The position numbers and the translations under genes were made by a program. DNA of 64,000 bases from NCBI RefSeq assembly GCF_023650955.1, contig NZ_CP098039.1, positions 806,001-870,000 of the forward strand. Reading direction: 5' to 3'. The notes under the pieces were generated by a model. That model saw only the letters and a list, made by a program, of their open reading frames with translations. It was not told where the DNA came from and ran no database searches. Shown piece after piece: positions 1-64,000 of the stretch. The DNA is from Thermosynechococcus sp. HN-54. Lineage in GTDB: Bacteria > Cyanobacteriota > Cyanobacteriia > Thermosynechococcales > Thermosynechococcaceae. Position 1 is the first letter of the stretch. Each line of letters starts with the position of its first letter.

Positions 1-679
1 AGGCATAGACGCCGTAGCGAGGCAATAATTTGTCCGGAGGGAGAGCTAAATTGGCGGTGGGAAATCCCAACTGACGCCCCAACCGTTCCCCTTGAGTGAC
101 AGTGCCTGTCAAGCTATAGGAGCGTCCCAACAGCTCCCGTGCCAAGGCGACATCTCCCTCGGCGAGGGCTGCACGTATTGCTGAGCTACTCACGCGATCG
201 CTCCCCCGACAATAGGGGGGCACAATATGCACCGGAATGCCAAAGGCCGCACAAAGGGTGCGCAAGTCCTCCGCTGTCCCCGATCGCCCCCGACCAAAAC
301 CAAAATTAAAGCCAACACTCAATACCTTGGCCTGCAACTGCTGTACCAAAATCTGCTCCACAAACTCTAAAGGCGAGAGTTGGGCAAAGGCATGGGTAAA
401 GGGCAGCACAATCACCTGCTCTATCCCATACTGGTTCAAAAGGACACGTTTTTCAGCCTCTGGGGTGAGGAGGAGGCGCTCTTCGCCCGTAAAAAATGCC
501 TGCGGATGCGGCGAAAACGTAATCACTGAACGGTAACAGTCGGGAGGGGCTGCCGCAACGAGGGTACGGATAACCTCTTGATGCCCTCGATGGACACCGT
601 CAAAATTGCCAAGGGCGATCGCCGTAGGAGTTTGCAAGGGTAGGCCGCTGTTAAATTGACACAGGAAACATTTTGACAC
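1..679 (-). CDS. ribF: Bifunctional riboflavin kinase/FAD synthetase, N-terminal part (cut by window edge)
   Basis: RibF phosphorylates riboflavin to FMN and adenylates FMN to FAD in the cytosol. The reverse strand encodes the N-terminal nucleotidyltransferase module: ALGNFDGVHRGHQ near the start, then FSPHPQAFF, GFNFGFGRGRSG and SSSAIRAAL, and continues to GRQLGFPTANL at the edge of the kinase domain before leaving the window at base 1. The C-terminal kinase is therefore not visible. An in-frame TGA lies just upstream, and the first usable codon after it is GTG at 677-679. That gives about 20 residues before the GNFDG motif, as is normal for cyanobacterial RibF. A downstream TTG is an alternative start. 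The gene is divergent from the riboswitch-controlled transporter, so the two share the 680-1018 intergenic region. Confidence 0.88.
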   Translation of the reverse strand, partial: MSKCFLCQFNSGLPLQTPTAIALGNFDGVHRGHQEVIRTLVAAAPPDCYRSVITFSPHPQAFFTGEERLLLTPEAEKRVLLNQYGIEQVIVLPFTHAFAQLSPLEFVEQILVQQLQAKVLSVGFNFGFGRGRSGTAEDLRTLCAAFGIPVHIVPPYCRGSDRVSSSAIRAALAEGDVALARELLGRSYSLTGTVTQGERLGRQLGFPTANLALPPDKLLPRYGVYA

Positions 680-801
680 ATCTCACCCAAGCACAACACT
701 CCGGAAAACATTGTATTGATATTTTCTATCAGACCCATAGAAGAAATTCTCTTGAATCCCCTCAGAAGCCTGTGCTACGTTGAGTAGCAATTTATCTGTT
801 T

Positions 802-928
802 TTGCCTAATCTGAGCGTTTGCAGCTTAGAGCGGAGGAACCAACGAAGAGGGGCGCGTTCTCAACCGAGAAGGGATACCACTGAATCCTAGCCCGGCAGC
901 TAACTTCGTCGGCATTCAGTTGGAGACT
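802..928 (+). ncRNA. ydaO/yuaA (c-di-AMP) riboswitch
   Basis: This leader matches the conserved blocks of the ydaO/yuaA class in order: TTGCC-TAATCTGA at 802-812, CGGAGGAACC at 832-841, a GGGG segment near 850, AAGGGATACC at 870-879, CCGGCAGCTAACTTCG at 893-908 and GGCA at 911-914, the last able to close the P1 stem with TGCC at 803-806, then GGAG. The spacing agrees with the family as I remember it. The class binds cyclic di-AMP and usually lowers expression of downstream transport or cell-wall genes when ligand is abundant. Just downstream a six-T run (934-939) follows weak inverted repeats (CAGT/ACTG and CAGTTG/CAACTG), a possible expression platform. The next gene on the same strand is the ion transporter at 1019. 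Confidence 0.9.
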
Positions 929-1018
929 GACTGTTTTTTACAACTGCTCAGTGTTCCAGTTGTTCGGTGTTGTAGGGTTGACCGAATCTCATCCTCTTAG
1001 CCATTTTTAGGAAGCTCA

Positions 1019-2368
1019 ATGCTGATTGAACACTGGCACGCATTTGCTGCTGGCACCATTTTCCTAGGCGTGATCCTGCTGATCATGACCGAGTGGATCA
1101 ACATCACGATTGCGGCCTTTTTGGGCGCGATTCTCCTTGTTTTTCTCAACATCATGACCCTTGGGGAGGCCATTAGCTACATCGGCCGCAGTCATGGCAC
1201 CCTCGCGCTCTTTTTCGGTGTCATGGTCTTGGTGCGTGCCTTTGAACCGACAAAGATATTCGAGTATCTAGCGACCCAAATGGTGATCCTCGCCCGCGGT
1301 CAGGGAAAACGCTTACTGTTGGGGATCGTTGCACTGACAACCCCTATCTGTGCCGTTCTCCCCAATGCCACGACCGTGATGCTCCTTGCACCTCTCTTAC
1401 CGCCTATGGCAGCGGAAGTCGGCGTGGATTTTGTGCCCCTAATTATCTTGATGGTGATTGTCTCCAATAGCGCCGGGTTACTCACCCTCGTGGGCGATCC
1501 GGCAACCTACATTGTCGGGGATGCTATCAATATCAGTTTTACGGATTATCTGCTGCGTTTAAGTTTAGCGGGGGTGCTGGCGATCGCCGTCATTGTCTTT
1601 TGTCTGCCGGTTCTTTTTCGTCGCATTTGGCGCAAAGAACTCAACTCCCTCGATCACTTACCTCACCCGCAAATCAATCATCCCCGCACCCTAGCGGTGG
1701 GCTGTGTGATCATCGTTTTTGTTTTAACGTTTTTTGTGATTGGCGATGGCATGGTCGTCAAAGTGGCCCCCCCTGCTGTTGCTCTCATGGGCGCTGCCCT
1801 TGCACTCCTTTTGTCCCATCAGAGCAAAATTGATACGGTCACCCATATTCTGCGGGATGTGGACTGGGCCACCCTGATCTTTTTTATGAGCATTTTTGTG
1901 CTTATTGGCGGGCTTGAGAAAACCGGCATCATTGGTGAACTCTCTCACCTCCTCGCCATTCTCATTGGCCAAAATATCTTCTTTGGCTCACTCCTGCTCC
2001 TGTTTACGATTGGGATTCTCTCTAGCGTCATTCCCAATATCCCCCTCGTGGTGGCAATGGTACCCTTGCTGAAGAAATACCTCGTAGATGTGGGACTAGC
2101 GGGTTCAGAAATTCTGCACATTGGCTATGGGGGTGACTTACCAGCACAGGTGCTGCCTCTGTTCTATGCCATGATGCTAGGAGCAACATTGGGGGGCAAT
2201 GCCACGCTCGTCGGTGCCTCTGCCAACATTGTCGGTGCGGGAATTGCCGAGCTCCATGGCCGCCGTATTAGCTTCAAAACCTTCCTGCGTTATGGGGTGC
2301 CCATTACGGCGTTGCAGTTGGGGGTTTCAGCACTGTTTTTGACTGTGCGCTTTCTCATTTGGCGCTAA
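1019..2368 (+). CDS. ArsB/NhaD/P-protein-like ion transporter (SLC13 superfamily)
   Basis: This 449-residue polytopic membrane protein has about eleven hydrophobic segments in two halves. It carries the glycine/asparagine-rich signatures VLPNATTVMLLAPL and LVGDPATYIVG in the first half and SVIPNIPLVV plus GGNATLVGASANIVG in the second. These are typical of the ArsB/NhaD/CitM ion transporter fold (human P protein, NhaD Na+/H+ antiporters, arsenite permeases). The substrate cannot be read from the sequence. A c-di-AMP riboswitch in its leader favours an osmotic or ion-homeostasis role over arsenic export, and no ars regulator or reductase is nearby. AGGAAG about 6 bases upstream supports the ATG at 1019. 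It appears to be monocistronic, and the next gene converges on it. Confidence 0.8.
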   Translation: MLIEHWHAFAAGTIFLGVILLIMTEWINITIAAFLGAILLVFLNIMTLGEAISYIGRSHGTLALFFGVMVLVRAFEPTKIFEYLATQMVILARGQGKRLLLGIVALTTPICAVLPNATTVMLLAPLLPPMAAEVGVDFVPLIILMVIVSNSAGLLTLVGDPATYIVGDAINISFTDYLLRLSLAGVLAIAVIVFCLPVLFRRIWRKELNSLDHLPHPQINHPRTLAVGCVIIVFVLTFFVIGDGMVVKVAPPAVALMGAALALLLSHQSKIDTVTHILRDVDWATLIFFMSIFVLIGGLEKTGIIGELSHLLAILIGQNIFFGSLLLLFTIGILSSVIPNIPLVVAMVPLLKKYLVDVGLAGSEILHIGYGGDLPAQVLPLFYAMMLGATLGGNATLVGASANIVGAGIAELHGRRISFKTFLRYGVPITALQLGVSALFLTVRFLIWR

Positions 2369-2409
2369 CCGCCGGCTTTTAGGGCTTTGAGCGTGTTTGA
2401 TCTCTGCGA

Positions 2410-2655
2410 CTACCAAGTGGGGTCACGAAACACATAGGCAGTAATGTCGGTTCCATCCTCGCGATCGCTCCCAATCGCAGAGATACAGGCGCGAATTTCC
2501 GCGCCATCTTCCAATTCCACAGTACAGGCGCCACAACTGCCCATGCGACATCCGGTGGGAATTTCAACCCCGGCACGCTCAGCGACGCTCAACCAACTTT
2601 CACCCTCTTCGGCCTCGACGCAGATCTGATCCGGTAGAAACGTCACCCTAATCAT
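2410..2655 (-). CDS. Stand-alone small [2Fe-2S] ferredoxin-like protein
   Basis: An 81-residue beta-grasp iron-sulfur protein. The cluster ligands appear to be Cys36, Cys41 and Cys44 ([10 protein letters not shown]) plus Cys57, giving a CX4CX2CX12C pattern. The last spacing is much shorter than the ~29 residues of photosynthetic PetF ferredoxin and resembles the N-terminal [2Fe-2S] domain of molybdenum hydroxylase small subunits. Cys12 is extra. It is therefore unlikely to be the main photosynthetic ferredoxin, and its partner is unknown. Its ATG overlaps the pyrB stop in an ATGA arrangement (4-base overlap), suggesting translational coupling at the end of the crtP-crtB-PRT-pyrB run. The [2Fe-2S] assignment is firm; the function is open. 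Confidence 0.85.
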
Positions 2656-3647
2656 GCCTTGACCTCATGGTACGTTCCCATTAGATACAGTAACGCCATC
2701 CGCACGGCCACACCACTGGTTACCTGCTGATTCACTAAACTGAACTGGGGATCATCCAGCAAGGCTGAACTCAATTCCACACCGCGATTCACAGGTCCCG
2801 GATGCAACACCCGCACACTCGGTCGGCAGAGGTGCAGCCGCTCATGGGTAATCCCAAACTGTTGATGGTATTCCCGCAGACTGGGAATGAGGTGCTGATC
2901 CATGCGTTCCCGTTGCAGGCGCAGGGTCATGACAATATCGGCATCGGCAAGCGCCGGTTCCAACGTCCAGTGGAGGGTTGCCCCATACTCCGCAAATTCT
3001 AGTGGCAAGAGGGTGGGAGGACCGGCTAAATGGACATCAGCACCAGCTGTTTTCAAGCTATAGAGATTCGATCGCGCCACGCGAGAATGACGAATATCGC
3101 CGACAATGGCGATTTTTTTCCCCTGCAACAGGGCACAGCGGGGCTGACGCGGATCGTAGATCTGGCAGAGGGTAAAGAGATCCAAGAGGGCTTGGGAGGG
3201 ATGCTCGTGCAAGCCATCACCGGCATTGAGAACGGCCACCTGACCGCCAAGGCGATCCATTTCCGCTGCAATCGTATGGGGCACGCCGGACTGCTGATGG
3301 CGAATGACCATGAATTCTGCCCCCATCGCCCAGAGGGTTTTGGCCGTATCGAGGATCGTTTCTCCTTTACTCAGTGCCGAGGTACCGGGGGAAAAGTTGA
3401 GAATATCCGCAGAAAGACGTTTGGCCGCCAGTTCAAAGCTATTGCGGGTACGAGTGGAGCTTTCAAAGAAAAGATTGGCGACAACCCGCGCTTGCAGGGT
3501 GGGGACTTTTTTGGTGCGACGATTCAGGACTTCCTGAAAGCTCAGCGCTGTTTGCAGGACAATATCTAGCTCTGCCTCTGTAAAGTCCTGGAGAGAGAGA
3601 ACGTGGCGACGCTGCCATTGGCGCGGTGGAGTGAGCGGAGGGGTCAT
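2652..3647 (-). CDS. pyrB: Aspartate carbamoyltransferase catalytic subunit
   Basis: It catalyses carbamoyl phosphate plus aspartate to carbamoyl aspartate, the committed step of pyrimidine synthesis, in the cytosol. The 331-residue protein shows the carbamoyl-phosphate loop [13 protein letters not shown], the [13 protein letters not shown] segment, the SRVARSNLY region of the aspartate domain and the C-terminal [10 protein letters not shown] motif. Length is slightly above the usual ~310, mainly from an N-terminal extension and a small insertion. The start at 3647 overlaps the upstream phosphoribosyltransferase stop by 4 bases, and its own stop overlaps the ferredoxin start by 4 bases, so three reading frames are chained. 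No pyrI regulatory subunit is in view. Confidence 0.97.
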
Positions 3648-4162
3648 GGACAGGGCGTTAGGGTGCGAGCAAGATCAGCGGCGGTAAGTTGTTCGTAGCG
3701 TTCAAAGGGTTGATGGATCCATGGATTTTCGGGCAAGTAGTGGACGTAGTAGTCCGGACGAATACAGGAGGCGGCTTTGTACCAGAGGACAGCCGTGCGC
3801 ACTTCCTCCACGGCAAAACCATATTTGACCTCCAACCAGCGCAGGGTTTTCTGCAATGACAGGCCAGAGTCCACTAAATCATCTACCAAAAGGACATGGC
3901 TACCGAGGGTGGCAGTGGTCATGGTTAAGTCCCGCGCAAAGGTGATCTGCCCCCGCTGTTGGTTATTCACCCCGCCATAGGAGGACACCGCCAGAATCGC
4001 TAGGGGTTGATTAAACAGGCGGCTCAGAATATCACCCACTCGCAGGCCGCCCTTGGCCAAGCAGAGGATTTGATTGAACTGCCATCCTGATTCATAGATA
4101 GCGATCGCCAACTGTTCAATGGTGCGATGGTACTCGTCCCAATCCACGTAGAGATCTGCCAT
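3644..4162 (-). CDS. Phosphoribosyltransferase (purine/xanthine PRT-like)
   Basis: This type I phosphoribosyltransferase of 172 residues has the PRPP-binding signature [15 protein letters not shown] and an early basic loop [13 protein letters not shown]. The overall plan resembles small hypoxanthine/xanthine/guanine PRTs that salvage bases with PRPP; the exact base is not readable. The frame opens with a TTG at 4189, but the ATG at 4160-4162 is preferred. It follows TAGG, begins [12 protein letters not shown] as relatives do, and leaves a 5-base gap after the crtB stop instead of an overlap. The gene overlaps pyrB by 4 bases, so nucleotide salvage and de novo pyrimidine synthesis are chained to carotenoid genes, probably by operon compaction rather than shared function. 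Confidence 0.87.
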
Positions 4163-4167
4163 GGTGC

Positions 4168-6580
<2,413 letters not shown>

Positions 6581-6644
6581 TCATATTATATTTACAAAAC
6601 GTTACGGAGGCACCCGCTCTAGGCAAACGTGGGGGCTGAATTCG

Positions 6645-7253
6645 TCAAATGGACTTACGGCTCATGGGCCCAAGGTAACGACAGAGATAGGGGGAAAAGA
6701 CTTCATAGATCAGCGTAATTGGCCGGCGATCGTGCCAAAAGAGGTAATGGCGTCCCCAAAAAGGCCCCGCTTCACCAAAGGCCGCTGCCAAGGTTTCAGA
6801 GTGCCCTAGGTACACCGCCTGAATGTCACGATAGAGTTCCACTTTGCGCTGCGCCAGGTTCGTCCAAATGGGCATAGCGCGATTTTGCAAATACTCATCC
6901 ACATGGGCGGCTTCCCACCAAGAGGTGGCATAGGCCAAACGTTGACCCGAAGCTGTTCGTAGCCACACTTGACGCCGCAGCCGTGGGCTAGGAATCAGTT
7001 GCAGTTGCGCTGGGGCGCGATCGCTAGCGTGACCAATCGCTGACATATCAATCACATCCACTTCCGTGGTTTCGCCGGTGAGCAGTTGCAAGTGGCGGGT
7101 GGGGGAGCCATCCCCGAGAATCAGGATTTGCCACGCAGGCGCTAAAAGATCATGGGGCAATCCTTGGGCGATCGCCGCCGCATCCCCCTGCCAAATCGGA
7201 TCAAGGGCGTGCCAAGGGGTCGAGCAAGTGGAGGGCAGCAGCGAAACAGTCAA
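6645..7253 (-). CDS. Chorismate lyase-like protein (DUF98), 4-hydroxybenzoate supply for plastoquinone
   Basis: This 202-residue protein resembles the cyanobacterial chorismate pyruvate-lyase (Synechocystis Sll1797 type), which releases pyruvate from chorismate to give 4-hydroxybenzoate, the ring precursor of plastoquinone-9. Visible family features are RRQVWLRTASGQRLAYATSWW in the middle, reminiscent of UbiC, a central SPRLRRQ stretch and the C-terminal tail FWHDRRPITLIYEVFSPYL. Residues equivalent to the UbiC active-site Arg and Glu can be suggested but not proven by eye. It lies just upstream of crtP on the same strand; plastoquinone is the electron acceptor of phytoene desaturase, so co-location makes metabolic sense. 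The ATG at 7253 is the only good start. Confidence 0.75.
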   Translation of the reverse strand: MTVSLLPSTCSTPWHALDPIWQGDAAAIAQGLPHDLLAPAWQILILGDGSPTRHLQLLTGETTEVDVIDMSAIGHASDRAPAQLQLIPSPRLRRQVWLRTASGQRLAYATSWWEAAHVDEYLQNRAMPIWTNLAQRKVELYRDIQAVYLGHSETLAAAFGEAGPFWGRHYLFWHDRRPITLIYEVFSPYLCRYLGPMSRKSI

Positions 7254-7380
7254 GGATGTGACACAGCGCTTAACAAAACTTCGTCAATTGTAGCAAGGAT
7301 TTTACCTGTGGTTCAGGATGGCACGAAAGGCCAAGACCTAGAGTACAGTCGTAGTGAGCAACAACCTTGGGACGACCGGT

Positions 7381-8037
7381 ATGGCAACGACAGCGGCATC
7401 TACCCTTGAACTGACACCGGAACAAACAGCGATTTGGATCAAAGGCCTCTTAAGTGTCGCCTGTGCCGATGGCCACTTTGATCCCGAAGAGCAGCAATTG
7501 ATTGCCAGCCTGATTCGCGAAGAAATTGCCCCAGAAATTGATCTTGAGCATTTTTCCCCCGCCAGCGATGCAGAACTCGTGGCTACCTTTGGGGGCGATC
7601 GCGCCCTTGCCGAGAATTTCCTGCGCACAGCCGTGATGGTGGCGCTTGCTAATGGCATTTACTCCCAATCGGAGGATGCTGAACTGCAACGCTTCTGCAA
7701 CGCCTTGGGACTGGAAATTGATGCCCTAGAGTCCCTGAAGCACACCCTTGATGGTCAGCACGAGAGCAATGAACAAACGCTGCACCTCTTGGGTCCCGTG
7801 CGCCACTGGCTGGATGGTTTAGAGGTCAAAGATGCCAAGGTGGCTCGCTTTCTCTGCCGCCTGATTCCCCCCCAATGCCCCTTTGAGCGCGACATTACCC
7901 TCTTTGGTCGCAAGATTGTCCATATTCCCCCCCTCTGTAAACTCAATCCCCTTTATGATCAATTAGTGGGGTTGCGCTTCCGCTCGCTCACCTATTTGGC
8001 TGACGAGTGTGGTGAAGATATTACCCCCTACTGTTAG
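7381..8037 (+). CDS. TerB-like domain fused to Mo-nitrogenase C-terminus-like domain
   Basis: The protein (218 residues from this start) has two parts. The N-terminal ~130 residues form an all-helical TerB-like domain with the acidic pattern CADGHFDPEEQQL and later ALANGIYSQSEDAEL, each reminiscent of the metal-binding segments of TerB/DjlA. The C-terminal ~85 residues carry the conserved block PPQCPFERDITLFG, IPPLCKLNPLYDQLVGLRF and YLADECGEDITPYC, which I recognise as the domain known as Mo-dependent nitrogenase C-terminus. It is found as a separate protein in many non-diazotrophic cyanobacteria. Function is unknown; four conserved cysteines in the second domain suggest metal or redox roles. 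A GTG at 7354 would add nine residues; ATG 7381 is preferred for lack of a Shine-Dalgarno at the former. Confidence 0.75.
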   Translation: MATTAASTLELTPEQTAIWIKGLLSVACADGHFDPEEQQLIASLIREEIAPEIDLEHFSPASDAELVATFGGDRALAENFLRTAVMVALANGIYSQSEDAELQRFCNALGLEIDALESLKHTLDGQHESNEQTLHLLGPVRHWLDGLEVKDAKVARFLCRLIPPQCPFERDITLFGRKIVHIPPLCKLNPLYDQLVGLRFRSLTYLADECGEDITPYC

Positions 8038-8056
8038 ATGCTGCTGACCCCTTTAG

Positions 8057-9379
8057 ATGCCAAACCCAACAAAACCCAAAATTGCCTTTGCCCACCTTGG
8101 CTGTGATAAGAACCGCGTGGATACGGAGCACATGATTGGTCTCCTTGCGGCAGCAGGCTATGGGGTGGGTACGGATGAAACCGAAGCCGACTACGTCATT
8201 GTTAATACCTGTAGCTTTATCCAAGCCGCCCGCGAAGAGTCGGTGCGCACACTGGTGGAACTGGCAGAAGCCAATAAGAAGATTGTGATTACAGGCTGTT
8301 TGGCGCAGCACTTTCAAGGAGAACTCTTGGCGGAGCTTCCCGAAGCGGTAGCCGTCGTTGGCAGCGGTGATTACCAGCACATTGTGGAGGTGATTGAGCG
8401 GGTCGAAAGTGGTGAGCGAGTGCAGCAAATTAGTGCCGTGCCTACCTATATTGCCGATGAAACTGTGCCGCGCTACCGTACCACGCCAGAACCCGTTGCC
8501 TATCTGCGCATTGCGGAAGGCTGTGACTATCGCTGTGCCTTTTGTATCATTCCCCATCTGCGGGGCAACCAGCGATCGCGCTCCATTGAATCCATTGTTA
8601 AGGAAGCCCATCAACTGGCCAGCGAGGGCGTCCAAGAAATCATTATTGTTTCGCAAATTACCACCAACTATGGAATTGATCTCTATGGTCAGCCCCAACT
8701 CGCTGCTCTGATCCGTGCCCTTGGCGAAGTGGACGTGCCGTGGATTCGACTACATTATGCCTATCCCACTGGGTTGACGGCGGATGTGATGGCAGCGATG
8801 CGAGAAACCCCCAATATCTTGCCCTATCTTGATTTGCCGTTGCAACATTCCCATCCAGAGGTCCTGCGCGCCATGAATCGGCCTTGGCAAGCGGGGGTGA
8901 ATGATCGCCTGATCGAACGGCTGCGGCAGGAATTACCCGAAGCAGTGATGCGCACGACGTTTATTGTTGGCTTCCCCGGTGAGACTGAGCGCCACTTTGA
9001 GCATCTCTGCCAGTTTGTGCAGCGGCATGAGTTTGACCACGTAGGGGTCTTTACCTACTCGGCTGAGGAAGGGACGGCTGCCTACGACCTACCCCATCAG
9101 ATTCCAGAGGCGATCAAGACGGCGCGGCGCGATCGCCTGATGCAACTGCAACAGCCTATTGCCCAACGTAAAAATGCTGCTGAAGTGGGTAAAACTGTAC
9201 CCGTGTTGATTGAGCAGGAAAACCCACAAACAGGGGAGTTTATTGGGCGATCGCCCCGATTTGCCCCCGATGTCGATGGCGTGGTCTATGTGAAGGGAAG
9301 AGCCACCTTAGGCACCATCGTCCCTGTGGAGATTACTGCTGCCGATATTTACGACCTGTACGGCATCATCCCTGCCTAA
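8057..9379 (+). CDS. rimO: Ribosomal protein S12 (Asp) methylthiotransferase
   Basis: RimO is a radical-SAM enzyme with two [4Fe-4S] clusters that adds a methylthio group to the conserved aspartate of ribosomal protein S12. The 440-residue protein shows the N-terminal UPF0004 domain ([33 protein letters not shown], supplying three cluster cysteines), the radical-SAM CX3CX2C motif in [18 protein letters not shown], and a C-terminal TRAM domain ending YDLYGIIPA. The FIQAAREES and [11 protein letters not shown] signatures separate RimO from the tRNA enzyme MiaB. It follows the TerB-like gene after 19 bases and may be co-transcribed with it. Confidence 0.96.
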
Positions 9380-9419
9380 GTACGGTTTTACCCCTAGGCA
9401 GATCGGAAGCATTGGGGCT

Positions 9420-10739
9420 ATGGTCGAGGCAGTTGGGGACGTTGCATCGGCTGCTATGGGAGGCTCGCACTTAGCCATTGATCATATTCATACTGATCAT
9501 ATTGATCATATTCATACTGATCATTATGACATCCGTGCCAGCGATCGCTTTTGGCAGTGGCAGGCAGGGGTGGCTGCCCTTGAGAAATTGCTGGCAGTCA
9601 TCAATCCAATTGAGGGCTTTTTGGTTTCCTTTCCAAGTTTAATGGTTCACAATTGCCACCTCAAAACCTATGTATTGCTTCCCCAAGGGCGATCGCGCTC
9701 CTATTTACCGGCGGCAGCTGCCAATCCTGCCCTACCCCCTCTGAAAACCCTGCCCCTTGGCAGCGAGAGTACCAGTCCCTTCTGTTTGCTCCTCAGCCCT
9801 GAAGTCAACCTGCTACTGAACTATCAAGGGGAGCGGGGGCTGCACTTTTCCTTTGCTCCAGAGGACATTCACAGCTTTTGGCAGCAGTTGCGGCAGCAAC
9901 TTCCCCTTGCCGATCTCCACCCCATCGATCAGTGGCTGGCTACCGTGGAGATGGTTCCACCTAGCTATCGTCTTGTGAATCAGTTTGGCCAGTGGCTATT
10001 GGAGCTCAGTCAACCTCAACCGTTACCGACTGCTGCACCGAAACTCCCCACTGCCATGGCTGCTGATATTAGTATTCTGCAAGCCCTCTCCCACGAAGTG
10101 CGCACCCCCCTAACAACCATCAATACCTTTATTCAATTACTGCAACGGCAGGAGAACTTGCCCCAGCGCACCTACCAATACTTGCAAAAAATCGGCCAAG
10201 AAATTCAGGATCAAATCACGCGCTTCAATCTCTGGGATCAAGCAGCAGAAATCTTGAGCCATCCTAGCCCGAAACCCCCTTTAGCCTGTGGTCAGACCTC
10301 TCTCGATGAACTGTTTACGGCCAACCTCTGCCGCTGGCAAAAACAGGCTTCCCGCCGCCAAGTGAAGCTGGTGTTGGACTATCCAACTCATCTGCCCGTG
10401 GTTCTCATAGATGCGGCTTCCTTGGATCAGGTTCTCACTGGGTTAGTTGAGTACTACAGCCAAACCCTCGCCCCCGATAGTGAACTGCAACTGGTGGTGC
10501 AACAGGCAGGACAGCACCTGAAACTAGAATTGCGATCGCCTCAGTACAAACATCGCAGTGATCTGGCCGCCTTGGGGCACCTCCTCCTGTGGCATCCCGC
10601 GACTGGGCAACTGAGTCTCAACTTTCAGGCGGCAAAACTGCTCATTGAGGCGGTTGGTGCCAAGGTGATTCAACGGCGCGATCGCCAAGCAGGTGAAATT
10701 CTCACCCTTTATTTGCCCATTGCCGAAGAAAGGGGCTGA
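9420..10739 (+). CDS. Sensor histidine kinase with degenerate ATP-binding domain
   Basis: The 439-residue protein has an N-terminal sensor-like region of about 200 residues with no clear transmembrane helix, a HisKA dimerisation domain with the H-box LSHEVRTPLT (His near residue 225), and a C-terminal part shaped like HATPase_c (LDQVLTGLVEYYSQTL in place of the N-box; LTLYLPI at the end). I cannot find a normal DxGxG G1 box or GTGLGL G2 box, so kinase activity is doubtful. Residues 21-36 come from a duplicated 24-base unit (9480-9527) and read as two DHIHTDH blocks. The start may be this ATG or ATG 9456. The 3' end overlaps mutM by 31 bases, convergently. No response regulator is adjacent. 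Confidence 0.72.
   Translation: MVEAVGDVASAAMGGSHLAIDHIHTDHIDHIHTDHYDIRASDRFWQWQAGVAALEKLLAVINPIEGFLVSFPSLMVHNCHLKTYVLLPQGRSRSYLPAAAANPALPPLKTLPLGSESTSPFCLLLSPEVNLLLNYQGERGLHFSFAPEDIHSFWQQLRQQLPLADLHPIDQWLATVEMVPPSYRLVNQFGQWLLELSQPQPLPTAAPKLPTAMAADISILQALSHEVRTPLTTINTFIQLLQRQENLPQRTYQYLQKIGQEIQDQITRFNLWDQAAEILSHPSPKPPLACGQTSLDELFTANLCRWQKQASRRQVKLVLDYPTHLPVVLIDAASLDQVLTGLVEYYSQTLAPDSELQLVVQQAGQHLKLELRSPQYKHRSDLAALGHLLLWHPATGQLSLNFQAAKLLIEAVGAKVIQRRDRQAGEILTLYLPIAEERG
9480..9527 (+). repeat. In-frame tandem duplication, 24-bp unit x 2, rich in GATC
   Basis: Two adjacent 24-base copies (9480-9503 and 9504-9527) differ only in their last few bases. Each holds two GATCAT segments and encodes DHIHTDH followed by I or Y. 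The block carries four GATC sites in about 45 bases, potential substrates for the Dam-family enzyme encoded at 18617. The length is a multiple of three, so copy-number change would keep the kinase frame open. Confidence 0.9.
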
Positions 10740-11563
10740 CACTGAGGGCAATAGTGACTGGAGCGTCCTGCCAAGCGCAGCCGTTCAATCGTTGTGCCAC
10801 AGACGCGGCAGGCTTCGCCCTTGCGACCATAGACCCATGCCTGTCCCCCATAGTGACCATTCACTCCTTCTGGACTCACAAAGGTTCGGATTGTGGTGCC
10901 CCCCGCCGCAATGCCCTCCCTCAGCACTTGGCGAATCACCTCATGAAGGCGAGTGATCTGATCGAGCGTTAGGGTATGGGCGGGGAGGGTGGGGTGGAGG
11001 CCGCTCAAGAAGAGACTTTCATCGGCATAGATATTGCCCATGCCAGCAACAATTGTTTGATCGAGGAGAGCGGTTTTTAGGGGGCGACGACACTGAGCCA
11101 GCCGATTCGCCAAGAATCTCACTGTAAAGGCCTCACTCAGCGGTTCCGGCGCCAATGTTGCCAGTGTCGGAATTGCCGCTTCCACAACGCAATTCGCAGG
11201 AATCCACCAACAGCGGCCAAAGGTACGTTGATCCACAAAGCGTAGTTCGGCTCCCGTTTGGAAAAACCAGCGCACGCGCGTATGGGAACAAGGGGGTGAG
11301 GGATCAGTGAGCCACAGTAACTGACCACTCATGCGCAGATGAATGACAAGGTGGTTGCCGTCATCTAGGGTTGCTAAAAGATATTTACCGCGGCGTTGCC
11401 ATTGTTGCAGGGTGCGATCGCGCAGCTGATCAATAAACGCTTGAGGCTCTTCAGGAAGCGCAATAGAACGGGCTAGAAGCACCTCGACCCCAACAATGGG
11501 TTGCCCAAGGGTGACGACCTCTAGCCCACGGCGTACGGTTTCAACTTCGGGTAATTCTGGCAC
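10709..11563 (-). CDS. mutM: Formamidopyrimidine-DNA glycosylase
   Basis: MutM (Fpg) excises 8-oxoguanine and formamidopyrimidines and nicks the abasic site. The 284-residue protein begins MPELPEVETV, so the catalytic Pro2 and Glu3 are present. It contains the H2TH region (LLDQTIVAGMGNIYADE with the catalytic Lys/Asn area) and the C-terminal zinc finger CRVCGTTIERL...CPQCQ with all four cysteines, so it should be active. It lies 11 bases downstream of psaE on the same strand, so oxidative-damage repair is probably co-transcribed with a photosystem I subunit. Its 3' end overlaps the histidine kinase gene by 31 bases. Confidence 0.97.
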   Translation of the reverse strand: MPELPEVETVRRGLEVVTLGQPIVGVEVLLARSIALPEEPQAFIDQLRDRTLQQWQRRGKYLLATLDDGNHLVIHLRMSGQLLWLTDPSPPCSHTRVRWFFQTGAELRFVDQRTFGRCWWIPANCVVEAAIPTLATLAPEPLSEAFTVRFLANRLAQCRRPLKTALLDQTIVAGMGNIYADESLFLSGLHPTLPAHTLTLDQITRLHEVIRQVLREGIAAGGTTIRTFVSPEGVNGHYGGQAWVYGRKGEACRVCGTTIERLRLAGRSSHYCPQCQPLSSAMGK

Positions 11564-11574
11564 CGTCCCAGAGA

Positions 11575-11808
<234 letters not shown>

Positions 11809-12006
11809 TTATCGTCCTAAAAATTTCTCAACGGCTAGAGTTAAGCCTACTATGACTACTACGGCTTGTTACACTCGCTCCACAAAATTTCACAGAGCAC
11901 CCCATCCCTAGAACTCAGCAAAGGGCGGTTATGGGTTTATCCCATGACGAATCTCAGTGAAAAAAAGGCTGTATACTAGCGGGGAAATCCTTTCCATCAT
12001 CCTGTT

Positions 12007-12345
12007 ATGGCCAACACTGTCGAAGTCATTAAGCTGTCTGGGGTCTTTGGTGGCCCCCAAGCTCAGGAATTTCGTCAAACCATTAGTGAGTTGGTTCAAG
12101 GGGGGACTCAAGCCCTATTGCTGGATTGTGGTGATGTCACCTTCATTGACAGTTCTGGATTGGGTGCTCTTGTTGTTGCTCTGAAAACAGTCCGTGCAGG
12201 TGGAGGACAGCTTTACCTCTGCAACATCCCCAAGCAGATGATGATGCTTTTTGAACTCACAAGCATGGATAAAGTGTTTCAAATCCTCAAAGATGAGGAA
12301 GAGTTTTTTTCATTAAATCTCCCTCCCCAAAAGGCAAGGGACTAG
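12007..12345 (+). CDS. STAS-domain anti-sigma factor antagonist-like protein
   Basis: A 112-residue single STAS domain with the motif FIDSSGLGALVVAL; Ser50 in DSSGLG is the site phosphorylated in SpoIIAA/RsbV homologues by anti-sigma kinases. Such proteins act by partner switching in general stress or sigma regulation, and cyanobacteria have several. No kinase, phosphatase or sigma gene is adjacent, so the partner cannot be inferred. A TATACT at 11972-11977, about 30 bases before the ATG, could be a -10 element, but no clear -35 hexamer is visible at 17 bases spacing. Divergent from psaE. Confidence 0.88.
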   Translation: MANTVEVIKLSGVFGGPQAQEFRQTISELVQGGTQALLLDCGDVTFIDSSGLGALVVALKTVRAGGGQLYLCNIPKQMMMLFELTSMDKVFQILKDEEEFFSLNLPPQKARD

Positions 12346-12372
12346 CTTCTCCTGCTGCAATCGGCGAGCCAC

Positions 12373-13434
12373 TTATCTGGCGACCAGTTGTGACCCGACA
12401 GCACTAGCCAATTGTTCGAGCATCGTTACTGTTGTCACAAAGTCCACGCAGGGATCGGTAATGCTCTGGCCATAGACCAATTGGGAAAGATCCTTGGGAA
12501 TCGGTTGATTGCCGGCTTTGAGATGGCTCTCGATCATGACACCCGCTAGATAACGGGAGCCTTGCTGTACCTGCTGGGCAAGATTTTCACACACTAGCAC
12601 TTGGCGTTGGGCATCTTTGGCAGCGTTGGCATGGCTACAATCCACCATCAGCCGCGGGGTGAGTCCCTTACGCTCTAGGAGTGCAGCGGCCATTTCGATG
12701 TGGGCAGCAGAATAGTTGGGGCCCTCTTTGCCGCCGCGCAGTACAAGATGGGTATCGGGATTTCCAGTGGTGGCAACAATACTGGCACGGCCTTCAGCAT
12801 TAATTCCCAGAAAATGGTGCGATTGCTGTGCCGCGATCATGGCATTAATCGCCGAATCTAAGTGACCGTCGGTACCATTTTTGAAGCCTACGGGCATCGA
12901 GAGACCCGACGCCATTTGACGGTGGGTTTGGCTTTCCGTCGTACGAGCACCAATGGCGGTCCAACTCACAACATCAGCAATGTACTGGGGAATGATCGGA
13001 TCGAGCAATTCTGTAGCGGCGGGCATCCCCAAGTTGGCCAAATCCAGCAGCAGCTTGCGTGCGAGGCGTAGCCCGGTGTTGATATCATAGCTGCCATCGA
13101 GGTGCGGATCGTTGATCAGTCCTTTCCAGCCTACAGAGGTTCGTGGTTTTTCAAAATAAACCCGCATGACGATCTCAAGACTATCCCGCAGGCGATCGCG
13201 CACCCGCGCCAACTTTTCCCCATATTCCAAGGCCGCCTTGACATCGTGAATTGAACAAGGCCCCACAATGACCAGCAGTCGGCGATCGCACCCCTTGAAA
13301 ATGTCACGAATGCGATCGCGGGTTGTGGCCACAAGGGTGGCTTGGGATTCGGTCAGCGGTAAATCCGCCAGCAGGGTAGCAGGCGTCAACAAGGGTCGCG
13401 TCTCAACAACGTGAAGATCAAACGTTTGCGGCAT
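12373..13434 (-). CDS. 3-deoxy-7-phosphoheptulonate (DAHP) synthase, AroFGH type
   Basis: This first enzyme of the shikimate pathway condenses phosphoenolpyruvate with erythrose 4-phosphate. The 353-residue protein carries VIVGPCSIHD, the PEP/phosphate-binding KPRTSVGWKGLINDP, AIGARTTESQTHR, GFKNGTDG, and the metal-binding VDCSHANA and SHLKAGNQ segments. This is the type I-alpha (microbial AroF/G/H) architecture, full length. Feedback specificity cannot be read reliably. The gene converges on the STAS gene and lies 35 bases from the lptF-like gene on the same strand, possibly as the tail of the lpt transcript. Pathway output also feeds the chorismate lyase encoded at 6645. Confidence 0.96.
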   Translation of the reverse strand: MPQTFDLHVVETRPLLTPATLLADLPLTESQATLVATTRDRIRDIFKGCDRRLLVIVGPCSIHDVKAALEYGEKLARVRDRLRDSLEIVMRVYFEKPRTSVGWKGLINDPHLDGSYDINTGLRLARKLLLDLANLGMPAATELLDPIIPQYIADVVSWTAIGARTTESQTHRQMASGLSMPVGFKNGTDGHLDSAINAMIAAQQSHHFLGINAEGRASIVATTGNPDTHLVLRGGKEGPNYSAAHIEMAAALLERKGLTPRLMVDCSHANAAKDAQRQVLVCENLAQQVQQGSRYLAGVMIESHLKAGNQPIPKDLSQLVYGQSITDPCVDFVTTVTMLEQLASAVGSQLVAR

Positions 13435-13469
13435 GGATCAGCAATCAGCACTTCTTTCATCATAACTCT

Positions 13470-14606
13470 CTAGCTGCGATCCGCGCGCCACAGTAGGGCG
13501 ATCGCCACCACCAAGCCAATGCCGTGGGGCAACCACGCCGCCGCAAGGGGGGAGAGTGTGCCAATCGTCCCCAGCGCACCAAGAAAAAACGTGAGCACGT
13601 ACTGACCAAACACCACCGCCACACTAATGCCAAATCCCTGTCGCCCTCGCCGTTGGGAGGCACTGAGGCCAAACCCCACCCCTAAAAGGGCAAAGACCAC
13701 GGCCAAAAAGGGCTGAGCATGGGACTGAGCCAAGTGAACCTTTAGGGCACGCACCAGTTCTGGCTCTTGATCGGGATCGAGACGTTGCAGCGCCCGGCGT
13801 GCTTGAGTGATCGAGAGTTCATCCACATCTGTTGGCCGCAGTTGTTGAGATTGGGCAGGTCGAGGCAAGCGGATCTCCTGTTGGTCAAATTGCAAGAGAT
13901 TGCGGCTGACCCCCGTGTGGCTAATCAAATAGGCTACCCCCCGAGAGAGTAACCAGCGACTCTCCCGCACATTCCACTCAGCGGATTCAGCACTAATGAC
14001 CTGCGTCACCTGCGGTTGCGAAAAATCCAAAACTGTGATCCCTTGAATGCGGCTGCCGTCAAAGCGATGCCCATAGTAGAGTCGCCGTACCTCACCGTGG
14101 CGATCGTACTCAGGGTAAAAAATATCGGTACCTGAGCCGAGGGTGCGCTCCTGTTGCAGCAACTCCCGCATTAGTTTTTGCGATTCAAACTTGGCGATCG
14201 GTACGGCGATTTCATTGAGGGCTAGGGTCATCCCACTCACTAACAGGGCAAAGGCAACCACCGGCACGAGCAGACGCCGCAGACAAATGCCAACACTGCG
14301 CAGCGCAATCCACTCCCCCTCCTCCGAGAGCCGACTCATCGCCCCCACAACCGCTAGTAGCACGGCCATCGGAAAGACCAAGACCAACACGCCGGGCAGT
14401 TGATAACCAATCAATTGCAGCAAAATCGTCAGGGGCAGTTGCGCATCGGCAATTTGCCGCACTAGATCAAAAATTGTCCCCACAGTTAGCGCCAAGGTGG
14501 TAAAGATCGTGACGCCAAAGAGGAAGCCCGGCAGCAGCAGCGCCAGAAGATACTGATCCAACTTGGGGAGGAAAGGAAACCGACCCCTTCGAAGTGCCCT
14601 GATCAT
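13470..14606 (-). CDS. LptF/LptG-family LPS export permease
   Basis: This 378-residue inner-membrane protein has the YjgP/YjgQ layout: two N-terminal transmembrane segments (LLALLLPGFLFGVTIFTTLA and a second after residue 55), a third near residue 105, a long soluble beta-jellyroll-like periplasmic region (about 140-275), and three C-terminal membrane segments (PFLAVVFALLGVGFGLSA onward). It pairs with the LptB ATPase to extract lipopolysaccharide. Cyanobacteria usually have one such permease gene, so it may form a homodimer. It starts 2 bases after the lptB stop, in an lptA-lptB-lptF order. Confidence 0.9.
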   Translation of the reverse strand: MIRALRRGRFPFLPKLDQYLLALLLPGFLFGVTIFTTLALTVGTIFDLVRQIADAQLPLTILLQLIGYQLPGVLVLVFPMAVLLAVVGAMSRLSEEGEWIALRSVGICLRRLLVPVVAFALLVSGMTLALNEIAVPIAKFESQKLMRELLQQERTLGSGTDIFYPEYDRHGEVRRLYYGHRFDGSRIQGITVLDFSQPQVTQVISAESAEWNVRESRWLLSRGVAYLISHTGVSRNLLQFDQQEIRLPRPAQSQQLRPTDVDELSITQARRALQRLDPDQEPELVRALKVHLAQSHAQPFLAVVFALLGVGFGLSASQRRGRQGFGISVAVVFGQYVLTFFLGALGTIGTLSPLAAAWLPHGIGLVVAIALLWRADRS

Positions 14607-14608
14607 GC

Positions 14609-15397
14609 CTAAAAACGAAAGTCCTCACCGAGGTAGTATTGCCGCACCTTGGCATCCTGTGCCAGTTCCCAACTATTTCCTGCGGCCAAAATTTGCCCTT
14701 CGCGGAGAATGTAGGCACGGTCAATAATTTCCAGCGTTTCCCGCACGTTGTGATCGGTAATGAGAATGCCCATTTGGCGATCGCGCAGCTTGGCAATCAT
14801 GTCCTGTAGGTCATGAACAGCAATGGGATCCACGCCCGCAAAGGGTTCATCGAGCAGTAAAAAACTGGGGCCTTGGGTTCCGGCTGCCAAGGCACGGGCT
14901 AATTCGGTGCGCCGCCGTTCTCCCCCTGAGACTCGCCGACCGAGGGTGTGGGCAATGTGGGTCAAGCGAAATTCCGTCAGCAGTTGATCCAAGCGATCGC
15001 GCCACTGCCGCCGAGGCACGCCCGTCTCCTCCAAAACCAAGAGAATATTTTCAGCAACCGTCAACTGGCGAAAGATACTCGGTTCTTGGGGCAGATAGCC
15101 AATGCCCCGTCGTGCCCGCTGATGCAAGGGAGCTTGGGTAATATCCTCATCATCCAGCCATACTCGGCCATAATCCGGTCGTTCAATCCCCGTGGCCATG
15201 TAAAAGGTTGTCGTTTTCCCTGCACCATTGGGTCCCAGCAAACCCACCACTTCTCCCCGTGCCACCGAGAGACTGACGTGATCCACCACCCAACGACTGC
15301 CATACCGTTTACATACCCCCTCTAGGCGAAGCGTGGTCGGTAGTGCAAACCGCCCGTTAGGGTTGCACAGGTGTAAGAATTTGTTGGTTAGGGTCAT
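14609..15397 (-). CDS. lptB: LPS export ABC transporter ATP-binding protein
   Basis: LptB hydrolyses ATP to drive lipopolysaccharide extraction from the inner membrane. In its 262 residues are Walker A ([14 protein letters not shown]), Q-loop (YLPQEPSIF), ABC signature ([15 protein letters not shown]), Walker B ([13 protein letters not shown]) and the switch histidine ([12 protein letters not shown]). The N terminus is about 20 residues longer than E. coli LptB and runs 41 bases into the 3' end of lptA. No ATG, GTG or TTG lies between this ATG and the conserved core, so the overlap appears real. Tight spacing with the permease suggests one transcript. Confidence 0.95.
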
Positions 15398-15803
15398 CGG
15401 GGATCATTAAAATAGATTCGACTTGGCGGCTAGGGGCGGGCAGAGCGACAAATTTGGCTTCCTCAATAAGATACGTGATGGTGTCAGCCCGGAGACTGTT
15501 CCCCTGTTGCAAAACATACACATTCCCACTGAGGACAATGCGCCCCTCACGGCTAAAGTATTGTGCCTGTGCCGCTGTGGCCTGAATTTGGCGGGCAGGA
15601 TAACGCAGTTGCACATTGCCCCGTGCCGTGATCACTCCTGTGACGGCATTCGCCTGCTGCACATCAGCCAAGATGGTGAGGGCTTGGGAAGGCGTTTCTT
15701 GGGAGTCTGCGGGCTGCCAGAAGAGGGGAGCGATTGCTAACCCTACCCCCAGTGTACCCAGCGCCAAAAGGCGGGATGGCCATCGGGAACAAGATTGCAA
15801 CAT
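15357..15803 (-). CDS. lptA: LptA/OstA-like periplasmic LPS transport protein
   Basis: This 148-residue exported protein has an N-terminal signal-like segment ([19 protein letters not shown]) and then one OstA/LptA repeat region: [19 protein letters not shown] followed by [34 protein letters not shown] read in pieces. LptA bridges inner and outer membranes in LPS export. It opens the lptA-lptB-lptF cluster and is divergent from holA with 60 bases between them. Its last 41 bases are shared with lptB. Symbol given by domain and synteny. Confidence 0.85.
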
Positions 15804-15863
15804 TTCCTTAAATTCTCCGCCACAATGTCTTTATCCTAGTGGATAAGGGAAAATTTCCGCATC

Positions 15864-16871
15864 ATGCCCGTTTACTTCTACTGGGGGGAGGATCAATTCC
15901 GACTCGAGCAGGCCGTGAAAGACCTACGGCAACAGGTCGTCGATCCCCTGTGGGAAAGTTTTAACTTCGAAAAATTTGCTGGGGAGGCTGCTGAGGCCGT
16001 TCAAGCTGCGTTAGCACAGGTGATGACGCCGCCCTTGGGAGGGGGCGATCGCTTGGTGTGGCTGGTGAATACGACACTGGGTCAACGCTGTAGTCCGGAA
16101 CTACTCGCAGATTTAGAACTCACCCTGCCGCAAATTCCCCCGAACTGTCATTTACTCCTTACCAGTGGCCAAAAGCCCGACAGCCGCAGTAAAGCCGTCA
16201 AGCTGCTGCAACAGCATGGCAACATTCAGGAATTTAGTCCGATTGCCGCTTGGAAAACCGCTGAGATTGAACAGCAGATCCGTAAGGCGGCTCAACGCTA
16301 TCAAGTCCGCCTGCCCCCAGAAGGAATACAACTTCTTGCCGAAGCCGTGGGCAATGACAGCCGCCAACTCCACAATGAATTAGAAAAATTGGCCTTGTTT
16401 GCGGGCGATCGCCCCCTTACCGCTGAAGACATCACAACCCTTGTTCATGCCACCCAACAAAGTAGCCTCACCCTTGCCAGTACCCTGCTGCGGGGAGACA
16501 CAGCCACTGCCCTGAGCCAACTGGAGGACTTGCTACTACAAAATGAACCCCCCTTGCGCCTTTTGGCGACCCTGACGAAACAATTTCGCACCTGGTTGTG
16601 GGTCAAGTTGCTCAACCATGAGCCCGACAATCAATGCATTGCCAAGCTAGCCGAAGTGGGAAATCCGAAACGGGTCTATTTCCTGCAAAAAGAAGTGAAC
16701 GCTGTTGCTCTGCCTGCCCTTCAGGCCTGTTTGCAGATTCTCTTAGCCACAGAGTATCAACTCAAGCTAGGGGCTGAGCCAGTGGCGACCCTACGCCAAG
16801 GGGTGATTCAGCTTTCCTTGGCCTGCTCACGGCGCTCTTGGGGCGATCGCTCTGGCGGCGGTGACAATTGA
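15864..16871 (+). CDS. holA: DNA polymerase III subunit delta
   Basis: HolA is the delta subunit of the clamp loader; it opens the beta clamp. The 335-residue protein begins MPVYFYWGEDQFRLEQAV, the usual N-terminal clamp-contact region. It continues with the AAA+-like fold without Walker motifs (LVWLVNT, CHLLLTSGQKPDSRSK), a middle helical domain (LLAEAVGNDSRQLHNELEKL) and a C-terminal collar domain (LLATLTKQFRTWLWVKLL). The last ~20 residues (SRRSWGDRSGGGDN) overlap the convergent DUF948-like gene by 64 bases and look poorly conserved. Confidence 0.92.
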   Translation: MPVYFYWGEDQFRLEQAVKDLRQQVVDPLWESFNFEKFAGEAAEAVQAALAQVMTPPLGGGDRLVWLVNTTLGQRCSPELLADLELTLPQIPPNCHLLLTSGQKPDSRSKAVKLLQQHGNIQEFSPIAAWKTAEIEQQIRKAAQRYQVRLPPEGIQLLAEAVGNDSRQLHNELEKLALFAGDRPLTAEDITTLVHATQQSSLTLASTLLRGDTATALSQLEDLLLQNEPPLRLLATLTKQFRTWLWVKLLNHEPDNQCIAKLAEVGNPKRVYFLQKEVNAVALPALQACLQILLATEYQLKLGAEPVATLRQGVIQLSLACSRRSWGDRSGGGDN

Positions 16872-17263
16872 CTCGGGGGCAACCGCGAGGGTTTGCGACT
16901 GGGACGATTCCACGTTTGCCATGCGGCTTTTACCCCGGCAAAGACACTACGGGTGGTCACTTTCGCCTCTTGAACTTGGCGTTTTGCCGCTGTAATCCCT
17001 TGATCCACCTGCTTGACCACATTGCCCGCACTCTCTACCCCTTGGCTAATGTCATCGGTGAGATCGCTAATCTCTAGACCCGTCAAGCGAATTGCTTCTA
17101 GGGTGGGTGGCAGTTCACGCCCCAAGGTATCAAAGAGCTTTTCGGCACTGCGAGCCGCCCGTGCCAACTCCATAAATGCCGGAATGGCAGCAACCAGAAC
17201 GGCTGCCAAGCATACGGCCACTAATACCAGTGACACCGCCAACCAAAAAATTGGTTCTGTCAC
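16808..17263 (-). CDS. DUF948-like membrane-anchored coiled-coil protein
   Basis: A 151-residue protein with one N-terminal transmembrane helix (FWLAVSLVLVAVCLAAVLVA), a helical region typical of DUF948 (ELARAARSAEKLFDTLGRELPPTLEAIR, seen as short helices) predicted to form a coiled coil to about residue 110, and a basic, proline-rich tail. Function is unknown; homologues occur in most cyanobacteria. The tail region overlaps the 3' end of holA by 64 bases, which probably explains its low-complexity composition. Confidence 0.75.
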   Translation of the reverse strand: MTEPIFWLAVSLVLVAVCLAAVLVAAIPAFMELARAARSAEKLFDTLGRELPPTLEAIRLTGLEISDLTDDISQGVESAGNVVKQVDQGITAAKRQVQEAKVTTRSVFAGVKAAWQTWNRPSRKPSRLPPSQLSPPPERSPQERREQAKES

Positions 17264-17476
17264 GTCGGTTCGTCCACTGAGTCCTGCGGGGGATGTGTCC
17301 CGATACTATCACGACTTCCCTAGGGGCAACAGTTACGGGAGTGACGCCCAAGGCAAACGCCCACTTAAGAACTGAGAAACGAGCGGTAACATTCATGGCC
17401 AAAACTAAGCGCAGCTAGCAAGTTTGCTACAATTGCTGTGCAACCCTTGGTTGCCGTTCCGTGCGAGGAATCATCA

Positions 17477-17905
17477 ATGTCTTTACGCCAGCCATTGCTC
17501 TGGGGATGTGCCACAATCATTATCTCTTTGATCAGTCTAGGGGCGAATGCTGCTCCTCTGACTCAATGGATGGAGCGCCTCAGCCTAACACCCCAGCAAG
17601 CTCAGCAAGTGCAGGCGATCGACAGACAGTATAAGCAAAAAGTGCAGGAACAACAGGCAGCTTTGAATACGGCTGAAGAACAACTAGAGAAACTGCTGGT
17701 GGCGGGTGCCCCCACGGCTCAACTCCAACAACAATTTGACTTGGTGATGAGCTTACGGGAGATGCTGCAACGAACACGTTTTGCGGCTGCTTTAGAAGTC
17801 CAACAAGTTCTCAGCCCTGCTCAGCGCCAACAACTGGCGGCCATGAATCGCCAACGCTTAGTGAATTTAAGAAATTATTTTCAACAGGGAGCAACAAAAC
17901 CCTAG
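17477..17905 (+). CDS. Spy/CpxP-like periplasmic (LTxxQ) protein
   Basis: A 142-residue exported protein. A signal peptide (LLWGCATIIISLISLGANA) precedes a helical protein with the LTxxQ-type motif RLSLTPQQAQQVQAIDRQY and a second VLSPAQRQQLAAMNRQR, the pair of signatures seen in Spy/CpxP and in heavy-metal resistance sensors such as CnrX/ZraP. Such proteins act as periplasmic chaperones or metal sensors. The start at ATG 17477 is strongly supported by GAGGAA six bases upstream; the frame also has a GTG at 17438, but this would bury the signal peptide. It lies just upstream of the metal-sensing repressor gene on the same strand. Confidence 0.75.
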   Translation: MSLRQPLLWGCATIIISLISLGANAAPLTQWMERLSLTPQQAQQVQAIDRQYKQKVQEQQAALNTAEEQLEKLLVAGAPTAQLQQQFDLVMSLREMLQRTRFAAALEVQQVLSPAQRQQLAAMNRQRLVNLRNYFQQGATKP

Positions 17906-17972
17906 TTCCTAATCTGTTGAATATTCTGTTCAATAGGTTGATTGTTGTACTGATTGTTTAGGACTGTTTGCC

Positions 17973-18296
17973 GTGGGCACTGAATCCCATTCCCATTCTT
18001 CCCCTTCCCTGCATTCCCATCCCCATCATCACACTGAAGAATCCCTGCGGGCGATCGTCAATCGACTCTCGCGCATTGAAGGGCATGTGCGTGGTATCAA
18101 AACGATGGTGCAGGATAGTCGGCCTTGCCCAGAGGTGCTGATTCAAATTGCCGCAGTGCGGGGGGCGTTGGATCGAGTGGCAAGGCTGATTCTCGATGAG
18201 CATTTGAATGAATGTGTGACTCGTGCTGCTCAAGAGGGACGCATTGATCAGGAACTCGCAGAACTTAAAGCTGCCCTTGATCATTTTTTGGGATAA
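17973..18296 (+). CDS. CsoR/RcnR-family metal-responsive repressor, InrS-like
   Basis: A 107-residue all-helical DNA-binding repressor. The core reads AIVNRLSRIEGHVRGIKTMV, the standard first helix of the DUF156 family. Candidate metal ligands are Cys52 (SRPCPEV), His77 and Cys81 (DEHLNECV), the C-H-C set of CsoR and of nickel-sensing InrS, whose numbering is one residue higher. The N-terminal 20 residues contain seven histidines, as in nickel sensors. I infer Ni or Cu sensing, Ni slightly favoured. The start is GTG 17973, since no ATG lies upstream in frame. No efflux pump gene is adjacent; the Spy-like gene lies upstream and yggT 21 bases downstream. Confidence 0.87.
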   Translation: MGTESHSHSSPSLHSHPHHHTEESLRAIVNRLSRIEGHVRGIKTMVQDSRPCPEVLIQIAAVRGALDRVARLILDEHLNECVTRAAQEGRIDQELAELKAALDHFLG

Positions 18297-18317
18297 TAAT
18301 TTGGGGTAGTATAAGGA

Positions 18318-18617
18318 ATGCCAATGCCTGCCGTTGTTGTCATCAATTGGGTACTGGGAATCATCCTCGCCATTTTTACCCTGATCTTTCTGGTGCGGAT
18401 TGTCCTTACATGGTACCCCCAGATTAACCTCACCCAAGGGCCATTGAAAGTGATTTACTGGCTCTCAGAGCCTGTGCTGGCACCAACTCGCCGCGTCGTG
18501 CCGCCCCTTGGGGGAGTGGATATTAGCCCCATTATTTGGGTGGGCATTGTCACGCTCCTACGGGAATTGCTCGTGGGGCAGCAGGGGCTGTTGTTCATCT
18601 TGTTTCCACCGGCCTAG
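18318..18617 (+). CDS. YggT-family membrane protein
   Basis: A 99-residue YggT protein with one copy of the YggT repeat: a first transmembrane helix (VVVINWVLGIILAIFTLIFL), the conserved VRIVLTWYPQI, the amphipathic SEPVLAPTRRVVPPLGGVDISPI and a second membrane helix at the end. Single-repeat versions are common in cyanobacteria and chloroplasts (CcbP/YlmG relatives), linked to nucleoid distribution and cytochrome b6 maturation. Its TAG overlaps the GTG start of the dam-like gene by one base, so the two are likely translationally coupled. Confidence 0.88.
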   Translation: MPMPAVVVINWVLGIILAIFTLIFLVRIVLTWYPQINLTQGPLKVIYWLSEPVLAPTRRVVPPLGGVDISPIIWVGIVTLLRELLVGQQGLLFILFPPA

Positions 18618-19474
18618 TGGCTGCAGGGATTACTGTTCAACCAAAACCCTTTTTGAAGTGGGCGGGGGGCAAGTCCCAGTTGTTGAGCCAAATGGCCCCC
18701 TACTTACCCCCTCAGTGCCGTTGCTATGCTGAGCCGTTTTGTGGCAGTGCAGCTCTCTATTGGTATCTGTTTGCTCAAGCTCAGCGGGGCGAATTTCAGT
18801 TTCAGCAGGCGCGGTTGAGCGATCGCAATCCCGAACTCATCAACTGCTACCAAATTGTGCGCGATCGCGTTGAGGACTTAATTGAGCAACTGACGCAGTA
18901 TCGTCAACAGCACAGTGAAACCTTTTACTATCACATTCGCAGTTTAGATCAGCAGCAACTTGATCCTCTGACGCGCGCCGCTCGCTTTATCTATCTGAAC
19001 AAAACCTGTTTTAACGGTCTGTATCGTGTTAATCGTGCAGGACAGTTCAACGTTCCCATGGGGCGCTACCGCAATCCCCAGATTTTTGACCCAGAGACCC
19101 TGCGCCAAGCCAGTAGTGCCCTACGCGATGTGACGTTAAGTGTGGCAAATTTTCAAGAGGTCTTGAGTTGGGCCATAGCGGGTGATTTTATCTACTTTGA
19201 TCCGCCTTACCACCCCCTTTCCAAAACAGCTAACTTCACCAGTTACACCGATCAGCCCTTTGGCGAGGTAGAACAGATTACCTTAGCTAAGGTTGTCGGT
19301 GAGTTGGCTCAACGGGGATGCTACGTCATGCTCAGCAATGCTTGGGTGGAACCCATGCTGCAACTGTATCGATCTTGGCGCTGCATTGAACTCAAGGCCA
19401 GCCGTGTCATCAACTCCAATCGCCATAAACGCGGTAAGATTAGTGAGCTGCTGGTTGTCACCTATTATTGTTAA
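18617..19474 (+). CDS. dam: Dam-family DNA adenine methyltransferase
   Basis: This N6-adenine methyltransferase of the alpha/D12 class, 285 residues from the GTG at 18617, probably methylates A in GATC. It shows the SAM-binding FLKWAGGKSQLL, YAEPFCGSAALYW, and the catalytic DPPY motif in FIYFDPPYHPL (near residue 194), with the family segments NKTCFNGLYRVN and GKISELLVVTYYC. The frame extends upstream inside yggT, but GTG 18617 overlapping the yggT TAG gives the usual N terminus. No cognate nuclease is adjacent, so it is solitary. The chromosome is packed with GCGATCGC sites, each containing GATC, so the methylation load must be heavy. Confidence 0.88.
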   Translation: MAAGITVQPKPFLKWAGGKSQLLSQMAPYLPPQCRCYAEPFCGSAALYWYLFAQAQRGEFQFQQARLSDRNPELINCYQIVRDRVEDLIEQLTQYRQQHSETFYYHIRSLDQQQLDPLTRAARFIYLNKTCFNGLYRVNRAGQFNVPMGRYRNPQIFDPETLRQASSALRDVTLSVANFQEVLSWAIAGDFIYFDPPYHPLSKTANFTSYTDQPFGEVEQITLAKVVGELAQRGCYVMLSNAWVEPMLQLYRSWRCIELKASRVINSNRHKRGKISELLVVTYYC

Positions 19475-19495
19475 ATGTAGCAATTCTCAGAAGAC

Positions 19496-20179
19496 TCATT
19501 CGGGGAAGTATTTACCCCGTGTCGTGACCATGACGGCACCCCGTTCGCGAATCAAGTCCTTGGCTGCCCGTTCTAAACGATAGCCAAAAAAGAGGGGACG
19601 AATCTCCTCCTTGGCCTCTACTTGAGCCACAAGATTCAAAAATCGCTCCACCTCTGATTCAGTGATATTACTTTTCACTTCCCTTAGCACCAATAGGGGG
19701 CGTCCTTCTATGGGACCGCGAATCACTAAGTCAAACTCGTATTCCCCATTGCGCAGGGGCAGAATGTCGCGATCGCAAAATTCAATTTCCATCCCCCAGC
19801 GATGCTCTAGAATTTCTGGTACCACCTCCAGCGCTAAGTCTTCTAGGGAACCACCGAGGGCTTCGCTAAGGCCTCCCACTTGTCGCGCGAGTTGTTTCAC
19901 CGCCCTTTCTGTGCGCTCTTGGGCAGCAGCTCATTTATCTACCGCAGCAGCTAGCTGATCCACCCGCTCTTCCGTGCGTTTTTGCGCCTGAGCCAGTTCC
20001 TCTACTCGCTCTTCGGTGCGTTTTTGGGCTTGGCCAAGATCGGCAACAATTGACTTCAGCTCATTGAAGTCCTTGGCCCTCACGACATCGTCATAGGCTT
20101 CACGGATCACTTCCGCTAGTAAATGCGCTTGTTCTGGCGTAAAAGCAGCCCGTAGTTTTTCTTCCAGAGTAGAGGTCAT
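19496..20179 (-). pseudogene. DUF3782-like coiled-coil/PD-(D/E)XK protein interrupted by an in-frame TGA
   Basis: One continuous frame runs from ATG 20179 to 19496 except for a TGA at 19931-19933. The upstream 82 residues include heptad/14-residue repeats ([28 protein letters not shown]) ending VDK. Directly after the stop the frame continues AAAQERTERAVKQLARQVGG. The downstream part has the nuclease-like pattern EFDLVIRG and LREVKSN, as in PD-(D/E)XK folds. Homologues of this kind are single proteins, so the stop looks like a recent nonsense mutation or sequencing error. A GTG at 19900 could restart the nuclease-like part (134 residues). Function of intact relatives is unknown. Confidence 0.72.
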
Positions 20180-20257
20180 TGCAGGTGGGATTTATCAGTA
20201 ATTTACATTTTAATTTTTAATGATTAGCCAGTTGTATTTAATAATTACTTAGTTGTA

Positions 20258-20357
20258 CAGCCCTTGTCTAAAATATGGGGTATATCAAGGGGATATGAGC
20301 TTCTCCTATAGCGGCTTTCACAGTTTTGAGTGTGTTCAACCCAGTTGGAAAAGGCTG
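20258..20357 (+). repeat. MITE-like repeat, copy 1
   Basis: A 100-base intergenic element bounded by CAGCCCTTGTC and an imperfect inverted GAAAAGGCTG. Its interior aligns base for base over most of its length with the reverse complement of 29116-29213, including the blocks TTCTCCTA, GCTTTCA, GTGTTCAA and AAAAGG. It contains no gene. The three bases on each side differ (GTA and CAC), so the target duplication has decayed or never existed. It lies between the broken DUF3782-like gene and the M48 protease gene, 54 bases before the latter. Confidence 0.75.
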
Positions 20358-20411
20358 CACCTGTTGCCAGTTAATAGACTATAAACAATCACGTGGCTTG
20401 AGGACAGTGTC

Positions 20412-22172
20412 ATGGTGAAGTACGGGTTCTGCTGTTGGTCGCTGGGCATTGCTTTTCTTTTAAGTGTGGGTTTTGAGCCAGCAAAGGCAGCAGAGATATC
20501 ACCCTCCCCAAGGGGTCTGACAGATGATGAGCTGATTGCTCTGATCAAAGAAGATGCTTTTGCTCAAGCTCGCCTACCGCAATCTGAAGGCTCTGCTGTC
20601 GATCTATTGCCAGTACCCCCGCCGCCTCAACCCCCCACAGAAGTGTCCCCTCCTGGACAATCCTCGCTGCCCCTACCAACTGGCACTGAGATCAAGGGCG
20701 ATGCCACAGCCACGTCTGAGGAACCTTCACTGACAACGGCTGAACATTCTCCTAGCGCACCTTTGCCAACTCCAACAGCCCCCGAAGTCACCGCAGAGCA
20801 GGCAGCTCAAGAGGCGCGTTTAGCACTTCTACGGGAGGGCGATCGCCACTGGCAATTAGGAGACACCGTCACAGCCCAAACCTATTACCAAAAGGCCAAG
20901 GCTGACCTAGATTTGCCACCCCCCCGTGTCACACCCCCCGCTGTCCTGGAAATTAGTCAATTGCCCCCCGCTGCCCAAGTCTATTGGCGAGAAGTTCAAG
21001 GGGGTTCCCAACTCTACAGTGCCCAAGCAGTGCCGCTGCGGCTTTTGGTGGAGCAATTCCCAGAGTTTATCCCCGGCCAAGTGCGCTTCGCTGAGTTTCT
21101 AGCGCAGCAGGGTTCTCTCAAAGAGGCCTATGCCCATCTAGAGAAAACCGCCAGTCTCTACCCTGACCAGCCGGACATTCAACGCAGCCTGATCACCCTC
21201 TACGATCGCCAGCAACAGTGGCTAGAAGCAGCCCTTGCCGCCCAACGTTTTGCCCTCCTCAATCCCGACCATCCCGCCACACCCGAATTTCAGCAACTGG
21301 CCGCAGAGCGCATGCAACGGTTCCGGCGTCGCCTTCAAGGGCAACTGCGCGAAGGCATGATTGTCGGCGCCCTCACTGGATTAGTAGGTGTGGCACTCAC
21401 GGGCAATCCCTTACTGTCTTTGGACTCGATTCAAATGATGGCCTTGATGATGCAGGGGGAGTCTGCCCTAGGCCGTTCAGCAGCGCGGCAGATTAGTCGT
21501 CAAGTCAAGCTCCTTGAGGATGCGGAAGTACAAGCGTATGTCAATGAGGTGGGGCAACGCTTAGCCAAAGTGGCCGGTCGCAATGAGTTTGAGTATGAGT
21601 TTTTCGTGATCAAAGACAATGATCTCAATGCCTTTGCCCTGCCGGGCGGCAAGATTTTTATCAACGCCGGCGCCATTCTCAAAGCCAATACTGAAGCAGA
21701 ACTGGCAGGCTTGCTTGCCCACGAAATTGCCCACGCAGTGCTCTCCCATGGTTTTCGGCTGATGACACAGGGGACTGCTACTGCCAACTTGACGCGGTTA
21801 TTACCTGCCGGCGGCTACGTAACAGGTCTTCTCGTAACCAGCTACAGTCGGGAAATGGAACGGGAGGCAGATATTTTGGGCACACGGATTCTCGCAAGAG
21901 CGGGTTATGCCGCTGATGGTTTGCTTAACTTGATGCACACTCTCAAGCAGGAATACCGTAATCAGGAGCCACCGCTGCCGTGGTTTGCCACCCACCCGCC
22001 GACCAATGAGCGCATTCGCTATATTCGTGGCCTCCTCCGCGATCGCGGGTACAATCCCTTTGCCTTTGAGGGGGTCGAACGGCATCAGCAAATCCAAGCC
22101 CATTTACGCACGCTGATAGATCCCCCAAATCCCAAAAAATCGAAACGAGAAACTGCCAGAACACAGCAATAG
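20412..22172 (+). CDS. M48-family metalloprotease with TPR-like region, exported
   Basis: A 586-residue protein with a signal peptide (SLGIAFLLSVGFEPAKA), a proline-rich linker (~55-130), a TPR-like helical stretch (~130-310), a hydrophobic segment near 318-338 and then the M48 peptidase domain. Zinc ligands are visible in LLAHEIAHAVLSHG (HEXXH near residues 436-440) and the downstream glutamate in MEREADILGTRIL. It resembles BepA/YfgC, periplasmic proteases that police outer-membrane protein assembly; a short helical C-terminal part follows. The ATG at 20412 follows GAGGACAG. It is followed after 11 bases by selO. Confidence 0.88.
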   Translation: MVKYGFCCWSLGIAFLLSVGFEPAKAAEISPSPRGLTDDELIALIKEDAFAQARLPQSEGSAVDLLPVPPPPQPPTEVSPPGQSSLPLPTGTEIKGDATATSEEPSLTTAEHSPSAPLPTPTAPEVTAEQAAQEARLALLREGDRHWQLGDTVTAQTYYQKAKADLDLPPPRVTPPAVLEISQLPPAAQVYWREVQGGSQLYSAQAVPLRLLVEQFPEFIPGQVRFAEFLAQQGSLKEAYAHLEKTASLYPDQPDIQRSLITLYDRQQQWLEAALAAQRFALLNPDHPATPEFQQLAAERMQRFRRRLQGQLREGMIVGALTGLVGVALTGNPLLSLDSIQMMALMMQGESALGRSAARQISRQVKLLEDAEVQAYVNEVGQRLAKVAGRNEFEYEFFVIKDNDLNAFALPGGKIFINAGAILKANTEAELAGLLAHEIAHAVLSHGFRLMTQGTATANLTRLLPAGGYVTGLLVTSYSREMEREADILGTRILARAGYAADGLLNLMHTLKQEYRNQEPPLPWFATHPPTNERIRYIRGLLRDRGYNPFAFEGVERHQQIQAHLRTLIDPPNPKKSKRETARTQQ

Positions 22173-22183
22173 CTGAGCACTAG

Positions 22184-23611
22184 ATGTCTCAACATTGTTT
22201 TCAAACCCTTGAGTACGAACCTGCCTTTCTCTCCCTGGGGGAAGACTACTGGGATGAGGTACAAGCCCCAACATTTCCGCAGCACATTCTTCGCTTTCGC
22301 AATGATACTCTTTTACCCTTAATGGGACTGGATCCTGCCAACGTAACCGATGCCGATTTTATTGCCGCGTTTGGTCAGTTTCAGGGACGGGAACCCTTTT
22401 TGGCAATGCGCTACCATGGCTACCAATTTGGCGAATACAACCCCCACTTGGGGGATGGTCGGGGGTTTCTCTATGGCCAGTTTCGCGGTGTCGATGGTCA
22501 GCTTTATGACTTGGGCACGAAAGGCTCCGGAACCACTCCCTACTCACGGGGAGGAGACGGTCGCCTCACGCTCAAAGGGGGGGTTCGTGAGGTCTTGGCC
22601 AGTGAACTACTTCATCGCTTGGGAGTATGCACATTTCGCAGTCTCAGTTTAGTGGAAACCGGGGAGTCCCTCTGGCGGGGGGATGAACCATCGCCGACGC
22701 GATCCAGTGTCTTGGTGCGCCTTGGCCGTTCCCTTATTCGCTTTGGTACCTTTGAGCGGCTCCACTATCTACGGCGACCGGATTTGATTCGCCGCTTGCT
22801 GGATTACGTCATTTACTACTACTATCCCCATTTGCTACAGATTCCAGACACCAAGGAACGGGATTGTGCCTTTTATCGCGAATTAGTGGCACGCACAGCG
22901 GATCTGGCGGCGCAGTGGTTGGTGGCAGGGTTTTGTCATGGGGTTTTGAACACCGATAATATGGCCATTACAGGCGAGAGCTTTGACTATGGTCCCTATG
23001 TCTTTTTGGAACGGTATGATTTAGGGTTTACCGCCGCCTATTTTGACTACTACGGTCGCTACGCCTATGGCAATCAACCGGCAATTTGTGCTTGGAATCT
23101 GGAGAAACTCCAAATTCCCCTGTCTTCGGTAATGCCCCTTGAGGAGATGCAAGCTGCCCTAAAAACTTTTGGCGATCGCTGTCAAACCACCTACTTGAAA
23201 CTGATGCTCAAACGCCTTGGTTGGGCAGGCCTTCCCCTAGAGATTGGCCGTTCCTTGGTGGCAGAGACCCAAGCCTTTCTCAGCCGCAGTGCGATCAGTT
23301 ATCCGCAATTCTTTGTCAGTCTGCGACAGGAATTCGCCCCTGAGTGGGCTGCAGATCCAAGTCATATCTTTTGTGACAGCTCAACCCTCACGCCAACGGA
23401 TCAGAAATTGCTAGAGACTTGGAAAAGAACCTATTTCGAGCTACTTCAGCGAGCCAACCCACCCCAGCGGGCGGCAATTCCCCAAACCCTACAGGCAGCC
23501 AATCCCCTTGTCATCCTCACTCGTCCCCAGATCGAATACATTTGGCAGGCCATTACTCAGGAAGATGATTGGTCACGATTTACCGCAACGCTTGAGTTAA
23601 TGCAGGCATGA
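22184..23611 (+). CDS. selO: Protein adenylyltransferase SelO (YdiU/UPF0061)
   Basis: SelO is a pseudokinase-fold enzyme that transfers AMP to proteins during oxidative stress. The 475-residue sequence shows the family hallmarks: [41 protein letters not shown] (nucleotide loop), the [19 protein letters not shown] helix, and [22 protein letters not shown] around the catalytic/metal Asn-Asp segment; all read in short pieces here. The length fits bacterial SelO (~480). It sits between the M48 protease and the LpxB-related gene, overlapping the latter's start by 4 bases. Confidence 0.93.
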
Positions 23612-24798
23612 AGCGACTTCTTTGCTTGAGTAATGGCCATGGTGAGGACGCGATCGCCAGCGTGATTTCGCAAGCCCTGAGGCACCGTTGTCCAGATTTA
23701 GACCTAATGGCGCTGCCCCTAGTGGGCTTAGGATCTGCCTATACTCGCCTCGGCATTCCCCTATTGCAACCGGGAAAAGCACTGCCCTCCGGTGGGTTTA
23801 TCTATATGGAGTTGCGGCATTTATGGCGAGATCTCAAGGCGGGTTTGTTGGGACTCCTAGGATCACAGATTCGCGCCATCCACGCTTGGCAGCAATTGGG
23901 AGGACATCTGTTGGCGGTGGGAGATATTGTGCCCTTATTGCTAGCCTATAGTAGCGGCGGCACCTACAGTTTTGTGGGGACTGCCAAGTCTGACTATTAC
24001 CTCTACGATAGGACGGGGCGTCCCTATGGCTGGGGGATGGGCTGGTCAGGTAGTGACTATCTCCCTTGGGAGCGATGGTTGTGGCGATCGCCCCGCTGCC
24101 GAGGCATTTTTGTCCGCGATGAGTTAACCGCCAAAGGGTTGCGGCAATTGGGCTACACGGTTCACTACTGTGGCAATCCCATGATGGACTTAGTAATGCC
24201 ACCCCCAGCGCCTTCTCCGTTTGCGAATAAAACCATTGTGCTGTTGCCGGGGTCTCGTGCTCCTGAGGCCTACCGCAATTGGCAACAGATTCTACGGGCA
24301 CTGACGCCTTATCACGATCAGCCGCTGATCTTTCTTGCAGCTGTCAGTCCGAGCCTTGATTTACAGATTCTTGAGCAAAGCCTTGAGGGCTGGCAACCCA
24401 TCACCAGTCCATTACCCCAGAGCACGGCATGGCAGTTGGGTCAGCAACAACTGATTTTAAGTTCACACCACTTTCGTGAATTTTTGCATTGGGCAGAAGG
24501 AGGCATCGCCCTTGCGGGAACAGCTACAGAGCAGTGTGTTGGTTTGGGGAAGCCAGTCATTACATTTGCCGGTGAAGGGCCTCAATTTACCCGTGACTTT
24601 GCCCGTCGTCAAAAACGCCTCCTTGGAAACTCGATTTTCCTACTGGATGATCCTCAAGAGGCCATCCCTACCGTTTGGCAGATTTGGGCGGATACTACTT
24701 TACTTGCACGAATTGCTGCCAATGGTAAGGAACGTATGGGGGAGTCCGGAGCCAGCGATCGCATTGCTGAGCAACTGTTAAAAATACTCGGAGATTGA
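23608..24798 (+). CDS. Lipid-A-disaccharide synthase-related protein (LpxB-like glycosyltransferase)
   Basis: A 396-residue protein of the LpxB-related family (GT-B fold) common to cyanobacteria and plants. It begins [17 protein letters not shown], has [10 protein letters not shown] and the second-half nucleotide-sugar part: [15 protein letters not shown]-like segment, [22 protein letters not shown] and [11 protein letters not shown]. It differs from canonical LpxB and cyanobacteria also carry a true lpxB, so the acceptor is unclear. ATG overlaps the selO stop (ATGA, 4 bases), implying translational coupling. A terminator for the convergent psbC transcript begins 9 bases after its stop. Confidence 0.82.
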
Positions 24799-24806
24799 GT
24801 CTTGCT

Positions 24807-24837
24807 AAAAAAAAAGACCCCCATCCGTAGATGGGAG
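24807..24837 (-). terminator. Intrinsic terminator of psbD-psbC
   Basis: On the minus strand, after the psbC stop, CTCCCATC-TACG-GATGGGGG forms a tight GC-rich hairpin with a four-base loop, followed by GTC and nine T residues. This is a textbook Rho-independent terminator about 40 bases past psbC. Confidence 0.9.
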
Positions 24838-24876
24838 CCAAGGAGTATTGAGTTTAGTTAGATTGAGTCAGTGACC

Positions 24877-26262
24877 CTAATCAAGGCTGGGCATCGAGAG
24901 TACGGGTTCAGACTCGCGGTCAATCCCCTTCTCAAAGCCAGCAGCAGCAGCACGGGCACGACCCGCATGCCATAGGTGACCCACTAGGAAGAAGAAGGCC
25001 AAGACAAAGTGGGACGTTGCCAGCCAAGAACGCGGTGACACGAAGTTCACTGAGTTGATTTCAGTGGCCACACCACCCACGGAGTTCAGAGAACCCAGAG
25101 GAGCATGGGTCATGTACTCAGCAGCACGACGTTCTTGCCAAGGCTGAATATCGTTTTTGATCTTGTTCAGATCAAGACCATTGGGACCCCGCAGCGGCTC
25201 CAACCAAGGGCCACGGAAATCCCAGAAGCGCATGGTTTCACCACCGAAGATGATTTCCCCTGTGGGAGAGCGCATCAGGTATTTACCTAGACCCGTGGGG
25301 CCTTGAGCCGAACCGACATTGGCACCCAATTTTTGGTCACGGATCAAGAAGGTCATCGCTTGAGCCTGAGAGGCCTCTGGGCCGGTGGGGCCATAGAATT
25401 CACTGGGATAGACGGTGTTGTTGAACCAGACAAAGCAGGTGGCAATAAAGCCCATCATGGACAGGGCGCCCAAGCTGTAGGAGAGATAGGCTTCCCCAGA
25501 CCAGATGAAGGCACGGCGTGCCCAACCGAAGGGGGTCGTCAGAATGTGCCAGATACCACCGGCAATGCAGATCAAACCGATCCAAATGTGACCCCCAACC
25601 ACATCCTCAAGGTTGTTGACACTGACAATCCAGCCCTCACCACCAAAGGGAGACTTCAGCAGGTAGCCAAAGATCACCGTTGGGTCAAGGGTGGGGTTGG
25701 TAATGACGCGGACATCACCACCACCCGGTGCCCAAGTGTCATAGAGGCCACCAAAGAACATGGCTTTGGCCACCAGCAGTAGAGCGCCAATACCGAGGAC
25801 GATCAGGTGGAAACCGAGGATCGTCGTCATTTTGTTTTTATCTTTCCAGTCGTAGCCAAAGAAGGAGGAGTATTCCTCAAGGGTTTCAGGGCCACGAATG
25901 GCATGGTAAACGCCACCAAAGCCGAGAACGGCAGAGGAAATCAGGTGCACCACCCCTACGACAAAGAAGGGGAAGGTGTCCACGACTTCACCACCTGGGC
26001 CAACACCCCAGCCAAGGGTGGCAATGTGGGGAATGAGAATCAGCCCTTGCTCGTACATTGGCTTCTCTGGAATAAAGTGAGCCAACTCGAACAGGGTCAT
26101 AGCACCGGCCCAGAAGACGATCAGACCAGCGTGGGCGACGTGAGCACCCAAAAGTTTGCCGGAGAGATTAATCAGACGAGCGTTACCGGCCCACCACGCG
26201 AAACCGGAGGATTCTTGGTCGCGGTTGGTGGCAAAAATCGAGTTACTAGAGAGCGTTACCAC
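24877..26262 (-). CDS. psbC: Photosystem II CP43 chlorophyll-binding protein
   Basis: CP43 is an inner antenna protein of photosystem II with six transmembrane helices and a large lumenal loop that also ligates the Mn4CaO5 cluster. The start is GTG at 26260-26262, giving [18 protein letters not shown] and a 461-residue protein, the normal length for thermophilic cyanobacteria. An upstream ATG at 26298 in the same frame would add 12 unrelated residues. GAGG ten bases before the GTG, inside psbD, is the ribosome binding site. The loop segment with the conserved [20 protein letters not shown] is intact. The gene overlaps psbD by 17 bases, the conserved psbDC arrangement. Confidence 0.97.
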
Positions 26263-27304
26263 GGGGGAGTACCTCTTCTGGGAAGACAAAGTTTTCATGG
26301 GGTTGGTCTTGGGGCGCCATCCAAGCGCGAATGCCCTCGTTCAAGAGCAGGTTCTTCGTGTAGAACGTCTCAAACTCAGGGTCTTCCGCTGCTCGAATCT
26401 CCTGCGAAATAAAGTCATAGGACCGCAGGTTCAACGCCAGACCCACGATGCCAATCGCACTCATCCACAGCCCCGTCACGGGCACAAACAACATGAAAAA
26501 GTGCAACCAGCGCTTGTTCGAGAAGGCAATCCCAAAAATTTGGCTCCAAAACCGGTTCGCCGTCACCATCGAGTAGGTCTCTTCCGATTGGGTGGGACTA
26601 AAGGCACGGAAGGTGCTCGCCGATTCCCCATCTTGGAAGAGGGTGTTTTCCACGGTGGCACCATGGATGGCACACAACAGGGCACCACCGAGCACACCGG
26701 CCACCCCCATCATGTGAAAGGGATTCAAGGTCCAGTTGTGGAACCCTTGGAAGAACAGGAGGAAGCGGAAGATGGCGGCCACGCCAAAGCTGGGGGCAAA
26801 GAACCAACTGGATTGCCCCAAGGGGTAAATCAAGAAGACGCTGACAAAGACAGCAATGGGGGCACTGAAGGCAATGGCGTTGTAGGGACGGATGCCCACC
26901 AAGCGAGCAATTTCAAACTGCCGCAGCATGAAGCCAATGAGGCCAAAGGCGCCGTGGAGGGCGATAAAGGTCCACAGACCCCCCAGTTGGCACCAGCGGG
27001 TGAAGTCCCCTTGGGCTTCGGGCCCCCAGAGGAGAAGGAGGGAGTGCCCCATGCTGTTGGCCGGGGTGGAAACGGCAACGGTGAGGAAGTTGCAGCCTTC
27101 GAGGTAGCTGGAAGCAAGGCCGTGGGTGTACCAAGAGGTAACAAAGGTGGTACCGGTCAGCCAGCCACCGAGGGCAAGGTAGGCGCAGGGGAAAAGCAGG
27201 ATGCCTGACCAGCCGACAAAGACAAATCTGTCACGTTTGAGCCAGTCGTCAAGGATGTCAAACCATCCCCGTTCTGCTGGCGCTCGTCCAATCGCGATTG
27301 TCAT
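26246..27304 (-). CDS. psbD: Photosystem II D2 protein
   Basis: D2 pairs with D1 to form the PSII reaction center, binding P680 chlorophylls, pheophytin, QA and non-heme iron. The 352-residue protein has five transmembrane helices; visible hallmarks are [16 protein letters not shown] near the start, [25 protein letters not shown] in pieces and the [15 protein letters not shown] histidine region. It ends in [22 protein letters not shown] about 10 bases before ATG 27304 is the ribosome binding site. It leads a psbD-psbC operon. Cyanobacteria usually have a second, monocistronic psbD elsewhere, so the genome may hold another copy. Confidence 0.98.
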
Positions 27305-27838
27305 GGATTAAATCCTCTTGCAGATATAGATGCCAGATTTAGAACCTTACAGTTGCTGGTAGGGTGTGATCAGCTCTCTAAAACTTAGGAGCGATCGCTC
27401 CAGCCTCCTGTTAATTTGGCTTCATAAATTAATAAACCCATCCCCTGTTTCCGCTTGAGCTAATAGGTGGTTTTACCTAATTGCTGTTGGCGTTTATCAA
27501 GGGTAGGCTCAGCTTCCCATCAGCATTTGCTGCGGGAGAACTATATTAACGTGATAGCGGAATTCTTACGAAATATCAAGGTGATTGTTGCCTCGCTTCT
27601 CAGGTTTCTCATTTTTGAGCGGTGCCCGCAACTGAGCAATCGATTAGGAAATTGCGGACTGAATCCAAATAGACTCCTAGTGAGAAATGTTAAGTATTGT
27701 AACAGTCCTGCCAGCTATTGCTGCTACAGGAGTTTTTAGAGGCGAATGGTTCTCTGGCGATCGCTACGAACAAGGCGAGGGTCGTTGGTAAGATAGGAGA
27801 GGTGAAAGACAGTCTTTGCCTAGAAAAGGAGGCCCGCC
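27305..27838. promoter_or_regulatory. Divergent psbD/rbfA upstream region
   Basis: This 534-base gap holds the psbD leader and promoter (minus strand) and the rbfA leader (plus strand). A 14-base perfect palindrome GGAGCGATCGCTCC lies at 27388-27401, an extended HIP1 site about 85 bases before psbD. AAGGAGG at 27826-27832 is a strong ribosome binding site for rbfA. A possible 34-codon frame (27687-27791) is discussed under findings. I see no convincing -35/-10 pair, tRNA or riboswitch. Confidence 0.5.
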
Positions 27839-28225
27839 ATGGCAACCGAACGACGGGTGGCACGGGTAGCAGAATTAATTAAACGGGAAGTGAGCCAGTT
27901 GTTAATGTATGAAATCCGCGATGAGCGCGTAGGGGCGGGCATGGTCAGTGTCACCGATGTGGAAGTGTCGGGTGATTTGCAGCACGCCAAGATTTTCGTC
28001 AGCATCTACAGCACGGATGAGGTACGGCGCTCAACCATGGCCGGATTGAAGGCGGCTTCAGGCTTTGTGCGACGGGAATTGGGGCAGCGCATTCGCCTAC
28101 GGCGGACACCGGAGGTCGTATTTGTTGAAGATCGATCGCTGGAACGGGGCAGTCGCGTTCTTTCGCTGCTTAATCAAATTGGGCAACAGCAGAGTGCTTC
28201 AGAGGTTCTTGAAACGGAGCCTTAA
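27839..28225 (+). CDS. rbfA: 30S ribosome-binding factor A
   Basis: RbfA is a KH-like late assembly factor for the 30S subunit and supports 16S rRNA 5' processing and cold adaptation. The 128-residue protein shows [37 protein letters not shown] and the C-terminal [19 protein letters not shown] pattern with its conserved F/D residues. The AAGGAGG Shine-Dalgarno at 27826-27832 is ideal. The final bases overlap the TauE-like gene by 4, convergently. Confidence 0.96.
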
Positions 28226-29109
28226 GTGCGGCTTTGTCTTGCCGGAACGGATGCAGGCAGGTCGTGCGTCGGTGGTACAGACGAGCTTTTGCTGCGCTGG
28301 GGGGGAGCCAGTAGGGTTTTCAGGATCACAAAGGCCGCAATGCCAATTAAGAAGTAACCAAAGCCCTGCTGAAGCCGCTTTGCAGAAATACGGTGACTGA
28401 GGTAGCTACCCACCACAGAGCCACTAGCGGCGGCTAAGGTTAGCGTCAGGGTTAAGCGTGGATCCAAACTAACCGTGCCCAGATAGCCCCAAACCGCAGC
28501 CACGGAATTAGCCATGATAATCAGCAGTGAGGTACCGATCGCCTGCCGCATCGGAATTTTGCCCAAGAGAACAAGGGCAGGCACAATGGCAAAGCCCCCG
28601 CCAACTCCCACCAACCCCGTTAGAATACCCACACCAATGCCTTCTGTGGGCAGCCACAGCCAACAGTATTTACATACCGGTGGAGCATAAAGCTGGCTTT
28701 CAAGGGAACTTTCTGGCGGGGTGAGTTCAGGGGTAGGGGGATGCTGTTGCCGCCGAATCATTAAAATAGCCGCCACCATCATGGCAACGGCAAAGAGTAA
28801 GAGTTGCACAGTATCGGTAATCCAGGGCAAGGCTGCTAGTCGCGCCCCGAGATAGGCACCAATCATGGTTGCAGAGCCAAAAATCAGTGCTAGACGCAAA
28901 TTGACATAGCCGCGCCGCCACTGGGGAATCACTGCCAGTAAACTGACGCTGCCGACAATCACCAGTGTCATCGGGATCGCGACCTTGGTTTCAATGCCCA
29001 TGACATAGACCAGTACTGGCAGGGCAAGGACAGAACCACCACCCCCCAATAGACCCAGACTCAAGCCGATGGCGATCGCCAGACCATGCCCTATCCAGTA
29101 GCTCAGCAT
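28222..29109 (-). CDS. TauE/SafE-family membrane permease (sulfur compound export)
   Basis: A 295-residue inner-membrane protein with about eight hydrophobic helices in two halves, the TauE/SafE (DUF81) layout, with glycine-rich starts [20 protein letters not shown] and [21 protein letters not shown] seen as repeats. A soluble loop between the halves holds a cysteine pair, PPVCKYC. Such permeases move sulfite, sulfonates or thiosulfate-like anions. Downstream of the rhodanese and persulfide dioxygenase genes on the same strand, it probably exports the sulfite or thiosulfate they produce. A MITE-like element separates it from the rhodanese gene by about 100 bases. Confidence 0.88.
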
Positions 29110-29115
29110 GGGTTA

Positions 29116-29213
29116 CAGCCCTTTTCACTAAGATTGAACACGCTCAACACTTTGAAAGCTAGGGTAGGAGAAGATCTCATCTTTTTGTATCTTCATGTTT
29201 CAGAAAAGGGCTG
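29116..29213 (-). repeat. MITE-like repeat, copy 2, flanked by TTA duplication
   Basis: A 98-base element with perfect 11-base inverted termini CAGCCCTTTTC (29116-29126) and GAAAAGGGCTG (29203-29213), flanked on both sides by TTA (29113-29115 and 29214-29216). The right TTA is the reverse complement of the rhodanese TAA stop codon, so insertion occurred at the stop without changing the protein. The interior has no gene and matches copy 1 at 20258-20357. Confidence 0.82.
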
Positions 29214-29756
29214 TTATTTCACCTGGGGGCGATTGAAGGGCAGCAGTGCCAACACCCGTGCTAGGGCACAGGTACCGGTAACACCGGCAAAGACCAAACC
29301 AGCACCAACAAGGCCCGACAGGAAGAAGAATCCCGGATTGATAGTAAAGCCCAAGATCACTCCCGTGAGAATCAGGCTACCCGCCACAATTTGCACCTGC
29401 CGCATCAGGCTAATGGGCGCACTAACTGCACCCGTGATCGGATAGCCCCCCTGTTTCCAGCGTTGAATGCCACCTTCAAGGTTTTTCAGGTTTTTGAAGC
29501 CCCGACTGGCAAGGGTTTCGTAGGCCATGCGCGATCGCCGGCCCGATTCACAGTAGAGCACCACCGGCGTATCAGAACTACAGAGGGGGTCTAGTTCACC
29601 CACATTGGCCAAGGGGCAGAGCAATGCGCCAGGAATATGGGCACTGTTATATTCATTGGGTTCACGCACATCAATGAGCAGCACCGGTTGCCGTTGCAGG
29701 GCATCGTGCAGTTCAGCCGCAGAAATGAGGGGAGACTCAGTCGTTGTTGTGGTCAT
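29214..29756 (-). CDS. Membrane-anchored rhodanese-like sulfurtransferase
   Basis: A 180-residue protein. Residues ~10-105 form a rhodanese domain with LIDVREPNEYNSAHIPGALL-type signature (seen in pieces) and the active-site loop VVLYCESGRRSRMA, whose cysteine (near residue 69) would carry the persulfide. The C-terminal part has two membrane helices of the DUF2892/YgaP type (IVAGSLILTGVILGF; FFFLSGLVGAGLVFAGVTG) ending in a cytoplasmic tail. Rhodaneses of this kind interconvert glutathione persulfide, sulfite and thiosulfate. It lies 67 bases downstream of the ETHE1-type gene; the stop codon coincides with the target duplication of the repeat at 29116-29213. Confidence 0.9.
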   Translation of the reverse strand: MTTTTTESPLISAAELHDALQRQPVLLIDVREPNEYNSAHIPGALLCPLANVGELDPLCSSDTPVVLYCESGRRSRMAYETLASRGFKNLKNLEGGIQRWKQGGYPITGAVSAPISLMRQVQIVAGSLILTGVILGFTINPGFFFLSGLVGAGLVFAGVTGTCALARVLALLPFNRPQVK

Positions 29757-29823
29757 AGTCGTTGGTTCTCAAGTGGTTACTCAGGGTTGACTCAGGAGAC
29801 AGGGGTGATTAGGAATCAGAGGA

Positions 29824-30522
29824 CTAGACGGCAGCGGCAACCATTCCACACTGCTGATTCGCGGGTACCGCTTCCATGATTTTCTTGGGATCAGGTAGCT
29901 TGAGATTGGCCATAAACTCAATGAACTGCTGGCGATCGCGACCCACAAAGCGAGGATTAAAGCGTTTTTCCTCACCAATGGTGGAAACGGTGTGACCGCG
30001 ATAGTCATGGCCGGGATAGACCAATGTGGTGTCTGGAAGCGTAAAGAGCCGCTGCGTTACCGCATCGTACATGGCACCCGCATCGCCACTTTGGAAGTCA
30101 GTGCGCCCACAGCCACGGATAAAGAGGGAATCGCCCGTCAATAGGTGAGTACCATTCACCAAGAAAGCCATGTGGCTATCGGTGTGACCCAAGGTGGCGA
30201 TCGCCTGAATCGGAATGCTGCCGACGTGAATGACTTCACCGTCTTTAATATAGCCATCGGCACAATCCACATGGGCATTTTCAGGGACTAGGGTTTTGCA
30301 GCCGGTGCGTTCGCGGACTTTGCCTGCCCCGGTAATGTGGTCAGCGTGGACATGGGTTTCTAAGCAGTAGCGCAATTTCAACCCCAATTGCTCAATTAAC
30401 TGCACATCGCGATCCACCTGTTCCAGCACACTATCCACCAAGGCGGCCTCACCCGTAGCTTCATCGGCAATCAGGTAGGAATAGGTCCAAGTGTCGTAGT
30501 CAAAGAGTTGGCGAAACAGCAT
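29824..30522 (-). CDS. Persulfide dioxygenase-like MBL-fold protein (ETHE1 type)
   Basis: A 232-residue metallo-beta-lactamase-fold enzyme. The ETHE1 signature is present: ETHVHADHITGAGKVRE (HxHADH metal motif near residues 57-62), ATLGHTDSHMAF, LLTGDSLFIRGCGRTDFQSGD and YPGHDYRGHTVST. ETHE1 enzymes use a single iron to oxidise glutathione persulfide to sulfite. With the adjacent rhodanese and TauE-like permease it forms a plausible sulfide/persulfide detoxification unit. Glyoxalase II is the main alternative, but the GRTDFQSGDA motif favours persulfide dioxygenase. The AT-rich gap upstream (30523-30712) separates it from glcD on the opposite strand. Confidence 0.88.
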   Translation of the reverse strand: MLFRQLFDYDTWTYSYLIADEATGEAALVDSVLEQVDRDVQLIEQLGLKLRYCLETHVHADHITGAGKVRERTGCKTLVPENAHVDCADGYIKDGEVIHVGSIPIQAIATLGHTDSHMAFLVNGTHLLTGDSLFIRGCGRTDFQSGDAGAMYDAVTQRLFTLPDTTLVYPGHDYRGHTVSTIGEEKRFNPRFVGRDRQQFIEFMANLKLPDPKKIMEAVPANQQCGMVAAAV

Positions 30523-30712
30523 AGTGGACTCCTTATTATCGGGTATAGTGTGAGGGGACTCGTTCAGACTTAGAACGGTGACGACTTTAGCCTAGTCAAT
30601 CTAAATATAATTTTATAACTATCTAGTAAATAAATGTCAAATGCCCCCTAACCCCATTCCTGAGGCAACAGACCCATTTACGATAGGAGAAGGCGGGTTC
30701 AGAGCACGGGGG

Positions 30713-32176
30713 ATGTCCACACTACAGCAACTGACCCCTTGGCAGCGGGTAACGGAGGAGCTAACAGCCATTGTCGGCAAGGGTAGCGTCATCAGTGATG
30801 CAGCGGAAGCCCTTGTGTATGAGTGCGATGGCCTATCTATGTATCGGCAGCGGCCAAAGCTGGTTGTGCTCCCCCAAACCACTGCACAGGTCTCAGCGAT
30901 TCTCAAGCTGTGCGATCGCTACAGGATTCCCTTTGTTGCCCGTGGCTCTGGCACTGGCTTATCGGGAGGGGCATTACCCCACCGCGAGGGCATCCTCATC
31001 GTCACGTCCCGTATGAACCAAATTCTAGAGATTGATCTGGCCAACCAGCAGGTGGTGGTGCAGCCGGGGGTGATCAATGCTTGGGTGACTCAAGCGGTTG
31101 CTGATCAAGGCTTTTACTATGCCCCTGATCCATCGAGTCAAATCATTTGCTCTATTGGCGGCAACGTCGCTGAAAATTCCGGGGGCGTTCACTGCCTGAA
31201 GTATGGGGTGACCACGAACCATGTGCTGGGACTCACGGTGGTCTTGCCCAATGGCGAGATTGTTGAACTGGGCGGTGCTGCTCCAGAAATGCCCGGCTAC
31301 GATCTCATGGGGGTCTTTGTTGGCTCCGAAGGGACACTGGGGATTGCTACAGAAATTCGGCTGCGCATTCTCAAACAGGCGGAGGCGATCGCCGTTCTCT
31401 TGGCCGACTTCACCACAATTGAAGCAGCAGGGGAAACCGTTTCCGCCATTATTCGGGCAGGGATCATTCCCGCTGGCATGGAAATTATGGACAACCTGAG
31501 TATCAATGCCGTCGAGGATGTGGTGGCCACCAATTGCTACCCCCGCGATGCCGGTGCGGTCTTGCTTGTGGAAGTGGATGGCCTTGAGGCAGAAGTGCCC
31601 ATTTTGCAGGAGCGGGTCACGCGCATTTGCTATGAACAGGGGTCACGCCACGTAACGGTTGCCACAGAGGCTGAAGATCGCCTCCGCCTTTGGAAGGGTC
31701 GCAAAGCTGCCTTTGCTGCTGCCGGTCGCCTCAGTCCTAATTATTTTGTCCAAGATGGGGTGATTCCCCGCAGTCAACTGGCCACCGTCCTAAAAGAAAT
31801 CGAACAACTGAGCCAACGTAGTGGCTATCGCATTGCCAATGTCTTCCACGCTGGCGATGGCAATCTGCATCCCTTGATTCTCTACGATCAGGCTGTACCG
31901 GGTGCTCTTGCAGAGGTGGAAGCCTTGGGCGGTGAAATTCTCAAGCTCTGTGTGCGCTTGGGGGGAAGCATTTCTGGGGAACATGGCATTGGCAGCGATA
32001 AGGCTTGTTTCATGAGTGAGATGTTTAGCCCAGCCGATTTAGAGACAATGCAGCAAGTGCGCTCAGCCTTTGATCCCAAACGCCTTGCCAACCCCGAAAA
32101 GGTGTTTCCCACACCCCGCACCTGTGGCGAAGCCGCCCATCAACTCAAAGACTTTCCCAACATTGAGGCATTTTAA
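30713..32176 (+). CDS. glcD: Glycolate oxidase subunit GlcD (FAD-linked oxidase)
   Basis: This FAD-binding subunit of glycolate dehydrogenase/oxidase (photorespiration) has about 487 residues. Visible are the PCMH FAD-binding segments [17 protein letters not shown] and [12 protein letters not shown], the region [21 protein letters not shown] and the C-terminal FAD-linked oxidase domain ending [17 protein letters not shown]. The frame extends to ATG 30641, but that codon lacks a ribosome binding site and the extra 24 residues look unrelated. ATG 30713 gives the usual [17 protein letters not shown] start. Its TAA overlaps the CobW ATG by one base. Confidence 0.88.
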
Positions 32177-33192
32177 TGAGTGCAAAAATTCCAGTCACGA
32201 TTATCACGGGTTTTCTAGGGAGCGGTAAAACGACCCTGATTCGGCAGTTGCTCCAGAATGCAGCGGGCAGGCGCATTGCCGTGATTGTGAATGAATTTGG
32301 CGATGTGGGCATTGATGGCGAACTCTTGCAGGCCTGTTGCGATCGCACAGCGGGCATCTGGGAACTCACCAATGGTTGCCTCTGTTGTACTGTGCAGGAT
32401 GAATTTTTGCCAACGATGCAAACCCTCTTGGCACGACGCCAGGAGATTGATCACATCGTCATTGAAACGTCAGGACTGGCCTTGCCCAAGCCGCTTGTGA
32501 TGGCCTTTCGTTGGCCGCAGGTGCGCCATGCTGCCACCGTGGATGGCGTGGTGACAGTGGTGGACGGTGTTGCCTTAGCAGCGGGTCAAGTGAGTGCTGA
32601 TCTCGAGGCGCTCTTTGCCCAAAAGGCCGCCGATCCTAGCTTGGAGCATGAGGACACGCCCCTTGAGGAACTCTTTAACGATCAATTGGCCTGTGCCGAT
32701 TTGGTCATCCTCAGCAAGGCGGATCAACTGGCGCCTGAGCGCGTCGAGCAACTCCTCAGGGAACTCCGCTGCCAACTGCCCTCGCGGATTAAGCTGCTTG
32801 CGGCGCATCATGGACAGGTTGCGGCAGATCTGCTGCTGGGGTTTAATGCGGCGGTGGAGGAGGACTTGGGACAGCGGCCGAGTCACCATGATTTTGAAGA
32901 GGATCACGATCACGATGCCGAGATTCAAGCAGTTTGTTTAGAGCTGGGGGCTTGGGATCTGCAACGCCTACGTCAATCCCTCGAGCGCTTGCTGCAAGTA
33001 CCTGACATTTACCGCATTAAGGGATTTGCGGCGATTGAGGGCAAACCCATGCGTTTGGTGGTGCAAGGGGTCGGTCAACGGTTAGACTCGTTTTACGATC
33101 GCCCGTGGCAAGCGACAGAGTCACGTCGCACCCGTCTAGTGGTGATTGGTCGTCAGTTGGATCAACAGGAACTGCTGTCCCATTTTGGCTAG
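32176..33192 (+). CDS. CobW/COG0523 G3E-family GTP-binding metallochaperone
   Basis: A 338-residue G3E GTPase. Walker A is GFLGSGKT (residues 12-19); the metal motif is TNGCLCCTV (CXCC, near residue 73) and the base-recognition segment ILSKADQL appears in the middle. A histidine/aspartate-rich insert [11 protein letters not shown] lies around residues 235-245, followed by the C-terminal CobW domain. Such proteins deliver metals (Co, Zn, Ni) to client enzymes. The gene starts in the TAATG overlap with glcD and lies 7 bases before the RCK-channel gene, so it is likely part of that transcript. The client cannot be inferred from position alone. Confidence 0.92.
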
Positions 33193-33198
33193 GAGGGT

Positions 33199-35532
33199 AT
33201 GGCCAGCCTTCAGAACATCATTGACCGCCAACTGCATCAACTATTGGGCAGCAGGGCAAAGTGGTTCATTGATGTTGGCGATCGCCACCTTGGCATCTGG
33301 ATTGAAGCGACAAGCATTGATCTGAATCAGTTAGCCACATGGGGTAAGACCTTTTGGCAGCAGTGGCAGCGGGGCACCCTGCTCCTGTTTGCAGCAGAAC
33401 CCCATCAACCGTTTCCCTATTGGTGGAAATCCTGGTCTGTTGCCTCAGCCATGTCAGAAGCGGCTCAGATGGGAGAAGGAGAGACAACGGCGGGCGATCG
33501 CTTTATTATCTGTGGACTAGGCAGTTTGGGGCAGTTTTGCATTCAAAGTCTGCGGCGCTTTGCCGGTGAGCACCTGACCTTAGAGATTTGTGCCATTGAG
33601 CGGCGTGCCAACATTGAGTGGGAAATTCCCCACTTGACAGAGTTACTCACTGAACCAGTGATTGTGGGTGATTGTCGTCAGGAAGCCGTTCTTAGAGCTG
33701 CTGGAATTGATCGCTGCCGCACCCTACTCGCAGTCACCAGTGATGAGGCCACCAATATTGCCACAGCCATCGTTGCTCGCCGCTTAAATCCTGAGGTTCA
33801 CCTTGTGGTGCGCTCCAGTCGCGATAATCTCAATGCGCTTCTAGAGAAAAAATTGGGGAGCTTCGTCGCTCTAAATCCTACGGAACTGCCAGCACCTGCC
33901 TTTGCCCTTGCGGCCCTTGAGGAAAATATTCTTGCTGCGTTTACGATTGAGGGGCAGCAGTTTCGAGTGCTGCAACAAACGATTACCACCGATAGTCCCC
34001 TAGTGGGTACGCCTGTCCACCGCTGGCAGCGCCGTCACCAACGCCTGATTAGTGTGCGCGCCTGCCATTCCCAATCCTCAATCTTCCAGCCCACTCGCCC
34101 CCACCGCCTCTTTAACCATTGGCCACCAGATTTGCTGTTTGAGGTGGGCGATCGCCCCATTTGGATTGAACGGGTGGAAGTGGTGAAATCCCTGCCCATC
34201 CCTGACCCCAATCCCATCCAGCGCCTTATTCAGCAGATGCGCCAACTACCTGAGCAGGCAGAACAATTCTGGCAGTGGATCCATCGCGATCGCTCCCGTG
34301 AGTTAATTTTCAACGGCCTCTGGATTGGCAGTGGTCTGTGGCTGCTGACGGCTCTCCTGTTGCGCTACAACGTCCCCGACCTCACGTGGCAAAAGGCCTT
34401 TGCTGCTGGGTTTATTCTCCTATTGGGGGGCTTTGGCGATGTCTTTGGTGGGCTAGAAAATGATCCCGTGCCCCCTTGGCTGCTCGTGGTCTGTATTCTG
34501 GTGGCGATCGTCAGCCTCCTCTTTATTGTCGGTGTCTTGGGACTGTTGGCCGAAAAACTCCTGCAAGCGCGGTTTGACTTCCTCAGGAAACGGCCGCCCT
34601 TGCCTACGGCGGATCATGTGATTGTTGTGGGCTTAGATCGCATCGGTCAGCAGGTGGTGCAGATCCTGCGCTCTTTTCGTCAGCCCTTGGTGATCCTAGT
34701 GGACGACCCAGAGCAAACCCAGCTGTTTGAAGATCTGCCAATGCTCTTTGGCAACATTCCGGAAAAGCTTCTTCAAGCCCATTTAGACACTGCCAAAAGT
34801 GTGGTTCTCACCACTGCTGATGAAATGTTGAACTTAGAGGTAGCGCTAATTGCTCGCCAAGCCACAGAGCAGCGGGAGTCCCCCATTGGTCTAGTCATCG
34901 GCATCTATGATCCCACCCTCACGAACGACCTGCGAGAGCTGCTCCCCCGTGCTCGTCCCCTCTGTGCCTATGCCCTTGCAGCGGAAGCCTTTGCCGGTGC
35001 GGCATTTGGTGAGACGATGCTCGGCCTCTTTCAGATTGATCAACAGACGGTGCTCATTGCCGACTACACCGTTACCGCAGGCGACACTCTTGAGGGCAAG
35101 TTGATTGGCGAAGTGGCCTATGGTTACGCCGTCATCCCTATTTTCTACAATCGCCATGAGCAGTTTCTCGGCGGTGAGACCAGTCATCAGTTCTTGCCCA
35201 GTGAGACATTGCAATTAACCGTGGGCGATCGCCTGATTGTTTTAGCGACAATTGATGGCCTACGGCGCATTGAACAGGGCAAAATGGCGCCCCGCCGTCT
35301 CTGGCGGCTTTGGGTTGGTCATCCTCGCAATGCGGAAGCCGCCCTAGAAATTGGCAATCTGATCACCAAGATCACGGGTCTGCCCCTGCCGCGATCGCGC
35401 ACCTTTATCCAGCACCTGCCTGCGACACTGACCCTCGCACTTTACGAACCCCAAGCCTTTCGCCTCGGTCAACAACTGCAAGCCCTAGCCCCTGTGCGCC
35501 TCTTTCCCTTGGTGGCTCAGGAAACCCCGTAG
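33199..35532 (+). CDS. K+ channel-like protein with two TrkA-N/RCK domains
   Basis: A 777-residue protein. An N-terminal Rossmann TrkA-N domain begins near residue 100 (RFIICGLGSLGQFCIQSL), followed by an RCK-like part, then a two-helix pore region at about 365-460: GSGLWLLTALLLRYN, a P-loop with the filter-like GGFGDVFGG, and PWLLVVCILVAIVSLLFIVG. A second TrkA-N domain starts near 472 (HVIVVGLDRIGQQVVQIL). The GFGD sequence resembles a K+ selectivity filter (GYGD/GFGD). The first TrkA-N domain precedes the pore, unusual for bacterial RCK channels but seen in some cyanobacterial and plant (CASTOR-like) proteins. K+ conduction is inferred, not proven. Confidence 0.82.
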   Translation: MASLQNIIDRQLHQLLGSRAKWFIDVGDRHLGIWIEATSIDLNQLATWGKTFWQQWQRGTLLLFAAEPHQPFPYWWKSWSVASAMSEAAQMGEGETTAGDRFIICGLGSLGQFCIQSLRRFAGEHLTLEICAIERRANIEWEIPHLTELLTEPVIVGDCRQEAVLRAAGIDRCRTLLAVTSDEATNIATAIVARRLNPEVHLVVRSSRDNLNALLEKKLGSFVALNPTELPAPAFALAALEENILAAFTIEGQQFRVLQQTITTDSPLVGTPVHRWQRRHQRLISVRACHSQSSIFQPTRPHRLFNHWPPDLLFEVGDRPIWIERVEVVKSLPIPDPNPIQRLIQQMRQLPEQAEQFWQWIHRDRSRELIFNGLWIGSGLWLLTALLLRYNVPDLTWQKAFAAGFILLLGGFGDVFGGLENDPVPPWLLVVCILVAIVSLLFIVGVLGLLAEKLLQARFDFLRKRPPLPTADHVIVVGLDRIGQQVVQILRSFRQPLVILVDDPEQTQLFEDLPMLFGNIPEKLLQAHLDTAKSVVLTTADEMLNLEVALIARQATEQRESPIGLVIGIYDPTLTNDLRELLPRARPLCAYALAAEAFAGAAFGETMLGLFQIDQQTVLIADYTVTAGDTLEGKLIGEVAYGYAVIPIFYNRHEQFLGGETSHQFLPSETLQLTVGDRLIVLATIDGLRRIEQGKMAPRRLWRLWVGHPRNAEAALEIGNLITKITGLPLPRSRTFIQHLPATLTLALYEPQAFRLGQQLQALAPVRLFPLVAQETP

Positions 35533-35744
35533 GTGTCAATCGGCTTCACCTATAGCTCTGCATTATCAAAGAGATCGAATAAATTGATTTTGGGAATATA
35601 ACACAGAGTGCTAGTCTGATTATTTAGAGCCATAAATGTTCTACCTAAATCAGGGTAAAAACATTTACAAAAATCTATCGATTTTTTGCCCCAACTGATG
35701 CCATGGGGTAGGGCTAATGCGTCTGTGTTGTTTGTGAGGACACT

Positions 35745-37544
35745 ATGCACCGTCGTTGCCGTTCTTTTTTTCTGAGGCTGGGTACCTGTGTATCTTTTGT
35801 GCTACCGCTGATGTCAACCGCTGTTCCAGCACGCGCTGAGACTCTTCTGCCTCAAGGATCTACCGCTTCTTCACCGTCCGCTCAGCAAACCTCTATCAAT
35901 GACTTGCTTCTAGGTGCCGACGCTGGCATGGAACAGGTCACTTCTGTCAATCAACTCTCGGATGTGCGACCAACCGACTGGGCCTACCAAGCACTGGCAT
36001 CCCTTGTCGAAAAATATGGCTGTATTGCTGGGTATCCCGATGGGACGTTTCGGGGGAATCGTGCCCTAACGCGCTTTGAAATGGCTGCCGCCCTCAATGC
36101 CTGCCTCGATGTCATTAGCGATCGCTTTGCCAGCAAGGAAGATTTAGAAACCGTCCGCAAATTGATGCAGGACTATGCCGCTGAGCTAGCAACCCTGCGG
36201 GGACGGGTGGATAACCTCGAAAGCCGTACCGCTGCCCTAGAAGCAACCCAATTCTCCACCACCACCAAACTCACGGGGCAAGCTATCTTCTCCTTTGAGG
36301 CGGCAGGGGGTGGTGCACCTGTAGGAACTGATCCCAATCCTGTGGTCAACTATCGAGTGCGCCTCAACCTCAACACCAGCTTCACTGGCAAAGATATGCT
36401 GATTACGGGGTTGCAGGCAGCTAACTTTGGCGGCGCTCTGCTGGGGGGTAATAGCGTTCAAAATACTCTCTTTCCCGGCAGCTTGCTGGATTCGGGCAGT
36501 ACCAACCTGAGTTTTGCGCCGCAATTTGCCTTTGATCCTTCAAACTTGAATTCGAGTGCCTATAGTCCCAACACGCTCAATCTCTATAAACTGCTCTATA
36601 TCTTTCCAGTAACGAGCAAATTTACGGCATTTGTCTTTCCCAAGGCAGAGACCACTGATGCTTTTCCACAAATTATTCCTTGGGCGGACGATGGGCAGGG
36701 AGCAATTTCTCGGTTTGCGACAGTCAACCCGATCGCCCGTCTTTCAGGAGGGACATCTGGTATTGGCCTAGCGTCAGGGGCAGGGTTTATTTGGAATCCC
36801 TCAAAAACCGTGAACTTAACCGCGCTCTATGGCAGTGTGACAGCAGGCATTCCAACCTTGCAGCCATTCGTGAATCCCCTCGGCTCGGGTTTCTTCCCCA
36901 ATGATGAGAATTCCTTTACAGGAGCTTTGCAGGCCACGTTTACCCCCAATAAAAAACTAGCCGCCGCCTTCAACTTTGCCTATTCACAACATGCGGTCAA
37001 TATCTTGGGCACGGGCTTATCGTCGAATGGCCTTCTAGGCACTGGGGGTGATGTGTTTGCGATTCCGGGTAGCCCCAACGGCTTAGCCCAACGGGTGCAA
37101 CTGGTGGGTTTGGGGGGAACCTTCACCTACAACTTCACGGATAAAATTGCCTTTTCTGCCTACGGTGCCGGCATTATTGTGGATGCCATTGGCGGTACAA
37201 ATACGCTTGCAGGTGGTGCCTTAGTCCCCTTTAACGGCAAATCCTACTACACGAGTTTTATGGGGGGGATTTACTTTAAGGATGCTTTCTTCCAAGGCAA
37301 TGCTGCGGGCTTTATCTTTGGTCAGCCCCTCTATCTTGAAGGGACAACCATTGGCACAGCGGCCTTGAATGCCATACCGGGGTTCACAAAGGCACGTCCT
37401 TTCCAACTGGAGACCTTTTATCGTTTTCAAGTGAACGACAATTTGAGTGTGACACCGGGGGTCTTTGTCATCTTCAATCCTGAGTTTAACAGTGATAACC
37501 AAACGACCGTGGTCGGGGTTTTGCGCTCCACGTTTACATTCTAG
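35745..37544 (+). CDS. Outer-membrane porin with SLH domain (OprB family)
   Basis: A 599-residue porin with a signal peptide (LGTCVSFVLPLMSTAVPARA), one SLH domain near residues 64-115 (SDVRPTDWAYQALASLVEKYG, AGYPDGTFRGNRALTRFEMA in pieces) that binds peptidoglycan-linked polymer, a short coiled coil (~125-165) and a beta-strand-rich OprB-type barrel ending in phenylalanine (STFTF). This is the major cyanobacterial outer-membrane porin architecture, linked to iron and small-ion uptake. The 212-base upstream gap presumably holds its promoter. A terminator at 37576 closes the transcript. Confidence 0.93.
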   Translation: MHRRCRSFFLRLGTCVSFVLPLMSTAVPARAETLLPQGSTASSPSAQQTSINDLLLGADAGMEQVTSVNQLSDVRPTDWAYQALASLVEKYGCIAGYPDGTFRGNRALTRFEMAAALNACLDVISDRFASKEDLETVRKLMQDYAAELATLRGRVDNLESRTAALEATQFSTTTKLTGQAIFSFEAAGGGAPVGTDPNPVVNYRVRLNLNTSFTGKDMLITGLQAANFGGALLGGNSVQNTLFPGSLLDSGSTNLSFAPQFAFDPSNLNSSAYSPNTLNLYKLLYIFPVTSKFTAFVFPKAETTDAFPQIIPWADDGQGAISRFATVNPIARLSGGTSGIGLASGAGFIWNPSKTVNLTALYGSVTAGIPTLQPFVNPLGSGFFPNDENSFTGALQATFTPNKKLAAAFNFAYSQHAVNILGTGLSSNGLLGTGGDVFAIPGSPNGLAQRVQLVGLGGTFTYNFTDKIAFSAYGAGIIVDAIGGTNTLAGGALVPFNGKSYYTSFMGGIYFKDAFFQGNAAGFIFGQPLYLEGTTIGTAALNAIPGFTKARPFQLETFYRFQVNDNLSVTPGVFVIFNPEFNSDNQTTVVGVLRSTFTF

Positions 37545-37575
37545 TTTCTGACCCTCTTACTTGATAGGGGTTTCG

Positions 37576-37605
37576 GCTAGGGGATGATTGTTGCCCCTAG
37601 CTTTT
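37576..37605 (+). terminator. Intrinsic terminator after the porin gene
   Basis: GCTAGGGG (37576-37583) pairs with CCCCTAGC (37594-37601) across a ten-base loop, followed by TTTT. It lies about 30 bases after the porin stop and would isolate the porin from the FHA gene. Confidence 0.8.
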
Positions 37606-37673
37606 GTAGTATCTTTGGGAATTCTGACCCTCAGGCTAAGATATTGATTAGCAATCGTCAATAGGCTGTTCCC

Positions 37674-38327
37674 ATGAGTGGTCACCGTGAGCACCATCTA
37701 CTCAACATTGAGGATGAAACAGGTAAGCGCACGATCCCTTTGGATGCGGCAACCTACTCCATTGGCCGCGATGTCACCAATGCGATCGTCATTCATGGTC
37801 ACGGTGTCTCACGGCAACACGCCCTGCTGCTGCGGATTCCCTCACCAAATGGCTATCGCTATCGTGTCGTAGATGGTAATGCCGATGGTAAGCCCAGTGC
37901 CAACGGTATCCTAGTGAATGGCCAGCGGGTGCAAAGCCATGAGCTAAAAGATGGAGATGAAATTAACTTTGGCGGATCCGTGAAGGCGCACTATGCCACT
38001 GTGTCCATGGGCGAGGCGGAGTTTATTAAGTATTTGAAGAGCGTCAACTATCACAGCATTAAGGTCGTGCCCATGACCTCAACGATTACCCAAGCTGAAG
38101 AAGGCGCAGACGATAAAAAATCAGAAGAAGAAACGCAATTTAATGCCACTCCCCCACCGCTGCCATCCAATGCTACCCCAGAGTCCCTTCCAGCCCCGAA
38201 ATCCTCACCCCCTTGGTTGCTGATTGTTGGCGGGATCGTCATTGTTCTTTTGATCGTGGGAATTGGCGTTGTGATCATGAACCGAACACCTGTCCCCCCA
38301 CTGGAGACCCCCACGCAAACGCAGTGA
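37674..38327 (+). CDS. FHA-domain protein with C-terminal membrane helix
   Basis: A 217-residue protein. The N-terminal ~110 residues are a forkhead-associated domain: YSIGRDVTNAIVIHGHGVSRQHALLL carries the conserved GR, SR and H (shown in part), and NGILVNGQRV the later signature; it binds phosphothreonine. A linker rich in Pro, Glu and Ser leads to one hydrophobic segment near 182-204 (IVGGIVIVLLIVGIGVVIM) and a short polar tail. The partner kinase is not in the window. Its TGA overlaps the next gene's ATG by one base, suggesting coupling to the MnmD-like gene. Confidence 0.85.
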   Translation: MSGHREHHLLNIEDETGKRTIPLDAATYSIGRDVTNAIVIHGHGVSRQHALLLRIPSPNGYRYRVVDGNADGKPSANGILVNGQRVQSHELKDGDEINFGGSVKAHYATVSMGEAEFIKYLKSVNYHSIKVVPMTSTITQAEEGADDKKSEEETQFNATPPPLPSNATPESLPAPKSSPPWLLIVGGIVIVLLIVGIGVVIMNRTPVPPLETPTQTQ

Positions 38328-39229
38328 TGGCCTATTCCCAAGACTTAGCTCCTACCTTGAACTCAATCTGGCAGCCCCAACCGACGGCGGATGGTTCTTT
38401 TACGTTTTTTTCGCCAGAATTTGGCGAAACGTTCCATAGCCTTGGGGGAGCACGTCAAGAAGCCTTTGATAAGTTCGCGATCGCCACCGATCTCCCCCGC
38501 AAAGCCCAAGCATCGCAGCTCAAGCTTTTAGACATCTGCTATGGTTTAGGCTACAACACTGCCGCTGCCTTAGAAGTCATTTGGCAACACAATCCCACCT
38601 GCTATGTCACCGTCGTCGGCTTAGAACTGGATCCTCGCGTTCCCCAAGCCGCGTTGGCTGTCATGCCCCCCTGGTCTGCCTCGGTTCAGGAGATTCTCCA
38701 GAGATTAGCTGACCAGCAGCAGGCGACCACCCCACAGTGTCAGGCGCAACTTTTAATTGGGGATGCCCGCCAAACGATTCAAGACCTTGTTCGCCAAGGA
38801 TTTCAAGCAGATGCGATTTTTCTTGATCCCTTTTCACCCCAGCGCTGTCCGCAACTGTGGACGGTGGAATTTCTGCGTCTAGTGGCTCAGTGTTTAGCAC
38901 TTGAAGGGCATTTGGCCACCTATTGTCGTGCTGCTGCCGTTCGTTCCGCTTTGCAGGCGGCGGGTTTACACCTTGGGACGCTGCCGATTGCTGCCCCCCA
39001 GCACAGTCATGAGTGGGCACAGGGAACCGTGGCACGCTGGCAAGCCGATCAGCTCATTCCCCTTTCGCCCATGGAGCAGGAACATTTGCAGACGCGCGCG
39101 GGTATTCCCTATCGCGATCCCCAACTGCGGGACAGTCCTGAGGTCATTCGATCGCGCCGCCAAGCAGAGCAGCAAACCTCTCATCAGGAATCCACTAGCC
39201 ACTGGCGACGCCGCTGGGGCATTACCTAG
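38327..39229 (+). CDS. MnmD-like tRNA methyltransferase (DUF752)
   Basis: A 300-residue SAM-dependent methyltransferase of the type found as the N-terminal half of MnmC, which makes mnm5-type modifications on wobble uridine of tRNA. Visible are FHSLGGARQEAFDKFA, the SAM motif LDICYGLGYNTAAALEV, LLIGDARQTI, DAIFLDPFSPQRCPQLWTVE and LATYCRAAAVRSALQAAG; the last two are hallmarks of DUF752. The oxidase half of MnmC is missing, as in cyanobacteria and plants. ATG 38327 overlaps the FHA stop (TGATG), which rules out the upstream extension of the frame. Confidence 0.88.
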   Translation: MAYSQDLAPTLNSIWQPQPTADGSFTFFSPEFGETFHSLGGARQEAFDKFAIATDLPRKAQASQLKLLDICYGLGYNTAAALEVIWQHNPTCYVTVVGLELDPRVPQAALAVMPPWSASVQEILQRLADQQQATTPQCQAQLLIGDARQTIQDLVRQGFQADAIFLDPFSPQRCPQLWTVEFLRLVAQCLALEGHLATYCRAAAVRSALQAAGLHLGTLPIAAPQHSHEWAQGTVARWQADQLIPLSPMEQEHLQTRAGIPYRDPQLRDSPEVIRSRRQAEQQTSHQESTSHWRRRWGIT

Positions 39230-39965
39230 AGTGGGTGTAGGCCACCTTGAGACTCCACAGCAGCAACCCCAAGCTCATCACCGCAATGAGTGCTCCCCAC
39301 AACCAATAGGGGAGCCACAGATATTGCTGCAAAAGACCTGTATCAGAAAGCTGTCCCCCCAGAATAGCGTAGGTAAACAGGTAGTTCACCTGCTGAAAAG
39401 TGCTAATACAGGCCTGCACACCAAGGAACTGAATCGCAATCCCCTTCAGCCAGCGGTTTCCCTGATAGGCCACAAGCAGGATGGCCACACCTATGGAGGC
39501 AATGAAGACAATGCCAAAGAGCGATCGCACCCACAGCAGTACCGAGGCTAGCATCATGATTCCCAGCGCTTTTAGACAAAAGTCTGTGGCACCGTGAGAA
39601 CGACTAGAGAAAATAAAAAGACTGCCAGCGATCGCGGGTCCCAATGGCCCGCCAATGGCGACTAAGCCATGTCCTAAATTTCCCAGCAGCACCTCACCTC
39701 CATAGCGGGCGAACCCTGAACCACTGGGATAGATGACTAGTTCTCGAAAGTAGCCCCCCAACAAAACGGCAGTAAGGCCATGCCCCATCTCGTGGAACCA
39801 CGTGGCCAAAATCGTAAAGGGGTACAGCAGATAGTTCCCCAAGGGAATCTGCCAGAGAATGATGGCTATCAGTGCCGCGATCGCCAGCAGTAGCGCCGAA
39901 CGAGGTTGTTTATTGACTGAAAGGTTCAAAGGGGCAGACTTGGGGTCTGGGCGCAAGCCAAACAT
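39222..39965 (-). CDS. M50-family membrane metallopeptidase
   Basis: A 247-residue membrane protein with the zinc motif WFHEMGHGL (HEXXH at residues 58-62) inside a first hydrophobic region, and further membrane helices thereafter. The M50-like NPDG-type second motif is not obvious; the equivalent glycine-rich stretch is GLVAIGGPLGPAIAGSLF. It fits the M50B-like group of bacterial and cyanobacterial proteases of unknown substrate. Its 3' end overlaps the MnmD-like gene by 8 bases, and infC lies 24 bases upstream on the same strand, so it may sit in the infC transcript. Confidence 0.8.
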   Translation of the reverse strand: MFGLRPDPKSAPLNLSVNKQPRSALLLAIAALIAIILWQIPLGNYLLYPFTILATWFHEMGHGLTAVLLGGYFRELVIYPSGSGFARYGGEVLLGNLGHGLVAIGGPLGPAIAGSLFIFSSRSHGATDFCLKALGIMMLASVLLWVRSLFGIVFIASIGVAILLVAYQGNRWLKGIAIQFLGVQACISTFQQVNYLFTYAILGGQLSDTGLLQQYLWLPYWLWGALIAVMSLGLLLWSLKVAYTHSR

Positions 39966-39989
39966 ATTCTCCGCAACGTTGGATGAAAA

Positions 39990-40520
39990 CTAACGCTTCG
40001 GCGCCAAAAGCATAATCATATTGCGCCCCTCTTGCTTGGGTGCCTGCTGTACTTCGGCAACCGCTTGCAGGTCATTGGCCATGCGGTTGAGGAGTTCTTC
40101 GGCTAGGTGGGAGTGCTGAATTTCCCGCCCTCGGAACGTCACAGTGGCCTTTACCTTGTCTCCGGCCTTGAGAAAACGCTCCGCCCGATTGATGCAGACA
40201 TTATAGTCGTGCTCTTCAATTTTGTAGCGCATCTTCACCTCTTTGACATCGGAGGTGTGTTGCTTTTTACGGGCTTCACGCGCCTTCTTTTCCTGTTCAA
40301 AGCGAAACTTGCCGTAGTCAATAATTTTACAAACGGGTGGATCCGCCTTATCGCTCACAAGAACAAGATCAAGCTCCTTTTCGCGGGCGATCGCCATCGC
40401 CTCTTGGGACGACATAATCCCCAACTGGGAACCATCACTATCCACCACTCGCACCCGAGGAAAGCGGATGCGTTCATTAATCATCGGTTGTTCTTGTTGT
40501 GTTTTTTTGGTAAGAGCCAC
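39990..40520 (-). CDS. infC: Translation initiation factor IF-3
   Basis: IF-3 prevents 50S joining and selects the start codon. The protein (176 residues from GTG 40520) shows [41 protein letters not shown] and the C-terminal domain [20 protein letters not shown] in parts. The frame also opens at TTG 40556, but GTG 40520 gives [19 protein letters not shown], close to the N-terminal length of other cyanobacterial IF-3, and is preceded by CAGG. A non-AUG start fits the family's usual autoregulation. The rpmI-rplT genes are not adjacent; the M50 protease gene follows instead. Confidence 0.93.
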
Positions 40521-40758
40521 TGGTACCTGTACTGTCGTTGATAAACGTTGGCACAAGGACTATCCTAGCTTTCAGGCGAGCTAGAAATGACCCCCTGCCC
40601 CTTGCTCTACATCTTAGCCGAGGATTGCCAATAGAGACTATTATCTCTGCCCCTCAGCAAATAAAAACGGATCATTAAGGCAAGTGCCGCTCCCTACGCT
40701 CCTAGGCTAGACTGAGGATACTTGTTGCCCACCCTAGGTGAAATTGAAGGTCTGAGGT

Positions 40759-41967
40759 ATGGTGCAGCGGCAACTGCTTACATCGACTCTGTTGGGAAGT
40801 CTCTGTTTCCTTACTACCGCCTGTGGGCAACCAAGAGCAACGCCCCCCCCACCAGTGGCACGGGTAAAACTGGCTGCTGTCCAAACACAACCCCTCTCCC
40901 AAACCGTTGTTTACAACGCCTCTTTACAATCTCGTGAGTCCATCACCCTGCAACCCCAAGTCTCGGGTCGGATTGTCCAAATCAACGTCCAAAGCGGCCA
41001 AGTGGTGAGCCAAGGTCAGCCCCTCATTCTCATTGATCCGTCTGAACAACAAGCGGTTGTCGCTAGCAATTTGGCGGCAATTCAATCCGCTCAAGCCAAT
41101 GTTGAGAATGCTCGCTCGATCCTGCGCGCCCTTGAAGCCCAGCGCCGTGCCAACCTCGCCACCCTTGAGTTCAACCGAATGCAAGCGGAACGCTACACCC
41201 TTCTTTTTGAAGAGGGCGCTGTTTCCAAAGAGCAAGCCCAATCTTTCATTACCAGCTTTCGCACCGCCCAAGCTGACCTGCAACAAACTGAAGCGGATAT
41301 TCGTGCCCAACAGGCCACTATTGCCCAGTTAGAAAAAGCCCTCCTCGCTGCCCAAGCTAATGCCCAGCAGCAGGCTGTGGTCTTGAACTGGTTTCAGGTG
41401 CGTGCTCCCTTTAGCGGTGTGATCGGCAATATTCCCCCGAAGGTGGGCGATTTTGTTACCCCCCAAACCAACCTCCTCACCCTGACCTCCAATCAACCCC
41501 TAGAGGTCTATATCCAAGTCCCGATTGAGCAAGTTCCTCGCATCCGTCGCGGCACGCCTGTGGAATTACTTGACCCCAATGGCAATGTCGTCGGGACAAG
41601 CTCGGTCTTTTTCATTGCCCCTAACACCACCAACAATACCCAGACCATTTTGGTTAAAGCCCTCTACGACAATACGCGGAATAATCTCCGTGCCGATCAA
41701 CAAATTCAAGCCCGCATTATTCTCGATCAGCAACCGGGGATCTTAGTGCCGACCACAGCTGTCTCTAATCTTGCCGGCCAAAACTTTGTCTTTGTTGCCG
41801 AAAAAGACGCCGAGGGCAAAATGATTGCCAAACAAAAGCCCATTCATGTGGGGGCAATCCAAGGAAACAGCTACCAAGTTTTCAAAGGTCTCCAACCGGG
41901 AGAGCAAATTGTTATCTCGGGAATTCAGCGCCTGCGCGATGGCGTGCCCATTACCCCTGAATCATAA
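40759..41967 (+). CDS. RND efflux periplasmic adaptor (membrane fusion) lipoprotein
   Basis: A 402-residue HlyD/AcrA-type adaptor. The signal ends in a lipobox LTTAC with Cys22, so it is probably a lipoprotein. Beta-barrel and lipoyl parts flank a coiled-coil hairpin of about 100 residues (AAIQSAQANVENARSILRAL region), followed by VRAPFSGVIGNIPPKVGDFV and the membrane-proximal end LQPGEQIVISGIQRLRDG. It links the inner-membrane pump to an outer-membrane channel. The pump gene follows after 5 bases. It is divergent from infC across a ~240-base gap. Confidence 0.93.
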   Translation: MVQRQLLTSTLLGSLCFLTTACGQPRATPPPPVARVKLAAVQTQPLSQTVVYNASLQSRESITLQPQVSGRIVQINVQSGQVVSQGQPLILIDPSEQQAVVASNLAAIQSAQANVENARSILRALEAQRRANLATLEFNRMQAERYTLLFEEGAVSKEQAQSFITSFRTAQADLQQTEADIRAQQATIAQLEKALLAAQANAQQQAVVLNWFQVRAPFSGVIGNIPPKVGDFVTPQTNLLTLTSNQPLEVYIQVPIEQVPRIRRGTPVELLDPNGNVVGTSSVFFIAPNTTNNTQTILVKALYDNTRNNLRADQQIQARIILDQQPGILVPTTAVSNLAGQNFVFVAEKDAEGKMIAKQKPIHVGAIQGNSYQVFKGLQPGEQIVISGIQRLRDGVPITPES

Positions 41968-41972
41968 CAACC

Positions 41973-44900
41973 ATGATTAGCAATTTTTTTATTAAGCGAC
42001 CCGTTTTTGCAACCGTGTGTTCTCTGTTGATTATTCTGGTGGGGACGATCGCGCTGCCAGCGCTGCCGATTGAGTATTACCCTGACGTCACACCTCCCAC
42101 CATTCAAGTCTCTGCCAACTATGCAGGTGCCAGCGCCGAAACCGTTGAAACCAACGTCACTACGATTTTAGAAAGTCAAATTAATGGCGTGGAGGGGATG
42201 GACTACATTGACTCCACCAGTGACAGCTTTGGCAACAGTAATATCACGATTACCTTCACTGAAGGCTACAACAAAAATATTGCCGCTGTTGATGTCAATA
42301 ATTTGGTAGCCTCTGTCACCTCGCAACTCCCACCGGAGGTGATTAACACGGGGGTTAATGTCAGTAAATCAACTAGGCAAATTGTCTTGGCGATCGCGCT
42401 GTACCCAGAGGAAGGGTATGATTACGACTCTACGTTTATCAGTAACTACGCGACCCTCTACGTCGTGCAACCCCTACAACGGCTGCAAGGGGTAGGCCAA
42501 GTCCAAGTCTTTGGTCAGCGCACCTATGCCATGCGGATTTGGCTCGATCCCAATCGCTTAGCCAGTCGCGGTCTCACAGCTCAAGATGTGGTGCGTGCTC
42601 TATCGGATCAAAACGTCCAAGTGGGGGCTGGGATTATTGGGGCACCACCAGCCCCAGCAGGGCAGGAGTTTCAAATCTCTATCCAAGCCCAAAGTCGCTT
42701 GGCATCGGAAGCGGAGTTTGCCGACATTATTATTCAGCGCGGCGAGGATGGTTCCGTAATCCGCATTCGCGATGTCGGTCGCACCGAACTGGGGGCACAA
42801 AGTTACAGGACGAACTTTCAGTTTGATGGCCGCAATGCGGTTGGTATTGGCATCTACCAACTCAGTGGCGCCAATGCCCTCGATATTGCCCGCGCCGTTG
42901 AAGCCGAGATGGCTGTTTTGGCCGAGAAATTTCCCCCCGGTCTGAAGTGGAGTGTGGGCTTTAGCACCACCGACGCGGTACAGGAATCGATTAAAGAGGT
43001 GGTCATTACACTCATTGTGGCCATCATCCTTGTGATTGCCGTGATCTTTTTGTTCTTGCAGGATTGGCGTGCCACGATCATTCCCTCGGTGACGATTCCC
43101 GTTTCCTTGGTGGGCACCTTTGCCTTTATGAAGGCCTTTGGCTTTTCGATCAACAGTTTGACCATGTTTGGCTTGGTGCTAGCCACGGGGCTGGTGGTGG
43201 ATGATGCCATCGTGGTCGTAGAAAATGTCACTCGCCTTATGGAAGAAGAGGGCATGACCCCCCAAGAAGCCGCCAGTCGCTCCATGGAAGAGGTGACAGG
43301 GGCACTGATTGCCACCTCGTTGGTGATGATGGCAGTCTTTATCCCTGTGGCCTTTTTTCCGGGGGTTACGGGTCGGCTGTATCAGCAGTTTGCGTTGACA
43401 ATTGTCTTTTCGATCGCCCTTTCCACCTTTAATGCCCTAACCCTCTCTCCCCCTTTGTGTGCGCTGCTCCTACGGCGAGAACGGCCACCGATGGCAAACT
43501 TTATCTTGTTTCGCTGGATCAACCGCTTCATTGACACAATGCGGCGGGGGTATGAACGCAACCTCAATAGGATTGTGCGATTCAAATACTGGGTGCTGGC
43601 GGGATTCGTAGCGCTCCTTGGGTTTACCTACTGGCTATTTCAGATAGTTCCTGGTGGCTTTGTCCCCCAAGAGGATCAAGGTTATTTTGTTACCCTTGTG
43701 CAATCGCCTCAGGGGGTATCCCTCGAATATACGAGCAATATTGTCTTCAAGGTCGCGGCAGCGATCGCCCAAAATCCAGCGGTCGAACATACCTTTGCCA
43801 TTGGCGGCTTTAGCTTCTTCGGCACAGGTTCAGACAAGGGAATTATCTTTACGAGTCTCAAGCCCTGGTCACAGCGGCCAACGATTGATCAGTTGCTGCC
43901 CCAGTTTCAAAAGGCAGTGGGCGGTGAACTGGGTGCGACGGTGTTTTCCGCCAATGTACCAACGATCAACCTTGGTGGGAGTGGCCTTGGTGGGTTTGAT
44001 ATGCAGGTGATGGATCAGCAGGATCTCGGCCTTGAGACCTTGGCGAATTCGGTCAACGAACTGCTCCTCAAAGCCAATACCATCCCTGGCCTTGTTGGAG
44101 TGAATACCCCCTTTGCCATTAACGCCCCCCAGTTGAGGGTGACGGTGGATCGCACCCGTGCCCTTGCCTTGGGGATTCCCCTCAAGGACATTTTTAATGC
44201 CATGCAGATTTACTTGGGGTCGGTGTACGTCAACCAATTCACCCTTTTTGCCCGCAGTTACCAAGTGATTGTGCAGGCAGATCAGCAGTTTCGCTCGAAT
44301 CCCGACGACATCAACCGCATCTACGTGCGCTCAGAACAAAATGCCTTGATTCCCCTCAGTAACCTCGTCACCATAGAGCAGGTCTCGGCACCGCCCATTA
44401 TTCATCACCACAACCTGTTCCGTTCCGCAGAAGTCACTGGCCAAAGTGTGCCCCCCCTGAGTGAGAGTCAAGCCATGCTGACGATGGCCTCCTTGGCCGA
44501 AGAGACCCTTCCCAATGGCATTGGCTATAGCTGGACAGGGTTATCCCTCGAGTCCACCCGCTCCGCAGGGCAGGCACCGTTGATTTTTGGCCTTGGTCTG
44601 GTGTTTGTGTTCCTCGTGCTTTCAGCGCAGTACGAAAGCTATATTGACCCCTTGATCATTATCCTTTCGGTGCCTTTGGCGATCATGGGCGCTTTGCTGG
44701 CACAGTGGTTGCGGGGGCTGAATAATGATGTGTTCTGTCAAATTGGCTTGGTAATGCTGATTGGTCTGTCGAGTAAAAATGCCATTCTGATTGTGGAGTT
44801 TGCCAACCAAATTCGCGAAAGCAAGGGCACTTCTATTGTCAAGTCAGTGATTAATGCCGCTGAGGAACGACTGCGCCCCATTTTGATGACGGCCATCTCC

Positions 44901-45107
44901 TTTATTCTGGGCATCTTCCCGCTGGTTATTGCTACGGGTGCCGGGGCAAAATCCCGTCACTCCTTGGGAACGAGTGTCACCGGCGGCATGCTTGCGGCCA
45001 CATTTCTCAGTTTCTTTGTGGTGCCGATCATTTACATCCTCATTAAGGAACTAGTGGCGCGGCTGACCAAGGAGAAGCTCGAGGAAGCAACCCCAACGGA
45101 GTCTTAA
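41973..45107 (+). CDS. RND efflux pump (HAE1/AcrB family)
   Basis: A 1044-residue tripartite efflux transporter with twelve membrane helices and two large periplasmic loops. Hallmarks include FFIKRPVFATVCSLLI at the start, the proton-relay segment GLVVDDAIVVVEN with two adjacent aspartates, and the mirrored second half with GLSSKNAILIVEFAN. It likely exports lipophilic drugs or metabolites using proton motive force. A TolC-type partner is not in the window. It forms an operon with the adaptor gene; gyrA follows 63 bases downstream. Confidence 0.95.
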   Translation: MISNFFIKRPVFATVCSLLIILVGTIALPALPIEYYPDVTPPTIQVSANYAGASAETVETNVTTILESQINGVEGMDYIDSTSDSFGNSNITITFTEGYNKNIAAVDVNNLVASVTSQLPPEVINTGVNVSKSTRQIVLAIALYPEEGYDYDSTFISNYATLYVVQPLQRLQGVGQVQVFGQRTYAMRIWLDPNRLASRGLTAQDVVRALSDQNVQVGAGIIGAPPAPAGQEFQISIQAQSRLASEAEFADIIIQRGEDGSVIRIRDVGRTELGAQSYRTNFQFDGRNAVGIGIYQLSGANALDIARAVEAEMAVLAEKFPPGLKWSVGFSTTDAVQESIKEVVITLIVAIILVIAVIFLFLQDWRATIIPSVTIPVSLVGTFAFMKAFGFSINSLTMFGLVLATGLVVDDAIVVVENVTRLMEEEGMTPQEAASRSMEEVTGALIATSLVMMAVFIPVAFFPGVTGRLYQQFALTIVFSIALSTFNALTLSPPLCALLLRRERPPMANFILFRWINRFIDTMRRGYERNLNRIVRFKYWVLAGFVALLGFTYWLFQIVPGGFVPQEDQGYFVTLVQSPQGVSLEYTSNIVFKVAAAIAQNPAVEHTFAIGGFSFFGTGSDKGIIFTSLKPWSQRPTIDQLLPQFQKAVGGELGATVFSANVPTINLGGSGLGGFDMQVMDQQDLGLETLANSVNELLLKANTIPGLVGVNTPFAINAPQLRVTVDRTRALALGIPLKDIFNAMQIYLGSVYVNQFTLFARSYQVIVQADQQFRSNPDDINRIYVRSEQNALIPLSNLVTIEQVSAPPIIHHHNLFRSAEVTGQSVPPLSESQAMLTMASLAEETLPNGIGYSWTGLSLESTRSAGQAPLIFGLGLVFVFLVLSAQYESYIDPLIIILSVPLAIMGALLAQWLRGLNNDVFCQIGLVMLIGLSSKNAILIVEFANQIRESKGTSIVKSVINAAEERLRPILMTAISFILGIFPLVIATGAGAKSRHSLGTSVTGGMLAATFLSFFVVPIIYILIKELVARLTKEKLEEATPTES

Positions 45108-45170
45108 CTTACTTTACAATTTGCAAAACTCTTGTATCGTGGGGAATGATCCTTTGGCTCGTTCGTGATC

Positions 45171-47600
45171 ATGCCCAAACAACTGGATTTGCTGACCTCT
45201 GGACAGGTGATCCCAACACCCCTGCACAGTGAAATGCAACGCTCCTATCTGGAGTACGCCATGAGTGTAATTGTGGGGCGGGCACTACCCGATGTGCGGG
45301 ATGGGCTAAAACCAGTGCATCGGCGGATTCTCTATGCCATGTACGAGTTGGGGCTGACGCCCGATCGCCCCTTTCGCAAGTGTGCACGGGTGGTGGGGGA
45401 TGTGCTGGGGAAATATCATCCCCATGGGGATCAGGCGGTCTATGAGGCACTGGTGCGCTTGGTGCAGCCCTTTAGCAGTCGCTATCCTCTCTTGGCTGGG
45501 CATGGCAATTTTGGCTCCATTGATGATGATCCCCCGGCGGCGATGCGCTATACGGAGACCCGCTTGGCAGCGATCGCCCACCGCCCACTGTTAGAGAATA
45601 TCAGCGACGCCATTGTGGATTTTGTCCCCAACTTTGACAGTTCCCAAGAGGAGCCATTGGTGCTGCCGGCACAACTGCCCATGTTGCTATTGAATGGCTC
45701 AACGGGAATTGCCGTGGGCATGGCCACAAATATCCCACCCCATAATCTAGGGGAAGTGGTGGATGCCCTGATTGCGCTCATTGATCGCCCCCATCTCTCC
45801 CTAGAGGAACTGCTCACCTACCTGCCGGGACCCGACTTTCCCACGGGGGGCGTGATTGTGGATGGGGCAGAGTTGCTGCGCGCCTATGCGACAGGTCGAG
45901 GGACGATTACGCTGCGGGGGGTGGCTACTCTTGAGGATATTCAGCCCGGACGCGGCCGCCACCGCCGCCAAGCAATTGTGGTGACGGAGCTGCCCTATCA
46001 GGTGAATAAGGCGGCATGGATTGAGAAGGTGGCGGATTTGGTCAACCAAGGGCGCTTGGAGGGCATTGCCGATCTGCGGGATGAGAGCGATCGCGAGGGC
46101 CTGCGGGTGGTCATTGAATTGAAGCGGGATGCCTCAGCGGCGCAACTCTTGGAGCAACTCTACCGCCTGACGGCACTACAAGTAACCTATGGTATCAACT
46201 TGATGGCACTGGTGGGCAATCAACCCCGCCAACTCTCCCTCAAGGAGATTCTCAGTGAGTTTCTTCAGTTCCGCGAACAGACCCTGCTACGGCAGTATCG
46301 CCATGAACTAGAAACGGCTCAAGCCCGCCAGCATGTGGTGATGGGACTCTTCATCGGCCTCAATGCGGTGGATCAGGTGATTGAGATCTTGCGATCGGCA
46401 GCCGATGGCAGTACAGCACAACAGGAATTAATGAGTCGCTTGGGATTGAGCGATCGCCAAGCCAGTGCTTTGATTGCCATGCCCCTACGTCGCCTCACCC
46501 AACAGGAGCGCCAAGAACTAGAACGGGAACAGGCAGATCTGCAAGTGCGGATTGCACAATTGGAAACCCTGATTCACCAGCGACCTGAACGCCTCAAGGC
46601 ACTGAAACAAGAATTGCGACAGTTGAAAAAAGAATTTGGCGACCCCCGCCGTACGCAGATTTTGCAGGACGCTCCTCCTCCCCCTGAGGAAACGAATGAT
46701 CGTGGCAGTGATCCCCTCTGGATAGAAATCAGTCATCGCGGCTATGGTCGCTGTCTGCCCCAGCGCAGTCGGAGTAGTCTCCCGTTGCAAACGTGGCTAC
46801 CATGGTCGGAGCCATTGCCCTTGGGCTTCACGGCACAGTCTAGCGATCGCCTGTGGCTGTTTACCGAAAGCGGCAAGGTCTATCCATTGCCCGTAGAGCG
46901 ATTACCCGTTACCAGCCGCCGTGAGAGCGATCGCGGGCAACCGCTGCTGACTCTCTTGCCGGAATCAGCGCAAGGGGAAACCCTGCTGACGGTACTTCCC
47001 CCACAACAAACGGCACAAATGCTGATCTTGCTGACGCGCCAAGGTCGCATTAAGGTCATCCCCATTGCAGATCTCCAAGACCTGAGCGGGCGCGGTCTCC
47101 AACTCACGAAACTCAAGGCGGGGGATGCCCTCGGTTGGGTACTGCCTGCGGATACGGATCATTTGGTGTTGGCCACCTCGCGGGGACGGATTTTTCACTT
47201 TTTCATCTCTGACATTCCAGCTTTGGGACGGCTGAATCAAGGCCAAACGGCCGTGCGCCTCAGTGTGCAGGAGACCTTAGTGGGGGCGATCGCCCTTGCG
47301 GAACTCGAGAATGTCATCCTTGTTACCGCTTCAGGCCTTGGTAAACAAGTGCCCCTCCCCCTAATTGAAATTGTGCCCCTTGGTCATTTAGGCCAGTTGG
47401 CGATGCCCCTGCGGCAAAAATCGGATCGCTTGGCGGGCATTGGCCGTGGCGGTAGCCCCTTGGCACTAGTGACGAGCCAAGAACGGGCATGGATTACCAA
47501 CGGTGAAGAGATTCCCATCCTCAATAAAGAAGCGATGGGGGTGGCGATCGCTCCCCTTGATGCGGGGGAACAGGTTCAGGCGGTAGTGCCGTTGACCTAA
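45171..47600 (+). CDS. gyrA: Type II topoisomerase subunit A (GyrA/ParC-type)
   Basis: The protein has about 809 residues. It shows the GyrA/ParC core ([54 protein letters not shown], and the catalytic tyrosine in AMRYTETRL) and a C-terminal beta-pinwheel. I do not find the GyrA box (QRRGGKG), which is needed for DNA wrapping and negative supercoiling, so this could be the ParC-like of two cyanobacterial GyrA paralogues; the symbol is therefore provisional. The start is ATG 45171; a GTG two codons earlier is less likely. Its 3' end overlaps tilS by 80 bases. Confidence 0.87.
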
Positions 47601-48555
47601 TCAGTTCGATCCACTGGCCACAGACCCGCAGGTGGTAACCCCCCGGCAACGTTGAGGTTTGGCTGCCATTGCCTGCCGCGATCAGGAGACGCGCCGCTTC
47701 AATAACGCTGAACTCAATGCCCCGTTTTAGGTGCTGGCGGAGGAATCGCTGGATTAAACGGCGTTGCAGTGCAAGGGGCAATTCCTTTAGGCGCAGCCGA
47801 TCCAAGGCGGGGGGATGCTCGCGGATCACAGTGGGGGCAAGACGCTCCACCTCAGCCTCGAAATAGGCGCGATCGCCAGCGAGCAGTTCAGCGGTTTGGG
47901 CAAGTACCTCTTCCACATTCGGATTGAAGTGCTGTTGCAGATAAGGGATTAACTCCAACCGCAGCCGATTGCGGCGATAGTTCAGATTTTGGTTTGTTTC
48001 ATCCGGCCAGACGGGTAATCCGTAGGCTTGGCAAAAGGCAGCGGTTTCAGCTCGTGTCATTCCTAGGAGCGGGCGCACTAACTGAATGCTTCCCAAGGAA
48101 CGGGTGGGTAAGAGGGTGGCTAGGCCATCGGGACTAGTGCCGCGCAACAGGTGCAGTAATAGACTTTCGGCGCGATCGCTCTGGGTATGGGCTGTCACCA
48201 CATGGGTACAATTCAAGGCCTTGGCCACCGTCTCAAACACTTGATAGCGCCAAGTGCGGGCTGCCGCCTCCGTTTTGGGCATCTCAGGGGCACTCACCAC
48301 TTCACAGGCGAGACCCCACGCTTGGGCTAACTCTTGCACAAAGCTCGCATTGGCATCACTGTCCTCGCGCCAGCGGTGATTACAATGAACCACCGCCAAA
48401 TCCCACTGCCACTGGGGTTGCAAATCCACCAAAAGCCGAGTCAAGCAAACAGAATCCTGCCCCCCCGATAGAGCAATGAGAATTCGTGAGCCTTGGGGGA
48501 GCCATTGATGAGTTTTTAAGTCCGTATGCAGGCGGGCGTGGTGGATGCCCCACAC
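47521..48555 (-). CDS. tilS: tRNA(Ile)-lysidine synthase
   Basis: TilS is an ATP-dependent enzyme that changes the AUA-decoding tRNA-Ile anticodon C34 to lysidine, essential in most bacteria. The 344-residue protein shows the PP-loop [14 protein letters not shown], the [21 protein letters not shown] block, [23 protein letters not shown] and [15 protein letters not shown], all TilS signatures. The C-terminal domains are shorter than in E. coli, as is usual for cyanobacteria. The start is GTG 48555. The last ~25 residues lie over the end of gyrA (80-base convergent overlap). Confidence 0.93.
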
Positions 48556-48568
48556 TTGCTCAACCCAG

Positions 48569-49528
48569 CTAGAAGAACCAGCCGTAGGAGTGAAGTCCCT
48601 TGCCCAGCAAGTTCACCCCTAAGTAGCAAACCCAGACCACCCCAAAGCCCACGGTGGCGAGAATGGCCGGCTTACGCCCCTGCCAATCGCGGGTAATACG
48701 GGCATGGAGGTAGGCCGCATACACTAGCCAAACAATCAGTGCCCAAGTCTCCTTAGGATCCCAACTCCAAGGTGCCCCCCAAGCTTCATTTGCCCAAACG
48801 GCTCCAGAGATGATGCCAATTGTCAACAGCGGAAAGCCAAGACCAATCATGCGGTAGCTCAAGTTATCGAGGGTCTCGGCTAAGGTCAGGCGTTGCAAAC
48901 TCAATTGCAAGGTGGGTTGGGTGAGCACCGTTGTTCCACCACCCCCGGTCGAAGATTCTAAAGAAGGTTCTGGCGTACGACTGCGGAAGCTGCCTGTGCC
49001 CACGGAGCTGCCCTTGAGGCTGACGGGTTTGCCCCATGTGACCACCAAGAAGGCGATCGCCAGCAGTGACCCCACCATCAATGTGGCATAGCTCAGCATC
49101 ATCACACTGACGTGCATCATCAACCAGTTGGACTTCAGGGCAGGCACTAGAGGCGCTGACTGTTGCATTTCCGGGGGGAGTGAAAGGGCTGCAAAGGCCG
49201 TAATTCCCATGGCGACGGGTGCGGTAACAACCCCCACAAGGCGCTGGCCACTGATGGACTCCGCCACAAAGTGCATAGCTGTTAGCCCCCAGCACAGGAA
49301 AAAGAGGGATTCGTAGAGATTACTGATGGGAAAGTAGCCGCCCTCAATCCAACGTGCTGCCAGCAGGCCAGTAATACAGAGATTGGCGATCGCCATCCCC
49401 GTGCGACCCGCAGTGGTCAGAACAGGCCATTGGGGAAACGCTGCCCCACACCAGTAGAGCAACATCGTGATCAAAAGCACCGCAAAGGCAGTATTATCGA
49501 GCCAACCTTCTAGGGTTAATAAATCCAT
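48569..49528 (-). CDS. ccsA: Cytochrome c biogenesis protein CcsA (system II heme handling)
   Basis: This multi-spanning membrane protein of the CcsBA (system II) machinery delivers heme to c-type apocytochromes in the thylakoid lumen. About 319 residues start at ATG 49528 ([15 protein letters not shown]); the frame continues upstream to 49636 but those 36 residues have no membrane or family character. The tryptophan-rich WWD-like heme segment [19 protein letters not shown] and the C-terminal [13 protein letters not shown] are intact. It is followed by tilS after 13 bases. A degenerate MITE-like repeat lies just upstream. Confidence 0.92.
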
Positions 49529-49543
49529 AGGTTTTTGTTTTGC

Positions 49544-49628
49544 CAGCCTGCTACTCTTTTGTATTGTACTGTCCGAACCGCGCTTTTCTGGGATAGTTGA
49601 GCGTGTTCCATGCCTATGCAAAGGGCTG
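49544..49628 (+). repeat. Probable degenerate MITE-like repeat, copy 3
   Basis: This intergenic segment between ccsA and the YaaW-like gene ends with AAAGGGCTG like copies 1 and 2 and contains the central TTGAGCGTGTTC at the same distance from that end (32 bases) as in both. The left part is diverged and shorter (85 bases overall), beginning CAGCC. No gene is seen. It is probably a decayed or internally deleted copy. Confidence 0.5.
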
Positions 49629-49711
49629 TACCACAATTTCAGCCTGAATCCTTATAATCAGGGGTGAAGAATCATCGTGTTCAATTGTGCTGCTGCTGGA
49701 GCGAGAACCCC

Positions 49712-50494
49712 ATGAACGAGCTACGGGCTGCGCTGGAATTGGCGACGGAGGAGGAGCTGCAAGACCTAACCGAAATTCTGTTTCGTCGTCGGCTCAACCC
49801 CTTGGACTATCTAACGACGCCCGATCCCATTGCTGTCCAAGCTCAGGATCGCCAAGCATGGCTCGATGACATTGAAGAGCGGTTTCGCTTTTTGGCGGCA
49901 GATGGTCTGACGGTGCTCAAGGGCAAAGCCCAGCAAATCAGCTATCGGCAAACGTTGATGCGGGTCTGTCGCTATCTGAAAATTAAGTTTTCCCCCAGTT
50001 GGACCGTGCCACAACTGGAAATGGAAATCTTCCTGAATGTGTTGCAGCGGATGTGGAAAAAGCTGGGGGATGAGGATCGCAAGGTCTTGGCCGCCCAAAT
50101 TCAAGATAGCTTGCCCGAACTGCGCAACGGCCACCCCATTTCTATGGAAACCGTACGCCTGATCCTAGAGGGGGGAGCGGCGATCGCCATTAGTTCTGTT
50201 GTGCGCTCAATGGTGGTGCAGCAGGTGGCACGGCAGTTTGCGATTCATTTTGCGGGCTACAAGCTCTCAATTACCCCCTTGGTGTCACGGGGAGCAGCGA
50301 TGGGAGCCGCTCGGTTTGCGGTGGGGCGCAGTGTCTTGGCCTTTGCCAGTACCGCCCTGTGGGTGTGGTTTATTGCCGACTTGGGTTGGCGCGCCATTTC
50401 CACAAACTATGCACGCATTATTCCCACTATTTTCGCGATCGCCCAAATTCGCCTCCTGCGGGGTGAGCAGGCATCCCAGTGGGCAATGGCCTAG
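49712..50494 (+). CDS. YaaW/UPF0174-like protein
   Basis: A 260-residue protein of unclear function. It begins MNELRAALELATEEELQDLTEILF and includes NPLDYL in the N-terminal helical part, then central SWTVPQLEMEIFLNVLQRMWKKL, with two hydrophobic stretches in the last third (ILEGGAAIAISSVVR and SVLAFASTALWVWFIADLGW). This layout resembles the E. coli YaaW/UPF0174 family. GGAGCGAG a few bases upstream supports ATG 49712 over the earlier in-frame ATG 49664. Its 3' end overlaps the SNF2 helicase by 4 bases. Confidence 0.6.
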   Translation: MNELRAALELATEEELQDLTEILFRRRLNPLDYLTTPDPIAVQAQDRQAWLDDIEERFRFLAADGLTVLKGKAQQISYRQTLMRVCRYLKIKFSPSWTVPQLEMEIFLNVLQRMWKKLGDEDRKVLAAQIQDSLPELRNGHPISMETVRLILEGGAAIAISSVVRSMVVQQVARQFAIHFAGYKLSITPLVSRGAAMGAARFAVGRSVLAFASTALWVWFIADLGWRAISTNYARIIPTIFAIAQIRLLRGEQASQWAMA

Positions 50495-53490
50495 AGCGTG
50501 ATTACTCGCTCCTTGTCGAGGGTGAGCAGTTGCCGCAGTTGATCGAGGTTGAGTTCGGTTAGCCAGTGTTCACCACTGCCCACAATCATTTCCGCGAGGG
50601 CTTTTTTCTGTTCGATTTGCTCGTGGATCTTCTCTTCAAGGGTGCCCGTGCAGACAAATTTGTGGATTTGGACATTGCGGGCTTGCCCAATGCGGAAGGC
50701 GCGATCGCTGGCTTGATTTTCAACGGCAGGGTTCCACCAGCGATCGTAGTGAAAGACATGATTGGCACGGGTGAGGTTGAGGCCGACACCACCCGCCTTT
50801 AGGGAAAGAATAAAGACACTAGGTGCCTCTGGATCGTGCTGAAACCGTTCCACCATTAATTCGCGCTGGGCTTTAGGCGTGCTGCCTGACAGGAAAAAGA
50901 CCTCCTGCTGTAGCACCTGCTCCAGATAGGTTTTTAGGTGTTTGCCAAACTCAGCAAATTGAGTGAAAACAAGGGCGCGATCGCCCACTTCCTGAAGCTC
51001 TTGCAGCATTTCTATCAGGCGTTGCAATTTACCCGAGCGATCGGGGGCATAGTCTTCCTGCTTGAGATACTGGGCGGGATGGTTACAGATTTGCTTCAGC
51101 TTGGTTAGGGTGGCCAAGATATTGCCCCGCCGCTGGATGCCTTCACTATTTTCAATGGCAGCAAGGGAGTCTTCCACCACCGCACTGTAAAGGTGCATTT
51201 GCTCTAGGGTGAGACCGCAATAGACCAGCATCTCCTGTTTTTCGGGCAGGTCTTGGATAATGCTGCGGTCAGTTTTTAGACGACGCAGAATGAAGGGCTG
51301 AACATAGGTGCGCAGGGCGCTGAGGGAAGTGGTGTCGCCATAGCGTTCAATGGGACGGACATAGCGATGCTGAAAGTAGGTGCGATTGCCGAGGTACCCC
51401 GGATGCAGAAAGTCCATAATCGACCAGAGTTCCAGCAGGCGATTCTCTAGAGGGGTTCCCGTCAAGGCAATGCGAAACTGGGCGGAGAGTTCCCGCGCTG
51501 CTTGGGACTGCTGCGTGTTAGCATTCTTGATGTTTTGGGCTTCATCAAGGACTAGATGCTGCCATGACACCTGTTGCAAGGTGGCGCGATCGCGCTGGAG
51601 AAGGGCATAACTGGTGAGAATCAGATCGTGAGTTTCGACGTTTTTCAACAATGCCTTGCCCTTGGGGCGATCGCTCCCGTGGTGCACATAGGGGCGCAAG
51701 GTCGGTGCAAACTTTTGGCACTCCCGCAGCCAGTTCCCCAGGACAGAGGTGGGACAGATCAAGAGCGTCGGTCGGTAGGCCCGTCCTGCTTCCTTGAGGT
51801 GGAGCAAAAAGGCCAATAGTTGAATCGTTTTCCCCAACCCCATGTCATCGGCTAAGCAGGCTCCCAGCCGCCAGCGTTCCAAGAAACTTAGCCACGCCAC
51901 CCCCCGTGCTTGGTAGGGGCGCAGTTCACCGCAAAACTCCTGTGGTGTCGGCACTGGCTCAAGGGTTTGTTTACCCGTGAGGCCATCGAGGAGTGCCTGA
52001 AGCGCATCATTGGCGTCTAAACCAAGAATGGGTAACTTGGCCACCGTCACTGTCTCCCCCGTAGCAATGCGTAGCGTATCCGCAAGGGAGAGTTGGGTCT
52101 TTTGGGGGGACTGGAGAAACTCTTGAGCTGCCTTGATCTCTTGGGGACGCAGCAGCACCCACTCACCATTGAGATAAACAAGGGGACTCTCTTGGCGGCG
52201 CAGTTGCTCAAAATCTGCTTCCGAGAGGGGATGCTGCCCCAACTGTAATTGCCACTGAAACTGCATCAAGCTCTCAATACTCAAGCCGCTGGTGGCCGTG
52301 GGCGGCAATGTGGCAATCATCTTCAGACCCAAGCGATGTTGGGCGCTGTTGCGGCGCAAACTCGGTGGCAAAATAATCGCAACCCCCTGCTGCTCAAGGG
52401 GTGGAATGGCACCTTGCAAGAAGGCATAAACTTCCGTGGTTTGCAGCGTTAGACCAACAGGGGAGGGTTCTTGGAGACTGCGATCAAGGGGGCGGTATAT
52501 GCGTGAGGCCAAGCCCAGTCCTCGCAGCAGCGTCTCTTGGGGCTGCCAGAGCACTTGCCCTTGATAGAGGAGAGACTCTTGAGTGCATTGCCAAATCTCT
52601 GCGGCAGCGAGCATCGTTTCCGCTTCGCCCTCAGCTTGCAAGCCAAAGGCCAAGTGCCAGTCGCCATCGGCTGTGTCCGGAGGCACTAGCTGCAGAGCTA
52701 AGCGCCATTGCGGGCGCAGATCCAACTGTTCCCGATAGGGTTCTTGCCAACGCTGGAGCCGTTCAATGAGGGGGGGCGGGAGTTCTGTGGCTTGACCTGT
52801 TTTTAGGAAGGTTAACCAGTGGCTATGCTCTTTTGCCACCCCCACTTTGGGTAAGTCTAGGGCGGCGAGGGCAGTGTGGAGATAGCCCTGCAAGGTGTGC
52901 TGGAGAAAATCTGCCAATAGATCAGTGGCATGGGGCGGAAACCGCAGAGCCGCGGCATCCCCTTGATAACAGCGACACAGATGCGGCATCAGTTGGCTAA
53001 ATTGGCGAAAGCGATCGCGATCGCCCCCATGGGTGAGCAGAATCCGCCATCCCTCAGCCGTCGGTAGGTATTGGCCGCGCACAATTAAATCCAGCAGCCA
53101 GCGACTAACGTGCAGCCAATAGCGCAGATCATCGCCAATACCAAGGCTTTCTCGCTTCTGAAGGCTCAGTTGATGCAGCTGCTCTAAAACCCCTGAGGCA
53201 GGAATGACCCAGCCCGGCACCTGCCATAGAAACAGTGGTTCACCATTGACTTCCGCTAGGGGAGGCGGTAACAGGTGATGCTCCTGAATCTGTGCGGGCA
53301 AAGCAGCATAGGCAACACTCGGACTGGCCTTAGCAAGCGGGGGTGTCTTCAGTTGGCTGGCATAGGGATAAATAGGCACAGCCGTCGAGACCCAAGGCGT
53401 AATTGCCTGAGTGAGCGATCGCCATTCTTCTGCCCATACAAAAAAGTGCGGCGTCGGCGTTGCCAGCCACGTCCCATGGAAAACAGCCAT
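50491..53490 (-). CDS. SNF2-family DNA helicase/ATPase
   Basis: A 999-residue Swi2/Snf2-type protein. The first ~490 residues are a bacterial SNF2-associated region without visible motifs. Helicase core: Walker A DDMGLGKTIQ (near 548), DEAQNIKN (near 650), TGTPLENRLLELW, then the second RecA domain with VFILSLKAGGVGLNL, HYDRWWNPAVENQ and the arginine finger in QASDRAFRIGQ. Such proteins remodel protein-DNA complexes; in cyanobacteria this kind is widespread and unassigned (RapA/HepA-like). No restriction or defence gene is adjacent. It is convergent with the YaaW-like gene and 9 bases downstream of the GGDEF/EAL gene's stop. Confidence 0.92.
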   Translation of the reverse strand: MAVFHGTWLATPTPHFFVWAEEWRSLTQAITPWVSTAVPIYPYASQLKTPPLAKASPSVAYAALPAQIQEHHLLPPPLAEVNGEPLFLWQVPGWVIPASGVLEQLHQLSLQKRESLGIGDDLRYWLHVSRWLLDLIVRGQYLPTAEGWRILLTHGGDRDRFRQFSQLMPHLCRCYQGDAAALRFPPHATDLLADFLQHTLQGYLHTALAALDLPKVGVAKEHSHWLTFLKTGQATELPPPLIERLQRWQEPYREQLDLRPQWRLALQLVPPDTADGDWHLAFGLQAEGEAETMLAAAEIWQCTQESLLYQGQVLWQPQETLLRGLGLASRIYRPLDRSLQEPSPVGLTLQTTEVYAFLQGAIPPLEQQGVAIILPPSLRRNSAQHRLGLKMIATLPPTATSGLSIESLMQFQWQLQLGQHPLSEADFEQLRRQESPLVYLNGEWVLLRPQEIKAAQEFLQSPQKTQLSLADTLRIATGETVTVAKLPILGLDANDALQALLDGLTGKQTLEPVPTPQEFCGELRPYQARGVAWLSFLERWRLGACLADDMGLGKTIQLLAFLLHLKEAGRAYRPTLLICPTSVLGNWLRECQKFAPTLRPYVHHGSDRPKGKALLKNVETHDLILTSYALLQRDRATLQQVSWQHLVLDEAQNIKNANTQQSQAARELSAQFRIALTGTPLENRLLELWSIMDFLHPGYLGNRTYFQHRYVRPIERYGDTTSLSALRTYVQPFILRRLKTDRSIIQDLPEKQEMLVYCGLTLEQMHLYSAVVEDSLAAIENSEGIQRRGNILATLTKLKQICNHPAQYLKQEDYAPDRSGKLQRLIEMLQELQEVGDRALVFTQFAEFGKHLKTYLEQVLQQEVFFLSGSTPKAQRELMVERFQHDPEAPSVFILSLKAGGVGLNLTRANHVFHYDRWWNPAVENQASDRAFRIGQARNVQIHKFVCTGTLEEKIHEQIEQKKALAEMIVGSGEHWLTELNLDQLRQLLTLDKERVITL

Positions 53491-53499
53491 GCCAATATT

Positions 53500-56400
53500 T
53501 TAGTGGGCTTTTAAGAGGGATTCGAGCGCTTCAGGAGGCATGGGTCGCGCAAAGAGATACCCTTGGCCATAGTCACAGCCCAATTGCCGTAACGTTTGCA
53601 GTTGCTCATGGGTTTCAATGCCCTCAGCAATGGCACGATAGCCCAACTGATGGGTAAGAACCAAAATCATCTGGGTAATTTGAAAGTTACGCTCATTTTG
53701 TTCCAATTGACTGACAAAGGAACGATCCACTTTCAGGTGTTGAATCGGCAGGCTATGGAGATAACTGAGGCAGGAATACCCCGTGCCAAAGTCATCAATA
53801 CTGATGTCAATATCGCGATCGCCCAAGGCTTGCAGCAGACTCAGCATGTCACTTCCCAATTCAATCGCCATGCTTTCTGTGAGTTCGAGCACCAACTGTC
53901 CTTTAGGGAAGGGATACTTCTGCCGAACAACATCAACATGGTTGAGGAAACTGGGATGCTTGAGCGTCTTGGCAGAAACATTGACGCTGAGAACTAAATC
54001 AGTGGCTGTTTCATACTGCTGTTTCCAAGTCCAGAACTGCTGACAGGCGTGCTCTAGTACCCACTGATCCAGTGCCACAATCAACCCCGTATCCTCAGCA
54101 ATCGGAATAAACTGTGCCGGTGACACTAAGCCCCGCTCAGGATGCTGCCAGCGCACCAGCGCCTCCATTCCTGCCAGTTGTTGAGTCTGCAAATTAAAGA
54201 AGGGTTGATACAGCACCCGTAGCTGGTGGCGATTTAAGGCATGGCGCAGATCATGCTCAAGGTGGAGGCGCTCTAAAACCTGTTCGTACATCTCGCAGTT
54301 AAAGAGGGCATAACCCCCTTTTTGGTGCGTCTTGGCCTGATACATGGCAATGTCGGCATTGCGCAGGACTTCAAGACCATGCTGATACTCATTTTGAGCA
54401 AAGACCACACCAATACTGCTGCTGATAAAGATCTGCCGATCATCCACAATGAGGGGGATTTGCAGGCGATGAATAATGCGTTCACACAGGGCGATCGCCC
54501 CTTGAATTTCCGATAGGCCAGTTGCTAAGATCACAAATTCATCACCACCAAAGCGCGCCACTGTGTAGTTTTGGTCAATCAGATTGCGCAACAGAGCAGC
54601 AAAGGCCACGAGGATGCGATCGCCCACGGCATGACCCAAGCTATCGTTAATAACCTTAAAGCGATCCATATCTAAAAACAGCACCCCATAGTGAAAATTG
54701 GGATTCATCCGAGCTTGGGTAATCGCCGTTTCCAACTGCTCCATGAAGTAGAGACGGTTGGGCAACCCTGTCAATGAATCGTGGTAGGCCTCGTGGTGAA
54801 GCTGCATCTGCACCCGTACTCGGCTGGTGACATCGCGGGAAGTGGTCTGCAATTGCTGCAACTGGCCTTGACTGTCGTAGCGGGGTTTAACTAGGGTTTC
54901 CAGCCAGAGGATCTCCCCTTGCGCAGTACAGGCTTGATAAGTAATTGGCCAAAACTTTTGCTGCTGGATCATCTGTTGGAGATCTTGGATCACGCGCGAT
55001 CGCTCCCGATCACAGCAAAGCTGGGCAAAATGTTGGCCAACAATCCGTTCAGCAGGGATGCCCAACAGGGTTTCGCAAGAGGGACTCACATAAAGACACT
55101 GCCACTGGAGGTCGTATAAAGCAACAATGTCGTTGATGTTCTCGGCCAAGAGCCGATAGCGTTCTTCACTCTCCCGCAGCGCCAGTTCAGTGGCTTTGCG
55201 GTCTGTAATGTCAATATGTGTCCCCACCACTTTACAGGGCTGGCCGTGCTCATCATGAATCAACACTGCATCACTGTGAAACCAACGGTACGAGCCATCC
55301 CGATGGCGCAAGCGAAAATCAATGTCGTACTCTGCCTCGCCTCGTAAGAACTTGCGGTAAGCCTCAATGGCGCGATCGCGATCCTGCGGGTGCAGTCGTT
55401 CTTCCCAATCCTTGGGACTGGCTTCTTCGGCAGTGGGAGGATAGCCCAACTGGGTTTTGTACGTTGGGGACACATAGGAGGTACCTGTACGCAGATCGCA
55501 AAAATAAAAGCCAATATTCGAAGCACGTGCCGCCAAGTCTAACTGCGCCTGTTGTTCCTTGAGGCGAGTCTCCGCCAAATACCGCTCGGTTACATCGAGA
55601 ATGAGGGTGTACCACATTACTGCTCCATCGGGCAATTGTTCTGGCTGACCCGCACCTTCAACCCAGCGGATGTCACCATTGGCATAGCAAATTCGCCATT
55701 GCCAAAACCAAGGTTGCAGGGTACGTGCAGACTCAAGCACCGACTCCCACATGGCCGGCCGATCCTCAGGATGCACCATATTCCAGAGGACAGAACTATC
55801 TTCAGCGACAACCTCAGCAGGCACCCCCCAAAGCTGCTCACACATGGGGTTGAGATAAAAGACCTGATTGCGGCCATCGGGATAGTGGATGTAGCGGAAA
55901 ATGGCTCCGGGGACATTGGTGGCGGTGAGGCGAAAGCGTTCTTCACTTTCCCGTAGGACAGCTTCAATACGACGGCGTTCAGCCAGTTCCTGCTGTGCCC
56001 GCTGATAGAGCGTGGCTTGGTAGATGGCCACCTCCAGTTGCGTGGAGATAGCACGAGCAAGGGAAATTTCTGCCGCTGACCACTCATGGCGTTGTTGGGG
56101 GGCAAAGAGAGTTAAGCTGCCCCAGATGCGATCCTCCACTATCAAAGGAATCAGTAACCATGCTCCTGGAAAAACAGCCGCAATTTCTTGATTGATGGGA
56201 TCGGTAATTTCGCTGGTATCGGCAATGCTGACAATGTTGCCTGCTTTGAGGTCTGCGGCAAAGGGGTTATCGCGATCGGGAATTTCAAAACCAATGCGGT
56301 TAGGAAAGTTAGGATCGTGGTGATACTCTGCCACATACCGCCACACCTGCTGCTGTGCTAAATACTCCACGACAAAGGCATCAAACCCCAACCCCAGTTG

Positions 56401-57372
56401 TGCCACTTCCCGCACCGCTGTCTCAAAGATCGTGTCGAGATCAAGGGAATTGCGAATGGATTGAATAACGCGGTTGAGAGCCTGCTCCCGCAGCAACTGT
56501 TCCTTGAGGGCGGTAACATCGCGGCCAACAGACTGGATTTCTTGGAGGTTGCCCTCAGCATCAAAAATTCCTAAATTAATCCACTGTGTCCAACGAAATC
56601 CCTGCTGCGGATGATGCACTCGATTTTCATTAGCAAAGGAAGGGGCACTGGGACTCAGTTGAGCGACTTTCTCAAGCAGGGGAGGTAAATCTTCAGGCAG
56701 GACAAACTCAGACCAAGGGTAACCAATGACTTCAGTAGCGGGGCGGTTGAAGAGGCGACAAAAGGCATCATTGGCAAACGTAATGATGGTGTCGGCACGG
56801 GAGCGCAAGATAAAGTCTGTCTGAGTTTGCACTATGTCATAGTAACGGTTGGCTTGCTCTTGCCAATAATTTTTGAGTACTTGTTGTTCGATTTCACTAC
56901 GCTTGCGCGTACTAATATCCCAAAACGTACTGATACTAAATTGAACCTGACCTTGGGGATCGAAGATCGGACTAGCTTGCACTTCCACCGTCAGCCGGCG
57001 ATCGCCATACTCTACCTCCACCTCGAGCGGGGGCAATATCCGGCCTTGGAGAGCTTGAACACCGGGCAGTGCCTCCTTGGGATAGGGGCGATCGCTACCG
57101 CAGTAGAAAATCCGTAGCTCAGCACAAATTTGGCTAGCCGTTACTTCAGGATCCCGAACCCCCAACAGTACTCGGCCAGCGGGATTCATGTAAACAATCT
57201 GCCCAGTCACGTCATAGAGGGCAACGCCAACCGGCAAAGCCGACAGAACCGCTGCGAGGTAGTGCTTGACATCAGTGCCAATCCTTGTGCGAACCAAGTG
57301 AAGCAGCCTCTGGGTACAGACCGCCAAACTCGATGAACCAAAAGCAGAGGACGGCAGCGAGGAACTATCCAT
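53500..57372 (-). CDS. PAS/GAF sensor with GGDEF and EAL domains (c-di-GMP signalling)
   Basis: A 1290-residue soluble protein: PAS (~42-150), PAS (~170-290), GAF (~310-460), three further PAS/PAC blocks (~475-850), GGDEF (motif RFGGDEF near residue 940) and EAL (~1040-1285, EALVRWQHPERG; DDFGTGYSCLSYL; ELTESMAIELG; EGIETHEQL). Both motifs are intact, so either diguanylate cyclase or phosphodiesterase activity is possible; the RxxD inhibitory site is not visible before GGDEF. The GAF has no obvious chromophore Cys. No membrane helix is seen, so signals are probably cytoplasmic. The ATG at 57372 has no in-frame alternative that would improve the first PAS. Confidence 0.92.
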   Translation of the reverse strand: MDSSSLPSSAFGSSSLAVCTQRLLHLVRTRIGTDVKHYLAAVLSALPVGVALYDVTGQIVYMNPAGRVLLGVRDPEVTASQICAELRIFYCGSDRPYPKEALPGVQALQGRILPPLEVEVEYGDRRLTVEVQASPIFDPQGQVQFSISTFWDISTRKRSEIEQQVLKNYWQEQANRYYDIVQTQTDFILRSRADTIITFANDAFCRLFNRPATEVIGYPWSEFVLPEDLPPLLEKVAQLSPSAPSFANENRVHHPQQGFRWTQWINLGIFDAEGNLQEIQSVGRDVTALKEQLLREQALNRVIQSIRNSLDLDTIFETAVREVAQLGLGFDAFVVEYLAQQQVWRYVAEYHHDPNFPNRIGFEIPDRDNPFAADLKAGNIVSIADTSEITDPINQEIAAVFPGAWLLIPLIVEDRIWGSLTLFAPQQRHEWSAAEISLARAISTQLEVAIYQATLYQRAQQELAERRRIEAVLRESEERFRLTATNVPGAIFRYIHYPDGRNQVFYLNPMCEQLWGVPAEVVAEDSSVLWNMVHPEDRPAMWESVLESARTLQPWFWQWRICYANGDIRWVEGAGQPEQLPDGAVMWYTLILDVTERYLAETRLKEQQAQLDLAARASNIGFYFCDLRTGTSYVSPTYKTQLGYPPTAEEASPKDWEERLHPQDRDRAIEAYRKFLRGEAEYDIDFRLRHRDGSYRWFHSDAVLIHDEHGQPCKVVGTHIDITDRKATELALRESEERYRLLAENINDIVALYDLQWQCLYVSPSCETLLGIPAERIVGQHFAQLCCDRERSRVIQDLQQMIQQQKFWPITYQACTAQGEILWLETLVKPRYDSQGQLQQLQTTSRDVTSRVRVQMQLHHEAYHDSLTGLPNRLYFMEQLETAITQARMNPNFHYGVLFLDMDRFKVINDSLGHAVGDRILVAFAALLRNLIDQNYTVARFGGDEFVILATGLSEIQGAIALCERIIHRLQIPLIVDDRQIFISSSIGVVFAQNEYQHGLEVLRNADIAMYQAKTHQKGGYALFNCEMYEQVLERLHLEHDLRHALNRHQLRVLYQPFFNLQTQQLAGMEALVRWQHPERGLVSPAQFIPIAEDTGLIVALDQWVLEHACQQFWTWKQQYETATDLVLSVNVSAKTLKHPSFLNHVDVVRQKYPFPKGQLVLELTESMAIELGSDMLSLLQALGDRDIDISIDDFGTGYSCLSYLHSLPIQHLKVDRSFVSQLEQNERNFQITQMILVLTHQLGYRAIAEGIETHEQLQTLRQLGCDYGQGYLFARPMPPEALESLLKAH

Positions 57373-57452
57373 GCAACAGAGAGGAGGGGCGCACTGAAGA
57401 TGACTTAGGGGTGAGAATGTCCGTGACAGCTAGCACAGTTTTAACTCATTCC

Positions 57453-58184
57453 TCAGTGTAATGGTTCTGAACCATTCTCGGAGGGTTTCTGTGCTTGTCG
57501 AGCTACCCATCGAGCATACAGATCGGGGCGGCGTTGGCGAGTGCGTTCAATTTGCTGTGCCCGCCGCCATGCGGCAATTTCCCCATGGTGACCAGAGAGC
57601 AAGACGGATGGTACGGTCCAACCCTGAAATTCTGCAGGTCGAGTGTAATGGGGATAATCCAGCAAGTCGTCTTCAAAGCTCTCTTGGTGGAGGGAGGCCG
57701 CTTTGCCCACGGTGCCCGGCAACAGTCGCAGCACACCATTGAGAATCACAAGGGCAGGAATTTCACCACAAGTCAGGACAAAATCGCCAATGGAGATTTC
57801 TTGGGTCACCAAATGTTCCACCACTCGTTCATCCACTCCCTCATAGTGGCCACAAAGAATCACCAGTTGATCCCGTTCCCGCGACCAGTGCCAGAGGTGC
57901 TGCTGGGTGAGGGGTTGCCCTTGGGGGGTGACATAGATAACTTCCCGCCGCGGTAAGCAGGGCAACGATTCTACCGCAGCAAAGAGGGGTTCGGGTTTCA
58001 TCACCATCCCCACGCCACCGCCATAGGGTTCATCATCCACGCGCTGGTGCTTATCAGTACTAAACTGCCGCGGATTCGTCAGCACGACCTCAGCAATGCC
58101 CCGTGCCAAGGCTTTGGCCATTAACCCGCTGCTGAGGGGTGAGGTAAAGAACTCGGGAAAGAGGGTAATAATGTCAAAACGCAT
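57453..58184 (-). CDS. trmD: tRNA (guanine37-N1)-methyltransferase
   Basis: TrmD makes m1G37 in tRNA anticodon loops to prevent frameshifting; essential in most bacteria. The protein, 243 residues from ATG 58184, begins MRFDIITLFPEFF and has PYGGGVGMVMKPEP, ILCGHYEGVDERV and the trefoil-knot segment SIGDFVLTCGEIPALVI. It lies head-to-tail with the C-terminal piece of sppA: the sppA TGA overlaps the trmD ATG (TGATG), so trmD was probably translated by coupling to sppA before the insertion described at 58535. Confidence 0.95.
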   Translation of the reverse strand: MRFDIITLFPEFFTSPLSSGLMAKALARGIAEVVLTNPRQFSTDKHQRVDDEPYGGGVGMVMKPEPLFAAVESLPCLPRREVIYVTPQGQPLTQQHLWHWSRERDQLVILCGHYEGVDERVVEHLVTQEISIGDFVLTCGEIPALVILNGVLRLLPGTVGKAASLHQESFEDDLLDYPHYTRPAEFQGWTVPSVLLSGHHGEIAAWRRAQQIERTRQRRPDLYARWVARQAQKPSENGSEPLH

Positions 58185-58543
58185 CACTGGGGACGACACG
58201 ACAGGGAACCATAATAGGCAAGGGCGCGCAGTTGGCCAAGAGCACACAGTTGCTCCTGTTTCCATGCCTGCTGAGCCTCTGGCGCAGGGGGGGAGGGTTG
58301 AACGCCAAAAAGTTGGTTGATGAGGGGGGAGCGATCGCGCCGAAAACGCACAACGGCATACTCTCCCTCCTTAAGCCTGGCAGCAGTGGCAAGGGCGCTG
58401 AGGGTGTCTAGACGGCTGCGGGTACCATCAATCAGGCGGTAGCTTTGAGCCTGATCATTGCTAAAGATCATGGCTCCCATTTGGTTGCGGATGACACTGG
58501 GATCAATGCTGCGTGCCTGTGCCACATGATTGACCAAAAACAT
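58184..58543 (-). pseudogene. sppA: C-terminal piece of split sppA (signal peptide peptidase)
   Basis: This 119-residue frame begins MFLVNHVAQARSIDP and includes AQSYRLIDGT, which continues the SppA protease interrupted at 59921. Removing the insert joins EQEYTKF (from the other fragment) to LVNHVAQAR and restores one frame. The ATG at 58541-58543 is partly made by insert sequence, so translation of this fragment is possible but the catalytic part is elsewhere. The stop overlaps trmD. Confidence 0.85.
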
Positions 58544-59913
58544 TGGGATACAAGCCCCGTCCTGCTACGCACGACCTAACGGTCTACAGGACGGCTTTTC
58601 TTGATTCCTAATGTACTCGATTAGAACCCATTAACTTTAGCAGATACTCGGCAAATGAGCTTTTAATAGAAACAGGCCACTTCTATTAGACACCGTGAAA
58701 GTCCGATACCAGTACAGAATCTACCCAACTCCGGGGCAACAGTCCAAACTTGCTCGGCTGTTCGGTTGTTGTCGTGTCGTCTGGAATGATGCATTAGCAT
58801 TAATCAAATCAATCCCAAAGGGCGAGAAGTGGCCTAGCAATACTGAATTGCAGAAGCTCTGTATCACTCATGCCAAGCAAACCAAGGAACGACACTGGCT
58901 GGCAGAGGTCAGCAACATCCCCTTGCAGCAGTCCATCCGAGACCTAGCAGCCGCCTTGAAGAACTTCTTTGAGTCTCGGAAAGGGAAACAGGTTGGATTC
59001 CCTCGCTTCAAGAAGAAAACCAACGAGCAGTCCGCGCGGTTCACGAGAGGCGGTTTTGCAATCAAGGGGAAGAAGGTTTACCTCGCCAAGATTGGTGAAG
59101 TCAAAACCAAGTGGTCTAGACCATTACCGTCTGAACCCAGTTCAGTCACGGTCATCAAAGACTGCGCTGGACGATATTTTCTCAGCTTTGTGGTTGAGAT
59201 TGAACCTGTTCACATCGAACCTAAGAACCAAGGGGTCGGCGTGGATTTGGGATTGGAAACGCTCGCCACATTGAGCACGGGTGAAAAGGTGAAAGCGCCC
59301 GACACCAGTGCGTTAGACCGCAAAATCCGTAAAGGGAAGCGCAAACTTGCCAGAGCAGTAAAAGGCTCAAAGCGGCGTGAACGGTTACGGATGGCGATTG
59401 CTCGTATGGAGTCCAAACAGCGTCATATACGCAAGGACTTCAACCAAAAGCTGGCAACTCGTTTAGTTCGAGACAACAGCGTGGTCGTGCTGGAAGACTT
59501 AAATGTCTCTGGCATGATGAAGAATCGGCAGCTGGCAAGAGCGATTCGTCGAGCGGGCTGGCGACAAATCAGAACGATGTGTGAGGCCAAGGGCAAGATG
59601 ATTGCAGATCGGGAAGTCAGGGTTATCAACCGATGGGAGCCAACTTCTCAGGTCTGCTCTTGTTGTGGGTATCGATGGGGTAAGTTAGACCTCTCGATTC
59701 GGTCTGTCGTTTGCCTGAACTGCGGGGCTGAACACGATAGAGATGAGAATGCCAGCAAGAATATTGAGGCGGCAGGACGATGCCGACCTGAATGGGCAAA
59801 CGCTAAGCAGTGTAAGACCTCCATGGAGGCGGTTGCTTGTTTGCCTACCCATCAGGAGCCAGCCGAGTGCTGGCAGACTGGGAATCCCCGTCCTTGAGGA
59901 CGGTGGAGGATGT
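58535..59913 (+). mobile_element. IS605-family (IS1341-type) TnpB-only insertion in sppA
   Basis: A 1379-base insertion within sppA carrying only tnpB. The sequence CAAAAAC is present at both junctions (58535-58541 and 59914-59920), so the exact ends are ambiguous within 7 bases; TTGAC immediately precedes the left copy, like an IS605-family target. Near the left end CCGTCCTG (58557-58564) and CAGGACGG (58587-58594) form a hairpin with an inner GACC/GGTC stem; near the right end CCGTCC (59888-59893) and GGACGG (59898-59903) form another. No Y1 transposase (TnpA) is present, so movement would need TnpA in trans. Confidence 0.88.
58695..59897 (+). CDS. tnpB: TnpB RNA-guided nuclease of IS605-family element
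   Basis: A 400-residue TnpB with the OrfB helix-turn-helix at the start, a split RuvC domain and a zinc ribbon. Catalytic residues appear intact: Asp184 (GVDLGLETLA), Glu267 (VVVLEDLNVSG) and Asp350 (HDRDENASKNI). The zinc ribbon cysteines are in CSCCG and CLNCG. TnpB is the ancestor-type of Cas12 and uses a right-end omegaRNA to cut DNA at a target next to a TAM. The start is GTG 58695. The TGA stop lies in the loop of the right-end hairpin. Its base composition is less GC-rich and lacks the HIP1 sites that pepper its neighbours, in keeping with foreign origin. Confidence 0.93.
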   Translation: MKVRYQYRIYPTPGQQSKLARLFGCCRVVWNDALALIKSIPKGEKWPSNTELQKLCITHAKQTKERHWLAEVSNIPLQQSIRDLAAALKNFFESRKGKQVGFPRFKKKTNEQSARFTRGGFAIKGKKVYLAKIGEVKTKWSRPLPSEPSSVTVIKDCAGRYFLSFVVEIEPVHIEPKNQGVGVDLGLETLATLSTGEKVKAPDTSALDRKIRKGKRKLARAVKGSKRRERLRMAIARMESKQRHIRKDFNQKLATRLVRDNSVVVLEDLNVSGMMKNRQLARAIRRAGWRQIRTMCEAKGKMIADREVRVINRWEPTSQVCSCCGYRWGKLDLSIRSVVCLNCGAEHDRDENASKNIEAAGRCRPEWANAKQCKTSMEAVACLPTHQEPAECWQTGNPRP

Positions 59914-59935
59914 CAAAAACTTGGTGTACTCCTGC
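59750..59935 (+). ncRNA. Candidate omegaRNA (reRNA) with guide in sppA
   Basis: In TnpB systems a right-end RNA overlaps the 3' end of tnpB and its guide is the ~16-20 bases just past the element. Here the right-end hairpin CCGTCC-TTGA-GGACGG is followed by GGAGGATGT, and the expected guide is the flanking sppA sequence starting around 59914. The 5' limit is a guess; only the 3' part is supported by sequence. Confidence 0.45.
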
Positions 59936-60675
59936 TCTAAACCCGCTTGAAAGACCTGAATTTCCTGTGGGGTGAGACGACGGAAGGGATTGCCCACGTC
60001 TTTGCCCCGACCGGCACTAAGGGTGCGCTCTTCTATACTATTGGCCGTGACACCCCCTAGAAAGAGACCATTGTCAAGACTCGTGGGGCGATCGTAGTAG
60101 AAGATGCTAGGCCCCAGAATGCCAATACTGCCAATCATACTGCCGTGGTCAGCATAGATCTTATCTGCGGCCACCATCGCCCAAACACCCCCAGAGGCAG
60201 AAATACCCTCAACAAAGGCATAGACAGGGTTCTGGGTGGCTTCACGGTAGGCTTTGGTCCCCTCGGCGATCGCCTGTGAGCCAAAGATCGTGCCCCCCGG
60301 TGTGCTGATGTTTAAAAAAACAGCCTTAATGGTTTTGTCCTTGGCAGCCTCCGCCAACTGCTGCTGTACTTCATAGCCGTAGGTAACCCCCACAAGGGGA
60401 GCAAAGAACGTATCCTCCTCGTTTTGAGGACTTCCCAGAATCAGTCCTGTGATGTCAATTCTAAGAATGCGATCGCGACTCGTTTCTTTGCCGCTGACGT
60501 GTTCATAAGGGCTAGTTTCACTTGCAGGTGCCAGGAGAACTCCTAAAAGGGCAAAGAAGACGGTGGCACTGAAGCCCACCACCCCTAGCGTGAAAAAAAA
60601 GGTCAGCGTGCCAAAGAAAATCAGACCACAGCGGTGAAACACACTTGGCCAAAAGGGGGGAAGTGAGCGCGTCAT
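59921..60675 (-). pseudogene. sppA: N-terminal piece of split sppA (S49 signal peptide peptidase), catalytic part
   Basis: Residues from ATG 60675 encode a membrane anchor (GLIFFGTLTFFFTLGVVGF) and the S49 protease core, with the nucleophile in SASGGVWAMVAAD (Ser near 159) and the general-base lysine in GRGKDVGNPFRRL (near 225). At 59921 the frame runs into the insertion and ends in 21 foreign codons (from LTSSTVLK). The upstream TTG at 60726 is a poorer start. Without the insert the gene would be 370 residues. The last ~115 residues are lost here and lie at 58184. Whether the truncated core is stable or active is unknown. Confidence 0.87.
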
Positions 60676-60840
60676 GGATGAGCAGAAGAAACGGTTTGGG
60701 TATAATCTGAACAGCTTTTCAGTCAAATGTTTTACTTATTGTAGCCAGAGTAGGCGGTTTTCTCTTGTTTTTGCTCCTCACGACCCCCCTTGCCGTGTTG
60801 GCTCGTCATCATCCTTTTGCGAGGTAGGTTTTCTTCCCTA

Positions 60841-61122
60841 ATGAAGTCCTCTATTACCGCTGAGCAGTATCTCAATCACCCAACCTTTGGCTTGCTCTAT
60901 GGGGTATGTCCCCTTGATGAGCATCGGCAGCTCTTTACAACGCTGTATGCCCAACGGCTGTTCTTTGTTGTCAGTCAGCGGCCGGCGGGTATGGAGTTTG
61001 AGTCTATTAGTCGAACAGATGCGCGGATGCTCATTGAACAGCGGTTGCGATCGCTACGCCGTCTGGGTAAAACAGCTGAATACGAAGCCCTACAGGCCAT
61101 TTATCGGCAAGCTTTCATGTAA
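60841..61122 (+). CDS. pipX: PipX, PII-interacting coactivator of NtcA
   Basis: PipX binds 2-oxoglutarate-loaded NtcA to activate nitrogen genes and is sequestered by PII (GlnB) at high ADP/low 2-oxoglutarate. The 93-residue protein from ATG 60841 is unmistakable: YLNHPTFGLLYGVCPLDE, LFTTLYAQRLFFVVS, ESISRTDARMLIEQRLRSLRRLG and YEALQAIYRQAF, the Tudor-like domain and C-terminal helices. The ORF extends to 60790 but those residues are not conserved. It is divergent from sppA. I could not find an NtcA-type GTA-N8-TAC palindrome upstream. Confidence 0.95.
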   Translation: MKSSITAEQYLNHPTFGLLYGVCPLDEHRQLFTTLYAQRLFFVVSQRPAGMEFESISRTDARMLIEQRLRSLRRLGKTAEYEALQAIYRQAFM

Positions 61123-61176
61123 TTTTTATCCAGATTAGGAATTCGCTAGACTGAGGCTAGATTTTGGGGAGCGAGG

Positions 61177-62562
61177 ATGAGCTACGACTATGACCTGTTT
61201 GTGATTGGTGCCGGTTCCGGTGGCTTGGCAGCGTCTAAACGGGCGGCCTCCTATGGTGCAAAGGTGGCCATTGCCGAAGGGGACAAAGTCGGCGGTACCT
61301 GTGTCATTCGTGGTTGTGTGCCCAAAAAACTCCTCGTGTATGGATCAAAGTTTAGCCATCTCTTTGAAGACGCTGTAGGCTATGGCTGGCGCCCGGTTGA
61401 GGCCAAGTTGAACTGGGAGCGACTGATTCAAGCAGTCAACCAAGAGGTGAATCGCCTCAGTCAACTACACATTAGCTACCTTGAAAAGGCGGGAGTAGAG
61501 CTGTTGCCCTTTTTTGCCCGATTTGTGGATCCCCATACCCTAGAGCTTGTGGATCGCCAAGGACAAGTACAGGGGCAGGTGACAGCAGCGAAAATTTTGA
61601 TTGCCGTGGGGGGGGAAGCAATTAAACCTAATGTGCCGGGCATTGAACACAGTATTACGTCGCGGGAAATGTTTCTGCTGCCCAAGCAGCCAAAGCGCAT
61701 GGTCATTCTCGGTGGCGGCTACATCAGTGTTGAGTTTGCCGGCATCATGCAGGGGTTAGGAACTGAAGTCATCCACTTTTTGCGGGGCGATCGCCCCCTG
61801 CGCGGCTTTGATCAGGACATTCAAGATGGCGTTTACGAGGGCATGATTCGCCACGGCATTGATGTCCGTCCCCGGTGCCACATTACCAGCCTAAAGCTGA
61901 CGAAGAAGGGGAATATCCGCATTCGCTACGAACAGCAGGGGCAAACCTATGAAACCAAGGTGGATACAGTGCTGTGTGCTGTGGGGCGCGCGCCCAATTT
62001 GCAGGGGCTAGGTTTAGATCGGGCCGGGGTGCACTTGAGTACCAATAGCCAAGGAATCGTCGCTGTTGCTGTGGATGAATACTACCGCACCAACCAAGAA
62101 CATATCTTTGCCGTCGGCGATTGCACCAATCGCGTGAACCTCACCCCCGTAGCCATTGCCGAAGGCCGGGCTTTTGCGGATACCCAGTTTGGCAATCTGC
62201 CGCGCACCTTGAGCTATGAGAATATTCCCTCAGCGGTGTTTTCACAGCCGGAGGCAGCCTCGGTTGGGCTTTCGGAAGCGCAGGCCAAGGCGAAATTGGG
62301 AGAAGACAATGTGAAAATCTACCGTGCCGCCTTTCGCCCGATGTACCACAGCCTCACGGGTCGCAACGAAAAGGTGATTGTCAAATTGGTGGTCGAGAAA
62401 AATACGGAGTGGGTGCTCGGTGCCCACATGGTGGGGGACAATGCCGCTGAGATTATCCAAGGGATCGCGATCGCCCTGAAAATGGGCGCCACCAAGAAGG
62501 ACTTTGATGCCACAATGGCCATTCACCCCTCGACGGCGGAGGAGTTTGTCACGCTGCGTTAG
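61177..62562 (+). CDS. gor: Glutathione reductase
   Basis: An NADPH-dependent flavoenzyme that recycles glutathione disulfide. The 461-residue protein has the FAD motif VIGAGSGGLAASKRA, the redox pair Cys42/Cys47 in GGTCVIRGCVPKKL, the NADPH domain GGGYISVEFAGIMQGLG with downstream arginines (FLRGDRPLRGFD), and the C-terminal active-site histidine in MAIHPSTAEEF. This combination is typical of glutathione reductase rather than lipoamide dehydrogenase. It stands 54 bases after pipX on the same strand and overlaps the convergent protease by 14 bases. Confidence 0.95.
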   Translation: MSYDYDLFVIGAGSGGLAASKRAASYGAKVAIAEGDKVGGTCVIRGCVPKKLLVYGSKFSHLFEDAVGYGWRPVEAKLNWERLIQAVNQEVNRLSQLHISYLEKAGVELLPFFARFVDPHTLELVDRQGQVQGQVTAAKILIAVGGEAIKPNVPGIEHSITSREMFLLPKQPKRMVILGGGYISVEFAGIMQGLGTEVIHFLRGDRPLRGFDQDIQDGVYEGMIRHGIDVRPRCHITSLKLTKKGNIRIRYEQQGQTYETKVDTVLCAVGRAPNLQGLGLDRAGVHLSTNSQGIVAVAVDEYYRTNQEHIFAVGDCTNRVNLTPVAIAEGRAFADTQFGNLPRTLSYENIPSAVFSQPEAASVGLSEAQAKAKLGEDNVKIYRAAFRPMYHSLTGRNEKVIVKLVVEKNTEWVLGAHMVGDNAAEIIQGIAIALKMGATKKDFDATMAIHPSTAEEFVTLR

Positions 62563-63787
62563 TGGCCACTTGCACAGGACTGTGGAGCAGCTCTAGCGCT
62601 GCCAGATATTGGGGATCTGCTGCTGTACCCATGGCCATCAGACTCTCTGGTGCATCCAGAACTCGCCGATCTGGCTCAATCCCCACTTTGTTGATATTGT
62701 GATGGTTGGGGGTTTCGTAGTGGGCAATGGTAACCGCAAGGCCAGAGCCATCACTGAGGTTAAAGAGAGACTGAATTGAGCCTTTACCAAAGGTGCGATC
62801 GCCCACGAGTCGGGCACGGCCATGATCTTGAAGGGCACCGGCCAAAATCTCACTGGCACTGGCCGTTCCACCATTCACGAGCACGACTAGCGGATCGTGG
62901 GTGAGGGCAGAGCCACTGGCGTTGAGGCTATCCACAATCCCTTGGCGATCGACGGTATAGACAATCACGCCGGAGTCTAACCACAGTTGGGCAATTTCCA
63001 CGCCCGCCTGCAACAGTCCCCCTGGATTATTGCGCAGATCGAGGATGTACTCCTCCGCCCCCTGCTCTTCTAGCCTCTGAATGGCTTTGCGCATTTCCGT
63101 GGGCGCCATGGCACTAAACTGGCCGAGGCGAATATAGCCAATGGTGTGTCCCTGCACGTGGCGAACTTCAGCAACCACGGGGTTAATCTCAATGTGCCCC
63201 CGTTGCAGGATCAATTCTTGAGGCGCTTCATTACCCCGTTGCAGCAAAAGATGAACCGCGGAACCCGCCGCCCCCCGCATTCTTTCGGCTGCTTCATCAA
63301 GACTCAGCTTAGCCGTAGAAACGCCATCAATGGCAAGAATGCGATCCCTCGGTTGAATACCTGCTTGGGCAGCGGGCGAGCCATCAATGGGAGCAATCAC
63401 TTCGAGGACACCGGTTTCAGGGTCAGTGCTAATTTGCAAGCCGACACCCGTTAATTCCCCAGCCGTGGTCGTTTGCAGGCTACGAAATTGGGCGGGTCGC
63501 AGCAGCCGTGTAAAGGGATCCTCAAGGCTTGCCAGCATGGTTTGAATGGCCTCGTAGGTAGCCTCGCGATTGGGCAGGGGACGCTTTAGCGCCTTTTCGC
63601 GCACCAGCCACCAGTTTTGGCCATTGAAGGAGGGATCCACATAGGCTTGGTTGACAATCCGCCATGCCTCATTAAAGAGTTTCTGTTCCTCCGTCAGGGC
63701 GATCGCCGAGTCGGTGGGGAAAATGCCCCAAACCCCCACGAAGATAACCAAAAAACAAATGAGACGGTACAGCCAACGAACCCCCAT
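62549..63787 (-). CDS. Carboxyl-terminal processing protease (CtpA/CtpB, S41)
   Basis: A 412-residue exported S41 protease with a signal peptide (LYRLICFLVIFVGVWGI), a helical segment, a PDZ domain (~95-190; GVLEVIAPIDGSPAAQAGI), and the catalytic part with Ser in NGGTASASEI (near residue 309) and Lys in RTFGKGSIQS (near 334). Cyanobacterial CtpA trims the C terminus of D1 in photosystem II; which of the three paralogues (CtpA, B or C) this is cannot be told. The N terminus and length fit CtpA/CtpB. Its stop overlaps gor by 14 bases. Confidence 0.93.
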   Translation of the reverse strand: MGVRWLYRLICFLVIFVGVWGIFPTDSAIALTEEQKLFNEAWRIVNQAYVDPSFNGQNWWLVREKALKRPLPNREATYEAIQTMLASLEDPFTRLLRPAQFRSLQTTTAGELTGVGLQISTDPETGVLEVIAPIDGSPAAQAGIQPRDRILAIDGVSTAKLSLDEAAERMRGAAGSAVHLLLQRGNEAPQELILQRGHIEINPVVAEVRHVQGHTIGYIRLGQFSAMAPTEMRKAIQRLEEQGAEEYILDLRNNPGGLLQAGVEIAQLWLDSGVIVYTVDRQGIVDSLNASGSALTHDPLVVLVNGGTASASEILAGALQDHGRARLVGDRTFGKGSIQSLFNLSDGSGLAVTIAHYETPNHHNINKVGIEPDRRVLDAPESLMAMGTAADPQYLAALELLHSPVQVATNAA

Positions 63788-63852
63788 GATCTCTACCTGC
63801 TGATGCTTCTTTTTCCTAAGCTAGCACTAGAAAAATCTCTAGGAAGGCACGG

Positions 63853-64000
63853 CTACTCCTTGAGCACCACCTTGGGATGCAGGCGATCGCCCCCACTGAT
63901 GCCAACGCCCACACAAGTATCGCCAAAGGTAACGCCAACCAGAGTCTCCGCCGCAGGCAAGCCCTCAAAAAGAACGGCACGGCCATGGTACCAGTCCTTC
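63853..64000 (-). CDS. Probable tRNA pseudouridine synthase B, C-terminal end (cut by window edge)
   Basis: A minus-strand frame ends with TAG at 63853-63855. The last 48 residues end LHPKVVLKE after [13 protein letters not shown] and GISGGDRL; the pattern (WYHGRAVLF, short basic end) resembles the C-terminal PUA-like tail of cyanobacterial TruB. The gene continues beyond base 64000, so the catalytic part is out of view and the assignment is tentative. No other clear family fit was seen. Confidence 0.5.

What the first reader, a model, noticed from the sequence alone, without database searches (positions are those of the whole stretch)
58184..60675. sppA split by a TnpB-only IS605-family element; reconstructed gene is intact
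The sppA fragments at 59921-60675 and 58184-58541 join to one 1113-base frame (370 codons plus stop) after removing 1379 inserted bases. CAAAAAC occurs at both junctions, preceded on the left by TTGAC. The catalytic Ser/Lys are in the upstream fragment; the C-terminal third is detached. The insertion also created the ATG that opens the downstream fragment. This is a recent and still readable disruption of a protease gene.
Basis: partly seen in the sequence, partly recalled or inferred. Interest (0 to 1): 0.75.

Follow-up and report, generated by a model that had tools for sequence, protein, structure and literature searches.

The report
Jumping gene splits cyanobacterial protease gene
A small, ordinary transposable element that carries an RNA-guided nuclease gene has inserted cleanly into a protease-like gene of a heat-loving cyanobacterium; the gene is unbroken at that spot in all ten sister genomes examined, so this is a well-documented example of a known process rather than something new.

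Summary
Confirmed, with corrections. An S49-peptidase (SppA-like) gene of a Thermosynechococcus genome is split by a 1382-bp IS200/IS605-type element (window 58535-59916) that encodes TnpB with an intact RuvC triad. Ten of ten sister genomes carry the empty site. CAAAAAC at both junctions is no target duplication: the left copy is the element's own start, the right copy is its last CAA plus flanking AAAC. The target, (T)TGAC, exists at this spot only in this genome (1 of 11). The element is a TnpA-less relative (93% over the matched 1245 bp) of a complete copy in the same genome, which holds the only Y1 transposase found there and has its own empty site in 8 of 10 sisters. The right end matches published IS608 logic (GAAT, hairpin, TCAA). 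Neither fragment is frameshifted or clearly relaxed, so the insertion looks young relative to the species split. The canonical SppA paralogue is intact. This is an ordinary IS insertion; the open angle is TnpB-driven fixation in a polyploid host, untested.

The parts
58184..58534 (-). 3' fragment of the S49 peptidase (SppA-like) gene, 116 codons plus stop; its TGA overlaps the trmD ATG (58184-58182)
   Evidence: aligns in frame with 10 of 10 sister genes; trmD
58535..59916 (+). IS200/IS605-type element, 1382 bp, TnpB-only; starts CAAAAACATTGGG, ends GGATGTCAA
   Evidence: boundaries set by 10 sister empty sites and by the ends of the second copy (G000 1229541-1231266)
58530..58534 (+). TTGAC, target / transposon-associated motif left of the element
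   Evidence: same pentamer left of copy 2; TGAC left of 10 of 10 G010 left ends seen, TTGAC in 6 of them; at this site in 1 of 11 genomes
58541..58543 (-). ATG supplied by the element, in frame with the 3' gene fragment
58557..58594 (+). left-end imperfect hairpin (main stem)
   Evidence: DNA fold of 58525-58604, z -2.89, 1 of 200 shuffles as good
58695..59897 (+). tnpB, 400 codons from GTG; RuvC residues D184, E267, D350
59882..59916 (+). right end: GAAT, hairpin, TCAA; presumed 3' end of the TnpB guide-RNA scaffold
   Evidence: weak sub-threshold HgcC match
59917..59936 (+). presumed guide segment (flanking gene sequence just outside the right end)
   Evidence: inferred from ISDra2 (PMC8612924, passages); not shown here
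59917..60675 (-). 5' fragment of the S49 peptidase gene, 253 codons, with Ser161 and Lys225; its frame runs 23 codons into the element and stops at 59845

Best explanation
A TnpA-less IS200/IS605 element was moved by the Y1 transposase of a complete relative in the same genome (or one since lost) into a TTGAC site on the plus strand, antisense to the SppA-like gene, by single-strand peel-and-paste without target duplication. It truncates the peptidase after residue 253, removing the last part of the S49 fold, and very probably inactivates it. The element still has both ends and a TnpB with intact catalytic residues, whose guide RNA would carry the adjacent gene sequence and direct cutting of any empty allele next to TTGAC, so that chromosome copies without the insert would be converted. 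Shown: the insertion, its exact ends, empty sites, the partner copy, conserved catalytic residues. Inferred: transposition by TnpA in trans, loss of peptidase function, guide-RNA production and homing.
For: 10 of 10 sister genomes have the uninterrupted site, 9 of 10 with a full open frame. A second copy (1726 bp; 93% identical over the matched 1245 bp) with the same start, the same TCAA end and TTGAC to its left holds a 134-aa Y1 transposase, the only PF01797 match in the genome; its own empty site is seen in 8 of 10 sister genomes. 13 of 13 G010 relatives fetched end in TATGTCAA with differing flanks, and 10 of 10 of their left ends that I could find follow TGAC. The right end carries GAAT-hairpin-TCAA, the sequences printed for IS608 (PMC5934647, passages). 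TnpB D184/E267/D350 align with D191/E278/D361 of ISDra2 TnpB (the catalytic role of E278 and D361 is recalled, D191 is in PMC8612924). dN/dS of the two fragments against the nearest sister (G004) is 0.051 and 0.070.
Against: No strain of the same species could be compared (one genome per species is held). The two copies differ by about 7%, so copy 2 is not the immediate parent. The tnpB frame has lost the stop seen in copy 2 and runs 10 codons further, and no Rfam family reaches its gathering score on the right end, so TnpB activity is not assured. The right-end hairpin is not better than shuffles by energy (z -1.24, 28 of 200). dN/dS is a weak test for a young insertion because the G000 branch is long (dS about 0.95 to the nearest sister), and one comparison, the downstream part against G001, is high (0.226, against 0.142 for G004-G001). 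No expression data.
Confidence: 0.93

Rival explanations
1. A DDE-type or other duplicating transposon that left a 7-bp CAAAAAC target-site duplication.
For: CAAAAAC stands at both junctions.
Against: Copy 2 begins with the same CAAAAAC and ends in GTCAA followed by CTCG, with no repeat; no sister empty site holds CAAAAAC; the encoded protein is TnpB, and the only Y1 transposase found in the genome sits in the sister copy.
Confidence: 0.02
2. The two frames are separate ancestral genes and the joined gene is a chance construct.
For: Both are open frames in the assembly.
Against: 10 of 10 sister genomes have one continuous coding region across this place; 9 of 10 are open from start to stop, and the tenth (G003) is shifted only near its start.
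Confidence: 0.01
3. The element is passively carried in a dispensable gene and its TnpB is inactive (compatible with the insertion part of the main explanation, against the homing part).
For: One sister (G003) has a 1-base loss in a T run near the start of the same gene; a canonical SppA is intact; the tnpB C-terminus of this copy is altered; no guide-RNA family match at threshold.
Against: RuvC triad intact; no clear excess of amino-acid changes in either fragment (a weak test).
Confidence: 0.35

Closest known systems
ISDra2 / IS608 (IS200/IS605 family, with tnpA and tnpB)
   Same: TnpB with RuvC triad, subterminal hairpin at the left end, no target duplication, short target kept on the left, right end with GAAT and TCAA as in IS608
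   Different: this copy lacks tnpA; target is TTGAC (core TGAC), not TTGAT (ISDra2) or TTAC (IS608)
IS1341-type (TnpB-only) IS200/IS605 derivatives (group name recalled)
   Same: tnpB without tnpA between recognisable ends
   Different: here a complete tnpA-tnpB relative sits in the same genome, so it reads as a deletion derivative; where copy 2 has tnpA, this copy has a short stretch that aligns only in patches
TnpB gene-drive behaviour of IS200/605 in multicopy plasmids (PMC11870625, abstract and outline)
   Same: TnpB would cut empty copies of a multicopy replicon
   Different: here the replicon would be a polyploid chromosome; nothing was tested

Membership tests
IS200/IS605 family | TnpB of the IS200/IS605 kind | tested here: met
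   NF040570 296.4 bits (cut-off 100); NF038281 302.7 bits, below its own cut-off of 425; OrfB_IS605, HTH_OrfB_IS605 and Cas12f1-like_TNB above cut-off
IS200/IS605 family | Y1 (HUH) TnpA transposase | tested here: not met
   absent from this copy; the only PF01797 match of the genome is in the sister copy at G000 1229608-1229964, so this copy is a TnpA-less derivative, not an autonomous member
IS200/IS605 family | no target-site duplication | tested here: met
   empty sites of both copies: 10 of 10 sisters for this one, 8 of 10 for copy 2
IS200/IS605 family | subterminal hairpin at each end | tested here: inconclusive
   left end better than shuffles (z -2.89), right end not (z -1.24), though the right-end hairpin also forms with different letters in copy 2
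IS200/IS605 family | insertion 3' of a fixed short target | tested here: met
   TTGAC left of both G000 copies; TGAC left of 10 of 10 G010 left ends found, with T, A or C before it; 3 of 13 G010 copies gave no left end by exact motif
RNA-guided nuclease TnpB (not the dead TldR type) | RuvC D-E-D triad | tested here: met
   D184, E267, D350 aligned with D191, E278, D361
RNA-guided nuclease TnpB (not the dead TldR type) | right-end guide RNA and cleavage of the donor joint | not testable with these tools
   RNA fold of 59790-59932 z -2.26; only a sub-threshold Rfam match
SppA (canonical, TIGR00706 equivalog domain) | score above the curated cut-off | tested here: not met
   intact protein of sister G004 122 bits against 155.45; the G000 paralogue at 937 kb scores 274.1
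Peptidase family S49 | PF01343 domain with Ser/Lys pair | tested here: met
   10 of 10 sister genes over cut-off, the truncated window gene too (53.7 bits); Ser161/Lys225 (identity of the catalytic Lys rests partly on recall)

The most novel reading that the evidence does not exclude
A transposase-less element in a polyploid cyanobacterium keeps itself fixed at one locus by TnpB alone: its guide, read from the broken peptidase gene, cuts any chromosome copy that regains the empty site, so a gene loss is enforced by an RNA-guided drive rather than by drift, with the element-made ATG keeping the operon mate trmD translated.
Probability: 0.2. Interest if true: 0.5.

Novelty: new member of a known kind. 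Interest (0 to 1): 0.2.

Why it matters
It is a clean natural case with exactly known ends, an empty site in ten sister genomes, a single transposase found in the genome that could have moved it, and a host genus with a reported polyploid strain, so TnpB-driven maintenance could be tested on a native locus. As a gene disruption it is ordinary.

Tried and rejected
Target-site duplication (rejected by copy 2 and the sister empty sites). Two ancestral genes (rejected by 10 of 10 sisters). Promoter for trmD inside the element: the scan of 58150-60900 found 2 promoter-like sites against 2.1 expected, both in the 3' gene fragment (58239-58211), so no claim. Rfam: only HgcC, 18.3 bits against a gathering score of 50. 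Element on plasmids: 3 records, 65-70% identity over 14-40% of the query, none near full length. Named relatives through genome contigs: 2 loci, which hold the sppA genes of two sister genomes already seen. The tiny-element pattern hit 1 of 11 genomes. The left part of the gene that copy 2 interrupts matched no NCBIfam family. Papers: TnpB with Thermosynechococcus 0 papers; insertion sequence + sppA + disrupt + cyanobacteri 1 unrelated listing; TnpB + cyanobacteri + IS605 22 papers, 10 listed, none read; PMC2246112, passages only, nothing on this element; listings otherwise not read.

Full report
Observation. The window is 64 kb of a one-contig, 2,705,963-bp genome, G000. The genus is Thermosynechococcus: the sppA genes of two of its sister genomes (G005, G006) are found unchanged in named Thermosynechococcus MAG records.

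Empty sites. A genus search with the whole region matched all 10 sister genomes held, and in all 10 the gene runs on without the insert at this place. Nine of the 10 have a full open frame of 369 codons; the tenth, G003, has one T fewer in a T run near its start but the same uninterrupted site. The conserved Phe at that place fixes the cut: TTGAC | element | AAACTTGG. The element is therefore 58535-59916, 1382 bp, and the restored gene has 369 codons. The plus-strand pentamer at the site is TTGAC only in G000 (1 of 11 genomes); the others read TTAAT, TGAAT, GCAAC, CTCAC or GCCAC. The target thus exists only in this lineage, as a sequence-specific inserter would need.

The element. It encodes a 400-codon TnpB, related to ISDra2 TnpB of known structure, with D184, E267 and D350 aligned to D191, E278 and D361. 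It lacks tnpA. A second copy at G000 1229541-1231266 (1726 bp; 93% identical over the matched 1245 bp) has the same start and end, TTGAC at its left, and a 134-aa Y1 transposase; this is the only PF01797 match in the genome, against 8 TNB-domain matches above cut-off. Copy 2 also interrupts a gene: its flanks join in frame, and 8 of 10 sister genomes carry the uninterrupted gene; in the other 2 (G001, G008) only a neighbouring stretch matched and the site was not seen. This second empty site confirms the boundary rule independently. Thirteen of 13 G010 relatives fetched end in TATGTCAA followed by differing flanks. Of these 13, 10 gave a left end by exact motif, all preceded by TGAC: 6 TTGAC, 2 CTGAC, 2 ATGAC. 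So the core of the target is TGAC. The right end GAAT-hairpin-TCAA equals the guide and cleavage sequences printed for IS608 (PMC5934647, passages read). The right-end hairpin forms with different letters in copies 1 and 2; its folding energy alone is not exceptional (z -1.24), while the left-end fold (z -2.89) and the RNA fold of the last 127 bases plus flank (z -2.26) are somewhat better than shuffles.

What the CAAAAAC repeat is. The left copy is the element's own first seven bases, present at the start of copy 2 too; the right copy is the element's last CAA plus AAAC of the target. It is not a target duplication.

Effect on the gene. The upstream frame keeps 253 gene codons, reads 23 codons of element sequence and stops. 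It holds Ser161 and Lys225. The alignment of the intact sister protein with B. subtilis SppA runs to residue 304-305, so about 50 residues of the S49 fold, and the C-terminal tail, are cut off; loss of activity is an inference. The gene is the divergent S49 paralogue: the intact protein of sister G004 scores 122 bits against the 155.45 cut-off of TIGR00706, whereas the intact G000 paralogue at 937 kb scores 274.1. Each of the 11 genomes has two S49 matches. The next gene is trmD (TIGR00088, 314.5 bits against 195). The peptidase stop overlaps the trmD ATG in G000 and in 8 of 10 sisters (TGATG or TAATG), so the insertion also stands between trmD and its likely upstream transcription. The ATG at the element's edge is in frame with the 3' fragment and could keep that overlap translated; the left ends seen in G010 (CAATGAAATGGG) have no such ATG, so it is not a conserved device.

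Age. Against the nearest sister (G004) dN/dS is 0.051 for the upstream and 0.070 for the downstream part; sister pairs computed without G000 range from 0.049 to 0.184 upstream and 0.090 to 0.193 downstream. One G000 comparison is high: downstream against G001, 0.226, where G004-G001 gives 0.142. No stop or frameshift lies in either fragment. The insertion therefore looks young compared with the species split (dS about 0.95 to G004), but on so long a branch the test is weak. It is not possible to say whether it is fixed in the species: one genome per species is held.

Mechanism. ISDra2 TnpB binds an RNA made from the right end whose last about 16 nt come from the flanking DNA, and cuts the donor joint next to the target motif; the authors propose that repair then restores the element (PMC8612924, passages read). 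In multicopy plasmids the same activity is reported to act as a drive (PMC11870625, abstract and outline). A Thermosynechococcus strain, E542, is reported to be polyploid (PMC8091003, abstract and outline). By analogy the guide here would be AAACTTGGTGTACTCC..., next to TTGAC. A search with up to 3 mismatches found no such intact site in G000 itself; its single hit is the element's own right junction. In the sisters it found the orthologous site in 5 of 10 (3 mismatches each, two of them in the target pentamer), and unrelated places in 4 of 10 (G002, G003, G006, G007), the closest with 2 mismatches in G007. Homing is an inference.

Verdict. A well-supported, ordinary insertion of a TnpA-less IS605-type element, with corrected ends.

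Noticed in passing
L090 (G001 C1 581739-581794) and L093 (G001 C1 about 1911659-1911717, minus strand): Tiny elements of about 50 bp in G001: TTGAC (L090) or CTGAC (L093), then a left end fused to the right-end hairpin and TCAA, with a single hairpin and no gene. They look like minimal non-autonomous IS605 derivatives; the exact pattern tried caught only L090, in 1 of 11 genomes.
   Followed up: partly
G000 C1 1229541-1231266 (L034): The complete tnpA-tnpB copy interrupts another gene that is intact in 8 of 10 sister genomes; it looks like a periplasmic binding protein by eye, but the left part matched no NCBIfam family.
   Followed up: partly
L010 (G003): The sister SppA-like gene has 7 instead of 8 T in a run near its start, which shifts the frame: a sequencing error or an independent loss or switch.
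   Followed up: partly
L091 and L092 (G000 C1 about 445400 and 110774): Left-end-like stretches of the same element type stand beside tRNA-Thr and tRNA-Arg genes; the one at 110.8 kb is followed by a frame that by eye resembles the start of another TnpB.
   Followed up: partly
window 59772-59929: The tnpB 3' end gives a sub-threshold match to Rfam HgcC (18.3 of 50 bits, E 0.36), best over the right-end hairpin; that RNA family may be related to IS605 right ends, or the match may be chance.
   Followed up: no
L034 2481-2574: A stretch of about 95 bp beside copy 2 recurs, in whole or part, at 8 further places in G000 and in 8 of 10 sister genomes at 71-87% identity, so it may be a dispersed repeat of the genus.
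   Followed up: no
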